A DNA stretch of 64,000 bases. It comes from Conus ventricosus (Eukaryota; Mollusca; Gastropoda; Neogastropoda; Conidae). Both the position numbers and the translations under genes were made by a program. A model generated the notes under the pieces. The model had not been told where the DNA came from and ran no database searches. It saw only the letters and a program-made list of their open reading frames with translations. Positions 1 through 64,000 of this stretch are shown here, in pieces. Positions within the stretch are counted from its first letter, which is position 1. Every line of letters starts with the position of its first letter. The stretch covers positions 72,094,353 to 72,158,352 of the forward strand of contig CM031616.1 in assembly GCA_018398815.1 (NCBI GenBank). Reading direction: 5' to 3'.

Positions 1-249
1 CATAAAAGTTGACCTTTTCTACGCACTATGCAGAACCTTTACTTGCTTCTCCCATGGGATGCAATCTTCCACTGACTGACCAAATGCTAACACAATGAAC
101 AAATAAGGAAACATGCGCAGCCCAACAATTTTTCTGTCTTTACAACGACTTGGCAATGACTCAAAAAACTAAATAAAACAAGATGCAAAGCATGTAAATG
201 TACTCCCAGTTTATCCTGAATATGCGCGAGATATTCCAAAAAGAGGAAA

Positions 250-1200
250 AAACCGTCTTGGGCTGTTGTAACCGTTAGCAATGACTGTTCTGGTAAACAT
301 CGGCCGTCATCTGTGACCTATAATGAACATACTTACAAATTTTCAGAAAGATTGGCCAAGAACTTTCTGAGATTTTCCATTAAAAAGAAAACCATTATGG
401 GCCATTAGTAACGGCTATAACGGTAACCTTAAACATCGGACATCATCCGTGACCCATAATGAACTTACCTACAAATTTTCAGAAAGATCAGCCATGTACT
501 TTCTAAGATATTCCATAAAAAAGAAGAACTGTTGTGGGCTGTTATAGCTGTTAGTAATAGCTATAACGGTAAACCGAACCATCAGGCATCATCCATGACC
601 CATAATGAACATACCTACAAATTTTCAGAAAGATCAAGAAAGTGCTTTTTTTTTAAAGAAGAAAAACCGTTATGGGCCATTATAGCCGTTAGTAACAGCT
701 ATAATGGTAAACTAAAACATCGGGTGTCATCCGTAACCCATAATGAACACACCTGCTAATTTTCACAAAGATTGGCCAAGTACTTTCTGAGATATTCCAT
801 AAAGAAGAAAAAAACGTTACAGGCCGTTAGTAACAGCTATAACAGTAAAGTAAAACATCGGGCATCATCCATGACCCATAATGAACATACCTGCTAATTT
901 TCACAAAGATCGGCCAAGTACTTTCTTTGATATACCATGAAGAAGAAAAACCATTACAGGCCGTTAGTAATGGCTGTAACGGTAAACTAAAACATTGGGC
1001 ATCATCCATGACCCATAATGAACATACCTGCTAATTTTCACAAAGATCGGCCTAGTACTTTCTGAGATATTCCATAAAGAAGAAAAACCGTTACAGCCAT
1101 CAGTAATGGCTGTAACGGTAAACTAAAACATCGGGCATCATCCGTGACCCATAATGAACACACCTACAAATTTTCAGAAAGATTGGCCCAGTAGCTTTGT
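250..1200. repeat. 137-bp tandem repeat, about 7 copies, with an internal palindrome
   Basis: The phrase GACCCATAATGAAC (with variants) recurs at 315, 451, 597, 735, 873, 1010 and 1146, giving steps of 136-146 bp. Each unit also carries a block built around AACGGCTATAACGGTAAAC and its inverse. In the better copies (for example 678-708) this forms an inverted repeat of about 12-nt arms around a single base. Copies differ by 5-15 per cent, so this is an old, unhomogenised array. Short open frames across it are by-products of the repeat. It is a minisatellite or small satellite block with no coding evidence. Confidence 0.9.
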
Positions 1201-1988
1201 CTGGAGCGAGTGGAACACATTTTGACCATGGACGGACAGACACATACACACACGGACAGCATTTTTTCATTCCCCTTTCTAAAGTACACCCTGTTCTATA
1301 AGAATTGGGAGTACAAAAAGGGAGGAGATTATGAGAGAAAGAAAACAGGAATGAAAAACTAGATATCAGATTATAACTATAAATCATAATCTAAAATCCA
1401 TCATAACTCATCTTGAAAACAGAACTTTTCATACTGCCTTTCATCTGCTGATTCACAATCAGTGGGAAGCAGCTGAGTTTGTTGGTCCTTAGCATCAAAT
1501 AACAAAAAAATGCATTGCCATCACTTGCTTATCTATAACCCTTGAAAATAAAGATCACCACTATTATCATCATCAGCATCATAATCAACAACCATCATTA
1601 TATATATATATATATATATCTCACCCACATCTTTTTGTTGTTTTGTTTTGCTTATTTTTTGTTTTGATTTTTGTTTGTTTTTTGTTGTTGTTGCATAATA
1701 CATACGTATAATCTCTAGTGTTGACCTCGAAGTCTTGCTTGTTTTGGACAGGCTTCAATGTGTCCGTCACATCCACAATGCCCGCCACACCCTCACCGAT
1801 TCCCTGAACATGACCAACACATTGATAAAGTTTGACCAACACCCTCAACAAGATTGACTCATTGACAAAGCAGTCAGTAACTGAGCAGACCAACCAGTCA
1901 ATCAACTGAACTTCTTGCTTAAATCAACTGTTAAAACAGGAAACAAAAACTGGTATCAATACTGATTCCAGCTAAAGAGAAACGCAAA

Positions 1989-2028
<40 letters not shown>

Positions 2029-2676
2029 GCGCACGAGCGAGTGTGTATATGACCGAGAAAGAGTGTGTGTGTGCGTGCAAGCGTGTGTGAGTGCGCATGT
2101 GTGTGCGTGAAAGTTTCTGATCAGCGGTAGCCACATTAAACTCCCTCCTTTCTGAAGCAGATCTTTTTGTCAATAAAAACCATAGATAAAACTGCCATTA
2201 ACCAAGTGCTATTCAGCATGCAAGATTGAAATGTCAATCAAACTTAATTGGGAATTTTTGTTGGTGTTCATCACCTTGGGAAGCATGCAACTCACCAAAG
2301 ATCTAGGAACTACCTAATATGGGAATCATGAAAAACGCTAGCAGCATTTGCACCTGGATTCAGATAGTCTATGTCTGTGGAGCAGGAGGGATATTGCACA
2401 GCCATAGTCCTGGGCAGATAAGTGTTACCCCACTTCCAGCGTCTCCCTCCCCCATCTAGAAATGACTTGTATCATGCTTCCAGTCCATGTTTTATTTCCC
2501 CTTTTTTTCTGCCTTGGGGTTTTAATCTGATCTGATCTGATCTGTCCTATAACCCGCCTGAGTCTTAGGGGTACTGCAGGTGGCTTGTCTAACAACGAGT
2601 GTCACTGTATAAAACAGGCAGGAATATATGTATGACTATACCCCCCTTTACAACCACCCCTTCCCCTTTTCCCTGA
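1201..2676. other. Non-coding stretch with microsatellites
   Basis: No gene is supported here. It contains a (TA)n run at about 1598-1619, a T/G-rich stretch at 1630-1695, and a long (GT)n microsatellite with degenerate GT/GC continuation at about 1991-2110. Short open frames on the minus strand through the GT run are low-complexity artefacts. Confidence 0.7.
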
Positions 2677-2936
2677 GATAAGATAAGATAATGTTGCTTA
2701 TAGCCCAGCCGACCGCAAAGGGCCACCATCAGGGCTGTCACCACGTTAAAATCAACTCACCAGTGATTTGAGGGGAAAAAAAAAACAAACAAACAAAAAA
2801 ACTTTCATACATCTCAGTAAATGACATCGTCTAGAAACGTACCAGAAACTTCGTTAAAAATCTTTCTTCCGTAAAATCTTAAATCAGATGAAAAATGTTA
2901 ATCTCTCTCAAAAACTCAAGGATCACGTCTGGTGGG
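2677..2936 (-). mobile_element. 5'-truncated 3' end of the RNase-H LINE family
   Basis: On the plus strand it starts with the GATAAGATAAGATAATG tail and reads through GCCCAGCCGACCGCAAAGGG, an internal oligo(A) tract and the ORF2 terminus. It matches the 3' end of the LINE at 10261-15752 nearly base for base, up to about 2936, where homology stops inside the ORF2 C-terminus. The element therefore lies on the minus strand and is about 260 bp long. 5' truncation is normal for target-primed reverse transcription. I could not find a clear target duplication. Confidence 0.88.
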
Positions 2937-5505
2937 GAGTATGAACGCCACACAACAAACACACAAAGGGAAATATGGTGCACAAACAGAAGGCTTTATT
3001 GGCTTTCACACACGCAGTCTCACCAACAGAATAGCAGATGAAAACACCAAGGTCTTTATATCCAACACACACACGCAGTTTTTCCCACACGCAAAAAAAA
3101 AAAAAGCAAAAAAAAAAAATCCAACTATACTAATGACACCAATGCACGACCATCACCACATGGCCCCTTATGCATACCTGTGCACGCATGTGCTGCGCAT
3201 TCACATTAGGAGCCCTTCCCTCAAGAGGCACACACACACACACACACACCTCAGCCCACTGAAGGCCAATACCAGAAGGAACAAGGGTGAAGAACTACAT
3301 CACCTGGTAATCCCGGGCTGAAATATCAAACAAGGTTGATATTCCACCGAACACGAGATGCCCACGCAATGCTTCAGCGTACACCCTCCTTCTCCCAAGC
3401 TGTATTCCTTATACTAATTTTTCTCTACTGGTGTCAGACTATCCCTACACCCAAACTCAATCCTAAAAAAAATATTACTCAAAGCACTTAAATTGTTCAA
3501 GTGACCTGAAACCTAATCTTGCACTTTAAATATCTCACTTAAAGTCCCTGCTGGACACTCGACACATGCACACAAAAAAACAAACTCCAGGAAAAACAAC
3601 AACGGCAATACAGTAAGTGTTTTCCAATATCACCACGTAAGAGTCTGTCTCTGATTCACCACGCCCTTATATCACTGTACCGACAAAAAACACACACAAG
3701 ACCTGCACTGAAGATAAGAGAAGATAATGTTGCTTATAGCCCAGCCGACCACAAAGGGCCACATCAGGGCTGACCTGCACTGAAACGCTTGAGACAAATC
3801 AGTTGAAATAAAGTAGTGATGAATCGCAAAGTCCGTCCCCTACCTACTAGGCACCATCTTTTCCACCCACAATTCACACGGAGCACAGCGGGGTGTTTCT
3901 TCTTCTCTTCTTCTTTTCTTTTCACGCGGATGATGTATGTACCGCACATTACACCTTTAGTAGGCCCTCGAGGTGCTTGCCCACCCCGAAGAAAAGATAG
4001 AACCGAAGCTGGAGGAACTGCAAACACTGGGACTGCAGAAGACAGAGTTGGCATCCAGTCCAGAACACACCCTGCCGGATCCAGGTGCGTCCCACTCCAG
4101 GCAGAGGAATGGGCAGGGATGTCAGTGGTAGGGGAGGTAAGACGACCCCCCAACCTGAGAGGCCGATCCTCACAGATTCGCTGTGCAGGAGAAAGTAAGA
4201 AAACCCCCCAGAACCTGTGAAAAAGGAAAATGTCTTACTACCACAGAAAAATAAAGTTATTTGCTGCTCAACTTAAGTAAACGGTTCTGAGTGTTTTCAT
4301 TTTTTTTTTTTTTTTAGCATTTCACATTGACTCATTAAATATAGTCCTGAGAGGTACGAGTCACAACCCAAAGTGCGACAGCTGTTCGGAATTTTAAACC
4401 TTGACTTATACAATCAGCCACCTTGACATCAAAATTCTCTCACCAGAAACTTTCCATCACAAATTTAAACCAACTCCATTGACTTTCCATTTCCATCAAT
4501 GGCCGCGAACATAATTGAAACTGTTCCTTCATAACAGTGATTATACCATCCGAATTGTATTCCTACGACTTCAGTCCCCATCGATGTCTCCAAGACACAA
4601 TGATTCAGTAAGAACGTAAATCATATTTACTCCAACGAACAACCGACCGTTAGTGACTACAGTACCAGTCAGTTCAAGGCCTATTACCTAATAACACGCT
4701 TAATAGAATCATCAAACACATCTCAAGCAAAAACAATAATAGAATTGAACCCGTGTACCCTAATTTCCTAGCAGGCACAATCATAATCCCGCAAATGTTA
4801 TCAGAAATTAACAAGCGCTAGGACAATTACTAATTACGCAAGCCGGACAAGGATTTCCGAGCGCTGCTATACATTGTCCTAAACATTGCCTACTGACACC
4901 ACAATGCTGAGGAAAACTTTTTGAATACTGGCGCACCCTATCAACTAAAACAAGAACCATATACATATATATACACCAAGAGCAGACTTCTGAGGCACAA
5001 TCCCTAAGTATCTGAAATATCTTTTTATCATCACCTGCCATTTCTCTCTTCTTTTTTTTTCAATTGTGATAAATTATACTAAGTAATCTAACTGATACTA
5101 CTATTGTGTTTAACATAATCATTGATTCACCTGCAAATCTTTAATAATAATTAGGAGAAAAAAAAACTTTTATTAATGTAATAATCCCTAATTTACCTTT
5201 CCGCCCATCCAACCCAGTTTGGTTCTACGCTCAAACACCAAAAGTGAACCTCCACAAGACGTGTCTATCCGAGGTACCACCACCCGTCACCCATCGATCG
5301 ATAAACCTCATACACGCTAGGACACAGCGCATACAGTATGTTCTCTGAACCTGCCACGCGCCGCGTGACAGTCTCCTCTTTTAATATTAAAAGTTTCAAT
5401 CCTCCGACACTAACCTACACTCTCAGAAAATAACCAATCTTTACCAAACTTGAAAACAATATTTCTTTACACCTACGAACACTACCAAGTACATCAACAT
5501 ATTAT
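2937..5505. other. Intergenic sequence without a recognisable gene
   Basis: This stretch holds A-rich and CA-rich low-complexity tracts (3090-3120, 3225-3250), a 59-bp LINE tail insertion (3713-3771) and otherwise AT-rich sequence. Overlapping open frames on opposite strands at 3764-4220 have no recognisable domain and no codon signature, so I do not call a gene. Confidence 0.6.
3713..3771 (-). mobile_element. 59-bp LINE 3' tail insertion with 13-bp target duplication
   Basis: Only the last 59 bp of the LINE family are present, from the GATAAGA-type tail to CACATCAGGGCT. They are flanked by a perfect direct repeat GACCTGCACTGAA at 3700-3712 and 3772-3784. The duplication proves this is an insertion in its own right, an extremely 5'-truncated copy, rather than a chance match. 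It also fixes the family's true 3' end. Confidence 0.9.
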
Positions 5506-5557
5506 GTCTTAGCACATCAATACCACTGTAACTAATCCACCTATGTGCATCAATGTA
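5506..5557. repeat. 52-bp direct repeat, copy A
   Basis: Identical over 52 bp to 8528-8579, starting GTCTTAGCACATCAATACC and ending GTGCATCAATGTA. The two copies bracket the gag-protease-integrase fragment exactly, and the sequence outside the pair is not shared. It could be an unusually long target duplication, a fill-in scar from double-strand break repair, or a recombination product. Confidence 0.9.
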
Positions 5558-5558
5558 C

Positions 5559-6818
5559 TCGTACTTTGTAATCGGCCTCCCCAACCTTGGCAATTACTGG
5601 AAACAGTCCCTGCCAAGCAAGTTTCAGCTTGTTGTGCTTCACTGGTCGTAACACCAGCACCCTTGTTCCGGTTGGACTGTGCGAGGCCGGGATCTGACAT
5701 GGAAATGACGTTTATAAGTTCTTGCTGCTTTCTCTAGATTCTCCTGGTCTATGCTGCAAGTCTCGGCAATTCTGTTTCTCAAGTCGAAGACATATTCACC
5801 AGCCATTTGGATGTCCTTGGTCTCTGGCTTAGTCCAAAGATCACGCAGCACTTTCATTGGTCCTCTCACCCTGTGTCCATACAACAATTCGAAGGGGGGA
5901 AAAACCGGTGCTTTGTTGGGGAACCTCCCTGTATGCAAATAACAGTGCAGGCACCCAACGATCCCATTCTTCAGGCTTTTCTTGAGTTAATCTGCAAAGC
6001 ATATTCTTCAAAGTACCATTGAAACGCTCGACTAATCCATTGCATTGTGCATGGTATGGAGTAGTGCGCAGACCCTTGATGGACAACCCGAAAACTTGGC
6101 TCATCATTTTACTTGTAAACTGAGTACCTAGGTCTGTAAGAACTGATGCGGGAATTCCCGTCCGAGACCACATGGCAAATAGTGCCTCAACAACTGACTC
6201 AGTGGTTACTGTGCGAAGTGGGGTAGCCTCTGGATATCTCGTGGCGAAGTCCACCTGTACCAATATATACCGGCATCCTGTTGCAGACATGGGTGCAATC
6301 GGTCCTACTATATCCACGCCTACCCTGTCAAATGGTTCTTGCACAAGAGGCATCTTGACAAGAGGTACCGGTCTGACTCGCCCTTTATCCAAGGTACGCT
6401 GGCACTTTAAACATGACTTCATATACCAGCCTATGTCACCACACATCCCAGGCCAATAGAAGTCTGGGAATATTCTCTCCTTTGTCTTGTTTCCCCCCAA
6501 GTGTCCAGCCATAGGAATATTGTGTCCAAGAGTTAATACGGTCTTCCTTAGGGACTTTGGCACACAAACCTGGGTTGCTGTTCCGCTCTCACTCTCAATC
6601 TTGCGCACACGAACTCGGTCTTTCCACATGAAGGAGACCCTATTTCCATGGGGATGGAACACCAACTTTTCCTCTGCAGCTCTTCTGGCATGTGCCAGGC
6701 CATCATCCTGTTCCTGCCCACGAATCAGCTCGTCTTTTGAGACAGCCATCACTTGCTCCTTTAAAGACAAAGGTTGAGCAGGCTTGTCCTGGGCTCTGAC
6801 CTGAGCACGAGTCAACAC
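5559..6818 (-). pseudogene. Integrase of Gmr1-like gypsy element (frameshifted)
   Basis: This is the retroelement integrase, which joins element cDNA to host DNA. The main open frame (6818 down to 5841) shows a zinc-binding H-x-H / C-x2-C segment (near GHLGGNK and CLKCQRT), then the catalytic core. The first Asp is in GVDIVGP, the second in TDLGTQF and the Glu in LVERFNGTLK. After that the frame shifts into 5938-5639 (FELLYGHRVRGPMKVL, a typical core end). It shifts again into a C-terminal segment rich in basic and aromatic residues (LKLAWQGLFPV) that ends at the 52-bp repeat. The catalytic triad looks intact but the gene is split by at least two frameshifts, so it is a pseudogene or carries sequencing indels. 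Confidence 0.85.
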
Positions 6819-6924
6819 TGCGACCTGAGGATGTATCTGATTGCTGGCATTCTCCGAAAAGAGTTTGTCTTTCTGATGGGGTATACTGAGACTCTCTCAG
6901 GATGGTGCTCTCCCTCATGGCATA

Positions 6925-7340
6925 TTAATTCCCCATCAGCACCTCCACAACTGGATCCTCCATCACTAGAGCCTCAATCTTTCCCTCAAAGTATGGCATG
7001 TCCATGTATACAGACCGCGGGTAGTATGCTGTGACACCTGGATTCAGCCAATACAACCATCCGAGTCCTCCCTGTATAGGCATCACATGGTACCAGCCTC
7101 GCCGCGACCACGGTCTGCGATGCTTCTGTGTCTCTGATACCACTTGCCCGTGACTCTCTGACCCTCACCCTACATCTCGGACTGAAAGGTTTCCTGCAGC
7201 ACGATACACACAGCGTAGGGATAGCCTCTGAGTATACTGGTTTTCCAAGACATGATACGTATTGAATAACTACACTCCCAAGATTCGGACAATTACGCTG
7301 GACATGGCCTGGCCGCTTGCGCGCATAGCAAATCACCCCC
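6925..7340 (-). pseudogene. Zinc knuckle and protease-end region of the same element
   Basis: A degenerate zinc knuckle reads ICYARKRPGHVQRNCPNLG around 7290-7336. It keeps the first Cys, the His and the last Cys, but the second Cys is lost. Downstream the frame shifts to a segment ending KIEALVMEDPVVEVLMGN, which resembles the C-terminal strand of gypsy aspartic proteases. I could not see a clean D-T/S-G active site, so protease assignment rests on position and that terminal motif. It lies directly upstream of the integrase with no room for RT. Confidence 0.6.
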
Positions 7341-7479
7341 TGCCTAGGTGCCCCTTTGGGTGCAGCACTGATCGCTGGCTGAACCCCACTAAGTTTACTC
7401 TCTCCCGCTATCCCCTGGTCCTTCTTTTCGCTGGAACTGCCTTGATTATTACCCCTTAGTGCTTCGGTTTGACCTCATG

Positions 7480-8527
7480 AGTGTCACTTATTACAGATGG
7501 GCCTCTTCTGCTCTCTCGCCCTATCCGTCGTGCTTCTGCTAGCCGAGTTGCTTCCAAGGCCACTGCTTCAGCATTCCTAGGACAGGCTCGACGCACTTCC
7601 ATGACAAAGTCAGGAGTAAAGGTTCCATACATTTGTTCCTCGAAAATAAAAAATAATATCTTTTAAGTCCTCAGCTTTGGTTTAATCTTTCCTGGCTGCT
7701 GAAACGTTTCCCCTACATCCTTCTTCATTCCCCTGAACTTCTTCCGGTATGCCTCAGCGTCTAAACGGAAATACTCTAGAAGTGCTTTCTTCACTTGGTT
7801 GAAACTGCAAGATCAACCGCATTGAGTCGTCGAACAGCATCTCTCGTCTTCCCTCTCAACAGAGCTATTGGTCTAGAGGACCATGAAGTTCTTTTCCAGC
7901 GGCACAACGTGGCAACCTGCTCGAAATGAGCTAAATACATGTCATCAGTATCTGTTAAAGGATCAATTACTACATGGCTTGTTGCCTCCTCTTCAGCCCT
8001 CTCTCTCGCCTCCTTTAACTTTTGCTCTTTCAGTCTCAACTTCTGCTGTTTCAAAGACATGACCTCACTCGCCCGACATTGCTTGAGATCTAACTCTAAT
8101 TTCCTTAATGCTATGTCATCCTGGTCGACTTTCCTCCTGGCATCCGCGTCCTCTTGTCTGGTAGCCATCTCCTGGACCCCTCTCTACTTCTGGAAAGCAA
8201 TCTCATCCTCCTTCTTTTTGTTCTCTGCCAAAAGGATAGCCAACCTGGCAGCAGCTTCCTCTCTCCTAAACTTGGCAGCAGCTTCCTCTCTCCAGGCAGC
8301 AGCTTCCTCTTCCTCTCTCCTAAACTTGGCAGCAGCTTCCTCTTCCTCTCTCCTAAACTTGGCAGCAGCTTCCTCTTCCTCTCTCCTAAACTTGGCAGCA
8401 GCTTCCTCTTCCTCTCTCCTAAGCTTGGCAGCAGCTTCCTCTTCCTCTCTCCTAAACTTGGCAGCAGCTTCCTCTTCCTCTCTCCTAAGCTTGGCAGCAG
8501 CTTTCTCTCTCTTGACAGCTAACACGG
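7480..8527 (-). pseudogene. Gag of Gmr1-like element: coiled coil plus SCAN-like capsid end
   Basis: The frame entering from 8591 encodes an acidic/basic coiled coil of repeated 11-residue units (AAAKFRREEEE and AAAKLRREEEE). It is followed by a helical Lys/Glu-rich stretch (7791-8168: LELDLKQCRASEVMSLKQQK). After a frameshift a capsid-like region reads ALLEYFRLDAEAYRKKFRG and FEEQMYGTFTPDFVMEVR (about 7520-7800), which looks like a SCAN-type fold. SCAN domains are held to derive from Gmr1-like Gag, which supports the family call. A stop codon near 7660 breaks it further. No start Met lies inside the 52-bp repeats, so the true N-terminus is missing. Confidence 0.7.
8258..8510 (-). repeat. 33-bp tandem repeat encoding an 11-residue coiled-coil unit
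   Basis: About seven to eight units of 33 bp (GCAGCAGCTTCCTCTTCCTC plus the CTCTCCTAAACTTG part on the plus strand). Shorter variants at the integrase-proximal end lack one CTTCCT. The length is a multiple of three, so copy-number change keeps the gag frame. Confidence 0.9.
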
Positions 8528-8579
8528 GTCTTAGCACATCAATACCACTGTAACTAATCCACCTATGTGCATCAATGTA
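8528..8579. repeat. 52-bp direct repeat, copy B
   Basis: Exact partner of 5506-5557 on the gag side of the fragment. In the minus-strand gag frame it would encode YIDAHRWISYSGIDVLR, in frame with the coiled coil. Confidence 0.9.
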
Positions 8580-9324
8580 GATCAGAAACACACATTACTT
8601 TATTCCTACACCTACGGCTTTCCTGGACTTTAAGTTCAAGTTATATACCCTTTTTTTTTTTTAAACTCTTCAAACTTCAGCGCATTTAAATTTCCTCATT
8701 CTCTTCTCTCCTCCCACAGAATTTCCCCCTTAGTTGAACTCACATTTAAAAAAAAAAAAACTTTGCGAATAAAAATAAATAGAAAAATCCTCCAGTTCTG
8801 GGGACCGGAATACAAAAGTTGATGAAACAATGATATCTGCAAACAACCAACTTTACAGCCCTCCCAAATTTCCGCTACTTTACATGCTCACCTTGGTCAA
8901 GACAGGAACGACACACACTGGACGACACCCTCAGTCATGGGGACACTGCCAGACAGCCAACGCCCTGGGTAGATGCAGAACCCGTCACTGAACATCGAAC
9001 CCCTGCCTCAACGGCAGAAATAGACATGAGCACTAGGCTAACCCAACCTTTGCGGATGAAGCCTCAATTCGTACTGACTTGCAGACACACGATGGCACTC
9101 CGAATTCACCTCTGGAACTCACAAGACAGCACTCACATGCATGGAATTCCCCCGATCATATCTAAGAACTCCAGTTTCACACGTGTTTGTTTATGGACGT
9201 AAAACCCACTATTCCAGCGAGTTTATGCGTTCTCCTCCTTCCCCCCTCCAAGGATTGACAGGCAACCATGCTCCCGACAGGAATCACGCACTTCATGTCC
9301 ACTGCCCACCTGGGAATGGACGGG
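8580..9324. other. Sequence without a recognisable gene
   Basis: AT-rich with homopolymer tracts (8651-8664, 8749-8760), then mixed sequence of ordinary composition. No domain or repeat was recognised. Confidence 0.5.
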
Positions 9325-10246
9325 CCACACTCCACAATTGTTACTGAGGCGACCTGTACCAGTTAGTGCGTGACAGGAGCCTCCCCTTGACCCCGTCATT
9401 GGCCAGTGCCTGGGTTTGGACAAAACTTTTGCCAATTCATTCCACCACATTGTCCAACCTTCTCTTTCTCTGGTGTCAGCTTCTCCTTTCTTTGTACCGT
9501 TCCCCGAAGATGATCTTGAAGAGGCTTGGCAATTTGGTTATGTGGCCATACCACTTCAATTTCCTCTTTTTTCTTTGTTAACAGCAAATCTTTTCAGTGA
9601 CCCATAGGTTGACCCACTCTTCTCTGCACCTCGTCATTGTTGATGTGGTCAGTGTATGAAATCCCATGGAGTCGTCTGAGCACCTCATTTCTGCAGCTTG
9701 GATCTTCCTTTGGAGTTCTGTGTTAAGAGTCCGTGACTCACATGACACTGGACAGCTGACACAAGAGCATGCAACGGTTTCAGTTTGGTTTGGAGGGTGA
9801 CCTTTCAATCTCTCCGAATATGTTTTAACTTCGCCATTACAACTGTTGTCAGCACAATTCTTGCATGGAGTTCTGGCTTCATCCTTCTTGGCTGATGACA
9901 GCACCAAGATATTTGAACTCTGTGTGACTGTTTCAAGTAGTGGACCACTGACGTTGATTGCCACCCTCATGGGTTCCTCACTATTTCTCATCAGCTTAGT
10001 TTTTTTTCAGCGCTGATTCCCATACCATAGCTGGATGCTGTTTTGCCCCAACATTTCACCAGGTTAACCAGTTCCTCTTCACTTCCTGTCAGGCCATCGA
10101 TGTCATCAGCAAATCTGAAATTGGTAATTGTTTGCCCTCCACTACTACTTGTGCCCAGTCATTATTCATTCAAGAAGGATGTTGCGTACGGGGATATCAA
10201 TGCTCCCTTTTCAATGTGAAAACATTTCAACATCTGATTCAAACAC
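9325..10246 (-). pseudogene. RTE-like LINE reverse transcriptase, C-terminal remnant
   Basis: In broken minus-strand frames the RT palm motif FADDIDGLTGSEEELV is visible at about 10070-10113, with the Asp-Asp pair intact. It is followed by the thumb-side phrases MRNSEEPMRVAINVSG, LNTELQRKIQAAEMRC and TQALAND, and a stop near 9330. This order is typical of the ORF end of RTE-type LINEs, common in mollusc and other invertebrate genomes. Several frameshifts and in-frame stops make it dead. The full-length LINE at 10261 was inserted into or beside it, so the RTE remnant is older. Confidence 0.75.
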
Positions 10247-10260
10247 TTTAAGATAGGTAA
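10247..10260. repeat. 14-bp target-site duplication, left copy
   Basis: TTTAAGATAGGTAA occurs here and again at 15753-15766, immediately outside both ends of the LINE. This sets the insertion boundaries. Confidence 0.92.
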
Positions 10261-10348
10261 GATAAGATAAGATAATGTTGCTTATAGCCCAGCCGACAGC
10301 AAAGGGCCACATCAGGGCTGTCACCACGTTAAAATCAACTCAGCAGTC

Positions 10349-10381
<33 letters not shown>

Positions 10382-10461
10382 CAACTTTCACACATCTCGT
10401 TAAATGACATCGTCTACAAACGCACCAGAAACTTTGTTAAAAATCTTTCTGCCGTAAAATC
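10261..10461 (-). other. LINE 3' UTR and TTATC tail
   Basis: About 200 bp between the ORF2 stop and the target duplication. It holds the conserved block GCTTATAGCCCAGCCGAC, a 30-nt A run on the plus strand (10352-10381) and the terminal repeat GATAAGATAAGATAATG. The same block occurs at 2677, 3713 and 46265, so it is probably what the element's RT recognises. Confidence 0.8.
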
Positions 10462-11490
10462 TTAAATCAGATGAAAAATGTTAATCTCTCTCAAAAACTC
10501 AAGGATCACATCTGGCGGGACATCCCTGAACAGGATCTTCATGGACTCCGCTGTAAAATGTTTGTGTCTCACATCGTGCAAGTCCCAACACTCTAAAAGA
10601 ACATGTTTCATTGTGAGTGGCGTATGACATGGAACGCACCACGGAGCTTCTTCACTCTTTAAAAGATAAGAATGGGTAAAATACGAATGGCTGATGTGCA
10701 GCCGGCACAGAACCGTTTCCTCTTTACGACCACCCGACGTAGATGGGAGGAAGTCCTTAAGGTTTGGACGGATCTGAAAGAGTTTGTTACTCGTCTGTGT
10801 GTTCCAATCCTCCTGCCAGAGGTCTCTCACATAATCGTTAATTTTGGGTTTCACATCTGAGCAGGGGATATAAGTGTTGGACAGTTTCTCTCTTGTGGCG
10901 TTCTTGGCTAAACGATCAACCATTTCGTTCCCGCCGATGCCAACATGACCAGGAACCCAAGCAAGAGTAATGTTGTAACCGTCCGCCTTCAACTTGCTAA
11001 AAAGTTTTTAAAAAAGTAAAAGTTCTGGATGCTGAAGGTTGCGGCCAGCTATGGCCTCCAAAGCTGACAGCGAATCCGACAGAACCAGAAAGTCCCTCTT
11101 CGAAGAATGTGAGATTATCTTCAAAGCCAGTACCAGAGCAGTAAGTTCAGCAGAATAGACAGAAGCATCTGAATGTATATGTTCCAACAGTAGCTGAGAA
11201 GGAGCCCCAGGGCAGTAGGCTGCACAGGCCACTCCATCTTCAGACTTGGAACCGTCAGTGAAAACTTTTTGATAGGATGGGAATTTGGAACAGAGCTCAG
11301 CATACAATGCCTTGTATGCCAGAGAGCTGGTAGACTCTTTGCGAAAAGCTGCAAGATCGAAACGAATCGCTGGTGTGAAAAGGTCCACGGAGGTTGATCC
11401 GGAAACTTGGAAAAATCGGACATAACTCCTAGGTCTAGACCTGCATTCCGCACGTGAGGCCGCATACGAAGACCAAACGGCGGAATACAT
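10462..11490 (-). pseudogene. LINE ORF2 C-terminus: RNase H and zinc-finger-like tail
   Basis: An RNase H domain would remove the RNA template during retrotransposition. The four acidic residues can all be seen: Asp in FTDGSKSEDG (about 11250), Glu in YSAELTALV (about 11140), Asp in LVLSDSLSAL (about 11070) and Asp in NEMVDRLAKNA (about 10915), with WVPGHVGIGG before the last. After it comes a Cys/His-rich tail (CRLHISHSYFTHSYL, then CVPCHTPLTMKHVLLEC), a common ORF2 C-terminal finger. A TAA stop in the A/T-run between LQHPELLLF and KADGYNI interrupts the domain. Confidence 0.85.
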
Positions 11491-13015
11491 TTCCGGTTGT
11501 TTTCAAACTTACTTTGGAACGGAGGGTCAAAGACACAGTCATAGGCAGGATTCTGCGGTTCTGAGAACAGTCGGATATAATAATTCAAAGACAGTTTCAG
11601 CCTGCGGTTGGACAGTGAAGGTTCACCCGCCTCTGCGTACAGGCTGTACACAGGGGTGGTGCGGAACGCTCCAAGACAGAGACGAAGCCCTTGATGGTGG
11701 ATAGGGTCCAAGAGTTTGAGGTAAGACGGTCTTGCGGAGCAGTACACAGCACAACCATAGTCCAGTTTGGAACGGACCAAGGCTCTGTAGAGGTGCAGCA
11801 AAGTTTTCTTATCAGCGCCCCAGTCGGTGTGCGCTACGACCCGCAGAATATTCAGTGCTTTCTGGCAAGCAGTTTTGAGGTTTTTGATGTGGCTGAGAAA
11901 GTTAAGTTTCTGGTCAAAAATGACTCCCAGAAATTTGGCCTCTTTAACAGCTGGAATGGGAGATTTCCCTACTTGAAGTTCAGGATCTGGAAAAAACTGA
12001 CGGAAATTTTGGAAGTGAATACACTGGGTTTTTGTAGCAGAAAAGGTGAAACCGTTTTCATCCACCCACTGATGGATTTTATCCACGCAAAGCTGGAGCC
12101 TGCGCTGGACACTCAGGTACAGGCTTCCAGTTGCGTAGACAGCGAAATCATCCACAAACAATGAGCAGTCTGAACCCTGCTGGACTGATTGAACAATGTT
12201 GTTGATCTTAATACTTAATATCTTAAGAGGGCAGGAGACAGTATGCTCCCCTGTGGAACACCCAACTCCTGCTCGTGGACATCAGAGAGAGTGGTGCCAA
12301 CCCGGACCTGAAACTGTCGTTCTGCCAAAAAATTTCATCTATACCTGGAGAGGAATCGCTGCAAGAAAGTAAGGCAGATTTCAGCTCGTTTAACGTGAAA
12401 GTTAGATTGTAGTCTTCCATGTTGTCGGACGAAAAGTTGCAAGGCGATTTTTCTTTTAGGGCTTTGTTTTTGACAAAAGTGGCTGATTTGTTAGAAGAGG
12501 AGGAATTCTTTTCAATTGTTGAAGCAAGCAGATTAGCAACTGCTTTTTTCTCCGTTATTAAAGAGTCCGAAAACTTGAGATGGTTCACAGTGGGACAGGT
12601 GTTCTTCCCTTTGATTTTCTTAATGATGTTCCACACTTTTTTCTTGGAAGTTTTCGATGTCAGCCTGGACCGACGTTTACTGATTTTAAAAGTGTATCTC
12701 GATTTGGCACGGAGTTTCTGATGGGCTCGAGCGTTGGAACCCGAAGGTCGTTGGTACACCTGACGCTGAGCCCGTTTTCGAATTTTGGAAATTTGTTGGC
12801 ATTCTGAATCAAACCAGGGTGTTTTTGGCATTTGAAGTTTATCGGAAGACACTGGAATACAAGCTTTAGCACACTTGATCATAGTGTTAGTCAGAGATTC
12901 TGCTGGGTCCGGACTCTGAAGAAAATCAGCGTCCCAGAACTCCCTAGAAATAGTGGCTGCAAATAGATCCCAGTTTGCTTTCTTATAATTTAGATGTTGA
13001 GAGACAGAGACGTGT
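11121..13015 (-). pseudogene. LINE ORF2 middle: linker and reverse transcriptase with internal deletion
   Basis: The linker (ANWDLFAATISREFWDADF onward) and the start of RT (SALLSCSDSSPGIDEI) are in the frame 13113-12223. The RT palm (LFVDDFAVYATGS, catalytic Asp pair near 12140-12165) is in the next frame, 12161-11121. Between GIDEI and FWQNDSFRSG about 470 bp are missing by comparison with the related copy at 63329-64000. This removes the RT fingers and motif A. The break lies at a shared AATTT, consistent with a microhomology-mediated deletion. A frameshift separates the GVPQG-like region from the FVDD box. Confidence 0.85.
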
Positions 13016-13677
13016 TCAGTTATAAACAGGTTGTAGAAGGACAGGGAAATGGTCACTTCCGTGCAGATTGTCATGGACTGACCACTCATAGTCCAGGACC
13101 AGCGAGGGGTCACAAACCGACAAATCTAAACACGAAAGTGAACCTGTGGAAGAGTGGAGGTAAGTTGCAGATCCGTCGTTCAGACAACACAAATCCAAAT
13201 CCGAAAGGACATCCTCAATTAGCAGACCTCTGGATGACGTACTGACACTACCCCAAAGAGGATTGTGACTGTTAAAGTCACCCAACAGCAAAAAGGTCGA
13301 GGAAGTTCTTCTATCAGACTGACAAGGTCCTGACGACAAACCGGGACTGAAGGAGGTAGATAAAGGGAACAGATTGTCACAGTTTTGTGGAGAGTGACTC
13401 TCGCAGCTACAGCCTGAAGGGAGGTAGACAGAGCGACAGGACTATACAACAAAGTTTTGTGTAGGAGAAGGGCAACACCGCCCGACAGTCCCAACGTGGA
13501 TGGTTGTGCAGGTTTTGAAAGAATATTAAAGCCAGAAAGAGTAAAGGTCTTCTGGCTTTGAATTTGAGTTTCCTGAAGAGCCACGACGGAAGGTTTTATA
13601 GATTGACACAGAAGCTGCAGCTCCTCGAAGTTGGAATTTAGTCCACGGATATTCCAATGGAATATTGTACTATCCAT
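13016..13677 (-). pseudogene. LINE ORF2 N-terminus: apurinic-type endonuclease
   Basis: ORF2 starts at the ATG at 13677 (MDSTIFHWNIRGLNSN), 24 nt after the ORF1 stop, which suggests reinitiation or coupled translation. Endonuclease motifs are visible in order: NIRGLNSN, the metal-binding Glu in VALQETQI, then after a frameshift near 13300 GDFNSHNPLWGS, and the catalytic SDHFP near 13040. This enzyme nicks the target to prime reverse transcription. The single frameshift splits it into two open frames (13677-13219 and 13339-13016). Confidence 0.87.
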
Positions 13678-13703
13678 GGTGCAGAGGGCGAAAAGGAGAG
13701 AGA

Positions 13704-15016
13704 TCAGGTCATCTCCTCCTCAACGTCTGCTTCCAATGGAGTGAATTTGTTATTTAGTTTCACTGGACTGTGTTGGTCTACAGACCTGCTGGCAGACTTG
13801 CCAACAGGTGAGGAAGGTCTGGATTTGGGAGACGGTGGAGGTTTCTTCCTCATCTCCACCATCTCCACACTGGGTTGAACTCCCTTGCCCGCATGGGCAC
13901 TGGACAGAGGAGTTCGAGGGGGAATTGCTGGTTTTTTAATCTGCCCAGCAGCAGATGTTGTAGACTGCTGGGCAGTCTGAGGGGTGGCGGATTTTTTGCC
14001 TCCACCAGGGGCATTCACTTTGGGTTGGGAGGTGGTGGACCTGCTACCACCAGGACTGACAATTTTACCTTGCAATGTCTTCGAAAACATGAATTCATCA
14101 ATCTGGCAGCAGACTGACCGAGTAGGAACTGTGGGAACTTTCTTTACGGCCGAAGCATATGAGGAAGCTGTCGGCGTCTGACTGCCCACAACCTGTTTCC
14201 GGGCCTCAAAAAAGGAAATTTTCTTTTCAGTTTTTATTCTTTGTATTGCAGATTCCTGAATCCAAAGAGGACAGTTTCGTGAAGAGGAGGGATGGTCGCC
14301 ACCGCAGTTAGCACAATGTGCCGGATCTTGACACGGCCCATCATGGGTTGCCTTGCAGCAAACACCGCACACCTCTTGCCCTGAACAGCGGTCTCTGACA
14401 TGGCCAAACCTCTGGCATCTAAAGCACCTCAACGGGGACGGAACATACAGCTGAACTCGAACATTCAGGTAACCAACTTTGATGACCGGAGGCACCACAG
14501 GGTTGCAGAATGTCAGAAAGAGGGTATTGGTGGCCACTCTCTCTGCACCTTTCTTTACTGTCACCCTGCGCACCTCCGTCACACCCTGGGATGCCAGTTC
14601 CGCCTTAATCTCTGCCTCTGAGACACCTGTTAATTCGCAGCAGCGAATCACTCCCTTTGACGAATTCAACTGTTTATGGGGAGTCACCTTGATCTCCCTG
14701 TCCACGATCTTTGTTGCCCTCAGCAGCTGTTCAGATTGTTTTTGTGATTTACATTGAATTAGAAACGAGCCATTTCTCAACCTTTTGATGGACCGAGGGT
14801 CACCTGCTAGACCTTGAAAGCCCTTTTGGATAGCAAAAGGGCTCAGAGCTGAAAGGGTCTTTCCTGCTCCGTCCCTTCCATCACGAGCCAGGAAGCCCAG
14901 AATCCTGTCTTCTGTCGTACCTCAGTATCTGAATCACTGTCAGAATTGAAATCCCCTGAAATAGGGGATGCTGCCTTCCTCTTCTTTTTGGGGAGGATAT
15001 TTTTTGAAAAAGCCAT
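13704..15016 (-). pseudogene. LINE ORF1: nucleic-acid-binding gag-like protein with three CCHC knuckles
   Basis: The probable start is the ATG at 15016 (MAFSKNILPKKKRKAASP, a basic, NLS-like N-terminus). A frameshift near 14910 separates it from the main frame, which then stays open to the stop at 13704. The main frame has an RRM-like segment (RNGSFLIQC, then EIKVTPHKQLNSSKGVIR), then three zinc knuckles: CFRCQRFGHVRDRC, CGVCCKATHDGPC and CANCGGDHPSSSRNC. A Pro/Ser-rich C-terminal tail of about 170 residues follows. ORF1 proteins coat the LINE RNA. One indel is all that separates it from an intact frame, so a sequencing error is possible. Confidence 0.88.
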
Positions 15017-15752
15017 ATTTAGTTTAATGCGTTTCATCCCTCCCTTACCCACCCACCTTGGAGTCCAACTAAGGGGCCAGGGCCAAGAAACCAATGTCTT
15101 GACCCCTTCCAGGCTTCGGGAGAGATATACGACAAACAGAAACCTCCAACCCTATCCCCCCTGATCATGCTCAACTCCCGGGAACAGAGAGCTGAGCACT
15201 GCAGGGGTTCACATGGCCAGCAGGGGAACTGCCTGTCTTGACCCAGCCCCAAGAAGGGGAGCCGATTAGTACACCCGGGCCAAAGTGTACTCCCTGTCTA
15301 GGAGAGGTCCGAGCCAAAGTGATGTGTTGAGAGCGCTGGCCCTCTCAATCACCAGGATCTCATTCCCCTCCGACACAGGTCGCACCGCACGGCAAACGTG
15401 GCGGATCTTAAGAAGACCACAGAGAGAAAAGGAGTGTGGAAAAGAAGACTTGAAGGGGAGAGAAGATAGAAAAGGGCCAAAGAAGGAAGGCAGAAAACAA
15501 GAAAAGGAGAAAGGTGGGTTACTCTTAGTCAGGATCCTCACCCTTAGCCTATCTGACATGGGAAGCCCTACCAGGGGCATCAACTCCTTACCACGTTACG
15601 CTTAGGCCAGACAGGATCTTGGCTTTTCGGACCTAGAAGCAGTTTGAAAAAACTAGCCTATCTCCAAGTATTGATGCCCCCGCCAGCAAAGCCTAAGGGA
15701 TCACTGGACCGCGCAAGCCCTCCGACCACGACAAGGTCGCAACCCCGGAGGG
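15017..15752 (-). promoter_or_regulatory. LINE 5' UTR with presumed internal promoter
   Basis: About 735 bp of GC-moderate sequence between the target duplication and the ORF1 ATG. It begins (minus strand) near CCCTCCGGGGTTGCGACC. Full-length LINEs carry an internal promoter in this position. I see no TATA box and infer the function only from position. Confidence 0.5.
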
Positions 15753-15766
15753 TTTAAGATAGGTAA
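15753..15766. repeat. 14-bp target-site duplication, right copy
   Basis: Second copy of TTTAAGATAGGTAA, abutting the 5' end of the LINE. Confidence 0.92.
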
Positions 15767-15889
15767 AGTCTTATGTTGGAGTCTCTGAACAGAAACTTGT
15801 GAGAAAAAAAATAGCTCTATTATTCCTTGTAAAAATTGATGGATAGCAGCTTTTAACCCTCATTGGGTTTCATCATTTTTCCAGTGATT

Positions 15890-16540
15890 TGTATTTCATT
15901 AGTCTCCGTGCCCCATGCCTGTTGAACAGGAACTGCAACAACATGCCCCATTGGTATTTCATTAGTCTCCCCACCCCATACCTGTTGAACAGTCACTGCA
16001 ACAACATGCCCCCATTTGTATTTCATTAGTCTCCGCGCCCCATGCCTGTTGAACAGTCACTGCAACAACATGCCCCCATTTGTATTTCATTATCAGTCTC
16101 CCACCCCATACCTGTTGAACAGGCACTGCAACAACATGCCCCCATTTGTATTTCATTATCAGTCTCCCCACCCCATACCTGTTGAAGAGGAACTGCAACA
16201 GCATGCCCCCATTTGTATTTCATCAGTCTCCCCACCCCATACCTGTTGAAGAGGCAACAGCATGCCCCCATTTGTATTTCATCAGTCTCCCCACCCCATA
16301 CCTGTTGAAGAGGAACTGCAACAGCATGCCCCCATTTGTATTTCATCAGTCTCCCCACCCCATGCCTGTTTAACAGGCACTGCAACAACATGCCCCCATT
16401 TGTATTTCATTATCAGTCTCCCCACCCCATGCCTGTTGAACAGGCACTGCAACAACATGCCCCCATTTGTATTTTATTAGTCTCCCCACCCCATACCTGT
16501 TGAAGAGGCACTGCAACTGCATGCCCCGATTTGTATTTTG
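15890..16540. repeat. About 60-bp minisatellite, 10-11 copies
   Basis: Units contain TTTGTATTTCATTAGTCTCC, CCACCCCATACCTGTTGAAC and GCAACAACATGCCCCCA. Period varies from 54 to 66 bp by small indels (TATC insertion, AACTGCA loss). Each unit holds the palindrome CCTGTT-G-AACAGG or a mutated form with GAAGAGG. Open frames on both strands are repeat artefacts. Confidence 0.93.
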
Positions 16541-18296
16541 TGGGTCTTGCAGACCCTTTACCCTGCCTCGAGGCAGTTCAGCTCTGTGTCCCTTTTTAAA
16601 ATTCATATCATGGCTTTCCCAGTTATATGGATTTTGTCCTTTATAAATCTTCTTTCTTTTATCCACACCTATTTACACTTGTTACATATACTTTCACTTT
16701 CCTTCTTCACCTTTTCTCCTCACCCCATTCCCTCACCTCCACCTCCCCCCCCCCCCCTTCCCCTATCCCTTTCCGCACAAAGCTAAAATGAAAAAAGAAA
16801 AAAAAATCATTCTCTCCCTCACCAACACACACACCAGCACGCACAATGATAGTTCTTACGCACAAATGTGCGTCACTGATGCATGAAATTACCATGTGAG
16901 GCACTGGAATTCAGGCCAGTGCGTCACTCACAACCCACCAGAATTTACTGTGACGTACTGATTTTCTCCTGTATGCATTACAACACCATGCAACACGTCA
17001 CCCAAAAGCGCTTTCATCCAATCAGCCTTGATCGAAGTCAGTAAAAACGTAACTTTCCTTAACATTTCAGTGTTCTGAATCAATGAACAACTTCCGCTTG
17101 AGAACTCTTCTCTACTGAAAACCAACAAGAGTCGTCAAAACAGACTACCCAATCTGTGTCTGGACCATAAGATCATGTGATTCGGCTAAGCGCAAAAAGC
17201 ATGAAAAACCCAATAAAACTCAGATTTGAGCTGTTGTGGCATGCAGATGATAATCCAGCAAAAGAAACAGAAGTCGAGTGATCTATGCAACATGACTGGT
17301 TCAGACAATTAAAATGGTGTCATTGTGGATGCATGAATGGGTTACACACAGTGCAAGAGTGGCCAATCTTCATAGCTTCGTGAAAAGTTCCACAAATATT
17401 CCTCACTCGCCTTTTGTTTTCAGCAGGAATTTGAGGATAGTTGCATGACAAGTGGAATATGGTGAAGCAGTAGAATACTTAAACACTGGTGGAAATGGCT
17501 CACGTAGTAGAAATTCTGTGATGATAATCGAAGAGGACATCCCACATGAATCAAGTTTTACAGTTCCAATCATGAGACTGAAGGTATCGCATTTTAGTTG
17601 ATAACACTTTAATGACACTGGAACATGAATCTGAATATATAAATTTCAGCATAATTTAGGGTGCTTTATTAACTTTATTGTTAGAGCCTCTTTTCTTATC
17701 TGTCTTTTTCTTTGTGTATTCATGTGTGTAAGCCAGTCACAGGGGGTGTGTGCATGCATGTTCTCAGTACATTTTTTTGCACTTATAAAGTGTGATCTCC
17801 TAGTTATTTTGTGATCTGAAAATGAGTTTTTCGTACCAAGTCTGACCCCCTTGTTTCTTTTAAATAATTATCACTGATGCACGGACGTATGCATGCATGT
17901 ACAAATACACATGCACCAAATCACACACACACACACATACACACACACACACACAAGCAGGCATACACTTGCAGGTCCATGCTCTTTCCTCATGAAACTA
18001 TGAGCAGTTGTCTGTCACTTGTCTTAAAAGAGCAGACAACCATCATGTTTGTCAAAGCCGTCACCAATGCCAGTCATGGCCAGTTGCTTGCTGTGCCGCC
18101 TCACATTCACTGCTTTCACTATGTAAGTGGTTATGGGTCAATAATGACCCAGTATGCATGCTGTGTGAATTTCACTATAACCGTTGTAGGTCAGTGTCCA
18201 AGTGTGTATGCCATGCAAGGCTTTTTTTTTTAAAGCATGGGTCAGTTTTGCCTTAGTTGGTATTGCGTGCAAAAATATTTAGTGGATGTGGTGAAG
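16541..18296. other. Sequence without a recognisable gene
   Basis: A C-rich run (16740-16765), ordinary AT-rich sequence, and a (CA)n microsatellite at about 17915-17957. The open frame at 17877-18233 is mostly the CA repeat plus a downstream stretch with no recognised domain. Confidence 0.55.
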
Positions 18297-18825
18297 GTTA
18301 TGTGTGGGTCTGTGAGACCCATGATGCAGGAATGAGAAATACCCTCTTCCTTCAATAAAAAGTGTGGGTCTGTGAGACCCATAATGCAGGAATGAGAAAT
18401 ACCAACATTTTCCTTCTGTAAAAAGTGAGGATCTGTGAGACCCATGATGCAGGAATGAGAAATACCAACATTTTCCTTCAGTAAAAAGTGTGGGTCTGTG
18501 AGACCCATGATGCAGGAATGGAAATACCAACATTTTCCTTCAATAAAAAGTGTGGGTCTGTGAGACCCATGATGAAGGAATGAGAAATACCAACATTTTC
18601 CTTCAATAAAGAGTGGGTCTGTGAGACCCATGATGCAGGAATGAGAAATACCAACATTTTCCTTCTGTAAAAAGTGAGGATCTGTGAGACCCATGATGCA
18701 AGAATGAGAAATACCAACATTTTCCTTCTGTAAAAAGTGTGGGTCTGTGAGACCCATGATGCAGGAATGAGAAATACTAACATTTTCCTTCTGTAAAAAG
18801 TGTGGACCTGTGAGACCCACAATGG
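18297..18825 (-). repeat. 60-bp tandem repeat, 9 copies, open on the minus strand
   Basis: Units of 56-61 bp contain GTGGGTCTGTGAGACCCATG, AATGAGAAATACCAACATTT and CCTTCTGTAAAAA. The core TGGGTCT-GTG-AGACCCA is a perfect inverted repeat. Because 60 is a multiple of three, the minus strand stays open (units encode MGLTDPHFLQKENVGISHSC). No signal peptide or domain supports a gene. Confidence 0.92.
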
Positions 18826-19214
18826 TTTGGGGGAGTCAAAACCAGAAATTGTTTATTAATAAACAAAAACAAACAATTTTTGGGCATACATGATTGTCAC
18901 GTAGCACTTCAGGCATATCTGAAACTTTGGGTCATTTAATGTAAACTGGATTTGTAAGGGTATGTATGAATTTCAAAAGAAACAATGGGTCTGTCAAGCC
19001 CATGAACAACTGTGAAGGTTAACTATTATTCATGTCGAAGCTAAATTCAGCAAAACCAGTTCCATGCATCTGCAACAATGATCAAAGAATCAATCAATGA
19101 TTGCAGTACAGATTTTGCAAGCTGGTGAAATATGCCAGAATCATTCAACATAGGAAGAGCTACCACTTGCCTACCTCCAAACATTATTGCTCTCTGTTGT
19201 GTGTTCTGTCTGTT

Positions 19215-19361
19215 AAGGATCAAAGTGACCTTGGTGAAAATAGGTCATAAACGCGTTGTGGTTTGCCTGGTAATTTGCTTGTTCCATTCTTTCAGCGGAA
19301 TAGTGATTTCTCTGTTAAGTTCTGTTGAAATTCCACCTGCAGTCACCTCACTTTGAAACTA
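19215..19361 (+). repeat. Dispersed repeat, member d of the 31.3-31.7 kb family
   Basis: Shares GGTGAAAATAGGTCATAAACG and AAATTCCACCTGCAGTCACC with the repeats at 31255-31770 (there AAATTTCCGCCTGCAGTTGC). It lacks a clear CTGAAGAAG core. It abuts the 47-bp satellite on its right side. Confidence 0.6.
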
Positions 19362-22300
19362 CCTTTTGTCCTGCAGACAACCCCATTCACTCTCTGAGGG
19401 TGGGTACTGACCTTGTCCTGCAGACAACCCCATTCAGTCTCTGAGGGTGGGTACTGACCTTGTCCTGCAGACAACCCCATTCACTCTCTGAGGGTGGGTA
19501 CTGACCTTGTCCTGCAGACAACCCCATTCACTCTCTGAGGGTGGGTACTGACCTTGTCCTGCAGACAACCCCATTCACTCTCTGAGGGTGGGTACTGACC
19601 TTGTCCTGCAGACAACCCCATTCACTCTCTAAGGGTGGGTACTGACCTTGTCCTGCAGACAACCCCATTCAGTCTCTAAGGGTGGGTACTGACCTTGACC
19701 TGCAGACAACCCCATTCACTTTCTAAGGGTGGGTACTGACCTTGTCCTGCAGACAACTCCATTCAGTCTCTGAGGGTGGGTACTGACCTTGTCCTGCAGA
19801 CAACCCATTCAGTCTCTGAGGTGGGTACTGACCTTGTCCTGCAGACAACCCCATTCAGTCTCTGAGCGTGGGTACTGACCTTGTCCTGCAGACAACCCCA
19901 TTCACTCTCTGAGGGTGGGTACTGACCTTGTCCTGCAGACAACCCCATTCACTCTCTGAGGGTGGGTACTGACCTTGTCCTGCAGACAACCCCATTCACT
20001 CTCTAAGGGTGGGTACTGACCTTGTCCTGCAGACAACCCCATTCAGTCTCTAAGGGTGGGTACTGACCTTGTCCTGCAGACAACCCCATTCAGTCTCTAA
20101 GGGTGGGTACTGACCTTGTCCTGCAGACAACTCCATTCAGTCTCTGAGGGTGGGTACTGACCTTTGTCCTGCAGACAACCCCATTCAGTCTCAGAGGGTG
20201 GGTACTGACCTTGTCCTGCAGACAACCCCATTCAGTCTCTGAGGGTGGGTACTGACCTTGTCCTGCAGACAACCCCATTCAGTCTCTGAGGGTGGGTACT
20301 GACCTTGTTCCTGCAAACAACCCCATTCACTCTCTAAGGGTGGGTACTGACCTTGTTCCTGCAGACAACCCCATTCACTCTCTAAGGGTGCGTACTGACC
20401 TTGTTCCTGCAGACAACTCCATTCACTCTCTAAGAGTGGGTACTGACCTTGTTCCTGCAGACAACCCCATTCAGTCTCTAAGGGTGGGTACTGACCTTGT
20501 CCTGCAGACAACCCCATTCAGTCTCTGAGGTGGGTACTGACCTTGTCCTGCAGACAACCCCATTCACTCTCTAAGGGTGGGTACTGACCTTGTCCTGCAG
20601 ACAACTCCATTCACTCTCTGAGGGTGGGTACTGACCTTGTCCTGCAGACAACCCCCATTCACTCTCTGAGGGTGGGTACTGACCTTGTCCTGCAGACAAC
20701 CCCATTCACTCTCTAAGGGTGGGTACTGACCTTGTCCTGCAGACAACCCCATTCACTCTCTAAGGGTGGGTACTGACCTTGTCCTGCAGACAACCCCATT
20801 CACTCTCTAAGGGTGGGCACTGACCTTGTCCTGCAGACAACCCCATTCACTCTCTAAGGGTGGGTACTGACCTTGTCCTGCAGACAACCCCATTCACTCT
20901 CTAAGGGTGGGCCCTGCAGACAACCCCATTCACTCTCTAAGGGTGGGTACTGACCTTGTCCTGCAGACAACCCCATTCACTCTCTGAGGGTGGGTACTGA
21001 CCTTGTCCTGCAGACAACCCCATTCACTCTCTAAGGGTGGGTACTGACCTTGTCCTGCAGACAACCCCATTCACTCTCTGAGGGTGGGTACTGACCTTGT
21101 CCTGCAGACAACCCCATTCACTCTCTGAGGGTGGGTATTGACCTTGTCCTGCAGACAACCCCATTCACTCTCTGAGGGGGTACTGACCTTGTCCTGCAGA
21201 CAACCCCATTCACTCTCTGAGGGTGGGTACTGACCTTGTCCTGCAGACAACCCCATTCACTCTCTGAGGGTGGGTACTGACCTTGTCCTGCAGACAACCC
21301 CATTCACTCTCTAAGGGTGGGTACTGACCTTGTCCTGCAGACAACCCCATTCACTCTCTAAGGGTGGGTACTGACCTTGTCCTGCAGACAACCCCATTCA
21401 CTCTCTAAGGGTGGGTACTGACCTTGTCCTGCAGACAACCCCATTCACTCTCTAAGGGTGGGTACTGACCTTGTCCTGCAGACAACCCCATTCACTCTCT
21501 AAGGGTGGGTACTGACCTTGTCCTGCAGACAACCCCATTCACTCTCTAAGGGTGGGTACTGACCTTGTCCTGCAGACAACCCCATTCACTCTCTAAGGGT
21601 GGGTACTGACCTTGTCCTGCAGACAACCCCATTCACTCTCTAAGGGTGGGTACTGACCTTGTCCTGCAGACAACCCCATTCACTCTCTAAGGGTGGGTAC
21701 TGACCTTGTCCTGCAGACAACCCCATTCACTCTCTAAGGGTGGGTACTGACCTTGTCCTGCAGACAACCCCATTCACTCTCTAAGGGTGGGTACTGACCT
21801 TGTCCTGCAGACAACCCCATTCACTCTCTAAGGGTGGGTACTGACCTTGTCCTGCAGACAACCCCATTCACTCTCTAAGGGTGGGTACTGACCTTGTCCT
21901 GCAGACAACCCCATTCACTCTCTAAGGGTGGGTACTGACCTTGTCCTGCAGACAACCCCATTCACTCTCTAAGGGTGGGTACTGACCTTGTCCTGCAGAC
22001 AACCCCATTCACTCTCTAAGGGTGGGTACTGACCTTGTCCTGCAGACAACCCCATTCACTCTCTAAGGGTGGGTACTGACCTTGTCCTGCAGACAACCCC
22101 ATTCACTCTCTAAGGGTGGGTACTGACCTTGTCCTGCAGACAACCCCATTCACTCTCTAAGGGTGGGTACTGACCTGTCCTGCAGACAACCCCATTCACT
22201 CTCTAAGGGTGGGTACTGACCTTGTCCTGCAGACAACCCCATTCACTCTCTAAGGGTGGGTACTGACCTTGTCCTGCAGACAACCCCATTCACTCTCTAA

Positions 22301-24760
22301 GGGTGGGTACTGACCTTGTCCTGCAGACAACCCCATTCACTCTCTAAGGGTGGGTACTGACCTTGTCCTGCAGACAACCCCATTCACTCTCTAAGGGTGG
22401 GTACGGACCTTGTCCTGCAGACAACCCCATTCACTCTCTAAGGGTGGGTACTGACCTTGTCCTGCAGACAACCCCATTCACTCTCTAAGGGTGGGTACTG
22501 ACCTTGTCCTGCAGACAACCCCATTCACTCTCTAAGGGTGGGTACTGACCTTGTCCTGCAGACAACCCCATTCACTCTCTAAGGGTGGGTACTGACCTTG
22601 TCCTGCAGACAACCCCATTCACTCTCTAAGGGTGGGTACTGACCTTGTCCTGCAGACAACCCCATTCACTCTCTAAGGGTGGGTACTGACCTTGTCCTGC
22701 AGACAACCCCATTCACTCTCTAAGGGTGGGTACTGACCTTGTCCTGCAGACAACCCCATTCACTCTCTAAGGGTGGGTACTGACCTTGTCCTGCAGACAA
22801 CCCCATTCACTCTCTAAGGGTGGGTACTGACCTTGTCCTGCAGACAACCCCATTCACTCTCTAAGGGTGGGTACTGACCTTGTCCTGCAGACAACCCCAT
22901 TCACTCTCTAAGGGTGGGTACTGACCTTGTCCTGCAGACAACCCCATTCACTCTCTAAGGGTGGGTACTGACCTTGTCCTGCAGACAACCCCATTCACTC
23001 TCTAAGGGTGGGTACTGACCTTGTCCTGCAGACAACCCCATTCACTCTCTAAGGGTGGGTACTGACCTTGTCCTGCAGACAACCCCATTCACTCTCTAAG
23101 GGTGGGTACTGACCTTGTCCTGCAGACAACCCCATTCACTCTCTAAGGGTGGGTACTGACCTTGTCCTGCAGACAACTCCATTCAGTCTCTAAGGGTGGG
23201 TACTGACCTTGTCCTGCAGACAACCCCATTCAGTCTCTAAGGGTGGGTACTGATCTTGTCCTGCAGACAACCCCATTCACTAAGTGTGGGTACTGACCTT
23301 GTCCTGCAGACAACCCCATTCACTCTCTAAGGGTGGGTTACTGACCTTGTCCTGCAGACAACTCCATTCACTCTCTAAGGGTGGGTACTGACCTTGTCCT
23401 GCAGACAACCCCATTCACTCTCTAAGGGTGGGTACTGACCTTGTCCTGCAGACAACCCCATTCACTCTCTAAGGGTGGGTACTGACCTTGTCCTGCAGAC
23501 AACCCCATTCACTCTCTAAGGGTGGGTACTGACCTTGTCCTGCAGACAACCCATTCACTCTCTAAGGGTGGGTACTGACCTTGTCCTGCAGACAACCCCA
23601 TTCACTCTCTAAGGGTGGGTACTGACCTTGTCCTGCAGACAACCCCATTCACTCTCTAAGGGTGGGTACTGACCTTGTCCTGCAGACAACCCCATTCACT
23701 CTCTAAGGGTGGGTACTGACCTTGTCCTGCAGACAACCCCATTCACTCTCTAAGGGTGGGTACTGACCTGTCCTGCAGACAACCCCATTCACTCTCTAAG
23801 GGTGGGTACTGACCTTGTCCTGCAGACAACCCCATTCACTCTCTAAGGGTGGGTACTGACCTTGTCCTGCAGACAACCCCATTCACTCTCTAAGGGTGGG
23901 TACTGACCTTGTCCTGCAGACAACCCCATTCACTCTCTAAGGGTGGGTACTGACCTTGTCCTGCAGACAACCCCATTCACTCTCTAAGGGTGGGTACTGA
24001 CCTTGTCCTGCAGACAACCCCATTCACTCTCTAAGGGTGGGTACTGACCTTGTCCTGCAGACAACCCCATTCACTCTCTAAGGGTGGGTACTGACCTTGT
24101 CCTGCAGACAACCCCATTCACTCTCTAAGGGTGGGTACTGACCTTGTCCTGCAGACAACCCCATTCACTCTCTAAGGGTGGGTACTGACCTTGTCCTGCA
24201 GACAACCCCATTCAACTCTCTAAGGGTGGGTACTGACCTTGTCCTGCAGACAACCCCATTCACTCTCTAAGGGTGGGTACTGACCTTGTCCTGCAGACAA
24301 CCCCTTTCACTCTCTAAGGGTGGGTACTGACCTTGTCCTGCAGACAACTCCATTCACTCTCTAAGGGTGGGTACTGACCTTGTCCTGCAGACAACCCCTT
24401 TCACTCTCTAAGGGTGGGTACTGACCTTGTCCTGCAGACAACCCCTTTCACTCTCTAAGGGTGGGTACTGACCTTGTCCTGCAGACAACCCCATTCACTC
24501 TCTAAGGGTGGGTACTGACCTTGTCCTGCAGACAACCCCTTTCACTCTCTAAGGGTGGGTACTGACCTTGTCCTGCAGACAACCCCATTCACTCTCTAAG
24601 GGTGGGTACTGACCTTGTCCTGCAGACAACCCCATTCACTCTCTAAGGGTGGGTACTGACCTTGTCCTGCAGACAACCCCATTCACTCTCTAAGGGTGGG
24701 TACTGACCTTGTCCTGCAGACAACCCCATTCACTCTCTAAGGGTGGGTACTGACCTTGTT
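19362..24760. repeat. 47-bp satellite array, about 115 copies
   Basis: The unit contains TTGTCCTGCAGACAACCCC, ATTCACTCTCTAAGGG and TGGGTACTGACC. It spans about 5.4 kb without interruption. The middle (about 21300-23150) is almost perfectly uniform. The left third has CAGTCTCTGAGG variants, a block at about 20295-20490 has TTGTTCCTGC (48-bp units), and the right end has CCCCTTTCACTC variants. Uniform centre with divergent edges is what unequal exchange produces. Truncated units occur (for example near 20910). Short minus-strand frames across it are artefacts. Confidence 0.97.
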
Positions 24761-25595
24761 CCAACAGGCAAGCTTGACGTATGCCTTGATCAGTCTGTTT
24801 CCATGGTACAGCAGCACTCCGTCATCCTCCAACATTCCTGATCCAGTTTTCTTCTCTACCCGAAGGTGATTTCAACTTTGCTATCCTTCAGACACACAAA
24901 AATACTTGAAACTGCTTACCCTTCAAACAAAATGTGTAAGATTTCATTTGCTTTCCCATTCAAACCCCATGCAACATGATTCCAATTGACTTTCCCCCAA
25001 AACACAAACCAACATCGATTCACATGCTTATCCCATAGAATATAAAGTATCATGATGTCAAACATGTCTTCTTTCAAACATCAAGCAATGTGATTTCGAA
25101 TGCTCCCTTTCAAAACACAAAGCAAGATGAATCTGAATACTTCAGACACAAAAACAATGTGATTCCGTACAATTACAAAGCAATTTTCTCTTTCAAACAT
25201 TAAACTTCTACTTCAAGCATCAACAATGAGATTTCAACAGTCCACCCTTCATGCAATAGGATTTCAAATATTTGCCTTTAAAACACAAAGCAACTTGATT
25301 CAACAGCTTCGCCTTCTACTACATGGCCACATGACTTGAACTGCTTCTCTTTCTACCACCATGCAACACAATTTCTACTGCTTTCCGTCCAAAGACAGTG
25401 ACATTCATGATTTCAAATGTTTCCCCATGAGACAAATGTGATCTTTTCTTTCAAAGGCAACGCAATGAGATTTCCAATGTTTGAGCTTCAGAAGACAAAG
25501 GGACTAGCCAGTCGGTGGATCAGCCCGTTTCCCTTCTTCACAACCTTCTCCCACACAGGAAGCAGCTGACATCAGAGTTGTCATGACATTACCCA
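24761..25595. repeat. Degenerate tandem repeat, about 40-45 bp, heavily decayed
   Basis: From about 24860 to 25500 phrases of the form CTTTCAAACACAAAGCAACA followed by TGATTTCAAATGCTTCC recur with many substitutions (for example near 24950, 25080, 25270, 25330, 25440). No coding frame is present. It looks like an old minisatellite that has not been homogenised, next to a young one. Confidence 0.6.
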
Positions 25596-25805
25596 ATGTT
25601 TATTTCTCATCTATTTCTTGTCCAGAGAAATCATGCCAGATGCAGCGGAGGAACATTCGCAAAATGGGTCGGTCAGCTGGGGCTTGCTGGACGCCCAGAT
25701 AAGTTGGGTGCAAGCATAGTGACAGTGTCGTTTTTGTGTAGTGCACAGAGTAAATCCACATTCTCTGTGGTGTGTACAGTTTTCGTATCAATTTCAAGCT
25801 TTGAA

Positions 25806-26697
25806 TAGCTGAGGTAATTTTTTTTTTTTTTTTTTTTTTTTGCTGTCCCAACCTCTGCGCTACCTCAGAGGCAGTGCACCCACGCCGCTCATTTCGACAC
25901 CCCGTTTACAGCCATAGCCCGGCTGGCCCCACCGCAGCCCCGGCACCAGCAATCCACAGGGAGCAGTTAATGTCAAGTCGTCATGAGGCAACCCACCGGA
26001 GGAGACACTGCACTGCTGCCGAGTCACTTCGGTGGTGTTCAGTGGCGCCTGTTCTGATCTAACATACGCAGGACACCACCTACTAAGCCCCTACTGACGA
26101 CAATAATTGCTTAGTCGCGGAGCCGGCGTGAGTGAGCTCTCCCTCCGGAGGGCGCCACCACGTCCGTCCAACGACAGCCCCTATGGACTCGCCGTTACCG
26201 GTGACCCCGACGGAAGCAAACCAAGGCCACAGACGCGGAAGGACATCGAAACTGAGGTCACCATGAGAGCAGGGCATGAAGGGCCACAGAATTTGAGACA
26301 TTTTTTTTTTTTTAATGCTGATCAATGGAATGAGGATGAATTAAGATGATGCTACGGATTTCCATTTCGGTCTGAGACTACATGACAGGGCTGTACTCTA
26401 CGCTTCCTTTCATAATATATCCTGGCGTCAACCAGGCCCGAGAGATACAGGCACCTGCAGTGTTGGTCATGAAATTTGAGCAACACTCTCAGAAACGCAT
26501 CCATTAAGTGGATGAAACTCGACTGTGTGGTCCCAGTCTTCCCAACTGAGTCCGCAGCAAACTCAACTCTGGGTAGGAGCCGGTCGGGGCAGAAAAAACC
26601 CACATGACTCTGATGGGATTCGAACCCACGACCTCCCAGCCGGAAGTCTGCGATGCTAACCACTTCGCCACGGCGGCTGGTAGCTGAGGTAATTTTT
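25806..26697 (-). mobile_element. Long tRNA-headed SINE (about 858 bp) with 17-bp target duplication
   Basis: TAGCTGAGGTAATTTTT is repeated at 25806-25822 and 26681-26697. Between them, read on the minus strand, lie a tRNA-like head, a long unique body and a terminal poly(A) (about 25823-25842, seen as T on the plus strand). A second oligo(T) at 26301-26312 suggests a composite or dimeric build. The body shares sequence with 29880-30340 (for example CATGACAGGG near 26380 and 30070). No protein is encoded, so it depends on a LINE for movement. Confidence 0.85.
26610..26680 (-). other. tRNA-like head of the SINE (RNA polymerase III boxes)
   Basis: On the minus strand an A-box-like TGGCGAAGTGG and a perfect B box GGTTCGAATCC are about 35 bp apart in a tRNA-like frame starting CCAGCCGCCG. 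The anticodon arm is not that of a functional tRNA. The sequence continues into the SINE body instead of ending in CCA or a T run, so I call it a SINE promoter, not a tRNA gene. Confidence 0.8.
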
Positions 26698-27115
26698 ATT
26701 CAATCCTTGTGTATGTGTGTGTGTTTGCTTGTGTGTGTATGTATGTGTGTGCGTGCGTGCCTGCGTGTGTGTGCATGTGTGTGTGTTTAGATGATTCTAA
26801 TACTAGTCACTCCTAACAAAGCATTGGGGTTTTCCAGTCACAATTTGACATGCCCACTTTTTTCTTGTAATCTTTTGTCTACACAGAGTCTATGGTAGAT
26901 ACTAGTGGTACACTCTACAGCATTTATATGCATGTATGGCTTTTTTCTATGCATTTTTTGTTTCATGTAATTGTTTTTCATCATGCATTTTTTTAATGCA
27001 TTTTTCAATTCTGACTGATACGCAGAATCACTGATACACTTACCGCATTCTGATCCTGTCCATCTTACAGATGTCAAATGTTTAGCAACCATTTCATTAC
27101 TAGCTTTGTTGTTTG
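26698..27115. other. Non-coding, (GT)n-rich
   Basis: (GT)n/(GC)n microsatellite at about 26710-26785, then T-rich sequence. No gene seen. Confidence 0.55.
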
Positions 27116-27480
27116 TTATTCAGAATGTCACTTTTTATCTCCAGGATGTGACCCTTTTTCAGAATGTCACTTTTTATCTCCAGGATGTGACCCTTTTTCA
27201 GAATGTCACTTTTTATCTCCAGGATGTGACCCTTTTTCAGAATGTCACTTTTTATCTCCAGGATGTGACCCTTTTTCAGAATGTCACTTTTTATCTCCAG
27301 GATGTGACCCTTTTTCAGAATGTCACTTTTTATCTCCAGGATGTGACCCTTTTTCAGAATGTCACTTTTTATCTCCAGGATGTGACCCTTTTTCAGAATG
27401 TCACTTTTTATCTCCAGGATGTGACCCTTTTTCAGAATGTCACTTTTTATCTCCAGGATGTGACCCTTTTTCAGAATGTG
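27116..27480. repeat. 39-bp tandem repeat, 9 copies, nearly perfect
   Basis: The unit contains CAGAATGTCACTTTTTATCT and CCAGGATGTGACCCTTTTT. Copies are almost identical, so the array is young. It is open in two plus frames (13-residue unit FQNVTFYLQDVTL in one) and on the minus strand (ILKKGHILEIKSD). Arms GTCAC and GTGAC in each unit can pair. Confidence 0.95.
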
Positions 27481-27876
27481 ATTTTTTTTCCCTGCACAGA
27501 TTTGACAACCTTGAAAAAGCCTTGTGTGGTTGGTAGGACAACAATAATAATCCAAAAAAAAGGGCGAGGGGAGAGTGGGCGGGAGATTCCCATGCTGACT
27601 AGATGCCCACGAGGCAGGCACAGTGGAAGCTTGCTGGCACCACAGGGGCTTGTGTTCCCTATCTTTTCAGTCAGTTTGCACTCTTGTCAGCTTACACTGA
27701 ACGCTTTGAGACATTTTCCTTTGGCCTCAAACAGACATCTTCATATGTCAGAAAACAAAAATTCCATTCAATGAAAGTGAACTTAGCCATGGAGGAAAAT
27801 CACAACCAGCCTTGGAATACCTGGATGAAAAAAATGGAAGCACCAGTTTCTGAATCTGCAAACTAAATACGAATGC

Positions 27877-28233
27877 ATGATGTCAAATCTTGCTTCCCAA
27901 GAGTTTCATGTTCATCGAGGAGAAGACAGCAAAATGATTGGAACACTGCAGCGATGCAGGGATCTGAGCACAGACACTTTGGACTCTGATTTCCACCTCT
28001 GTAATGATGATGTGATTTTCACAGACTGCGATAACAAGGACCAGCTCTTAAAAGAACTTGATAACAAACTCAATGATGATGAAAATTATCGACAGAAAAT
28101 TCCAGCACTGACTGCAAACCTCATCAAACAGTTTTCAAAGAAGGTTTCTGTCATACAAAAGTTTTTGAAAATTAATCAACAAGAAATGTGGTCAGCCAGC
28201 GGTGAAAACGGTTTGTGTCAACAGTCCTTGTAG
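27877..28233 (+). CDS. Hypothetical open frame, possible exon or decayed gene piece
   Basis: A 118-codon plus frame with ordinary, non-repetitive composition, acidic and helical in the middle (DNKDQLLKELDNKLNDDEN), ending LKINQQEMWSASGENGLC. An overlapping earlier frame (27603-27866, ending WNTWMKKMEAPVSESAN) could join it by a small indel. I do not recognise a family. Unlike its surroundings it is not a tandem repeat, so it may be a real exon fragment or a remnant of a mobile element. No splice sites were firmly identified. Confidence 0.3.
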   Translation: MMSNLASQEFHVHRGEDSKMIGTLQRCRDLSTDTLDSDFHLCNDDVIFTDCDNKDQLLKELDNKLNDDENYRQKIPALTANLIKQFSKKVSVIQKFLKINQQEMWSASGENGLCQQSL

Positions 28234-28269
28234 AACTTTGGAAGCCAGTGCCAGCAACTGCTAGGAAAG

Positions 28270-28885
28270 GCGATCTCAGGTCAGTGCACACACTGTCAAT
28301 GGTCGTACAGTCCACAAGTACCACCACCTGAGCCTTGCAGGCTATCAGACAGGGTCAGTGCACACACTGTCAATGGTCGTACAGTCCACAAGTGCCACCA
28401 CCAGAGCCTTGCAGGCTATCAGACAGGGTCAGTGCACACACTGTCAATGGTCGTACAGTCCACAAGTGCCACCACCTGAGCCTTGCAGGCTATCAGACTG
28501 GGTCAGTGCACACACTGTCAATGGTCGTACAGTCCACAAGTGCCACCACCTGAGCCTTGCAGGCTATCAGACAGGGTCAGTGCACACACTGTCAATGGTC
28601 GTACAGTCCACAAGTGCCACCACCTGAGCCTTGCAGGCTATCAGACAGGGTCAGTGCACACACTGTCAATGGTCGTACAGTCCACAAGTGCCACAACCTG
28701 AGCCTTGCAGGCTATCAGACAGGGTCAGTGCACACACTGTCAATGGTCGTACAGTCCACAAGTGCCACCACCTGAGCCTTGCAGGCTATCAGACAGGGTC
28801 AGTGCACACACTGTCAATGGTTGTACAGTCCACAAGTGCCACCACCTGAGCCTTGCAGGCTATCAGACAGGGTCAGTGCGCACCA
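28270..28885. repeat. 74-bp tandem repeat, about 8.3 copies
   Basis: Units contain GGTCAGTGCACACACTGTCA, ATGGTCGTACAGTCCACAAG and CTGAGCCTTGCAGGCTATCA. Copies differ by only one or two bases. Each holds the short inverted repeat AGCCT-TGC-AGGCT. 74 is not a multiple of three, so the frames rotate and all three are open, which explains the stacked open frames here. The last unit runs into unrelated sequence at about 28880. Confidence 0.95.
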
Positions 28886-28928
28886 AATTCAGAGTGATTG
28901 GAAACAGCAGTGTCTAGTTCAGTGGAGT

Positions 28929-29436
28929 GGGGCCGGAGTAGCTCAGCTGGTAGAGCGACAGACTTGCAATCTTAGTGATCCTGGAGTTGCAGGTTTGAAT
29001 CTCCGCTGGGCCGTCTTGGTACAGGGGGATTTCTCTCTCACAGTTAACATTGGTTCTGACTCCATTTCCCAAGTAGTCCTTTGAATGAGACTATAAACCA
29101 AGGCTGCATAAGTGAACGCACGCATAACATCTTGCACACACATAAAATCCCATCACCAACTTTGGAAGAGAAGGCCAGTTTGGCCGTTGGTATGGATGAC
29201 ACATTACACAGAGCATGCACCCTGCATGAGAAATTGAAAGGATGAAGGAAGGAAGGAAACTGAGTGAATGATATTGACTGCATGACACAGGAAATGACTG
29301 AATGAGGCGCCGGCAGGCAGCTCTTCAGTCAGCACTACCCAAGTAGGCAGCCCGTTGTGTCCACGAAAGAGTGGATTGTCAGTGCCTAGAACCTTTGGCA
29401 AGGCACTATATACATGCCACGTTATTATTATTATAC
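28929..29436 (+). mobile_element. tRNA-derived SINE with (TTA)n tail
   Basis: The head reads GGGGCCGGAGTAGCTCAGCT, with an A box (TAGCTCAGCTGGTAGAG) and B box (GGTTTGAATCT), then an about 400-bp body. The end (AGGCACTATATACATGCCAC followed by TTATTATTATTA) is typical of invertebrate tRNA SINEs. No protein coding. The target duplication is not obvious. Confidence 0.8.
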
Positions 29437-29523
29437 CTGGACATTGTTGCTTTGCTGGGTAATGTTTCACAGAATATTTCTATCCATGGATTATGTCACA
29501 TTTGAACCAAAGCATCGCTGAAA

Positions 29524-29720
29524 AGCCACTGCACTGAAAGAAGCAAAGGAACTTGATCGCAAGAGGGCCGCTGCTCATGCATCAAGTGAAGCCTGGCTCT
29601 GCAATGACAGGTGCCCAAGAAGATTTCTGGCCAGCGGTCAGAAACAAGAGGCATTTGGGTACCAACCATTTAAGAGGCTGAACAACAAGCAATTGCCAGC
29701 CTCAGATGCCAAATCAGGTG
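29524..29720 (+). CDS. Exon-like open segment of unknown gene
   Basis: After a TGA, a plus frame stays open for about 65 codons with basic, helix-prone composition (LKEAKELDRKRAAAHASSEA, then GYQPFKRLNNKQ). It meets a GT donor-like site (AAATCAGGTGAGTCA) near 29717. I do not recognise the protein. It may be an isolated coding exon or mobile-element debris. Confidence 0.25.
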
Positions 29721-29879
29721 AGTCAGTTTTACAGAACACTCCAAAAATGATCACATTAGTGAATATTTATAGCACTAAATATAACCAATAGCCACTTACA
29801 GTAAGAAAACCACAAATAAAGACAAAGAGACACAAAGCAAACAAGGCTGGCATCATTCCATACCTCCATTCAGTCACAG

Positions 29880-30340
29880 TCCCCATGAACCTGCTGAGAT
29901 CAGCAAGCTCGACATGAACTCACCAAGGGCACAGACATGGAGACAAAACCGACACCGACATCACCATGACAGTAGGGTGTGCAGGGCCACAAAATGTGAG
30001 ACTTCTTTTTATGCTGATTGATGACAATGATGAAGATGATGGTACAGAGTTCCATTCTCCTGAGAGTGCATGACAGGGATGTACTCCCTGCCTCCTTTCG
30101 TAATATGTCCCTACATCAGGAAATTTGAACAATACTCTCTGAGGCACATCCATTAAATGGTTGAAACTTCAAAGTGTTTCAGGTCTTCCCAGCCGGGCCT
30201 ACAGCAAACTTAACTCTCCATAGGAGTCAGTCGGGACAGAAAAACACACACAAATCCCCCCCAAGTCTGATGGGAATTGAACCCGTGACTTCCCCAAAAG
30301 CAAGAACCCATGACACTAACCACAAGACCAATGTAGCTGG
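29880..30340 (-). mobile_element. Second copy of the long tRNA-headed SINE
   Basis: The minus strand starts with CCAGCTACATTGGTCTTGTG and a B-box-like GGTTCAATTCCC, then a body homologous to 25823-26680. It shares the phrases near CATGACAGGGATGTACTCCC and CACATCCATTAAATGG. It is more diverged and lacks the long 3' part and poly(A). A (C)7 run at 30256-30262 sits just after the head. Confidence 0.75.
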
Positions 30341-30504
30341 TAGTTCCATTTTCTTTCCCATAAGCGTGTGTCTCATCATTATAAGGTAGCAATATTCATA
30401 GGTAGGATTCATAGCATTTGATCAATAGTCTGTCTGGAAATGAAAGCATCAGGATCTAGATTTATTTGCAAATACACATAACACACACACACATTCATTA
30501 CATA

Positions 30505-30535
30505 CATAATATCTGTGTGTGTGTGTGTGTGGTGT

Positions 30536-30575
<40 letters not shown>

Positions 30576-30908
30576 CTCCCCACACACTAGATATACATCA
30601 CAACATCTGGCTAAATGTCTGTGAACATTACCTTTCCCTTTGGCTTGTAAATCATGTCCTTTCTTTCTTTGAGATCTCCAAGAAAATAGAAGTATTTCAC
30701 AGGTATCCCCTTGATAGTTATCTCCATTCTGCTCTTACGGTACAGGATGCTGCAGTATCGCTGAAATACAACAGGCCAACATCATCACACACACACACAC
30801 ACACACGCAAAAGCACAAACACACACACACATGCATGCATGCATGCACTCACATACACACACACAAACACACATGCACGCACACACACTCACATATCCAT
30901 CCCTCATC

Positions 30909-30940
<32 letters not shown>

Positions 30941-30950
30941 ACAGAGAAGA
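30505..30950. repeat. Microsatellite cluster: (GT)n, (CA)n and poly(C)
   Basis: (GT)n at about 30514-30574, mixed (CA)n with GCATGCATGCATGCA at 30786-30895, and a C run of about 30 nt at 30911-30940. Opposite-strand frames across these tracts are low-complexity. The poly(C) length is likely unreliable in long-read data. Confidence 0.9.
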
Positions 30951-31254
30951 GAGATAAAGATACAAACAAAACTCAGCTGCAGATGGAACAGATGGACAGA
31001 GAGTAAGAGATAGCCTGAATAATCAGTTTCTTTTGATGTGGGAAAAGAGTAATAAGCACTTATTTGCATTTTTTTTTTGTCCCTCAGCGAAGAGAAAGCC
31101 ATTATTAAAAGTGTCATATACAAAAAATATCACCAAAAGTGGTATCCTCTCTTTATTATTTTTCAATATTTTCATCATCATCATTATTATCATTCTTGCC
31201 ATCATTATTACCATCTCAGCTCGCACTGTCTGCTTCCCAATGGCCTTGTTTTCA

Positions 31255-31770
31255 TTCAACGCCCATCTTGCACCAAATTCGAGAAGATAGGTGATTGCTC
31301 ATTCGTTGTTTTTATTGTCCTAAATGTTGTTTACCATGCCTGAAGAAAGCCTAAGAGGTCAAAACGCGTCGTGATCTGTCTTGCACTTTGCTTGTCCATT
31401 TGAAAAAAATTAAGTACTGTATCCGCCAAACTTGAACAAACGAATCACAAGACAAAACATGACGCATTTCGACCTTTTAAGTCTTCTTCAGGCAAGATAA
31501 ACAACACTGAGGACAACAAGCACTCACGTATAAATCTCACTGAATTCGGCGCTGAATTGTGATTGCTCGTTCTTCATTTTCCTTGTCCTGAGTGTTGTTT
31601 ACCTTGCCTGAAGAAGACCTCAGAGGTCGAAATGCGATGTGTTTTGGTCAATTTTGTTTTCAGGATTTGTTCAAATTTCCGCCTGCAGTTGCCTCACTTC
31701 TCAACTAACTTTGTTTATCCACGTTATCTGACAGATTTACTTTGGATTCCTTTTAATATTTATTTACAGT
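31255..31770. repeat. Three copies of a dispersed 150-bp repeat, the middle one inverted
   Basis: Copies at about 31262-31425 (plus), 31432-31560 (minus) and 31565-31725 (plus) share TGTTGTTTACC, then CTGAAGAAGACC, AGGTCGAAATGCG and downstream GTTCAAATTTCCGC-type sequence. A fourth, partial relative is at 19215-19361. No coding potential. The core has a short hairpin, GACCT-CAG-AGGTC, between CTGAAGA and GAAA. Confidence 0.75.
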
Positions 31771-31792
31771 CTCTCTCTGTATTCTTGTTCCT

Positions 31793-32347
31793 AAAGTGTT
31801 TACCCTACACTTTAGAAGGGTGGCTTAGTGTGACATGTCTAGTGCGTTAGCTATTCCTAGTATTGGGGTTTCTACTTATGCACACAAACGCATACACACG
31901 CACACAGTGCAACTCACCCTGCAATACTGGAATGGCAGTGGGTGTCAGTCTGTGACGCGCTCTGTAGTAGCCGGGCTTGCAGCTTCCAGAGGGTCAAGCA
32001 GCTGACGGCGCAACCAGGAAAGGCGACGGCCACTTCTGGTTGCGCAGGTACGGTGGTTGTTGGTCACAGTTGGTGTTGGTCACAGTTGGTGTTGTCAACG
32101 GACGCCACACGTCGCTCCTGTAGTTAAGGTAGAGGACGGGCGTCCCCAATGGTAGTTGCTGTCTGGCTTCGTAGTCGGAGCTGGCGTTGAGGAGATCCTT
32201 ACTCGGCGGGGGTGGCAAGTCGAATGCAGCCAACTCCTTCCCGCCCTGTCGTCTGCTGGTGAGTGAGCACTGCTCATTGCGAGGCGCACCTTCCGGTTCC
32301 GGTGGTGAACCGAGTGCGTATGCACACTATACTCGTGCGTCACTACA
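31793..32347 (-). repeat. 3' LTR
   Basis: 555 bp, matching 42060-42615 throughout. On the minus strand it begins TGTAGTGACGCACGAG and ends TAGGGTAAACACTTT. The boundaries are set by the TTCCT duplication and by the polypurine tract. Confidence 0.93.
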
Positions 32348-32362
32348 CTCCCCCCCGACTTT
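32348..32362 (-). promoter_or_regulatory. Polypurine tract priming plus-strand DNA
   Basis: Read on the minus strand AAAGTCGGGGGGGAG directly precedes the 3' LTR start TGTAGTG. This is the expected place and composition for a polypurine tract. Confidence 0.85.
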
Positions 32363-32428
32363 ATAAAAAAGCTTCAATGAGTGTAGTTCCCTCGCAAGAG
32401 CCCAGGTCCGGCTAGCATCCGCTTTGCC

Positions 32429-33275
32429 CTAACAGCTGAAGAGGCGCAGAGCATTGCTGGCAGACAGGTCCAAAAGCTCCTCCACAGGCATCGACAGCAT
32501 TGGTGCCACACACTCGGCCACTGGAAGAGCTGGTTGGGTGCAGCACCACTGGCTCTTTGGGGGACGGAAATATGGAGCGTCTGTCTCCAGAAGGATGCGG
32601 TCCAGGTCCATCCCACCTAGTGCCTTTTTCTGCTCCGGGTCAAATGACCTGGCTAACCGGGTGAACCCGAAGTGGACATTGGGGAAGGCCCCCACCCACC
32701 GGTCACGGACGTTCTCATCCCCCGTGAAACAGTGAATATAAATACGCTGCTCATAGGGGTAGGACCATCCGGACCAGGCTCAGCATTTGCAGGTAGGCCT
32801 CTGCCCCATCATCCCCAGGCATCCCTCGGCAGTGTAGCACAACAACATGGTGGGGTGAGACCAGGGGCAGAATCCCCTGGAGATTCACAGCTTGCTGGGA
32901 CCAGGTCTCAATTGGCATGCTGTGGTCGAGTCCAATCTCGCCCACAGCGGCCACCCGTGGCGATGAGACAAGTTCCCGCAGCCTAACGAGGACTCTCTCC
33001 ATATCCCGCCAGCCAATGTCGCACAACGCTTGGGATGCAGCCCAACCGCCACCACCATATCCTTGGGGTACCGAACAAGATCTCGGAGGAGGGGATAGGA
33101 GACGGATCGCAAAAGGAGGCACAAGTTCCCACCAATTGGACCCGTTTCTCCATCCTCACGAAGGTCCCATCCAGCACAGCCCTCAGACTGGAGTCCCGCG
33201 GAAGCTGCATTGCTTTGATAGTCCTATCCAGGTGGAAGTGTGCATCAAATGCCCGCGGAAGCTGAGTTTCGGGTA
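32429..33275 (-). pseudogene. TatD-type metal-dependent nuclease domain (cargo of the LTR element)
   Basis: TatD proteins are amidohydrolase-fold nucleases (3'-5' exonuclease or AP endonuclease activity). All signature motifs occur in order on the minus strand: metal-binding H-x-H in AFDAHFHLDRT (about 33236-33275), AVGLHPK (about 33045), the Glu in AVGEIGLDH (about 32935), the His in VVLHCRG (about 32840), the His in IHCFTGDENV (about 32720) and the Asp in ILLETDAPYF (about 32580). The frame ends with a stop at 32429, just before the polypurine tract. It is spread over several frames, so it is either decayed or hit by indels. No catalytic motif is lost. The start is unclear: the frame runs back to 33732. 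Confidence 0.85.
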
Positions 33276-34715
33276 TCATGGCTGCCTGGGCAGGCTCCAA
33301 ATGCCTCCGGCGACGGATAATGATCCCTCCAGTACTCACTCTCCTGGTGGTCCATCCGCGCCACCAGTAGCAGCACCACCCTCCAGTGACTAACACGGCT
33401 GGTGACTCCGCCGGGTACAGCTGGAAGGTAGTCGGCACCGGCTCCCCAATGTATTGACAGAAAGCTGTCATAGCCTCCCTCTGCCCATCCAAGATGCGTG
33501 CATCCTTCCGGGTGGACAGGAGACGCTGCATGTTGAGGAACCGAACCAAGTCCTCCCAGCGACCAGACGACATGATCAGCCAGTCCATGGCCTGTAACAT
33601 GCCTTCCTTCGCCACTTCAACACGTTTTCTGATGTTGGGGGCAGCCTTTCGTCGAAAAACCCCGGAAGGTGATGTGTGAAGGCATGCACCTTCAGGTCCC
33701 CCACTAGCTCCTCGCAGCCCGGTACCAAACACTCTTCCTCCCGGGACTCGACTGCAGAGTGTGACTGGCTACAGGGACGGCCTCCCTCGGCCCAACCGAA
33801 GAGGGGGTGAAGGTAGCGCTGGGGATCGCCTTAGGCAGCTTAGCCTGTTTTTTCTTCATCCTCCTCCTGGCGAAGCCGAGTAGTGTTTTCCTGCTCCTGC
33901 CTCCTCACTCGCAGTCCTCCAAATAGTACGGGAGGTGAATGAAGGTCCACTTTCTGCTGGGCCAGCTCTGGGAACCTTACCTAGAGCCTCTCGACGTGCT
34001 GAGGCTGCCCGCTTGCGCGACGCTCTAGACTTCCGGAGGCTCCCAGTCCGGAACACCACCTCTTGGGAGGAGGCTGTACTTTGGCCTCAACTCCCGTGTC
34101 AGTCCGTCACCGCGCCAGGCGGCCATCCCAAAGATGAGGAAGAGCACCCCAGCAGCGGATTTTGGTGTTTCCGGGAAACGACCCCCACGGGCGACTTCGT
34201 GGGGAGAGCAACCATGAAAATCTTCCCCAGTATCCATCACGCTGAGGATGTCGGAATGCTCATACCTCACACTCCGGGCAGGCTCATCCCTCGCGGAGGG
34301 CCGCTCGATATGGCATTCCAATTGGGGTCGGTCAGCAAGCGTAATGTCAAGGCGACCCCCCCAAATTGCTCGGAGGCTGGTTTGGACTTGCCGCGGCGTC
34401 CAGACCGCGAAGTGACAGGTGCCACATTTTCTGTGATCCACCTATCATTCCGCAACTGATAAGTCTGCATCGCCCTGCAACCTTCTTCAGCCATCCCCTT
34501 GAGAAAGGGTCATCCCGCTGCTTGGCGACCAGCGACCATCCGGAGCAAGCATGCTTCACGCTCGTCCTCGGACGCCTCTTTGGTAAGCCAGAGGTCCTGC
34601 ACCAACTGATCTGTGTGCGGGAACAGCCGACCTGCGCTGACAACCATCAGCGCGCTCCAGGGCGTTCAATTTCCGGTGGCCATCCTGAAACAGAACCTCT
34701 GTCTAAAAGCTCACT
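33276..34715 (-). pseudogene. Linker region between PHD finger and TatD domain
   Basis: Broken minus-strand frames join the PHD finger to the TatD motifs. Visible parts are QLVQDLWLTKEASEDE near 34590, MAEEGCRAMQTYQLRNDRW at 34494, a basic stretch RKSRASRKRAASARREALGK near 33990 that may act as a nuclear signal, and a helical segment MLQAMDWLIMSSGRWEDLVR near 33590. No family recognised. It is probably part of the same accessory protein as its two neighbours. Confidence 0.5.
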
Positions 34716-34868
34716 GCCTGCAAGCCCTGCACTTGTACTTGTCAATATCAAGTGCGTCAGTGGCGGGTGACGTTAACACATGATCCATGGTACCATCTCC
34801 TGGCAGAAGTCGCATTGGATCATGAAACGTCCACCCCACTGCCTCCTGCAGAAGCAGTAAACCCCCTG
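34716..34868 (-). pseudogene. PHD finger directly after the integrase
   Basis: The minus strand shows the full Cys4-His-Cys3 pattern of a PHD finger: VYCFCRRQWGGRFMIQCDFC, then after a 1-nt shift WYHGSCVNV, then DIDKYKCRACR. The FMIQCDFC...WYHGSC arrangement, with C-x-C as the first pair, is like PHD fingers that read histone H3 tails (KDM2/KDM7/CXXC1 type). It begins about 5 nt beyond the integrase stop in a shifted frame. It could be a frameshift-fused C-terminal integrase domain or the start of a separate accessory ORF. Two 1-2 nt frame changes interrupt it. Confidence 0.85.
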
Positions 34869-34872
34869 ATCC

Positions 34873-35968
34873 TCAATCCTCCGGGACTTCTTCTTCTTCT
34901 GGATGTGACTTGAACCGCTGGATCCATGCAGGCAGTTTCCTGTCCCTGCACGGCATCAGTCGGTCATGATTTGTCACGAAGACCGAGTTCCGGAGTTTGA
35001 CCTGATACAGGTAGGCAGACAGCTTTCTCCAGATGACCCCGGACCTTTCCAGGGTGAACAGAGTTTCCTGCATTTACCCTTCACAACTGCAGTATCCAAG
35101 AGATATACGACATCACCCTCGGCATATGGTCTCAACAAAATCTTGAGATCATAATTCTTTTCATACGCCGAAGGGATGTCCTTCAGATTCTCTCTTGCAG
35201 CTGTGTGGGCCTCCTGCAAGGACTGGACCAAGTGGGACACGTACTCATCCTCACACTCGAACCTCTGCCTGGAACCGGGAACATCAGCTGAGCTGGTATG
35301 TTCACCTCCTCCCCAACATCAACCATGTAGGGGTAAAGCCAGTGGTTCGGTTTACAGAGGACCGGATAGCTCCAGCTATCTGCTGTACGTGTTCGTCCCA
35401 CTTGTTCTGCGCCTTCCCCAGGAAGCACCTTACGGCATCCATCAACGTTCGGTTGTACCGCTCCACCTGACCATTCGACGCAGGACGATTATGGCGTCGT
35501 TCGGGCCTTGTGAATCTTGAAGCATGGCACAACGCCTCGAACAACTTGCTTTCAAAATTGCGTCCCTGGTCTGAGAACAGCTGGAGCGGGCAACCGAACG
35601 TGAAAAGAACCCATCCACCGCAAGCTTTTGCTGTTGTCTCGGCCTTCTGAGATGGAAGAGGCACGCACTCCACCCATTTGGTGAATTGGTCCACCATCAT
35701 GAGGCAGTGCTCATTCTCATGTTTGTCCTGGGTAGAGGGCCAATGAATCAATATGGACACGTTCCATCGGCGCCCCTGCGTGGTATTCAGTCAATGGGAC
35801 TTTTCCATAACGTTTGTTTTTCTTGTTCTTGCTACAAACGTCGCAGGACAGCACATAGGCCTCGACATCGCGAGCTAAAGCAAACCAAAAGAATTTCTCC
35901 TTCAGTCTGGCTTTAGTCCTCGCCACGCCTTGGTGTGCTGCTGATGGAAGGTCATGGTGCCACTGCAT
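34873..35968 (-). pseudogene. Integrase of the LTR element
   Basis: Integrase inserts the cDNA. The N-terminal zinc-binding segment has H-x3-H (WHHDLPSAAHQG) and CDVC near 35850-35965. The core has Asp in LMMVDQFTKW, Asp in LFSDQGRNFES and Glu in GQVERYNRTLMD. The C-terminal GPY/F-like region reads LLDTAVVKGKCRKL, PWKGPGVIWRKL and VKLRNSVFVTNHDRL, ending with an acidic stop-proximal tail (PEEEEVPED) at 34873. Frameshifts fall near 35740, 35300 and 35060. No chromodomain follows. A PHD finger occupies that place. Confidence 0.88.
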
Positions 35969-36526
35969 TGCTTGTTCCTGGAGGGAGCGGGGACTACCAG
36001 TTCCAGTCCTTGGAGTCTAGCTTGCGCTTGAATAGCAAGCTTTCCTTAAGCAGGAACAACTCTCTGTTCAGCCAATAGTATTTGCACCTGGCGAAGCTGA
36101 GAAGAGTTCCCCTTCATCGGGTTCAGTCCCGTCCTGAAGGTACTGGAGGAGCAGGTGTAGATCCTTATCTTTCCCCTGTGCTGTCCGGAGTTCTTGAGCT
36201 GTAAACCCCAGCACGAGGGGATTTGTGAGGTAGCCTCTTGTGCAAGACGCACATTACAGGTCCTCAGCTGCACCTGTCCATCCCAAGTCTCTATCTCAAA
36301 GCTTACGCCATCAGTGCCGCCAGTCTCAAAGTCTTCCAGACCGGCAAGACTTTCCTGCACTGCCTTTTCAGGCAGTGAGGCACTCTGACTGCCCCGAGGA
36401 CAAAAACTTAATGTACTCGTGCTGGTCAACCGCTCGTTGTAACCTTGAGACACCTGGGCGTTTCCACCAAGGTGAAAACCACGATTGGCCGGCCAGACGA
36501 AGTTACTTCGGCGCTCAGGATGTGTC

Positions 36527-37470
36527 AGAAAACTGGCAGGTGCAACCTTCGAGTGTGCCAGAAAACTGTCAGGCCCCTTTCGGGCCAGAAAACTGTCAGG
36601 TTCACCCTGTGGGTGAACCAGAGAACTGGCAGCAACTCTGCACCAGAAAACTGGCAGGGATGTCCGGACATCCAGAAAACTGGCAGACACAGAGCCCGAA
36701 CGCCTTCAGGTGCAACCCCGTCTGCACCCGGACACTGGCATGCGTTCCCCCGGTTGGGAACCGCACGAGATTGGGCAACTGTCATGCTTGTTGGCGCACG
36801 GGCAAGCAAGACTTTAGGAATGCGCAAGGAAATTTGCCCACTGTCATGCACATTCCATCCTTCAGAAGTAGGCGCACGGCCATCATGACTGGCAAACCCC
36901 ATGGTACCCCTCCCAGCGGGAGAAAGTACACGGCCATGATGGCTGGCAAACCCCATGGTACCCCTCCCTGCGGGAGAAGGCACACGGCCATCATGACTGG
37001 CAAACCCCATGGTACCCCTCACTGCGGGAGAAAGTACACGGCCATGATGACTGGCAAACCCCATGGCACCTCTTCCGCGACTCCTCGAGAGAGACCCCCC
37101 TACAGAAGCCACTGTAAGTCCATCCGGCTGGGGCCCGGAAGTAGGCACACGGCCATCATGACTGGCAAACCCCATGGTACCCCTCCCTGCGGGAGAAAGT
37201 ACACGGCCATGATGGCTGCAAACCCATGGCACCTCTTCCGTGACCTCTCGAGAGAGACCCCCCCACAGAATCTACTGTGAGTCCATCCGGCTGGGGCCCG
37301 GAAGTAGGCACACGGCCATCATGACTGGTAAACCCCATGGTACCCCTCCCTGCGGGAGAAAGTACACGGCCATGATGGCTGGTAAACCCCATGGCACCTC
37401 TTCCGTGACCTCTCGAGAGAGACCCCCCCACAGAAGCTACTGTAGGTCCATCCGGCTGGGGCTCCTCGGG
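36527..37470 (-). repeat. Tandem repeats in the spacer between RNase H and integrase
   Basis: Two arrays are present. At 36527-36740 about seven copies of an AGAAAACTGGCAGG-type motif occur. At 36870-37470 units of 50-60 bp (CACGGCCATCATGACTGGCA plus AACCCCATGGTACCCC) are arranged in a higher-order period of about 170 bp that also contains CTCGAGAGAGACCCCC. On the sense (minus) strand they encode Gly/Arg/Ser-rich repeats (RGTMGFASHHGRVLSPAG). Long frames on the opposite strand here are artefacts. Confidence 0.85.
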
Positions 37471-37499
37471 AGCCAAAACTGTCAGGCTTCTTCCGTCAG

Positions 37500-37995
37500 G
37501 CCCCGGGCTTCGTCCACAGCCTGAATGAACTCCCCCCACTGTTCGTCGCTCTCTTGCAGTATTTGCAACCCCACAAGGCAGACTGTCAGGCCGAATGCCA
37601 GCCACGAAAGATGGACAAGGGGTCAAAGCGTCAGGAATTCTGGACAACGCATCCGCGTTCTGATGCTTTGCCCCGGCCCGATGTTTGATAACCATATGGA
37701 ACTGTGAAAGTTCCTCCATCCATCGGGCCAACTGTCCCTGTGGGTGTTTAAACCGCAGGAGCCATGTCAGACTTGAGTGGTCGGTCCTGACGTAAAAAGT
37801 CCTATCTAATAGGTAGTAACTTGAACTGCCTTGTAAACCTCACGATACTCACAGCTCTTCCGGGTTGTGCAGTACCTTCTCTGTCAGGAGTCAGGCGAAA
37901 CTGCCGTACGCAATCACCCGCTCCACACCTCCTTGAATCTGACTCAGAACCCCCCGATTGCCAAATCACTAGCATCCGTATCCAATACAATGGAT
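37500..37995 (-). pseudogene. RNase H of the LTR element
   Basis: The first catalytic Asp is in VLDTDASDLAI (about 37960-37990). The C-terminal signature FHMVIKHRAGAKHQNADAL is at 37640-37700, with His and the Asn-Ala-Asp of gypsy RNase H. Frames are interrupted between them. It follows RT directly and leads into the repeat-rich spacer. Confidence 0.8.
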
Positions 37996-39020
37996 CCGTG
38001 CTGTTTGGCAATGCCAGGACGGGGGGTTCAGTCAATACTCTACAGAGGGTATCGAAGGAATTCGCTTTTCCTCATCCCAGAAGAACTTGTTTTTTCCTGT
38101 GAGGTTATACAAAGGCTGCGCCAACGCTGCAAAGTCTGGAACGAACATGCGATGGTAATTAGCGAAGCCAAGGAACCGCTCCACATCTTTTGAAGATTTC
38201 GGAACGGGCCAGTCCCTCACAGTTTGAATATCCCGGTCAGACATAGCAATTTGGTTTTTGCTAACCATCCGCCCCAGGAACTCAACTTTGGACTGGAAGA
38301 AAAGGCTTCTTTGGCTTGAGCTTAAGACCATGCTGTCGAAACCTTTGCAACGCCCCCCTCAAATTCTGCAAATGATCTTCAAAGCTGTCCCCCAGCACCA
38401 AAATGTCGTCCAGAAAGCGAGCACAGTGTTCCATGTCAGACCCTCAGGATAAGGTTCACCACGCGTGAGAATGTGGCTGGCGCATTGGTGAGCCCAAAAC
38501 CCATCCGAACATGCCGAACAGACCGTACTTGGTCAGAAGGCAGTTTTCTTTCTGTCAGCCTCCCTGACTCTCACTTGCCAGTACGCATTATGGCATCCAG
38601 CTTTGAAAACCATGTGCTCCCCGACAAGGTATCCAGACAGTCTTCAACCAATGGCAAGGGGAAAGTATCCTTGACTGTGACATCATTTAGGGCTCGGTAA
38701 TCGATGCACCAGCGGACTGATCCGTCCTTCTTTCGGATCAGTACTGCACCGACGCCCACTCAGATATCGACTCCTGAATGACACCAGCCTTCAGCATTTT
38801 CTGTTAAATGTGCCTCCTCCTCTCCTGCGAATACTGCAGGCGTACGGCGCATTCTTTGCTTTATGGGCTTGGCATCACCAGTGTCAATGGAGTGCTCGAT
38901 ACCGGTGAAGTTCCCTAAATCAAATTCATCTGCAGCAAACACATCCTGATAATCAGATAGGAGCTTGGTTAACTCCACCTTCTGATCCTTTGTCAGGTGT
39001 GTGCTGGAGTCACTAGCCAA
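37996..39020 (-). pseudogene. Reverse transcriptase of the LTR element
   Basis: Order on the minus strand: LLSDYQDVFAADEFDLG and IEHSIDTGDAKPIKQRMRR (RT entrance, 38840-38960), IRKKDGSVRWCIDYRALNDV (38690-38750), LVEDCLDTLSGSTWFSKLDA (motif A, last Asp near 38600), a degraded motif near 38510, then CARFLDDILVLG (catalytic Asp pair about 38404-38412), and VEFLGRMVSKN plus VERFLGFANYHRMFVPDFA (38140-38290). This is the classic gypsy RT layout. At least three frameshifts are present. Confidence 0.9.
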
Positions 39021-39199
39021 CTTCTGCAGATGCTCCGGGACTTGGTCCTTCGGGGTGGCTTAACCCCACCTGTACCACTCTGCAGCTTGCTTCCCCCCTT
39101 ACCATTTGTTTACTTTCAGAGGAAGAGTTCTGCTGTACGGGTCCATAACCTCCTGCACTTCATATGCGGTGGCTAACAGCTCCCCCTTCCGGATGGTAT

Positions 39200-39800
39200 G
39201 GTACCTGTCACTGGGGGTTTACCAGGCAGAGGATTGGATCGTCCCGGACCTCCGCACTGTCCTCGGGATTAAGAGCTCAGAGCCCACCGAAGACTCAGTG
39301 TAATAGTCCTGAAGGACCGTATCCAATCTGCCGGTTACCCTCCGACGTGTTGGGTGGTACCACAACCTTACAGGCGCTGTAACCCTGGCTATGGTTGGCG
39401 GGTCCCTGACCAAACTCATGTCTAAAGGGATTAATTTCGTCCCTATCAACAGCGTTCAGCTCTCATGGTCATGAATCGCCCCCCATGGTGCAGAAGATCA
39501 TGCCTAACGCATTCTCGGTCAGCAATCGGAGCACATACAGCCCTCTCTAAAGGTTGACTGGCCAATCTTCAGAGTGTACAGGTGAGGTGGACAAAACCCT
39601 TCAGAGCGGAACCCTGGTCAGCATTTGCATCACCACTTCCTCAGCTTTCTTGGTTTCTTGGAAAGTCTATCGTACACAGAGTGGCAACATGGTGATTTCT
39701 GCCCAGAATCCACTCTGGCTTAACGGAATGTCACCCACCATGATATGTACCCGGAAGAGCCTGGACAAACCCGATTGACTCGTATGATTTCGAGCTGTCG
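39200..39800 (-). pseudogene. Protease-like region of the LTR element (weak)
   Basis: The stretch between the zinc knuckle and RT is where the aspartic protease should be. A phrase IGTKLIPLDMSLVRDPP (about 39400-39450) and VHIMVGDIPLSQ-like reading near 39720 fit a protease or its flank, but no intact D-T/S-G triad is seen in the frames as given. Assignment is positional. Confidence 0.35.
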
Positions 39801-40129
39801 GCCCGATTGCTTCCGATGAACCCTTTCTGACTTGCCACAGGGTATTTGGACCAGGGGCAGTTTTGTCTGCTAGAGAACCCTGCGGACCACCAGAAATGCC
39901 AGGTGATTATCTTAGCCTGCTTAGCCTTTGGGCAGCCGAATCTTGGAAGTCCGATTCGGCTGGGCAAGGTTAAGGAACACGCCCTTGGAGTGGTGACCAT
40001 CGGCCAACACTTTCTGGGACTCCAACTTCGAAAAATTCTGGCCTGTGTATTTCCGGCTCAGCGGATCGGCCACCATCCCAAGCCTTAGGCGTATTAAAGA
40101 CCCTTCTTGGAATTGCCACTTGGTTGCCC

Positions 40130-41843
40130 TCCTTTGCGCCAGTTCCGATAACGCTGGCAGTCCTTTTTCAGGTGGCCCTTCTGCTGACAGAATAAGCATT
40201 TTACCCGGGAGTCCTGGGTGGCGGTAGCTTTTGGGTTCAGGGAAGGGGTAGTTTCCTTAGCTTCCAATTCGAGAGCTGAAGAGTAAGCCTCTCTATGGCC
40301 TTCTGCAGACTCTCGAACTCTTCCCTGGTGACAGGTGAAACTGTCCCTACTGTCCTACCCTTGGATCTCCCAGGGACTTGCGCCCCCGTCACCCACTGCT
40401 TGGGAGATGTGCTGAATTGTTTGATTTTATCACAGCCACCTCCATGGATTCGGGTTCCTCCAGACAGACATGTTTTCCTGCCTCCTTATCCAAACTCCCT
40501 AGGCAGAACTTGTTAATGGCTTCATCTCGGACATGCTTCTCAGGCAGGGTATGGTATGCTAACGTTGCCAGCGTAAGCACCCTATCAGCCCAATCGTCCA
40601 AAGATTCACCCGCGTCTGGTGGGCCTGTTGGAAACGCATCCTGGAAGTCCCCACGTACTCTTTGGCACCAAATCGAGCCGCAAGCTTCCCATCAACTGAT
40701 GGTAAAGAAAACTCACCGCCCAACTGGGTGAGCGTTGTGAAGAAATCCAGGCCTTCCCTTCTAGGCACCAACCTAAGTAGTCCCTACTCTCCAGTTCCGA
40801 CCAGTGAAGGACTACCCGGTAGCTGTCGAACTTTTGCTGGAGGACTGCCAATTAGTCCATCCATCATATGAAGGTTCTTTGGCAGCCTCCGGGGTCTCCT
40901 CTTGGTTCAGAGAGAGGGCTACCGCAGGGACCTCTCCACTACCACCAGGTGAGCGAGGCGTATATGCCCCAACATGAGCTTCACCTTGGCGATAGGGACG
41001 ATAGTGCTGACTGTCGCCTGCCCGGACGGCATGCCCATAAGTATGACTCGGAGGAGAGGGATGTCTTACCTGGTTCACCTCCCGTCGCCACCGCTGTTCA
41101 TGTCCATCGCCACTCCTCTCGTGATCCCACCAGCCCTGGTCGTCCGGGTCAAATCTCCGGCCTCTTACACCTCTCTCTCGGCGGTGACCTAGATCCAACC
41201 GGACTGGAAGGACCCGCTGGGATTCAGAGACCCGATCACTCCCACGGCACTCACGATATCGGCTATCCGGCAATGCCTTTTCGAGGTACAATTGCTCGGA
41301 ACCTCTCGTGTGTGTTTGCCGCGGGCGTAACAGAGGTTCGTATGACCCCTTGTCTCCGTGGCTACGGGAAACAGACGATAACCCAGAGTGGACCGTTGGC
41401 CAGTACTTCTACCTCCATCCTCCGGTCCTAAACAGAGTATGTCTCTCCACCCACTTTCCGTTCGCAGCTCTTCTGACTCACGAGCGGAAAAGCTCTGATT
41501 CAATATATCTTTAGTCAGACGGGGTCGGGACAAGGCTGTGGACACTTTACGGGGTATTTTGGACTGACTAGGCTGGCTTGGGGCGACTGGTCTTCTAGTT
41601 TCACTCTTTAATGTGGCTACACCAGTCACCACCGACCCTTCAGCAGTACCCCCTGGTCCCCAAAGTTAATCAAGAAAGAAGGTAAGGGCTTACTTCTCCG
41701 TGCAGCACGGACGTCAAGATTGGTAAGGTCAATCCTCCCTCCCTCTCTCTAATTCTGACCAACTGGGCAGCCCTCTTAGGCCCTATCCCTGGCAGCATCT
41801 GACTAAGCTGCGATGCAGTTGCTAAATTGATATTTAGAGCCAT
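40130..41843 (-). pseudogene. Gag of the LTR element with helix-hairpin-helix start and zinc knuckle
   Basis: The likely start is the ATG at 41843. It gives MALNINLATASQLSQMLPGI followed by GPKRAAQLVRIRERE, a helix-hairpin-helix motif of the ComEA-like kind. A frameshift follows, then a Ser/Arg-rich linker (41291-41632) and an Arg/Gly/Pro-rich stretch (40880-41200). Capsid-like helices come next (KFDSYRVVLHWSELESRDYL, LGGEFSLPSVDGKLAARFG, LATLAYHTLPEKHVRDEAIN at 40500-40850). The zinc knuckle CLFCQQKGHLKKDC is at about 40157-40198. Gag would package the element RNA. Several frameshifts are present. Confidence 0.75.
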
Positions 41844-42040
41844 TAGGGGTGTGACTGTATTGTCTGGGGTTACTCCAATATAGGGTATACCCACTCCCTT
41901 CCAATGCTAACTGCAAGGGTTAACAGTATATATGACTGTATACTAGTATCTGTGTAAATAGTGCTTGGTGCTGAGCAGCAACACAATTCCAACAACTAGG
42001 AATAACACTGTGAATGCATGCACAACTAAGCTACGGGAAA

Positions 42041-42057
42041 TCCCACTTCTGACACCA
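42041..42057 (-). promoter_or_regulatory. Primer-binding site, probably for tRNA-Leu
   Basis: Read on the minus strand TGGTGTCAGAAGTGGGA lies 2 nt inside the 5' LTR. It is the complement of a tRNA 3' end (TCCCACTTCTGACACCA), including CCA. That end fits tRNA-Leu as I remember it. The PBS role is secure from position, the tRNA identity less so. Confidence 0.8.
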
Positions 42058-42059
42058 TT

Positions 42060-42615
42060 AAAGTGTTTACCCTACACTTTAGAAGAGTGGCTTAGTGTGA
42101 CATGTCTAGTGCGTTAGCTATTCCTAGTATTGGGGTTTCTACTTATGCACACAAACGCATACACACGCACACAGTGCAACTCACCCTGCAATACTGGAAT
42201 GGCGAGTGGGTGTCAGTCTGTGACGCGCTCTGTAGTAGCCGGGCTTGCAGCTTCCAGAGGGTCAAGCAGCTGACGGCGCAACCAGGAAAGGCGACGGCCA
42301 CTTCTGGTGCGCAGGTATGGTGGGTTGTTGGTCACAGTTGGTGTTGGTCACAGTTGGTGTTGTCAACGGACGCCACACGTCGCTCCTGTAGTTAAGGTAG
42401 AGGACGGGCGTCCGCAATGGTAGTTGCTGTCTGGCTTCGTAGTCGGGAGCTGGCGTTGAGGAGATCCTTACTCGGCGGGGGTGGCGAGTCGAATGCAGCC
42501 AACTCCTTCCGCCCTGTCGTCTGCTGGTGAGATGGCACTGCTCATTGCGAGGCGCACTTCCGGTTCCGGTGGTGAACCGAGTGCGTATGCACATCTATAC
42601 TCGTGCGTCACTACA
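42060..42615 (-). repeat. 5' LTR
   Basis: 556 bp, the partner of 31793-32347. It is followed on the plus strand by the second TTCCT. Promoter elements are expected here but I could not identify a clear TATA box. Confidence 0.93.
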
Positions 42616-42620
42616 TTCCT

Positions 42621-44418
42621 CACACCCATCCACAACTTCCATCTCACCTTATCCAACCAAATATAGCACAGTGACTCATTAACATGCAGGACAGACCAAC
42701 AATCAGTCACTTTGGTGCTTAAAAGTCCCATTTTTAACTTCTGCCCTGCTTCCTGGCTACTGCTGTTCCCACACGCACTAAAAAATAAAACCTGTGTATC
42801 TCTGGAACCATTTTAAAATTCTAATGACATTGTATGTGTCTGTCCAAAAACGCCATGTACTCCATGTCAGCAAAGTTTGGTGTCTGTGTATTAAAAAGAA
42901 AAGAAATAATTGAAGTTCTCTAAACTACACACAGGTGAAGCATGGGTCCGAATGGACCCGTTGTTTAACTCTTACAGACCTGTTTACCCCAAATTCGTGT
43001 ACCTGTAATATCTCAGACAAAAACCTGTAATTTGGAAAAAAAAAAAAAAACCGTAATATTCATAATCGCCATACTTTCACAACTTTTGAAGATTTGGAAG
43101 AGCTGGCCGCTGGCGCGTACGATCGCTTCGTCGCCATCTTTGAACAGGTAAAAGACGCAAGTCATGCTGGGAAATGTCTTCTTACTGCTTTTGATCAAAA
43201 CAGTAGCAGACGAAACTTCACATTTAACAATTTTCTTTCTTTGATTTTTTTCCCCTAATTTTTTTTTGAGGCTGTAATTCCTGTAATTTCGATTTCCCCC
43301 CCCCCCATAAAAATTGCATCAAAATCATAAGAGTAAACAGGTCTTCTCTTAACATCATGTACCGCCCAATCCGTGGCTGCGTCCCATTCATAAACCGCTA
43401 AAAACCGCGCCAATCAACTTACTTCAGAAACCAGTTTCAAAGGAAGTGGAAACAGCTTCCGAAGCATGTGCATATGCATAGATTGCTTCTGGTAAATTGT
43501 TCTTCCTGTTGGCGCCATTCTGCTACTTGATGCGTTTTCAGGAAGTTCTCCATGGATTTTAACTGGTTTTTTTTTTATTGTTGTTCGACTTTGCATTGAA
43601 AATGGCTGATGGTGCATCTGATAGCGACTTGTCGTTCAGTGAATTTATCCACCAATTAGTCGAAGAATGAGACCAAGGCCTTGGAATAGACAATCATGTG
43701 AGTGTCTCTTTAACACGAGTGACTTGTCCGACTTCAGTGATCGCGAGATTTTAGATTTTTCAACATCGTCTGACAATCGGATTTTTTGTTTGCTAAAATT
43801 TCATACTAATTACAGGTAAAGTAAACTACACCAACATATGACAGTCATAAGCAAAACGATGCATTCAACATGCATAACAATCACATCCACAAACAATCTT
43901 CAAATTTCATTCAAATCCATCCATTAGATTAAAAGCTATTACATTTTAAACACACCTACCCATTCTTAGTCTGTTTTCGTCTATTCCTTCTATGAACTAG
44001 GAGTTCAAACCCTGAATACTGTATATGAGAATAAGAGTTAAAGAGCAGTTATAGGACGCTCTTGCGCATTGACAGCAGGTCGCTGTGGACCCACATCAGC
44101 TGTTAAAGTATAAACTCCTGAGGACTCTTTGAATAGTAAGGGTCCACTAGGACTCCTGAATAGACATAAACATGGTAAAAACACACAGCAAGCCTATGTA
44201 AAATGTACGGGAACTGGGGGACTCACGGCATCCTGACTGTGTAGTCAAGAGTGATGCTGGTGAAGGTCCATGCACCAATATCACACATAAAGCAAAGCGA
44301 CGTTCGGATCCCATGTTTGTGTTAAGGGAAACAACAGTGATCCACACCACAACAGACTGAAGAACAACGCTCACCCGTCACTGTAAGCCGATGTAGGATG
44401 GGGAAGGGGAGGGAGATA
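42621..44418. other. Sequence without a firm gene
   Basis: AT-rich unique sequence. A perfect hairpin GGGTCC-GAAT-GGACCC sits at about 42945-42961. A short frame at 43602-43669 starts MADGASDSDLSFSEFIHQL and looks like the acidic start of a transposase, but it ends after 22 codons. No other feature. Confidence 0.5.
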
Positions 44419-44474
44419 AAAGGAAATTTTTATTCTAAAATTATGTTTAATCTAACATACTTACCGTGGCTCAC
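44419..44474. repeat. Inverted repeat arm 1 of DIRS terminus
   Basis: 56 bp, from AAAGGAAATTTTTATTC to TTACCGTGGCTCAC. It pairs with 44665-44720 at 55 of 56 positions. The loop is 190 bp. In DIRS elements the internal complementary region next to the right terminal repeat is complementary to element ends, which fits this layout. Confidence 0.9.
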
Positions 44475-44664
44475 TAATGCAATAAGCGGCAGCAATTTGC
44501 TATCCCTGCCTCATATACAATAAAGTCCGTACGGACAACAAAACCCTTGAAAGGGCCTCGTGCCTTGCGCATGCTCAGAACCATCCTCTTTTCGAGGTAT
44601 ATCAAACCCTGACTGAGGACTCCTGATGGAACCAGGAAGGCGGGGAGGTAGGGAGGGCCTCTGC

Positions 44665-44720
44665 GTGAGCCACGGTAAGTATGTTAGATTAAACGTAATT
44701 TTAGAATAAAAATTTCCTTT
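44665..44720. repeat. Inverted repeat arm 2 (internal complementary region candidate)
   Basis: Reverse complement of 44419-44474 with one mismatch. The motif ACCGTGGCTCACTAATGCA occurs again in direct orientation at 44737-44755, so a third related piece lies between this arm and the recombinase stop. Confidence 0.88.
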
Positions 44721-44789
44721 CAATTACACATACTATACCGTGGCTCACTAATGCAGAGTCGCACTACCTGGAAGGAGGGCTTCACCTGG

Positions 44790-45990
44790 TTACCGCCTGG
44801 AGGAGCGAAAAGAGCCGGAGCGTGTGGCGGAGATGGAGTGTTGGGCCACCACAGCTGATGCGATGCCCCTAGACCCATCATCGCGCAGACGAGAAACATC
44901 GCGCAGGTAGAATTGGATGAAGGTGCCAGGGGAACGCCAATATGAGGCATCTAACACACTCTGAATGCTGACATTATGAGCTACTGCCAGCGAAGACGCC
45001 CATGCCCTAATCTCATGAGGTCTTGGTGAGAAAACAGCGAAATCTTCTACAGGTCTCGCGTACGCAGCTTTAATGACTTCTCTCAGCCATAGAGAGATTG
45101 AAGAGCGCCTGGTGTCCTCCTTATAACCTTCGTTGTAAGAGAGAAACAGGTGGCGCTGCTTGGAGCGAGAGGTTTTCGTGCGTTTCCTATACTCCCACAG
45201 AGCGCGCACCGGACAGAGAGTGCGGTCTTCGTCGTCTGGGGCGAGAATAGAAGTGAGAGGAAGAATGGAGATAGTCGGTGAAGGAGAACCTGGCAACTGG
45301 TTTTTCGCTAAAAATTCTGGGAGGAGGCGAAGAGATATCGAGCCATCCGGTTCGGAAGCGACGTCCCCAGGCAGGCCACTAAGGGCATGGACTTCACTGC
45401 AGCGCCTCCCTGAGGCCAGGGAAATGAGAAAGGCTGTTTGAAGGAAAGGAATTTCAGAGAACACCCCCGGATGGGCTCGTAAGGGGAGCCTGAGGGAGGA
45501 GAGGACTAAGAAAAGATCCCACGCCGGGGTACGGCGGGGGCATCGGGCCTCCTGTAGGGCTGCTCCTCTGACCAGATCCCGAAGAAGAGGGTCGTCCACG
45601 AAGGAGGGGCCCCCTAACTGGCGCATAGTGGTGGAAATAGCTGCCCTGTTAACCTTAACAGAGGAGGCTGAAAGCTTTTTCTCCGATGAAAGAAAAGCTA
45701 GGTAGTTCGCCAATAGGCATTGAGAGGGAGAATGAGGTGATACTGCGTGGTTGGAGCACCAAGGGAGCCAGCCATTCCAGTGGACACTGTAGACACTTTG
45801 GGTGCCTGGCCTGTGGGCATGTTCCACAAGGCCGATTACCGCTGGGGAGGCGCCTTGTGCAGACAGTGTGTCCCGCACAGTAGCCAGGCGTGAAGATGCA
45901 GCACGTTTGGATTGCCGTGTGGAATGCCTGACCGTGGCTGAAGCAGGGACTTTGCTTTTAAGGCGAGCGGTATCGGAGGCACGTGAGACA
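44790..45990 (-). CDS. DIRS tyrosine recombinase
   Basis: The open frame 46310-44790 (506 codons) is uninterrupted. Its first 100 or so residues are the RNase H region read out of frame, and the recombinase itself begins at about residue 110. Catalytic residues of tyrosine recombinases are visible: the first Arg in LASGRRCSEVHAL (about residue 302), HxxR in RPHEIRAWASSLA (432-435) and the nucleophilic Tyr in FIQFYLRDVSRL (about 468). It would join circular element DNA to the target. It is the most intact coding region in the window and may still encode a whole catalytic domain. Confidence 0.88.
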
Positions 45991-46264
45991 GGTGTAACAG
46001 TTCTGGAAACCACGCTTGGGCCGGCCAGCGTGGAGCCACAAGAATAAGCGTGGCTGCGTCTTCCCTTGCTTTGCGGATAACTTTTCCCAGAATGGGGAAC
46101 GGGGGAAAGGCATAGCCCGCCAGTCCGGACCAAGGGATGGACAGGGCGTCCACAGCCCATGCTGCCGGATCCGGAACTGGGGAGACATACAGCTGGAGAC
46201 GGTGGTTGAACCGGGTGACGAACAGGGCTACCTGTGGTTTGAACCATACAGTCCAGAGAGGTTA
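45836..46264 (-). pseudogene. DIRS RNase H and pol C-terminus, truncated by a LINE
   Basis: The minus frame 46153-45836 and its upstream extension in the same frame to 46264 read VALFVTRFNHRLQLYVSPVP, AWAVDALSIPW, YAFPPFPILGKVIRKA and LVAPRWPAQAWFPELLHLS. This is the signature end of DIRS RNase H, with the Asp-Ala-Leu-Ser core. It overlaps the recombinase ORF in another frame, as is usual in DIRS. The upstream coding sequence is lost because the LINE at 46265 interrupts it. Confidence 0.85.
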
Positions 46265-46474
46265 GGATAGGATAATGTTGCTTATAGCCCAGCCGACCGC
46301 AAAGGGCCACATCAGGCTGTCACCACGTTAAAATCAACTCACCAGTCATTTGAAAAAAAAAAAAAAAAAAAACCAACTTTCACACATGTCAGTAAATGAC
46401 ATCGTCTAGGAATGCACCAGAAACTTCATTAAAAATCTTTCTGCCGTAAAATCTTAAATAAGATGAAAAATGTT

Positions 46475-47389
46475 AATCTCTCTCAAAAACTCAAGGATCA
46501 CATCAGGCGGGACATCCCTGAACAGGATCTTCATGGACTCCGCTGTAAAATGTTTGTGTCTCACATCGTGCAAGTCCCAACACTCTAAAAGAACATGTTT
46601 CATTGTGAGTGGTGCATGACATGGAATGCACCACGGAGCTTCTTCACTCTTTAAAAGGTAAGAATGGGTAAAATACGAATGGCCGGTGTGCAGCCGGCAC
46701 AGAACCGTTTCCTCTTTACGACACCTCCCGACGGAGATGGGAGGAAGTCCTTAAGGTTTGGACGGATCTGAAAGAGTTTGTTATTCGTCTGTGTGTTCCA
46801 ATCCTCCTGCCAGAGGTCTCTCACATAATCGTTAATTTTTGGTTTCACATCTGAGCAGGGGATATAAATGTTGGACAGTTTCTCTCTTGTGGCGTTCTTG
46901 GCTAAACGATCAACCATTTCGTTCCCGCCAATGCCAACATGACCAGGAACCCAAGCAAGAGTAATGTTGTAACCGTCCGCTTTCAACGTGCTAAAAAGTT
47001 TTAAAAAAGTAAAAGTTCTGGATGCTGAAGGTTGCGGCCAGCTATGGCCTCCAAAGCTGACAGCGAATCCGACAGAACCAGAAAGTCCCTCTTCGAAGAT
47101 TGTGAGATTATCTTCAAAGCCAGAACCAGAGCGGTAAGTTCAGCGGAATAGACAGAAGCATCTGAATGTATATGTTCCAACAGTATCTGAGAAGGAGCCC
47201 CAGGGCAGTAGGCTGCACAGGCCACTCCATCGTCAGACTTGGAACCGTCAGTGAAAACTTTTTGACAGGATGGGAATTTGGAACAGAGGTCAGCATACAA
47301 TGCCTTGTACGCCAGAGAGCTGGTAGACTCTTTGCGAAAAGCTGCAAGATCGAAACGAATCTCTGGTGTGAAAAATGTCCACGGAGGTT
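46475..47389 (-). pseudogene. RNase H region of the second LINE copy
   Basis: Motifs match those of the first copy: FTDGSKSDDG, YSAELTALV, LVLSDSLSAL, WVPGHVGIGG and NEMVDRLAKNA. The same TAA follows LQHPELLLF, one A shorter in the adjacent run. A further frameshift truncates the Cys/His tail near 46720. Confidence 0.82.
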
Positions 47390-48672
47390 CAGTGTTGATT
47401 CTAGGATTTCAAAAAAGGGGGCCCAAGGGCTCCCTCACATAAAAAAAGGGGGCCCATAGGGTGAAAATGGGAGGCCCTCAAAACGCGTGAAAATTCAGAT
47501 TTTAAAGCTTAATCACAATGATTACATTATGGCCAAAGTAAACTAAAACAACAAAAAGAAACAAGAAACGAGTTACATTTTATTACAGAAACGCACACAC
47601 ACACACACACACGCACAGAGTACACACACATTCTGACATACCTTAGAAGACTTGTCTTTTTCTGGTGGTGCATGTACTCAGCTGAGCTCCCTTCTTGGCA
47701 GTCATACAGCAAGTGAGCAAGTCTGTTGTCACCTCATCATAGAATCCAGCAACTCTAAGCCTACCCCACAATTAATTCAGTCTCTTTATATGAAGTGACC
47801 ATCACTATTGTCAAGATTTATATACCATCAGTATCACCTTAAGAAAACCCTTTAACTGTGAAAAGTTACTGTGTACACCTTCACCATACACAACTGAAAA
47901 GCTTTATACATATGTACAGCCCACAGAACTCCATTCATTTCTTGTAGATCCTCCTATCCTTCTGTTGCTTCCACTCTGCTGCAGCAGCTGTGAAGTCATG
48001 GTCATTGATGGGAGGACCTTCACATTTGATGGTCATCAGCACATTGAGGCTGTCTTCTTTCAGCCTGTTTCTCCTTCTTTAACCAGGGTCTGTCTTTCAA
48101 CCATGATTCTTGAAACGCCTTGTAGAGTTTCTTCTGCTCCTCCGTGTTCGAACTGGAGGGATCGGCTTCGTTTTCACCATCTTCATTATCTTGCTGATCT
48201 TTGGGTTCACTGGCACTTTCAACCGTTTCGCCTCCGGCGTCGATCGGCTGAGACACGCTATCGCTTGACTGAGTAGCCGTAACGGTGGCTGTAGACTCAT
48301 TATCGGCTTCCAGCTGATGATCTTTAGATATATCAGTGCGTTTTTTCTTCGTGAAGGCGAAAGAAAACAGAGTGTTTGGCTTCGCGCGCTTCATCGTTGA
48401 AGCCGACATGAGGACTGTTGAACTGCCAGTACCGCTGATTGGCTCAACTGCTGCTTCTCGGCCAATGAAAATATTTGGTAGAACGCGCGTTCGGCTAAAG
48501 GAATTGCTCAGGAGGCTATACACACGGCAGCGGCGAAGCCGCGCTGGTTGTGCAAAAACGCGTTCGTTCTCTTTTTTTTTGCGGCTTTTGGGCCGCGTCT
48601 TTCGCGATTTTTTGCGGCCTTCAGAAAAATATTGCGGGAATCCCGCAAGGGCGCACTCTAGAATCAACACTG
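47390..48672 (-). mobile_element. 1.28-kb DNA transposon with 15-bp TIRs and 6-bp target duplication
   Basis: The ends CAGTGTTGATTCTAG and CTAGAATCAACACTG are perfect inverted repeats. GAGGTT flanks both sides (47384-47389, 48673-48678). The uninterrupted site is seen in the other LINE copy (near 11380-11395), which proves the insertion. CAGTG...CACTG ends recall hAT-like elements, but those make 8-bp duplications, so the superfamily is open. It encodes one short protein and no full transposase, so it is a deletion derivative or a non-autonomous element. Confidence 0.9.
48020..48395 (-). CDS. Short protein of the DNA transposon, transposase N-terminus-like
   Basis: From the ATG at 48395: a basic start (MKRAKPNTLFSFAFTKKKRT), an acidic Ser/Glu-rich middle, then AFQESWLKDRPWLKKEK and a stop at 48020 (125 codons). 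F-x-x-S-W-L followed by P-W-L is a pattern I associate with the segment just before the zinc finger in hAT-like/ZNF862-type proteins. The finger and catalytic domain are absent. The reading frame continues upstream in an open frame through the element end into the LINE RT, making a chimeric 524-codon frame, which I regard as accidental. Confidence 0.5.
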
Positions 48673-49554
48673 GAGGTTGATCCGGAAACTTGGAAAAATC
48701 GGACACAACTCCTAGGTCTAGACCTGCATTCCGCACGTGAGGCCGCATACGAAGACCAAACGGCGGAATACATTTCGGGTTGTTTTCAAACTTACTTTGG
48801 AACGGAGGGTCAAACACACAGTCATAGGCAGGATTCTGCGGTTCTGAGAACAGTCGGATATAATAATTCAAAGACAGTTTCAGCCTGCGGTTGGACAGTG
48901 AAGGTTCACCCGCCTCTGCGTACAGGCTGTACACAGGGGTGGTGCGGAACGCTCCAAGACAGAGACGAAGCCCTTGATGGTGGATAGGGTCCAAGAGTTT
49001 GAGGTAAGACGATCTTGCGGAGCCGTAGACAGCACAACCGTAGTCCAGCCTGGAACGGACCAAGGCTCTGTAGAGGTGCAGCAAAGTTTTCTTATCAGCA
49101 CCCCAGTCGGTGTGCGCTACGACCCGCAGAATATTCAGTGCTTTCTGGCAAGCAGTTTTGAGGTGTTTGATGTGGCTGAGAAAATTCAGTTTCTGGTCAA
49201 AAATGACTCCCAGAAATTTGGCCTCTTTAACAGCTGGAATGGGAGATTTCCCTACTTGAAGTTCAGGATCTGGAAAAAACTGACGGAAATTATGGAAGTG
49301 AATACACTGCGTCTTTGTTGGAGAAAAGGTGAAACCGTTTTCATCTGCCCACCGATGGATTTTATCTACGCAAAGCTGGAGCCTGCGCTGGACACTCGGG
49401 TACAGGCTTCCAGTTGCGTAGACAGCAAAATCATCCACAAACAATGAGCAGTCTGAACCCTGCTGAACTGATTTCACAATGTTGTTGATTTTAATACTAA
49501 AGAGGGCAGGAGCCAGTATGCTCCCCTGGGGAACACCCAACCCCTGCTCGTGGA
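48673..49554 (-). pseudogene. RT palm region of the second LINE copy
   Basis: The frame contains GLGVPQGSILAPALFS, LFVDDFAVYATGS (Asp pair near 49430) and ETQ-to-thumb phrases such as RVVAHTDWGADKKTLLHLYR. It stays open, without stops, across this whole stretch. It is better preserved than the first copy here. The upstream RT motifs continue in the separated piece at 63329. Confidence 0.85.
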
Positions 49555-49599
49555 ATGAGTCCATTCTCAAAACATGTGTTTGTTTTTTTGACATAGATA

Positions 49600-52500
49600 T
49601 TCAAAAAAGATGTCAATGGAATTTAAATTTGCATTTTTGTCTTTAATAGAGCACTTTAAAAAACAAAAAAATTTTTTGGCTTTTAAAAAAAAATTATAAA
49701 TTTGGATCAGGCCCTTTTTCCCTTTAAAAATTTGAAAAATAAAAATTCTATTTTTTGGGGGCCCCGGTTTCGGTTGTGCCCGGGAAAACCCAAAAAGTGC
49801 ATAAAAAGTTTTTTAAAAGATGGAATACCTAACAAAAAAAAATGCAAAATGTTTTTTATATCTTTAAAAAAAAACAAACCCAACAAAAAAAAAGAGGGGA
49901 CCCATTGTTTAAAAATAAAATTTTCAAGCCTTTTTCAAATGAATTTTAAACATTTTTTGTTTCCGTAATTTGGGAAGTTTTTTTTTTCATTAAGTTAAAC
50001 CCCCCCCAAAAGGACCCCCAAATTTTTTTTAAAATTTTAACCAGGGAAATTCATATTCATGAAATAGCACATTTTTTTGGTAAAAATAATTTTTGTAATC
50101 TATATTCAACACTTAATATAAGTGAAATGTGTGGTTGTGACAAAAAAAAACCCCCCCTTTTTTTCGGTTGTGACTGGAACCCAAAACCAAAAAAAAACCC
50201 CAAAAAACCAAAACAAATCTCAAAAAAAAGGCAAAAAAATATAAAAATGGGGAAACATAAGGAGCTGAAACTTGAAATTTTCCCTTTCCCAACCTGAATA
50301 TTTTTTTTCAAATTTGGTAATGTTATTTAGACTCTGGGCAACACATAGTTCGCGTCCCCCCGCATACCTGAGTGCGGTTCCAAGGACTGATGAAGGGGGG
50401 AACAGCCATCATTACACTATACCCCAAAATTTTTATTGAAATTTGTAGATGAGGGCCCTGTCCCCATCTTCAGGGTGAAACCCCCCTCCCCCCTGAAAAC
50501 CTGGATGCCCGTCAGGGGAATGAAAAATTCTTCCCCCCTTTTTTTTTGGTTTTTTCCCCCACTTTTCCCTCCCCAAAACATCCTTCGGGTACCCCCCCCA
50601 TTCTCCCCGGCATTTTTTTCTTGGGGTGATCTGAAAAAAATTTTCAAAGTAGATTTAAATCTTTTAATGTGACGTTTTTTGCACTGTAAGTTAAACGAAA
50701 CTCAAAAAAAAAACGAACAAAATTTTAAAAACCTTCATTATTTTTTAAACGGTGGGCCCAGCACATTAAAAAAAAAAGGGAGAGGGTTTCCTATCGTCCC
50801 TATTTTTACCTGGGCAAACACACTGGACTGCTGCCCTTGTCCTTGGGCAGGGAAAAAACAGGAATCCCCGGGCCCTTTTTTTGGGTGACTTTTGAACAAG
50901 TTGAAGTATTTTAAATAGTGTTAAGGGGAAAAGGCTCATTGAAATTTTTAATTGGACGGGGTTTGTAAAAGTCAAATTATAGTTCGTAAAAGAACTCTTT
51001 AAAAAAAAAAGCCCTTTTTCCCAGGGCCCTTTTTTATGAAGAGGAGGGGGTTTGATTTAAAGCATGGGCTAAATAACTTTTTAAAATGCTAGTATTTAAT
51101 CCCTTAAAAAAAGAAATTTTTTGCCCTTTTATCATATCATTTTATCAATTACGTTTTTCCCAAAAATTGGACAACTATTAATTTATTGCCATAACCTTAT
51201 TTGTAAAATTTTTGGGTTACAAAATCATGTTTTTAGCAAAATTAGAATTTTAAAATTTTTAGCATAGGTTTTTAAACTCCTCCCAAGCCTTCAGTATTAT
51301 GGGGGAGGGGCTTGCTGAAAGGGAATTTTTACTACTTTTTATCCCAAATTTCAAAAGGTAAAATGTAACCCAAAACCTTCCAAAAAACCCATTTCAAAGA
51401 AAAGGAACGCCCAAATGGAAAGGGCGCCAACCCGGAAATGGTTTGGTCGCCATGTCGGGAAAGGAGGTTCTTCCCCTGTTTGTGTGTCCCATGATGCCTG
51501 GGGATAGGGGGGGTGGTGTGGTCTTCAGGGGGCCCAATTCTTGGGGGGGGGGGCGACTTGTTTGGAACGGGCCTAAATTTTGTAGCCCCCCATGCCTAAA
51601 GGAAGAGGGAAAATAAAGGGGGGCCGCCGAAATGGGGGAAACAGGGCCAAACCTGCCCCTTTCCCATGTAGGGCCTGGCCGGGGGGGGGGGGGGGGATCC
51701 CTAACCTCCATTAAAAGTTTGCCAATGGGTTTGGGGAAAACATTTTTCTGGTGAATTTGACCCGGTGAAACTGAGCCAAAAAGTTGGGAAAATTTTCCCC
51801 CAATGGCTTTTTTGGCCCCCTTCCTCGCCCAGATAATGGGACCTGGGTTTATAAAATTTCAAAAGCTTTTGGGGGCCCCTCTTTTCCCAGGTGGGGGGTT
51901 TTCCTTGTTCCCCGGGCCGGACAGAAAAACATGGGGGCAGGCGTTACCACCCCCGTAGATGGAAATTAGGGGTCGGGGTATTCGGGCCCCTCAATGGATA
52001 CAGGCCCAGTGATGGTTTATCCACTGTCAACCCCCTAAACCTGCAGGCCTCCCCTGCCACGGAGTCAATGTTTTTCCCTTGCTAAAGGGGGCCAAGCTGC
52101 AATCTCCAATTTTAACCCCAAACCCATCCATGCCGGGAACCGATTGCAAGGGGGCCTTGGAAATAAACGGGGGGGGTTTGGGGCTGAGCAAGAAGGCGGT
52201 CGTGGGGGACCAGGATGAAGGGGAAAATTTTGGGCCGGGAAACCGGAAGTGGCCTGGGTCTGCTGAAGAGATTGGTGTTTACCGGAGGGGAGCAGAAAAA
52301 CCCCAAAAAATAAAAAGTTCTTTTACTTGGTGTTTTTTTTTTTTTTGTATGTGTGTGTTTTTTTGGGTGTTGTGCGCTTTGCCAGGGCATGTTTTTGTTG
52401 TGGTTTTTTCCCCCCTTATGCATGCATGCAAAATGTTGTTTGGGGCGGGGGGGGCGGGGGATTGGGTTTTTAAATTTTTTTCATGAAAGCGTTGGAATAT

Positions 52501-55500
52501 TTAAAAAAAAAGAACAGTATGTTAAATTTATGTTTTTTAAAGGGCCTATTTTATGTTCCCTTAATAAAACGTAAAAAAAATAATTTTAAAAAAAACCCAA
52601 ATTTGAGACCTTTGAAAAAATTCCCACAGTGCTAACAGCAGGGCGGGCCCCACAGATAGAAGGGACCCAATTTCCATTTTCCAGGGCCCGGAAAGGGGTC
52701 CTTGGTCTTTGGGTGGGGGGATCACTTGCCTTTTACGACACCCCCCACAGAGTGGGGTGAGGACTGGGGGGGTGGGCTGGGGGTGAAGGAGGGTCAGGGG
52801 GGGGAGGGTGGGGGAAAGGGGGGGCCCAACCTTTCCCCCAAAAGGGTTTGGGGGGGCCCAAAGCTGAACAAAGGTTGGGAATGGATGGTTTTTGGAAAAG
52901 TCTTTAACTTTTTTGGGAGGGGGTTGAGGGGTTTTTGGGGTTTTCCTTTTAAAGGGTGTGATTTGCTGCTGGATTTATAAAAATGCCCAAGAGCCCACCC
53001 CTGCTCTTCTAAAACAGTCCCCTTTAACTCCAATTCGGGCAAGACAGCAAACCCATTAAGGTGACGGTTTGGGGAAGGGTTTTCAGCTCTGAAACCTTAC
53101 AAAATTGGAATGCCCCCCGCGTCCCTGGCACTGTCTTGACTTGCTTTTTTTTGGCCCAATGTCTGTGAATATTTTTTTGGGCAACCCAAAAAAAAAGTTT
53201 GCAGAAAAAGTGAACACCCTTCTGCGGGGGGCTGCTTTTTTAAAGAGTGAACTCGGGAAGATTTTCTTTAAATTTCCAAGGCATTGGCAATGTTCCCCTT
53301 TTTGGGAAAACTACGCAAAAAAAAACATGGTCCCTTGACAACGGGCATTTTTCCCCCCATCTTTTTGGACTTTTAAACCATGCCTTGCCCAAAGAAATTC
53401 TTTCTAAAGAGGCATTGAAGTTTAAAGGACAAAGAATGTCACGAAAGGCCCTTTTGGCTTGTATGAAAAGCCAGCCATCTCCAAATTGGGGGCAATGGGG
53501 AGTTTGGCCCAACCCCTTTGGGAGTCCCCCCGCAGGATGGGTAGGCCTTGCTGGGAAAGGGCTTGAAACTGCTGATGGCCCAGGTTTTTGGGGTTCGGGT
53601 GAAAAAAACCCCAAGGGTATTAGTGGGGGTACCCACACAGGGCATCGGTAAAGGGCTTTTGGGATGAATAGCCCACCGGGTCATGGTCCCAGTGTGCGCC
53701 TGAATCTCTTCCTGGAAGGGTTAAAAGAAAAATTTTTCTCGGCGAAAACCCAAAGACCATCCCAAAACACCCCCCCAGATGGAAAGGGTTTGGCCCCTTC
53801 TTTTCCCAGAAAACTTTTAAAATTTTGCCAGTCTGCTGGGAAAAAGATGCAAAACCCAAAGGAATTTCAACTCTTTGAAAAGTTCCCCGACAAGTTGCCT
53901 GGATGGGTTTTCCCCTCTTGGTAGCAAAACTTGGCAAAGAAATGGCTTTCCCCTTTTGGGGAGTACATTTCTGGATTCCCAGCAATGCCAGGGGAAATTT
54001 TCCCCGCCCTGACCAAGAATGGGCTGACGTGAGCATGAAAGAAGTGCAAGGGCCCCCAGTCAGCACATTCCCCAAAAGCAAGGGAAGCTTTTTTCTTTTG
54101 GTCACAGTAATAGTGCAAAAAGCCCTCCCCCATGGGCCCGGTTTCCCGCAATTTTTTTTCTGTGCAGCCGCAAAAAAGAATTGAGTGTTTTCCCGCTTCC
54201 CGCTTTGGGGTTTTTGCAGTTTAAAACAGAGCCCCGCCCTCAGTTTTGGGGCCCGTGCCAAAAAGGGCGAAATGTTGGGGTTTGGACGACACTTGGCAAA
54301 ATTTTGGGAAAAACTGATTTCCTGGGGCCCCTGGGAAAGAAAAATTGATGCGCCCCTTTTTAGGGGGTCGCCTCCGCACGCGCTTCTTTGCCACTTTTTT
54401 TGGGTGCCCCAAATTTTTGGGCGGAAAAGGGGAGTGGCCGACCCCCAAAAAACTGCTTTTTCAAAACGCATCAGCTGGATTTTCTTTTTTTATGTTGCTT
54501 TCTGCCCCCTTCTCATGCCTTTTTATGATTGTCCAGTGAACACCCCGCATGGCATTCCCCTTTGATGTCCCCAAAGCCTTTGCAGACACTGAGAAAAATT
54601 TCGTCTGGCCTTTCCCGTCGGGTTTAAAGTTGCCGATTTTTTAAGACGCAGACAAGCGTTTTAAGAGATGGGGGGCCCCTTTAAAACTAATTCGCGATCA
54701 GGAAGAAGTGTGTTAAGGGAATGGCCCCAAAGATTTTTTTTTTCTTTTTGGGGTTTTCCTTTTGGGGGGGGTTTGGGGAAAAAAAAAAGTACAAAAAAAC
54801 TTCCCAGGAAATTTTTTTGGAAGAGTTGGGTCTGGGCCCCTCCGCAGTGCCTTCCGTTGGGCCCCTGGGGACCCTTCTTCAAAAACTGTTTGGGCTGTCA
54901 GTTTTACCTACTGAACTACTGCTAAACCCCCAAACTGAACTGCTTTTTCTGTTTTTTTTCTGCCCAGGGCCCCCTCCTTTTTTTCCTGATTTTAAAGTTT
55001 TTCTTCTCCTTTCATTCTTCTTTCCCCATTTTTTCCCGTGCATTTTTTTTTGCTTGCCTTCTCTTTTCTTCCCCCCCATTTTTGCTTTTTCTGAGTTTTC
55101 CCCTGCTAAAACCTCTGTCCTAGTGAGCATTTTTTGTTGTTGGCTTGCTTTCTTTTTCTTTCCCCTCCTTTTGCCCCTTTTTAAGTGTGTTTTTTTAGGG
55201 CTTTGGCTGGGCCCTTTTTTCTTCAGATTGATTTTTTTCTGTTTGGGTTTGCATTTTTTCATTGGTTCCCCTTTCAAGTAAATTGTCATACTTGTCTGGG
55301 GTCTTTTTTAATTTTCTGCCCCGTAAAACTTTTTCCCCCTCTCGCTTTAGGAAAAAAGTGTTTTTTTTGGAGGGTTGGGGGGTAGGGGGAGGGGGTTGAA
55401 GGGGGGTTTTAGATTTTGGAGGTTTTTTTTTCCGGGGAAAACGCCCACCCCCCGGGGTTCCCAAGGGTCGGGGGTTTTGGCTTCCGAAAAGGGGGATTAG

Positions 55501-57190
55501 TTTGGGTTTTTTTGGGGGAAAACCTAGGCACGGTGGCAAAAAATTGGGGCTTTTTCGGTTCCAAAAAAAAATTTTTGGGGGTTTGGGAAGGGGGGGAAAG
55601 CCGCACCGAATTTAAAAAAACCCAAAACAAAAAACCAAAAAACTTTTTTAATTAAGGGACAAAAATTTTAAAAAAACGCGCGCAAAGAACACACCACCAA
55701 ACCCCACACACACACTAACCCCAAAAACCTCACAAAATCTAAACCGTAAAAAAGGTTTCCTATTTTTATTCCGCGCCCAATTCAAATTTCCAAAAAACCT
55801 AAACAAAAAACCCCCCCAAAACTAAAAACAAACCGCAAAAACGGCCCAAAAAGCAAGTGCGCCCAAAAAAGAAAAAAAACGCAACATTTTGGTTGGCCCA
55901 AATTGGATTCCCTTGTTTTTAACCCCTTGGGGGAAAAATTTTAAAAAAAAAAAGTTGAAAAGGTTTTTCAAAGGTTTTTTTTTTTTGTGTTTTGTTTGTT
56001 GTTTTGTTTTGGGAAAGTGGGGGTGATGGGGATGTGATGTTGATGTGGATGTGTGTGTTTGTGTGTGTGTTAAGATGTGTTGTGTGTGTGTGTGTGTGTT
56101 GTGTGTGTGGGTTTTGAACTGAAACCTATTTGTGTTTGTGCAAATCTTACAGCTGGGGGTTTTTTAATTTTTTGTTCCCCCAAACAAAGGGTCTCTTTCT
56201 TTTCCCTTATGAAAAAGGTTGGGGAAAAGAGTGTAAATAAAAGAGGTCCAAAAATAAAAACAGCAACAAAAAAGCGAAAAAAATTTTCCAATCCCCCCTG
56301 GTTTGGTTTTTTGTCAAAAATCATAGACTAAAAAATTTTATTAGTTTTAAAAAAAAAAGTAGTAAAGCATAAAAAAAGGACATAAAAACCCGATTTTCGT
56401 TAAAGGGAAATTTTAAATTTTAAAAAAAAAAAGCCCGCTCTGCTTTTTCCCTTTAAAATTAAAAAAAATTTTCAGGAAACGGATTTTAACCCCAGGGACG
56501 TTTTTTAGTTTTGCGTGAAAAACCGACCTGAGTTCCCCTCCCCGGAACCCGATGAAACATTTTTAACCCTCCCCCCCTCACAGGGGCCCCAAAATTTAGG
56601 GTTTGGTTTTTTGCCCGCCCCGGAAAGTGCCCCTGATAGGCCCCCCGACCCCCAAAGAAGTTAAAAACCCCCCCTTTTTGCACCTGCGAAATGTCTGGGG
56701 GCCTTTGTTGGGGTTGGGTCCCTCGCAGAACGTCCCGGGTGCCTACCCAATTGTCCGTTCAGTAAATTGTCTCTCATTGTCGGGGTGGGCCCAGAACAAA
56801 GGGGCCGAACCAGAAAGGCCCCGGTGGGGGATTGTTTGACCCCCCATTTCGCCGGAGTTTTCCCAAAATTTTAAAAAGGGAAAGGGGGGGGGGGATTAAA
56901 CCCAAACGTACTTTCAGGTCATAATGCAAAAAATCCATTTTTTTTTTAAAAAAAAAAAAAAAAAAGTCTCTAACCCCCCTGTTTCCCTTTTTATACATTT
57001 ATATTCTCAGTCCCGTCTTTTGTTTCCCCTTAATAAAACATAAATTTTTCTGTGCTGGTTTTCTTTTAAAACCCCCGTCCTGAACGCGGGCCCCCAATTT
57101 TCCCGGGGGGGGTTTATTTTCCCCCGGGGGATGAGCCTTTTACGGGTATTTTAAAAGGGGTCTTTTGGTTTAAGGGCTTCTCGAGGTTTG
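49600..57190. other. Homopolymer-corrupted sequence, no gene recognised
   Basis: Runs of 4-14 identical bases occur every few positions. Open frames are many and contain no domain I recognise. A (GT)n tract lies at 56058-56110. Composition and frame behaviour suggest indel errors rather than biology. Confidence 0.7.
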
Positions 57191-57689
57191 GGGCCGGGGG
57201 CCCCAGGTTTCCCGAGTCTCAAGTCTTTGGGGTCGGTTGGGGGAAACTCTGGTTTCTCTGCTTCCGGGGGGTTGTTCAGGTTTTTTGGGGGGGGTGGGAA
57301 AGGGGGGGGGGGGGAAATCTTTTTTTCAAGTGGACTCTATATTCTTTTGGGATGTTTTCCCCCCTGTTGGGTTTTGACGTAAAAGGACCTACCGTTGTTT
57401 TTTGACGAAGGTTCCTTTTCATCCCCTCCTTTGGCCTGGGGTTTGGTTTTCCCTGAGAAAAGTTTTACCCTCTTGAAGTGAATTTGGGGGGGGGGGCCCC
57501 CCAAATTTTGGGGGCCGGGGTCCCCTGACGGTTTTGGGGATTTTTTGATTTTTCCTTTAATCTTCTTTATATCCTCTTCGGTGATTCTAGGGTCGAGAAA
57601 ATGGACCCCACATCGGAAAAAAAGGTGTTCGGCTACGGGATGAAACCTTTTGGGGAGGGGCTTGTGTTTGAAATTTTGGCTGGGGGTGT

Positions 57690-57990
57690 TTTTGTTGTTC
57701 AGTAATTCCCGGGAAATTTATCTCCACTTTTTTCTTTTTCAAAATTGAAATTTGGGTGTTTTTTACCGGTTCTGGGCCCTTTCCCGTTGCTTTTTGCTGG
57801 GTACGGTGAAAAGGGGAAAATGTTCAAAAACAAAACTTTTAAACAAAATCTTTTGAAGTTTTTGAGTGAAAATTTCGGGCCCCTTGTCTGAAAACAACTG
57901 TGCACCGGGGGTCCGTACCCTTTCAAAATGGGGCCTTTTAAAAGGGCTTTAAGACCCTTGTTTTCCCCTTTTTGTTTATTAGTCTGTCTA
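57690..57990 (-). pseudogene. Gypsy-like integrase core trace
   Basis: On the minus strand, alternating frames give LFSDKGPE (second catalytic Asp) and FSPYPAKSNGKGPRT (the S-P-Y-x-x-x-S-N-G-K block preceding the catalytic Glu). Homopolymer indels break it every 10-20 codons. It is assigned by motif order only. Confidence 0.5.
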
Positions 57991-60535
57991 TTTCCCAAAA
58001 ATTTTGGGAGAATGTTTTACCTGACTAGGTTTTTCCTTTCCCTCCAAAACTCCGAGAAACAAACTACTTCCCCCTTTTTCCCGTCTGGACGGTATTCTGC
58101 GGTTGGAGGTTTCAGGTTGGTTTGGTGCCCTTTGGGAAACCTGGCAAACTTCCCCCCGGGTATGGGGAAATGGGTAAACATGCCTTTCATTTTTCCCGGG
58201 GCCCCCAAAACACTCCCTAGCTCTCTTAGGCAGCCTTATTCCTGAGTGGTGGAAAGCAGTTGTTTTTTTCATCTGGTCTCAATGGGCCAGGGTACAAAAA
58301 ACCCCCATCCTTTGATGATAAGGCCCTCCCCCCCCTAACGAGGTTTTTATCTTTGGGAAGGGTGAAGTAGGAAAGATAGCCCCCAACGGGAAATGGGGGA
58401 CTTTGCTTCCGGCCCCCCGCAAAAGGGCTGTTTTTGGTTTCAGCCAAAACCCTTTATCCGATTGTTGCTTTTTTTCAACTCCTCCGCTTTTTTGGCCCCT
58501 ATGAGGAGGGAATTTAAGGCTGTTGACTTTCCCTTTTTCCAATTTGGTTTGCTTGGCTTATTGGTAGATATGCTCTGAGGAGTATCAGCTTGTACCAGGG
58601 GGCCCTTTCCTCTTTGGTAGATTTATGGTTTAGGTAACCCCCCGGGTCCAGCATCATGCCGAAGTTTGCCTGGGGCCCGAAAAGAGAGGGTTTTTTTGGG
58701 GATTGTCCTAAAGGCTTGTGGTCCTTTTTTACTGAGACAAGTTTGGCCCAAATATGTACTGGGGCCATTTCTCTTTCCCCCGGAAACCCCCCCCGCCCCC
58801 TAGCTCTTTTTCTTTTTTTAGCGTTGGGGGGGGGGGGGGGGGGGGGGAAGGGGGGGGGGGGGTTTTTGTTCGCTTGGGGGGGCCTTTGGGGCCCTTTGCA
58901 GAGGAATTTTGGGTTAGGAAAGGGGTGATTGGAGGGGGGAAAAGGAGGGTAGTAAAAGGGGGGAATAGAAGGATTAAATTTAAAAAGGGGGGCCCGTGAA
59001 AAAGGGTCTGTTCACCCGTTGCAAAAAAAGGGGGTACTTTGCGGGGATGCCCCCCTCCGCTGGGGGCCCTAATCCAAGCCCCCCGCTTTCGTCAAATGAC
59101 GGGTAGGTTCCAGGGCTTATTTTGGGCCCCTTTTGGGAAGAAATTTGGAGGAAAATTTAGAACCCCACCGAAACCCTCTGCCCCCTTTTTACAAAATCCG
59201 TCGGTTTGGGGCCTTTTTCTTGAACCCGCTTCAAGGGTTTTCAGGTCGTCTTGGGGACCGGGGGTTTGCTTGCACCCCGGGGCCCCGGAAAGTGATGGAT
59301 GCTTCTTTTAAATCCGGGCCTTTTTCCATTTTTTCCCGGGGGATAGCCCCAGGGGTTTCGGCAAACCCCTCCAGGGCCCGGGCTAAAATTTTTTACATGT
59401 TTTCCCCTTTTTGTTTCCCATGGACCCCCGTGTCGTCCGATAAAATCCTTGACTCCCTCCGAGTCCTTTCCCGTGCCCGGTCGAGGGCTTTTCCGAAAAA
59501 GATTGCTGCGACTGAAATCCCAAAGGTAGGGCGTTTTTCCACCTTACCTTCCATATGGAATTTGGAATGGTAGGGGGAAAAGGGATTAATTTTTTCATCT
59601 AAGTGGATATGCCAGTAACCTTGGGTTTAGGGGCCCGTTTTGAAAAGACTCTTGACCTCGCCAGGCGGGCAGATTTTTGTCCCCAAATGGGAATGGGATT
59701 GGGGGTTCCCGGAGGGGCTTCAGTGCCCTTTTTTGAGTGGGGCGGGGTCGATGCAAAATTCGAAGATTTTCCGATGCGTTTGGTCTAAATATCATTCGAC
59801 TGCCCAAAGGGGTTGGGTTTATCAACCTTGGCAATGGGTCTCGCTTTCCCGGGAGTCCCCGTCTAGCTTTTTCTTTTCACCTTTTTTTTCCATGGCTAAA
59901 AGAATACGGCCAAATTGCAAAAAAACTGTCCCCCGGGGGGCACGGTCTTTTGTCGACCCTTTTAAAAATGGGGCCCCCCCCTGGTAAAACTAAAACCTTT
60001 TTTTTTTCCGCAATACAAACAGCGGAAGTTGACGTGAAGTCTGTTTATTCCTTTATCTGTGCTTTTTCAAGTTATCCTAGTGAACGGGTTTTCAACTTTA
60101 TTGTCTCCCGAAATTGTCCCCTTTTCCAAACGCGTTGTCAGTTCCTCTTCAAAGCAACAAATTCCCCTTCCCCCTTTTCCCCAGTTTTGGGGATTAAGGG
60201 AAATTTGGAGGTCCCGCCTGCCCTTTTGCGTTTTATAGGGCCCCCATTGTAGACGTGAAGTGCTGTCTTTTGGGGGGCTTTATTTTTGGGTTGTTTAAAA
60301 GGGTTTGGGGAAATTTACATTAACGCTAAACCCCACGTCCCAAATTTTACAAATAATCTTCTTTTTCCCCCTTCATCATTCTTGCCTTTTGATTTTTTTT
60401 GTCGTTCTTCTTTTCCATGTAGTAATTTTTCATCTTCTTCAAATTTTTAGATTCCTCAACACGGAACTTTCCCTTTTTTTTCTTCTTTCTTCTTCTGGGA
60501 AGCACATCTTTTCAAAGGGTTTTTCTTGCCGCATG
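57991..60535 (-). pseudogene. Probable pol region of the corrupted gypsy-like element
   Basis: This lies between the integrase trace and the zinc-knuckle trace, on the same strand, where protease, RT and RNase H would be expected. Fragments such as PLREPPIPFPFGDKNLP (59595-59834) are seen, but I could not find an unbroken RT motif. Called from position. Confidence 0.3.
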
Positions 60536-60539
60536 CTGA

Positions 60540-60660
60540 GCATTTTTTTTCCCCCGCAGGGGCATTCTTCTTTTTTTCATCTCTTTTTTCTTGCCAAATT
60601 TCTTGCGTTTCTTTCTGTGGGGCCTTTGTCCCTTCCCCCCTTCCCTTTTTCTTGAATTTT
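60540..60660 (-). pseudogene. Gag zinc-knuckle trace
   Basis: The minus frame 60824-60456 includes KKNAPAGEKKCSACGKKNPL and KRC. It resembles the CPAxGKxCxxCGKxNHxxxxC repeat of gypsy Gag/protease junctions, with the His replaced by Pro as sequenced. It supports a gypsy element here. Confidence 0.55.
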
Positions 60661-60859
60661 TCGTAAACCCCGTGAGCTTGTTTCCCACCTCTGTGTCTTC
60701 CCCCCCTTACTCTGAGCTGTTCATTGGTGGTTCCGCTGTCTGCATTTAAACAAAACGGTCTGGGGTCGAGGGTTTGGGAATCTGTAGAAAGGGATTTTCT
60801 GGTTGGTTGGCTTCTAATACCCAATGATTCTTCTCTGAGCAGAAAAAAGGTGCATTGCT

Positions 60860-61190
60860 TCGGGGAAGGTTTAAAAAGTTTTGTTTAGCTGCCCAGCGCA
60901 AATTTTGTAGTTTTCTATGTTTTCACCTTCTTTTGGGGGGGGCCCTTTTAAATTTAACAAAAAGCGCTCAAAAATTTTCATTTGGTTTTGGGCCATGAAA
61001 AAGATTGTCAAGGGCAGCAATTTTTGGCGCAACGTTTTCTCCCCCTGAAAAATTTTAAGCCATTGAATTTCAGATGTCCCTCTACCCCCTAAAGGGGCAA
61101 GAAAAAGGCTTTTCGTAATTTTCTTCTTTTTTTGTTCTTCGACAAGACCCCAGTTGGTCCACAACTGCTTAAACACTTCCATTTGTGGCT
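60860..61190 (-). pseudogene. Gag capsid trace of the corrupted gypsy-like element
   Basis: The minus frame 61182-60871 begins MEVFKQLWTNWGLVEEQKKK and continues SLFLAPLGGRGTSEIQWL, then PPPKEGENIENYKICAGQL. The pattern WxxWxxxxGL..K...LF...G and the later GE-x-x-x-x-Y are typical of gypsy capsids. Upstream of the knuckle trace, as expected. Confidence 0.5.
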
Positions 61191-63300
61191 CCCGTTTTCC
61201 CCAAATTTTGAGGGGTGGGGGCCTTTAAACCCTTTGCGGTTTTCGGCTCCTAGGCTTTCTTTCTCATTTCGTTTGGCCCTGCTTTAGGCTAACGGTCCCC
61301 TACTGGTCTAAAAGGGGATGAGAAATGTAAATCACCCAAAAAAGAAGCTTTTGGGAGGGGTTCGTTGTTTCCGGGGCCACCATGTTTGTTCCCCGCAAAG
61401 GGTGGGTGCCTTTTTTTTCTGCTGGTCCACTTTGCAGAACAGGTAGGGTTTCCCACCAATTGTGTATTCAGTTTTGTCTCTCATTTGTATGGCGGGCTAA
61501 ACAAAGGGCCGATCCGGGAAAACGCCTGGGGGGATAGTTGACGATGGCGCCGTGGGGTTTTTCCAAAATTAAGGGAAGTCCCCCCCGCACGTAGCTTTTA
61601 GGTAAAATTTTAAAACAAACAATCCTTTTTCCCCAGACATTTAACCCAAAAAAAAAATGTGGAAACAGAGAAAGGGGGTTAAATTTTTTTTGACAAATGA
61701 TCGGGGGGCAGGAAAAAAACCAAATTTTATCCCTTTCCTGTTCGAACCCCATATTGGTTTTAGTGTTTTTTAAAAGGCCCAAAAGTTTTTTATGTGAGAT
61801 TAAATAAAAAGAATAGGAATATTTTGGTTTGCATTTTTTTTTTGGGGCTGCCCGGGGTTAAAATAATTTAAAAACTTTTTGAAAGACAAAACAAAACCCG
61901 ACAAAATTCTGTCCCAAGTTACGGGGTCAAACGGGCGAGAAAAAGATACCCTAGAGCCCTTTAAACCCCGGGAATATTAAAACGCTTGTCGGAATTTTTG
62001 CTATCTAAAAAAAAACAAAAACCCCCAACTACAGAAAAAAAACAAAATCCCCAAAACCTGTTGCAAAAAGGTTTTGTAATTTTTCCAAATTTAAATACAC
62101 GGGCATGTTTTAAAACAAAGGAAGATAAAAAAAAGCTTTCTAAGAGTGTGTCGGTCGGGACAAGATACCATAGTGCGTACGTTTCTGGTCTTGACCGCGA
62201 CGTTGTACAACAGAAAATAAATCTATTTAGAGTTCGTTTAATATTCCCGTACTGCACATGAACAACCACTTTAAGTATTTAAATTAGATTATTTTCCTGT
62301 TCTTTTTTTGAGTGATTTGAAAGGTCTTTTCTTAAAACTGGCAAAACGTTCCGCCGATAACAATCAAGAGTAGCAGACGACAGTTGACAGAGTTGACGAG
62401 TATGTGAAAACACATGCATTTCTAAGTACATAGTGCGGTTTAAGTTAATTTAAAGAACCACTGACGAAACAACAATACTTTGGGAAGAGAGTGTTACTTT
62501 CAAACGATTGAGAATGAAGATAGAAGCCAGTAAAACTCACCTTGAATAGATGCAGTCGGCACGAAGCACTCGGTCGCGACCTCTCACGAACTAGCAGAAG
62601 ACAAAAGACAGCAGCTCGGGAATATCATCACGATGTTCTTTCGGCGGGAAAAAGTAGATGCCAGGATGTTTTAGGTAATGAGTCAGCGCTGGGGAAAAAA
62701 TATCAGCAAGTGAATGAAGTCTTGGATTTCCCAGCCGCTTTTCGTTGATCGGTCGCGACGATGAAAAACGGAAACGATGCTCCTCTTCAGGCGAAATTAA
62801 TTACGTACGAGGATTAGAACAGCAGACGTCATAAATCGATGTATCTTAATGTTGCACTCTGTTTTCTTCATCATGTGTATTTTAAATCATCATTACAAGT
62901 TTAGTTTGTTTGTGCATGAAGTTTTTTTTTTTGGGCAAAAATCGGAAACCAGGGGCGCGACCGCGACGGGTATTTAAGTCCCCTTTCTTTTCTGGTATAA
63001 ATAAAAAATAATTTTTTTTTTTTATGTATTGTAAAAGGATGAGTGTGTATCAATTTAAATATAGTTTTATTGTCAAATATCAATCTTTGTGGTCCCAAGA
63101 ACTATTTTTTGAAGCACACCATCATGTCACAAATCCCCCCATGTTGGTTTGACCAAAACATCGAGATTTTAACAAGAAAACCACAAAAACTCACAGAATC
63201 ATTATAAATTTATTCTTTAATACAAAGCGCATAAAAGCATTTATCTCATTTTTTCAATTTAATACAGCAAATAATAGCTCGAGCAATTGGGTCACTATCA
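61191..63300. other. Sequence without a recognisable gene
   Basis: Homopolymer-rich to about 62280, then ordinary quality to 63300 (A/T-rich, with T runs at 62922-62932 and 63011-63022). The change of texture near 62280 marks the end of the corrupted block inside the insertion. Confidence 0.5.
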
Positions 63301-63328
63301 CACCACACATGTTTCTGAGAATGACCTA

Positions 63329-64000
63329 CATCAGAGAGAGTGGTACCAACCCGGACCTGAAACGTCGTTCTGCCAAAAAATTTTGAATAAAGAGCGAAGA
63401 TGACCTCGAAAACCCAGATCGGGAGATCATAAAGTATCCCCACTTCCAGGTAGTATCGTGGGCCCCTCTCCAAATCAAAAAAAATGGCCACTGAAATGCT
63501 GTTTGTTCAGAAAGGCGTTCCGAAGTGTAGATTCCAAAACAATAAAAATGGTCAACAGTAGTCCGATGTTTGCGGAAACCACACTGTTCTTTCGCCAAAA
63601 GGCCATCGGTTTCGAGTTTCCACATGACCAGCATTGACCTTTTTCTCCATCAATTTACAGACAAAAGCGGGTCAAAGCTATGGGACGGTAGTTTGATGGA
63701 TTAGAAAGATCTTTTCCAGGTTGGGGATGGGAATAATGAGGGATTTCCGCCAAGAGGGTGGAAAGAAACCTGAATCCACACAGGGTTGAAATACCTGTAG
63801 CAGTATGTTCAGCCCTTTCTTGGGGAAGATGCTTCAACAGTTGATAATGAATTTCATCTAACCTGGAGGAATCGCTGCAAGAAAGTAAGGCAGATTTCAG
63901 CTCGTTTAACGTGAAAGGAAGATTGTAGTCTTCCAATGTTGTCGGAAAGAAAAGTTGCAGGTGATTTTTCTTTTAGGGCTTTGTTTTGACAAAAGTGCTG
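63329..64000 (-). pseudogene. 5' RT part of the second LINE copy (window edge)
   Basis: Minus frames give the RT motifs missing from the first copy: SALLSCSDSSRLDEIHYQLL, LSNPSNYRPIALTRFC, LLAKEQCGFRKHRTTVDHF, MAIFFDLERGPRYYLEVGI (motif A with frameshift) and FFGRTTFQVRVGTTLSDV. The sequence meets the insertion at 63328 and runs off the window end, so the remaining 5' part of this LINE is outside. Confidence 0.88.

Follow-up and report, generated by a model that had tools for sequence, protein, structure and literature searches.

We propose that the last gene of a Ty3/gypsy-type LTR element in Conus ventricosus encodes a zinc-finger protein of about 760 amino acids that ends in a class II TatD domain. 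This gene lies at the place of an env or accessory gene, and from the comparison of its copies it is quite likely to be a selected, working nuclease gene of the element. We studied the element in the window (the 64,000-nucleotide stretch of C. ventricosus DNA that was analyzed), and we also examined other copies in the genome and relatives in other species. TatD is a real and unexpected standing gene of a lineage of LTR elements. We found no description of a TatD inside an LTR element in the open-access literature that we searched; one may exist elsewhere in print or in a repeat database.

The element in the window is of the Ty3/gypsy type (Metaviridae; Table 1). Like those elements, it has a near-identical LTR pair (555-556 bp), a short target site duplication, a CCHC-like knuckle, the order RT-RNaseH-integrase, and sites that resemble a primer-binding site and a polypurine tract. 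It differs in having a PHD finger at the end of pol and an additional zinc finger-TatD ORF before the 3' LTR. The boundaries of 31793 and 42615 that were given in a sequence-only reading of the window are correct: they are flanked by TTCCT, with a purine tract by the 3' LTR and a primer-binding-like site after the 5' LTR. (A 4-bp duplication with one extra LTR base fits equally well as a 5-bp duplication.) The primer-binding-like site may correspond to the 3' end of a tRNA-Leu. When pieces of the element were searched singly against Pfam, the matches had the order HHH_3, CCHC knuckle, RVT_1, RT_RNaseH, Integrase_H2C2, rve, a weak PHD, and TatD_DNase; CCHC, RVT_1, rve, and PHD all score under the Pfam cut-offs in this copy. 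The HHH_3 match (7.2e-07; 41673-41906, minus strand) opens the gag-like region, and a helix-hairpin-helix motif at that place is unusual to our knowledge. Also, tandem repeats of about 163 bp occupy 36784-37547, in the spacer that separates RNase H from integrase, and match patterns suggest that their number differs among copies of the element.

Table 1. Features of the LTR element in the window and the basis for each.
Feature	Positions	Strand	Basis
Whole LTR element, Ty3/gypsy-type	31793..42615	-	Order gag-RT-RNaseH-IN-PHD-ORF with TatD; LTR pair, target site duplication, Pfam domains
Target site duplication TTCCT	31788..31792 (left copy), 42616-42620 (right copy)	.	Reading of flanks
3' LTR	31793..32347	-	Alignment of LTR pair
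Polypurine tract CGGGGGGGAG	32348..32357	-	Adjoins 3' LTR; read directly
TatD class II (HxH) nuclease domain and stop codon	32429..33275	-	PF01026 on 2 of 3 separately searched pieces; motifs; at least 3 frame moves
Upstream part of TatD ORF: N-domain, basic/Ser-rich linker, C2H2-like zinc finger (~33655-33731), helical module	33276..34710 (ends approximate)	-	Homologous to the open ORF at L006:66-2345 and to other species' proteins
PHD finger, C-terminus of pol, broken here	34714..34955	-	0.051 here, under cut-off; 4.2e-08 in open copy L017:6633-8774
Integrase, H2C2 and rve	35305..36016	-	Pfam
Long spacer, RNase H to integrase	36100..37500	-	~163-bp tandem repeats (families D2, D3)
Reverse transcriptase and RNase H	37159..39059	-	RT_RNaseH; RVT_1 under cut-off here, strong in copy L015
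Gag-like region	40097..41906	-	HHH motif at 41673-41906; CCHC knuckle in 40097-40354, just under cut-off
Primer-binding-like site TGGTGTCAGAAGTGGGAT	42040..42057	-	2 bases past 5' LTR; read directly
5' LTR	42060..42615	-	Alignment of LTR pair

The sequence-only reading had listed five TatD landmarks on the minus strand of 32429-33275, and all of them are there in the order given. They are spread over three open pieces (HxH in 32986-33768, GEIGLD and LHCRG in 32754-33155, and IHCFTGD and ETDAPYF in 32432-32779), and the reading frame shifts at least three times across the domain. The second and third pieces match Pfam's TatD_DNase (7.7e-07 and 3.8e-14), and the HxH-bearing piece did not match TatD when it was searched alone with Pfam. 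Counted by eye on their alignment, the differences between the two LTRs are 7 substitutions and 7 one-base indels. Since there are as many one-base indels as substitutions, some of the frame breaks may be assembly errors, or they may be true decay.

Open copies elsewhere in the genome give a clearer picture of the protein. L006 has an open frame of 760 amino acids with a zinc finger (C-x4-C-x9-H-x4-H) at residues 327-347 and TatD at residues 488-759. This domain matches PF01026 at 2.4e-33 (116 bits versus the curated cut-off of 27) over profile positions 1-253, and it has the metal ligands HxH, E, H, H, and D, as expected for a member of the TatD family. We reject a chance match to the motifs given this full-profile hit, which bears out the similarity that the HMM matches to the window's pieces had indicated. 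Other open frames are found in L003 (682 amino acids), L052 (563), and L002 (399). L017 has an open frame of 714 amino acids that contains H2C2 and rve and ends in a PHD finger (residues 668-712, 4.2e-08). L006 and L017 together indicate that a second protein begins just after pol and that TatD is its last domain. So, judging from the open copies, 32429-33275 makes up only the last third, at the C-terminus, of an ORF that spans about 32429-34710: the domain that was first reported is real, but it is not a stand-alone gene. Of 87 matches to PF01026 in the genome, only 4 are open and free of stops over the whole profile, and the frames of the window copy and of many others are broken.

A DNA search of the 3.52-Gb assembly (12740 contigs) yielded 147 TatD candidates. 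We scored 40 of these, and all 40 match, at 91-100% identity. In 38 of the 40, an LTR lies 67-81 bp downstream of TatD; the other two have no readable LTR flank, due to Ns (L006) or the end of the contig (L039). Integrase is upstream of TatD in 24 of the 31 copies that have at least 3.3 kb of flank, and 3 of the 7 misses are partly N. Starting from integrase, we scored 40 of 129 candidates, and in 35 of these 40 a TatD match follows downstream, at 1.9-2.5 kb and mostly at 2.02-2.07 kb. For the other five, there was no TatD among the matches listed (in two TatD lists). Six further copies with wide flanks (L009-L020) were compared against the parts of the element. The order integrase-PHD region-zinc finger-TatD is kept in five of the six, with RT further upstream in four; RT was not found in this comparison in the copy L011/L012. 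The copy L009/L010 has an internal deletion between LTR and zinc finger part.

These results bear on whether TatD is a recent one-off capture or an artifact of a chimeric assembly, which might be suspected from the window copy alone, as its frames are broken. The 40 scored copies are on many contigs, their spacing from the LTR and the integrase is nearly fixed, they show purifying selection, and they have relatives in other species (see below). We reject both forms of this explanation, which is almost certainly wrong. Neither of the outcomes that the sequence-only reading had named as refuting occurred: the domain is present in other copies, and HMMs detect TatD. As the sequence-only reading had it, TatD lies inside the LTRs in the position of an env or accessory gene and is copied with the element. 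It had also been described as cargo; it is indeed carried by the element, but it is not loose cargo: it is a domain of a zinc-finger protein that is under purifying selection. TatD sequences were also noted at two other loci in this genome. Positions 1-861 of L057 are a diverged TatD copy with two stops, possibly from another family of elements. At C21:10075889-10082227, pieces of TatD are in exon-like order, and these may be a host gene.

To look at selection, we read the variants of the other 39 copies on the frame of L006. Among variants that are common to at least 4 copies, TatD has 24 synonymous and 20 non-synonymous changes, or 0.39 of the expectation (P = 0.0016, ignoring the relatedness of the copies), and no stop. 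The corresponding counts are 17 and 11 (0.29) for the zinc finger-helical part and 25 and 29 (0.55) for the N-part. If variants in at least 2 copies are considered, then TatD has 52 synonymous and 60 non-synonymous changes (0.52, with one stop), and the ratios are 0.37 for the zinc finger-helical part and 0.63 for the N-part (with one stop). In frames +1 and +2, the variants in at least 4 copies give 1.26 and 1.28 for TatD (range over all parts, 1.26-1.88). Singleton variants are near neutral (0.91 with 5 stops in TatD; 0.90-1.03 with 11 stops across all parts), and are mostly changes after insertion or errors. Between L006 and L052, which are 90% identical, dN/dS is 0.31 for TatD and 0.17 for the zinc finger-helical part. 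We interpret the depletion of shared amino-acid changes, which is confined to the TatD reading frame, as purifying selection. TatD is thus both present across the copies and selected, as expected for an accessory gene that is maintained by the element.

The metal ligands H491, H493, E592, H627, H660, and D711 are kept in 40, 39, 40, 39, 39, and 39 of the 40 rows, respectively; one row has Asn at H627, and the other misses are gaps. The zinc finger's four ligands are kept slightly less often (in 38, 38, 37, and 35 of 40), and the rest are mostly gaps. In our cross-species alignment (A1), each of the six metal ligands is either invariant or conserved at 90% or more. This conservation argues against the idea that the TatD fold was kept as a non-catalytic module for binding or targeting. 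Some members do deviate at the catalytic motifs (for instance, P0031 is without the GEIG stretch), but we consider a non-catalytic role to be very unlikely.

Similar proteins are found in other animals. With the 760-amino-acid protein as the query, we obtained 14 proteins (7999 candidates were scored), including proteins from Dreissena, Pecten, and Ptychodera; P0001 from Argopecten is 40% identical over 98% of the query. With the 399-amino-acid query, we obtained 697 proteins (8000 were scored; the best 120 of the 697 are listed), and the best 20 include proteins from Mizuhopecten, Pecten, Tegillarca, Nucella, Ylistrum, Babylonia, and Haliotis, several of which are named TATDN2. Some of the protein clusters stand for many sequences (P0002, 29; P0003, 15; P0018, 20; P0025, 34), as expected of repeats. 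By identity, the nearest named relative is from the neogastropod Nucella (80% for integrase-PHD and 58% for TatD). By path length in the tree, the scallop TatDs are as close to the Conus TatD as Nucella's is. A search of viral contigs gave 4 TatD loci at 24-26% identity, and no relative of the integrase was found in the viral contigs. In the search of genome contigs, the best 80 of 469 loci are all bacterial by record title.

Relatives of the element's integrase are found outside Conus as well, and two of them are linked to TatD. The integrase-PHD query had 651 matches, and 2 of the best 120 of these (P0133 and P0227) also carry part of the TatD ORF; the other 118 contain no part of it in the same protein. 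In the predicted gene model P0133 from Nucella, RNaseH-IN-PHD runs into the N-terminus of the TatD ORF: residues 897-1150 are 94% identical (over 254 amino acids) to the N-terminus of P0023, which is a zinc finger-TatD protein that ends in TatD. This model hints that pol and the TatD ORF may be transcribed together. P0227 from Acanthaster, a partial gene model on a contig of 10,222 bases, has H2C2-rve-PHD-zinc finger-TatD in one protein and is 52% and 29% identical to the two Conus element proteins. The linkage in both species is predicted from gene models, which can join neighboring genes. Scanning the 132 proteins from the TatD searches with a pol profile gave no matches. Because the TatD ORF is separate, the absence of pol and TatD from each other's proteins is weak evidence either way. 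In a quick tree of pol (SH-aLRT only, and only for relatives of the Conus element's integrase), Acanthaster groups with elements from Lytechinus (7 rows, 96) and Nucella groups with the window element (98). We also note that P0007 (TatD ORF) and P0169 (integrase-PHD) are each on a contig of 5350 bases from the same source. These may be one contig, or the agreement may be due to chance, so we did not count them. Four integrase or TatD proteins of similar type (P0137, P0152, P0190, and P0010) were deposited under bacterial MAGs (Thiodiazotropha and Sedimenticola), and are probably host contamination.

To place the element's TatD, we built a tree of 61 rows with a midpoint root. From the 132 listed proteins, the sample took P0001-P0065 without P0012-P0014, plus five more. 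P0012-P0014 are fused to radical SAM and were dropped from both of our TatD trees, and the 61-row tree also omits P0040, P0010, P0011, P0047, P0035, P0008, P0033, and P0034 (long or unsure branches). No TATDN1 or TATDN3 is included by name. The window's TatD falls in a long-branched clade of 28 rows (support 100/99) with proteins from Nucella, Acanthaster, Ptychodera, and scallops. The neighboring group has 12 rows (92/83) and is of TATDN2 type: it includes fish, scorpion, nemertean, starfish, and unnamed proteins, and 4 are named TATDN2 by their source. The joint node (98/96) sets these two groups apart from 21 other TatDs, which are bacterial where named. In an earlier tree that included the eight long-branch rows, a comparable clade of 35 rows had support of 93, with an inner set of 31 rows at 95.

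Some of the scallop and whelk relatives are called TATDN2 in the databases, which would fit a TATDN2-type gene of the host that has been amplified and lies near the elements only incidentally. In the 61-row tree, the element's TatD is not a member of the TATDN2-type group, but lies in the separate 28-row clade. A profile for the zinc finger-helical part matches 22 of 27 members of this clade beside the query (13 of these were used to build the profile), and the five that it missed are models that start at or near TatD. In the TATDN2-type group, it matches only 1 of 12, weakly (P0036 from Patiria, 2e-05). Given this and the near-fixed place inside the LTRs, we reject a plain host TATDN2, which we view as highly improbable. 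Compared with animal TATDN2-type proteins, which are the nearest group in the tree, the element's TatD has the same HxH motif and metal ligands. (The HxH motif, which is common to TATDN2 and TATDN3, defines class II TatDs, with two metals, as described in PMC10085689.) It differs in being preceded by the zinc finger-helical module, in its longer branches, and in its number and place: a single genome has at least 40 scored copies (from 147 candidates), and they lie inside LTR elements. Bacterial TatD/YcfH share the motifs, and the best match by sequence to a solved structure is YcfH (1yix, 1.1e-09), but those are stand-alone cellular enzymes in a separate part of the tree. Read most simply, these sequences go back to one ancient capture from a source like TATDN2; several independent gains, or exchange at a later time, are a possible alternative.

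What might the nuclease do? The sequence-only reading had suggested that it might process cDNA ends, degrade competing DNA, or help integration, and these roles are speculative. The substrates of TatD enzymes are ssDNA, AP sites, or RNA, which makes any guess at RNA:DNA a weak one. The replication of retroelements passes through RNA:DNA hybrids. According to PMC12709183, human TATDN2 acts on RNA both as a 3' exonuclease and as an endonuclease and resolves R-loops, and medaka tatdn2 works in germ cells. Also, LTR elements of plants and oomycetes are reported to have gained extra RNase H domains independently and repeatedly (PMC10508981, PMC5348765). Together, these analogies favor an extra role in removing RNA or trimming 3' ends, with RNA:DNA hybrids as a tentative substrate; we would not be surprised if this guess were wrong. 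We propose an old acquisition of TatD from a TATDN2-like source, most simply in one event, after which the gene has travelled with the PHD-finger integrase lineage in molluscs and echinoderms. Selection would maintain it because the element uses the enzyme in its own replication cycle, which we infer. The basic linker and the zinc finger would hold the protein on the element's nucleic acid, and the two-metal site of TatD would trim 3' ends or cut the RNA in RNA:DNA hybrids. If expressed and active in this way, the enzyme would be a second RNA-removing activity beside the RNase H of RT, during reverse transcription or in clearing R-loops.

The main alternative is that the nuclease acts on the host instead of on the element. 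It might destroy nucleic acids that compete with the element or serve in defense, such as small-RNA precursors, cytosolic DNA or RNA, or R-loops that trigger repair, much as an anti-defense protein would. The long-branched TatD clade and the position of the gene at the env or accessory place would fit with this, as would the work of the class II relative TATDN2 on the host's R-loops, as described in PMC12709183. However, the neighboring PHD finger and zinc finger suit a role on chromatin or on the element equally well. We consider action on the host to be unlikely, and less so than the other alternatives above. We prefer use by the element itself. In its broadest form, our proposal is that a deep lineage of animal LTR elements, in at least Mollusca and Echinodermata (and perhaps in Hemichordata, by TatD sequence), replicates with a captured TatD that removes RNA from RNA:DNA hybrids or trims cDNA ends. 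Retroviruses and plant Tat elements, with their extra RNase H, would then offer a parallel but unrelated solution. We offer it as a speculative possibility.

The folds of RNase H and TatD are unrelated. The elements with extra RNase H (the plant Tat lineage, Archon and Chronos of oomycetes, and retroviruses) resemble the Conus element in having gained an extra enzyme that degrades nucleic acids, as reported in PMC10508981 and PMC5348765. They differ in that the retrovirus-like extra domain adjoins the native RNase H, whereas the TatD of Conus is in a separate ORF after integrase. If our proposal is correct, then the set of enzyme folds that LTR retroelements have adopted gains a new member, and some database entries for TATDN2-like proteins from scallops and whelks are proteins of elements, not host repair genes. 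Natural sequence replicates in several species would allow tests of the role of TatD, and the action of TATDN2-type enzymes on RNA:DNA hybrids could be tested where such hybrids are an obligate intermediate.

Elsewhere in the window, we noticed signs of other mobile elements. A second and different LTR-element integrase is at 5841-6818 on the minus strand (H2C2, 2.1e-17; rve, 2.1e-07). Also on the minus strand, an ORF of 524 amino acids at 48020-49594 contains a reverse transcriptase (RVT_1, 1.5e-15), and an ORF of 506 amino acids at 44790-46310 resembles DIRS/tyrosine recombinases by eye and has a weak match in Pfam to a phage-integrase SAM-like domain (0.0062). Finally, 28205-29018 is an array of 74-bp tandem repeats whose middle units are 98-99% alike.
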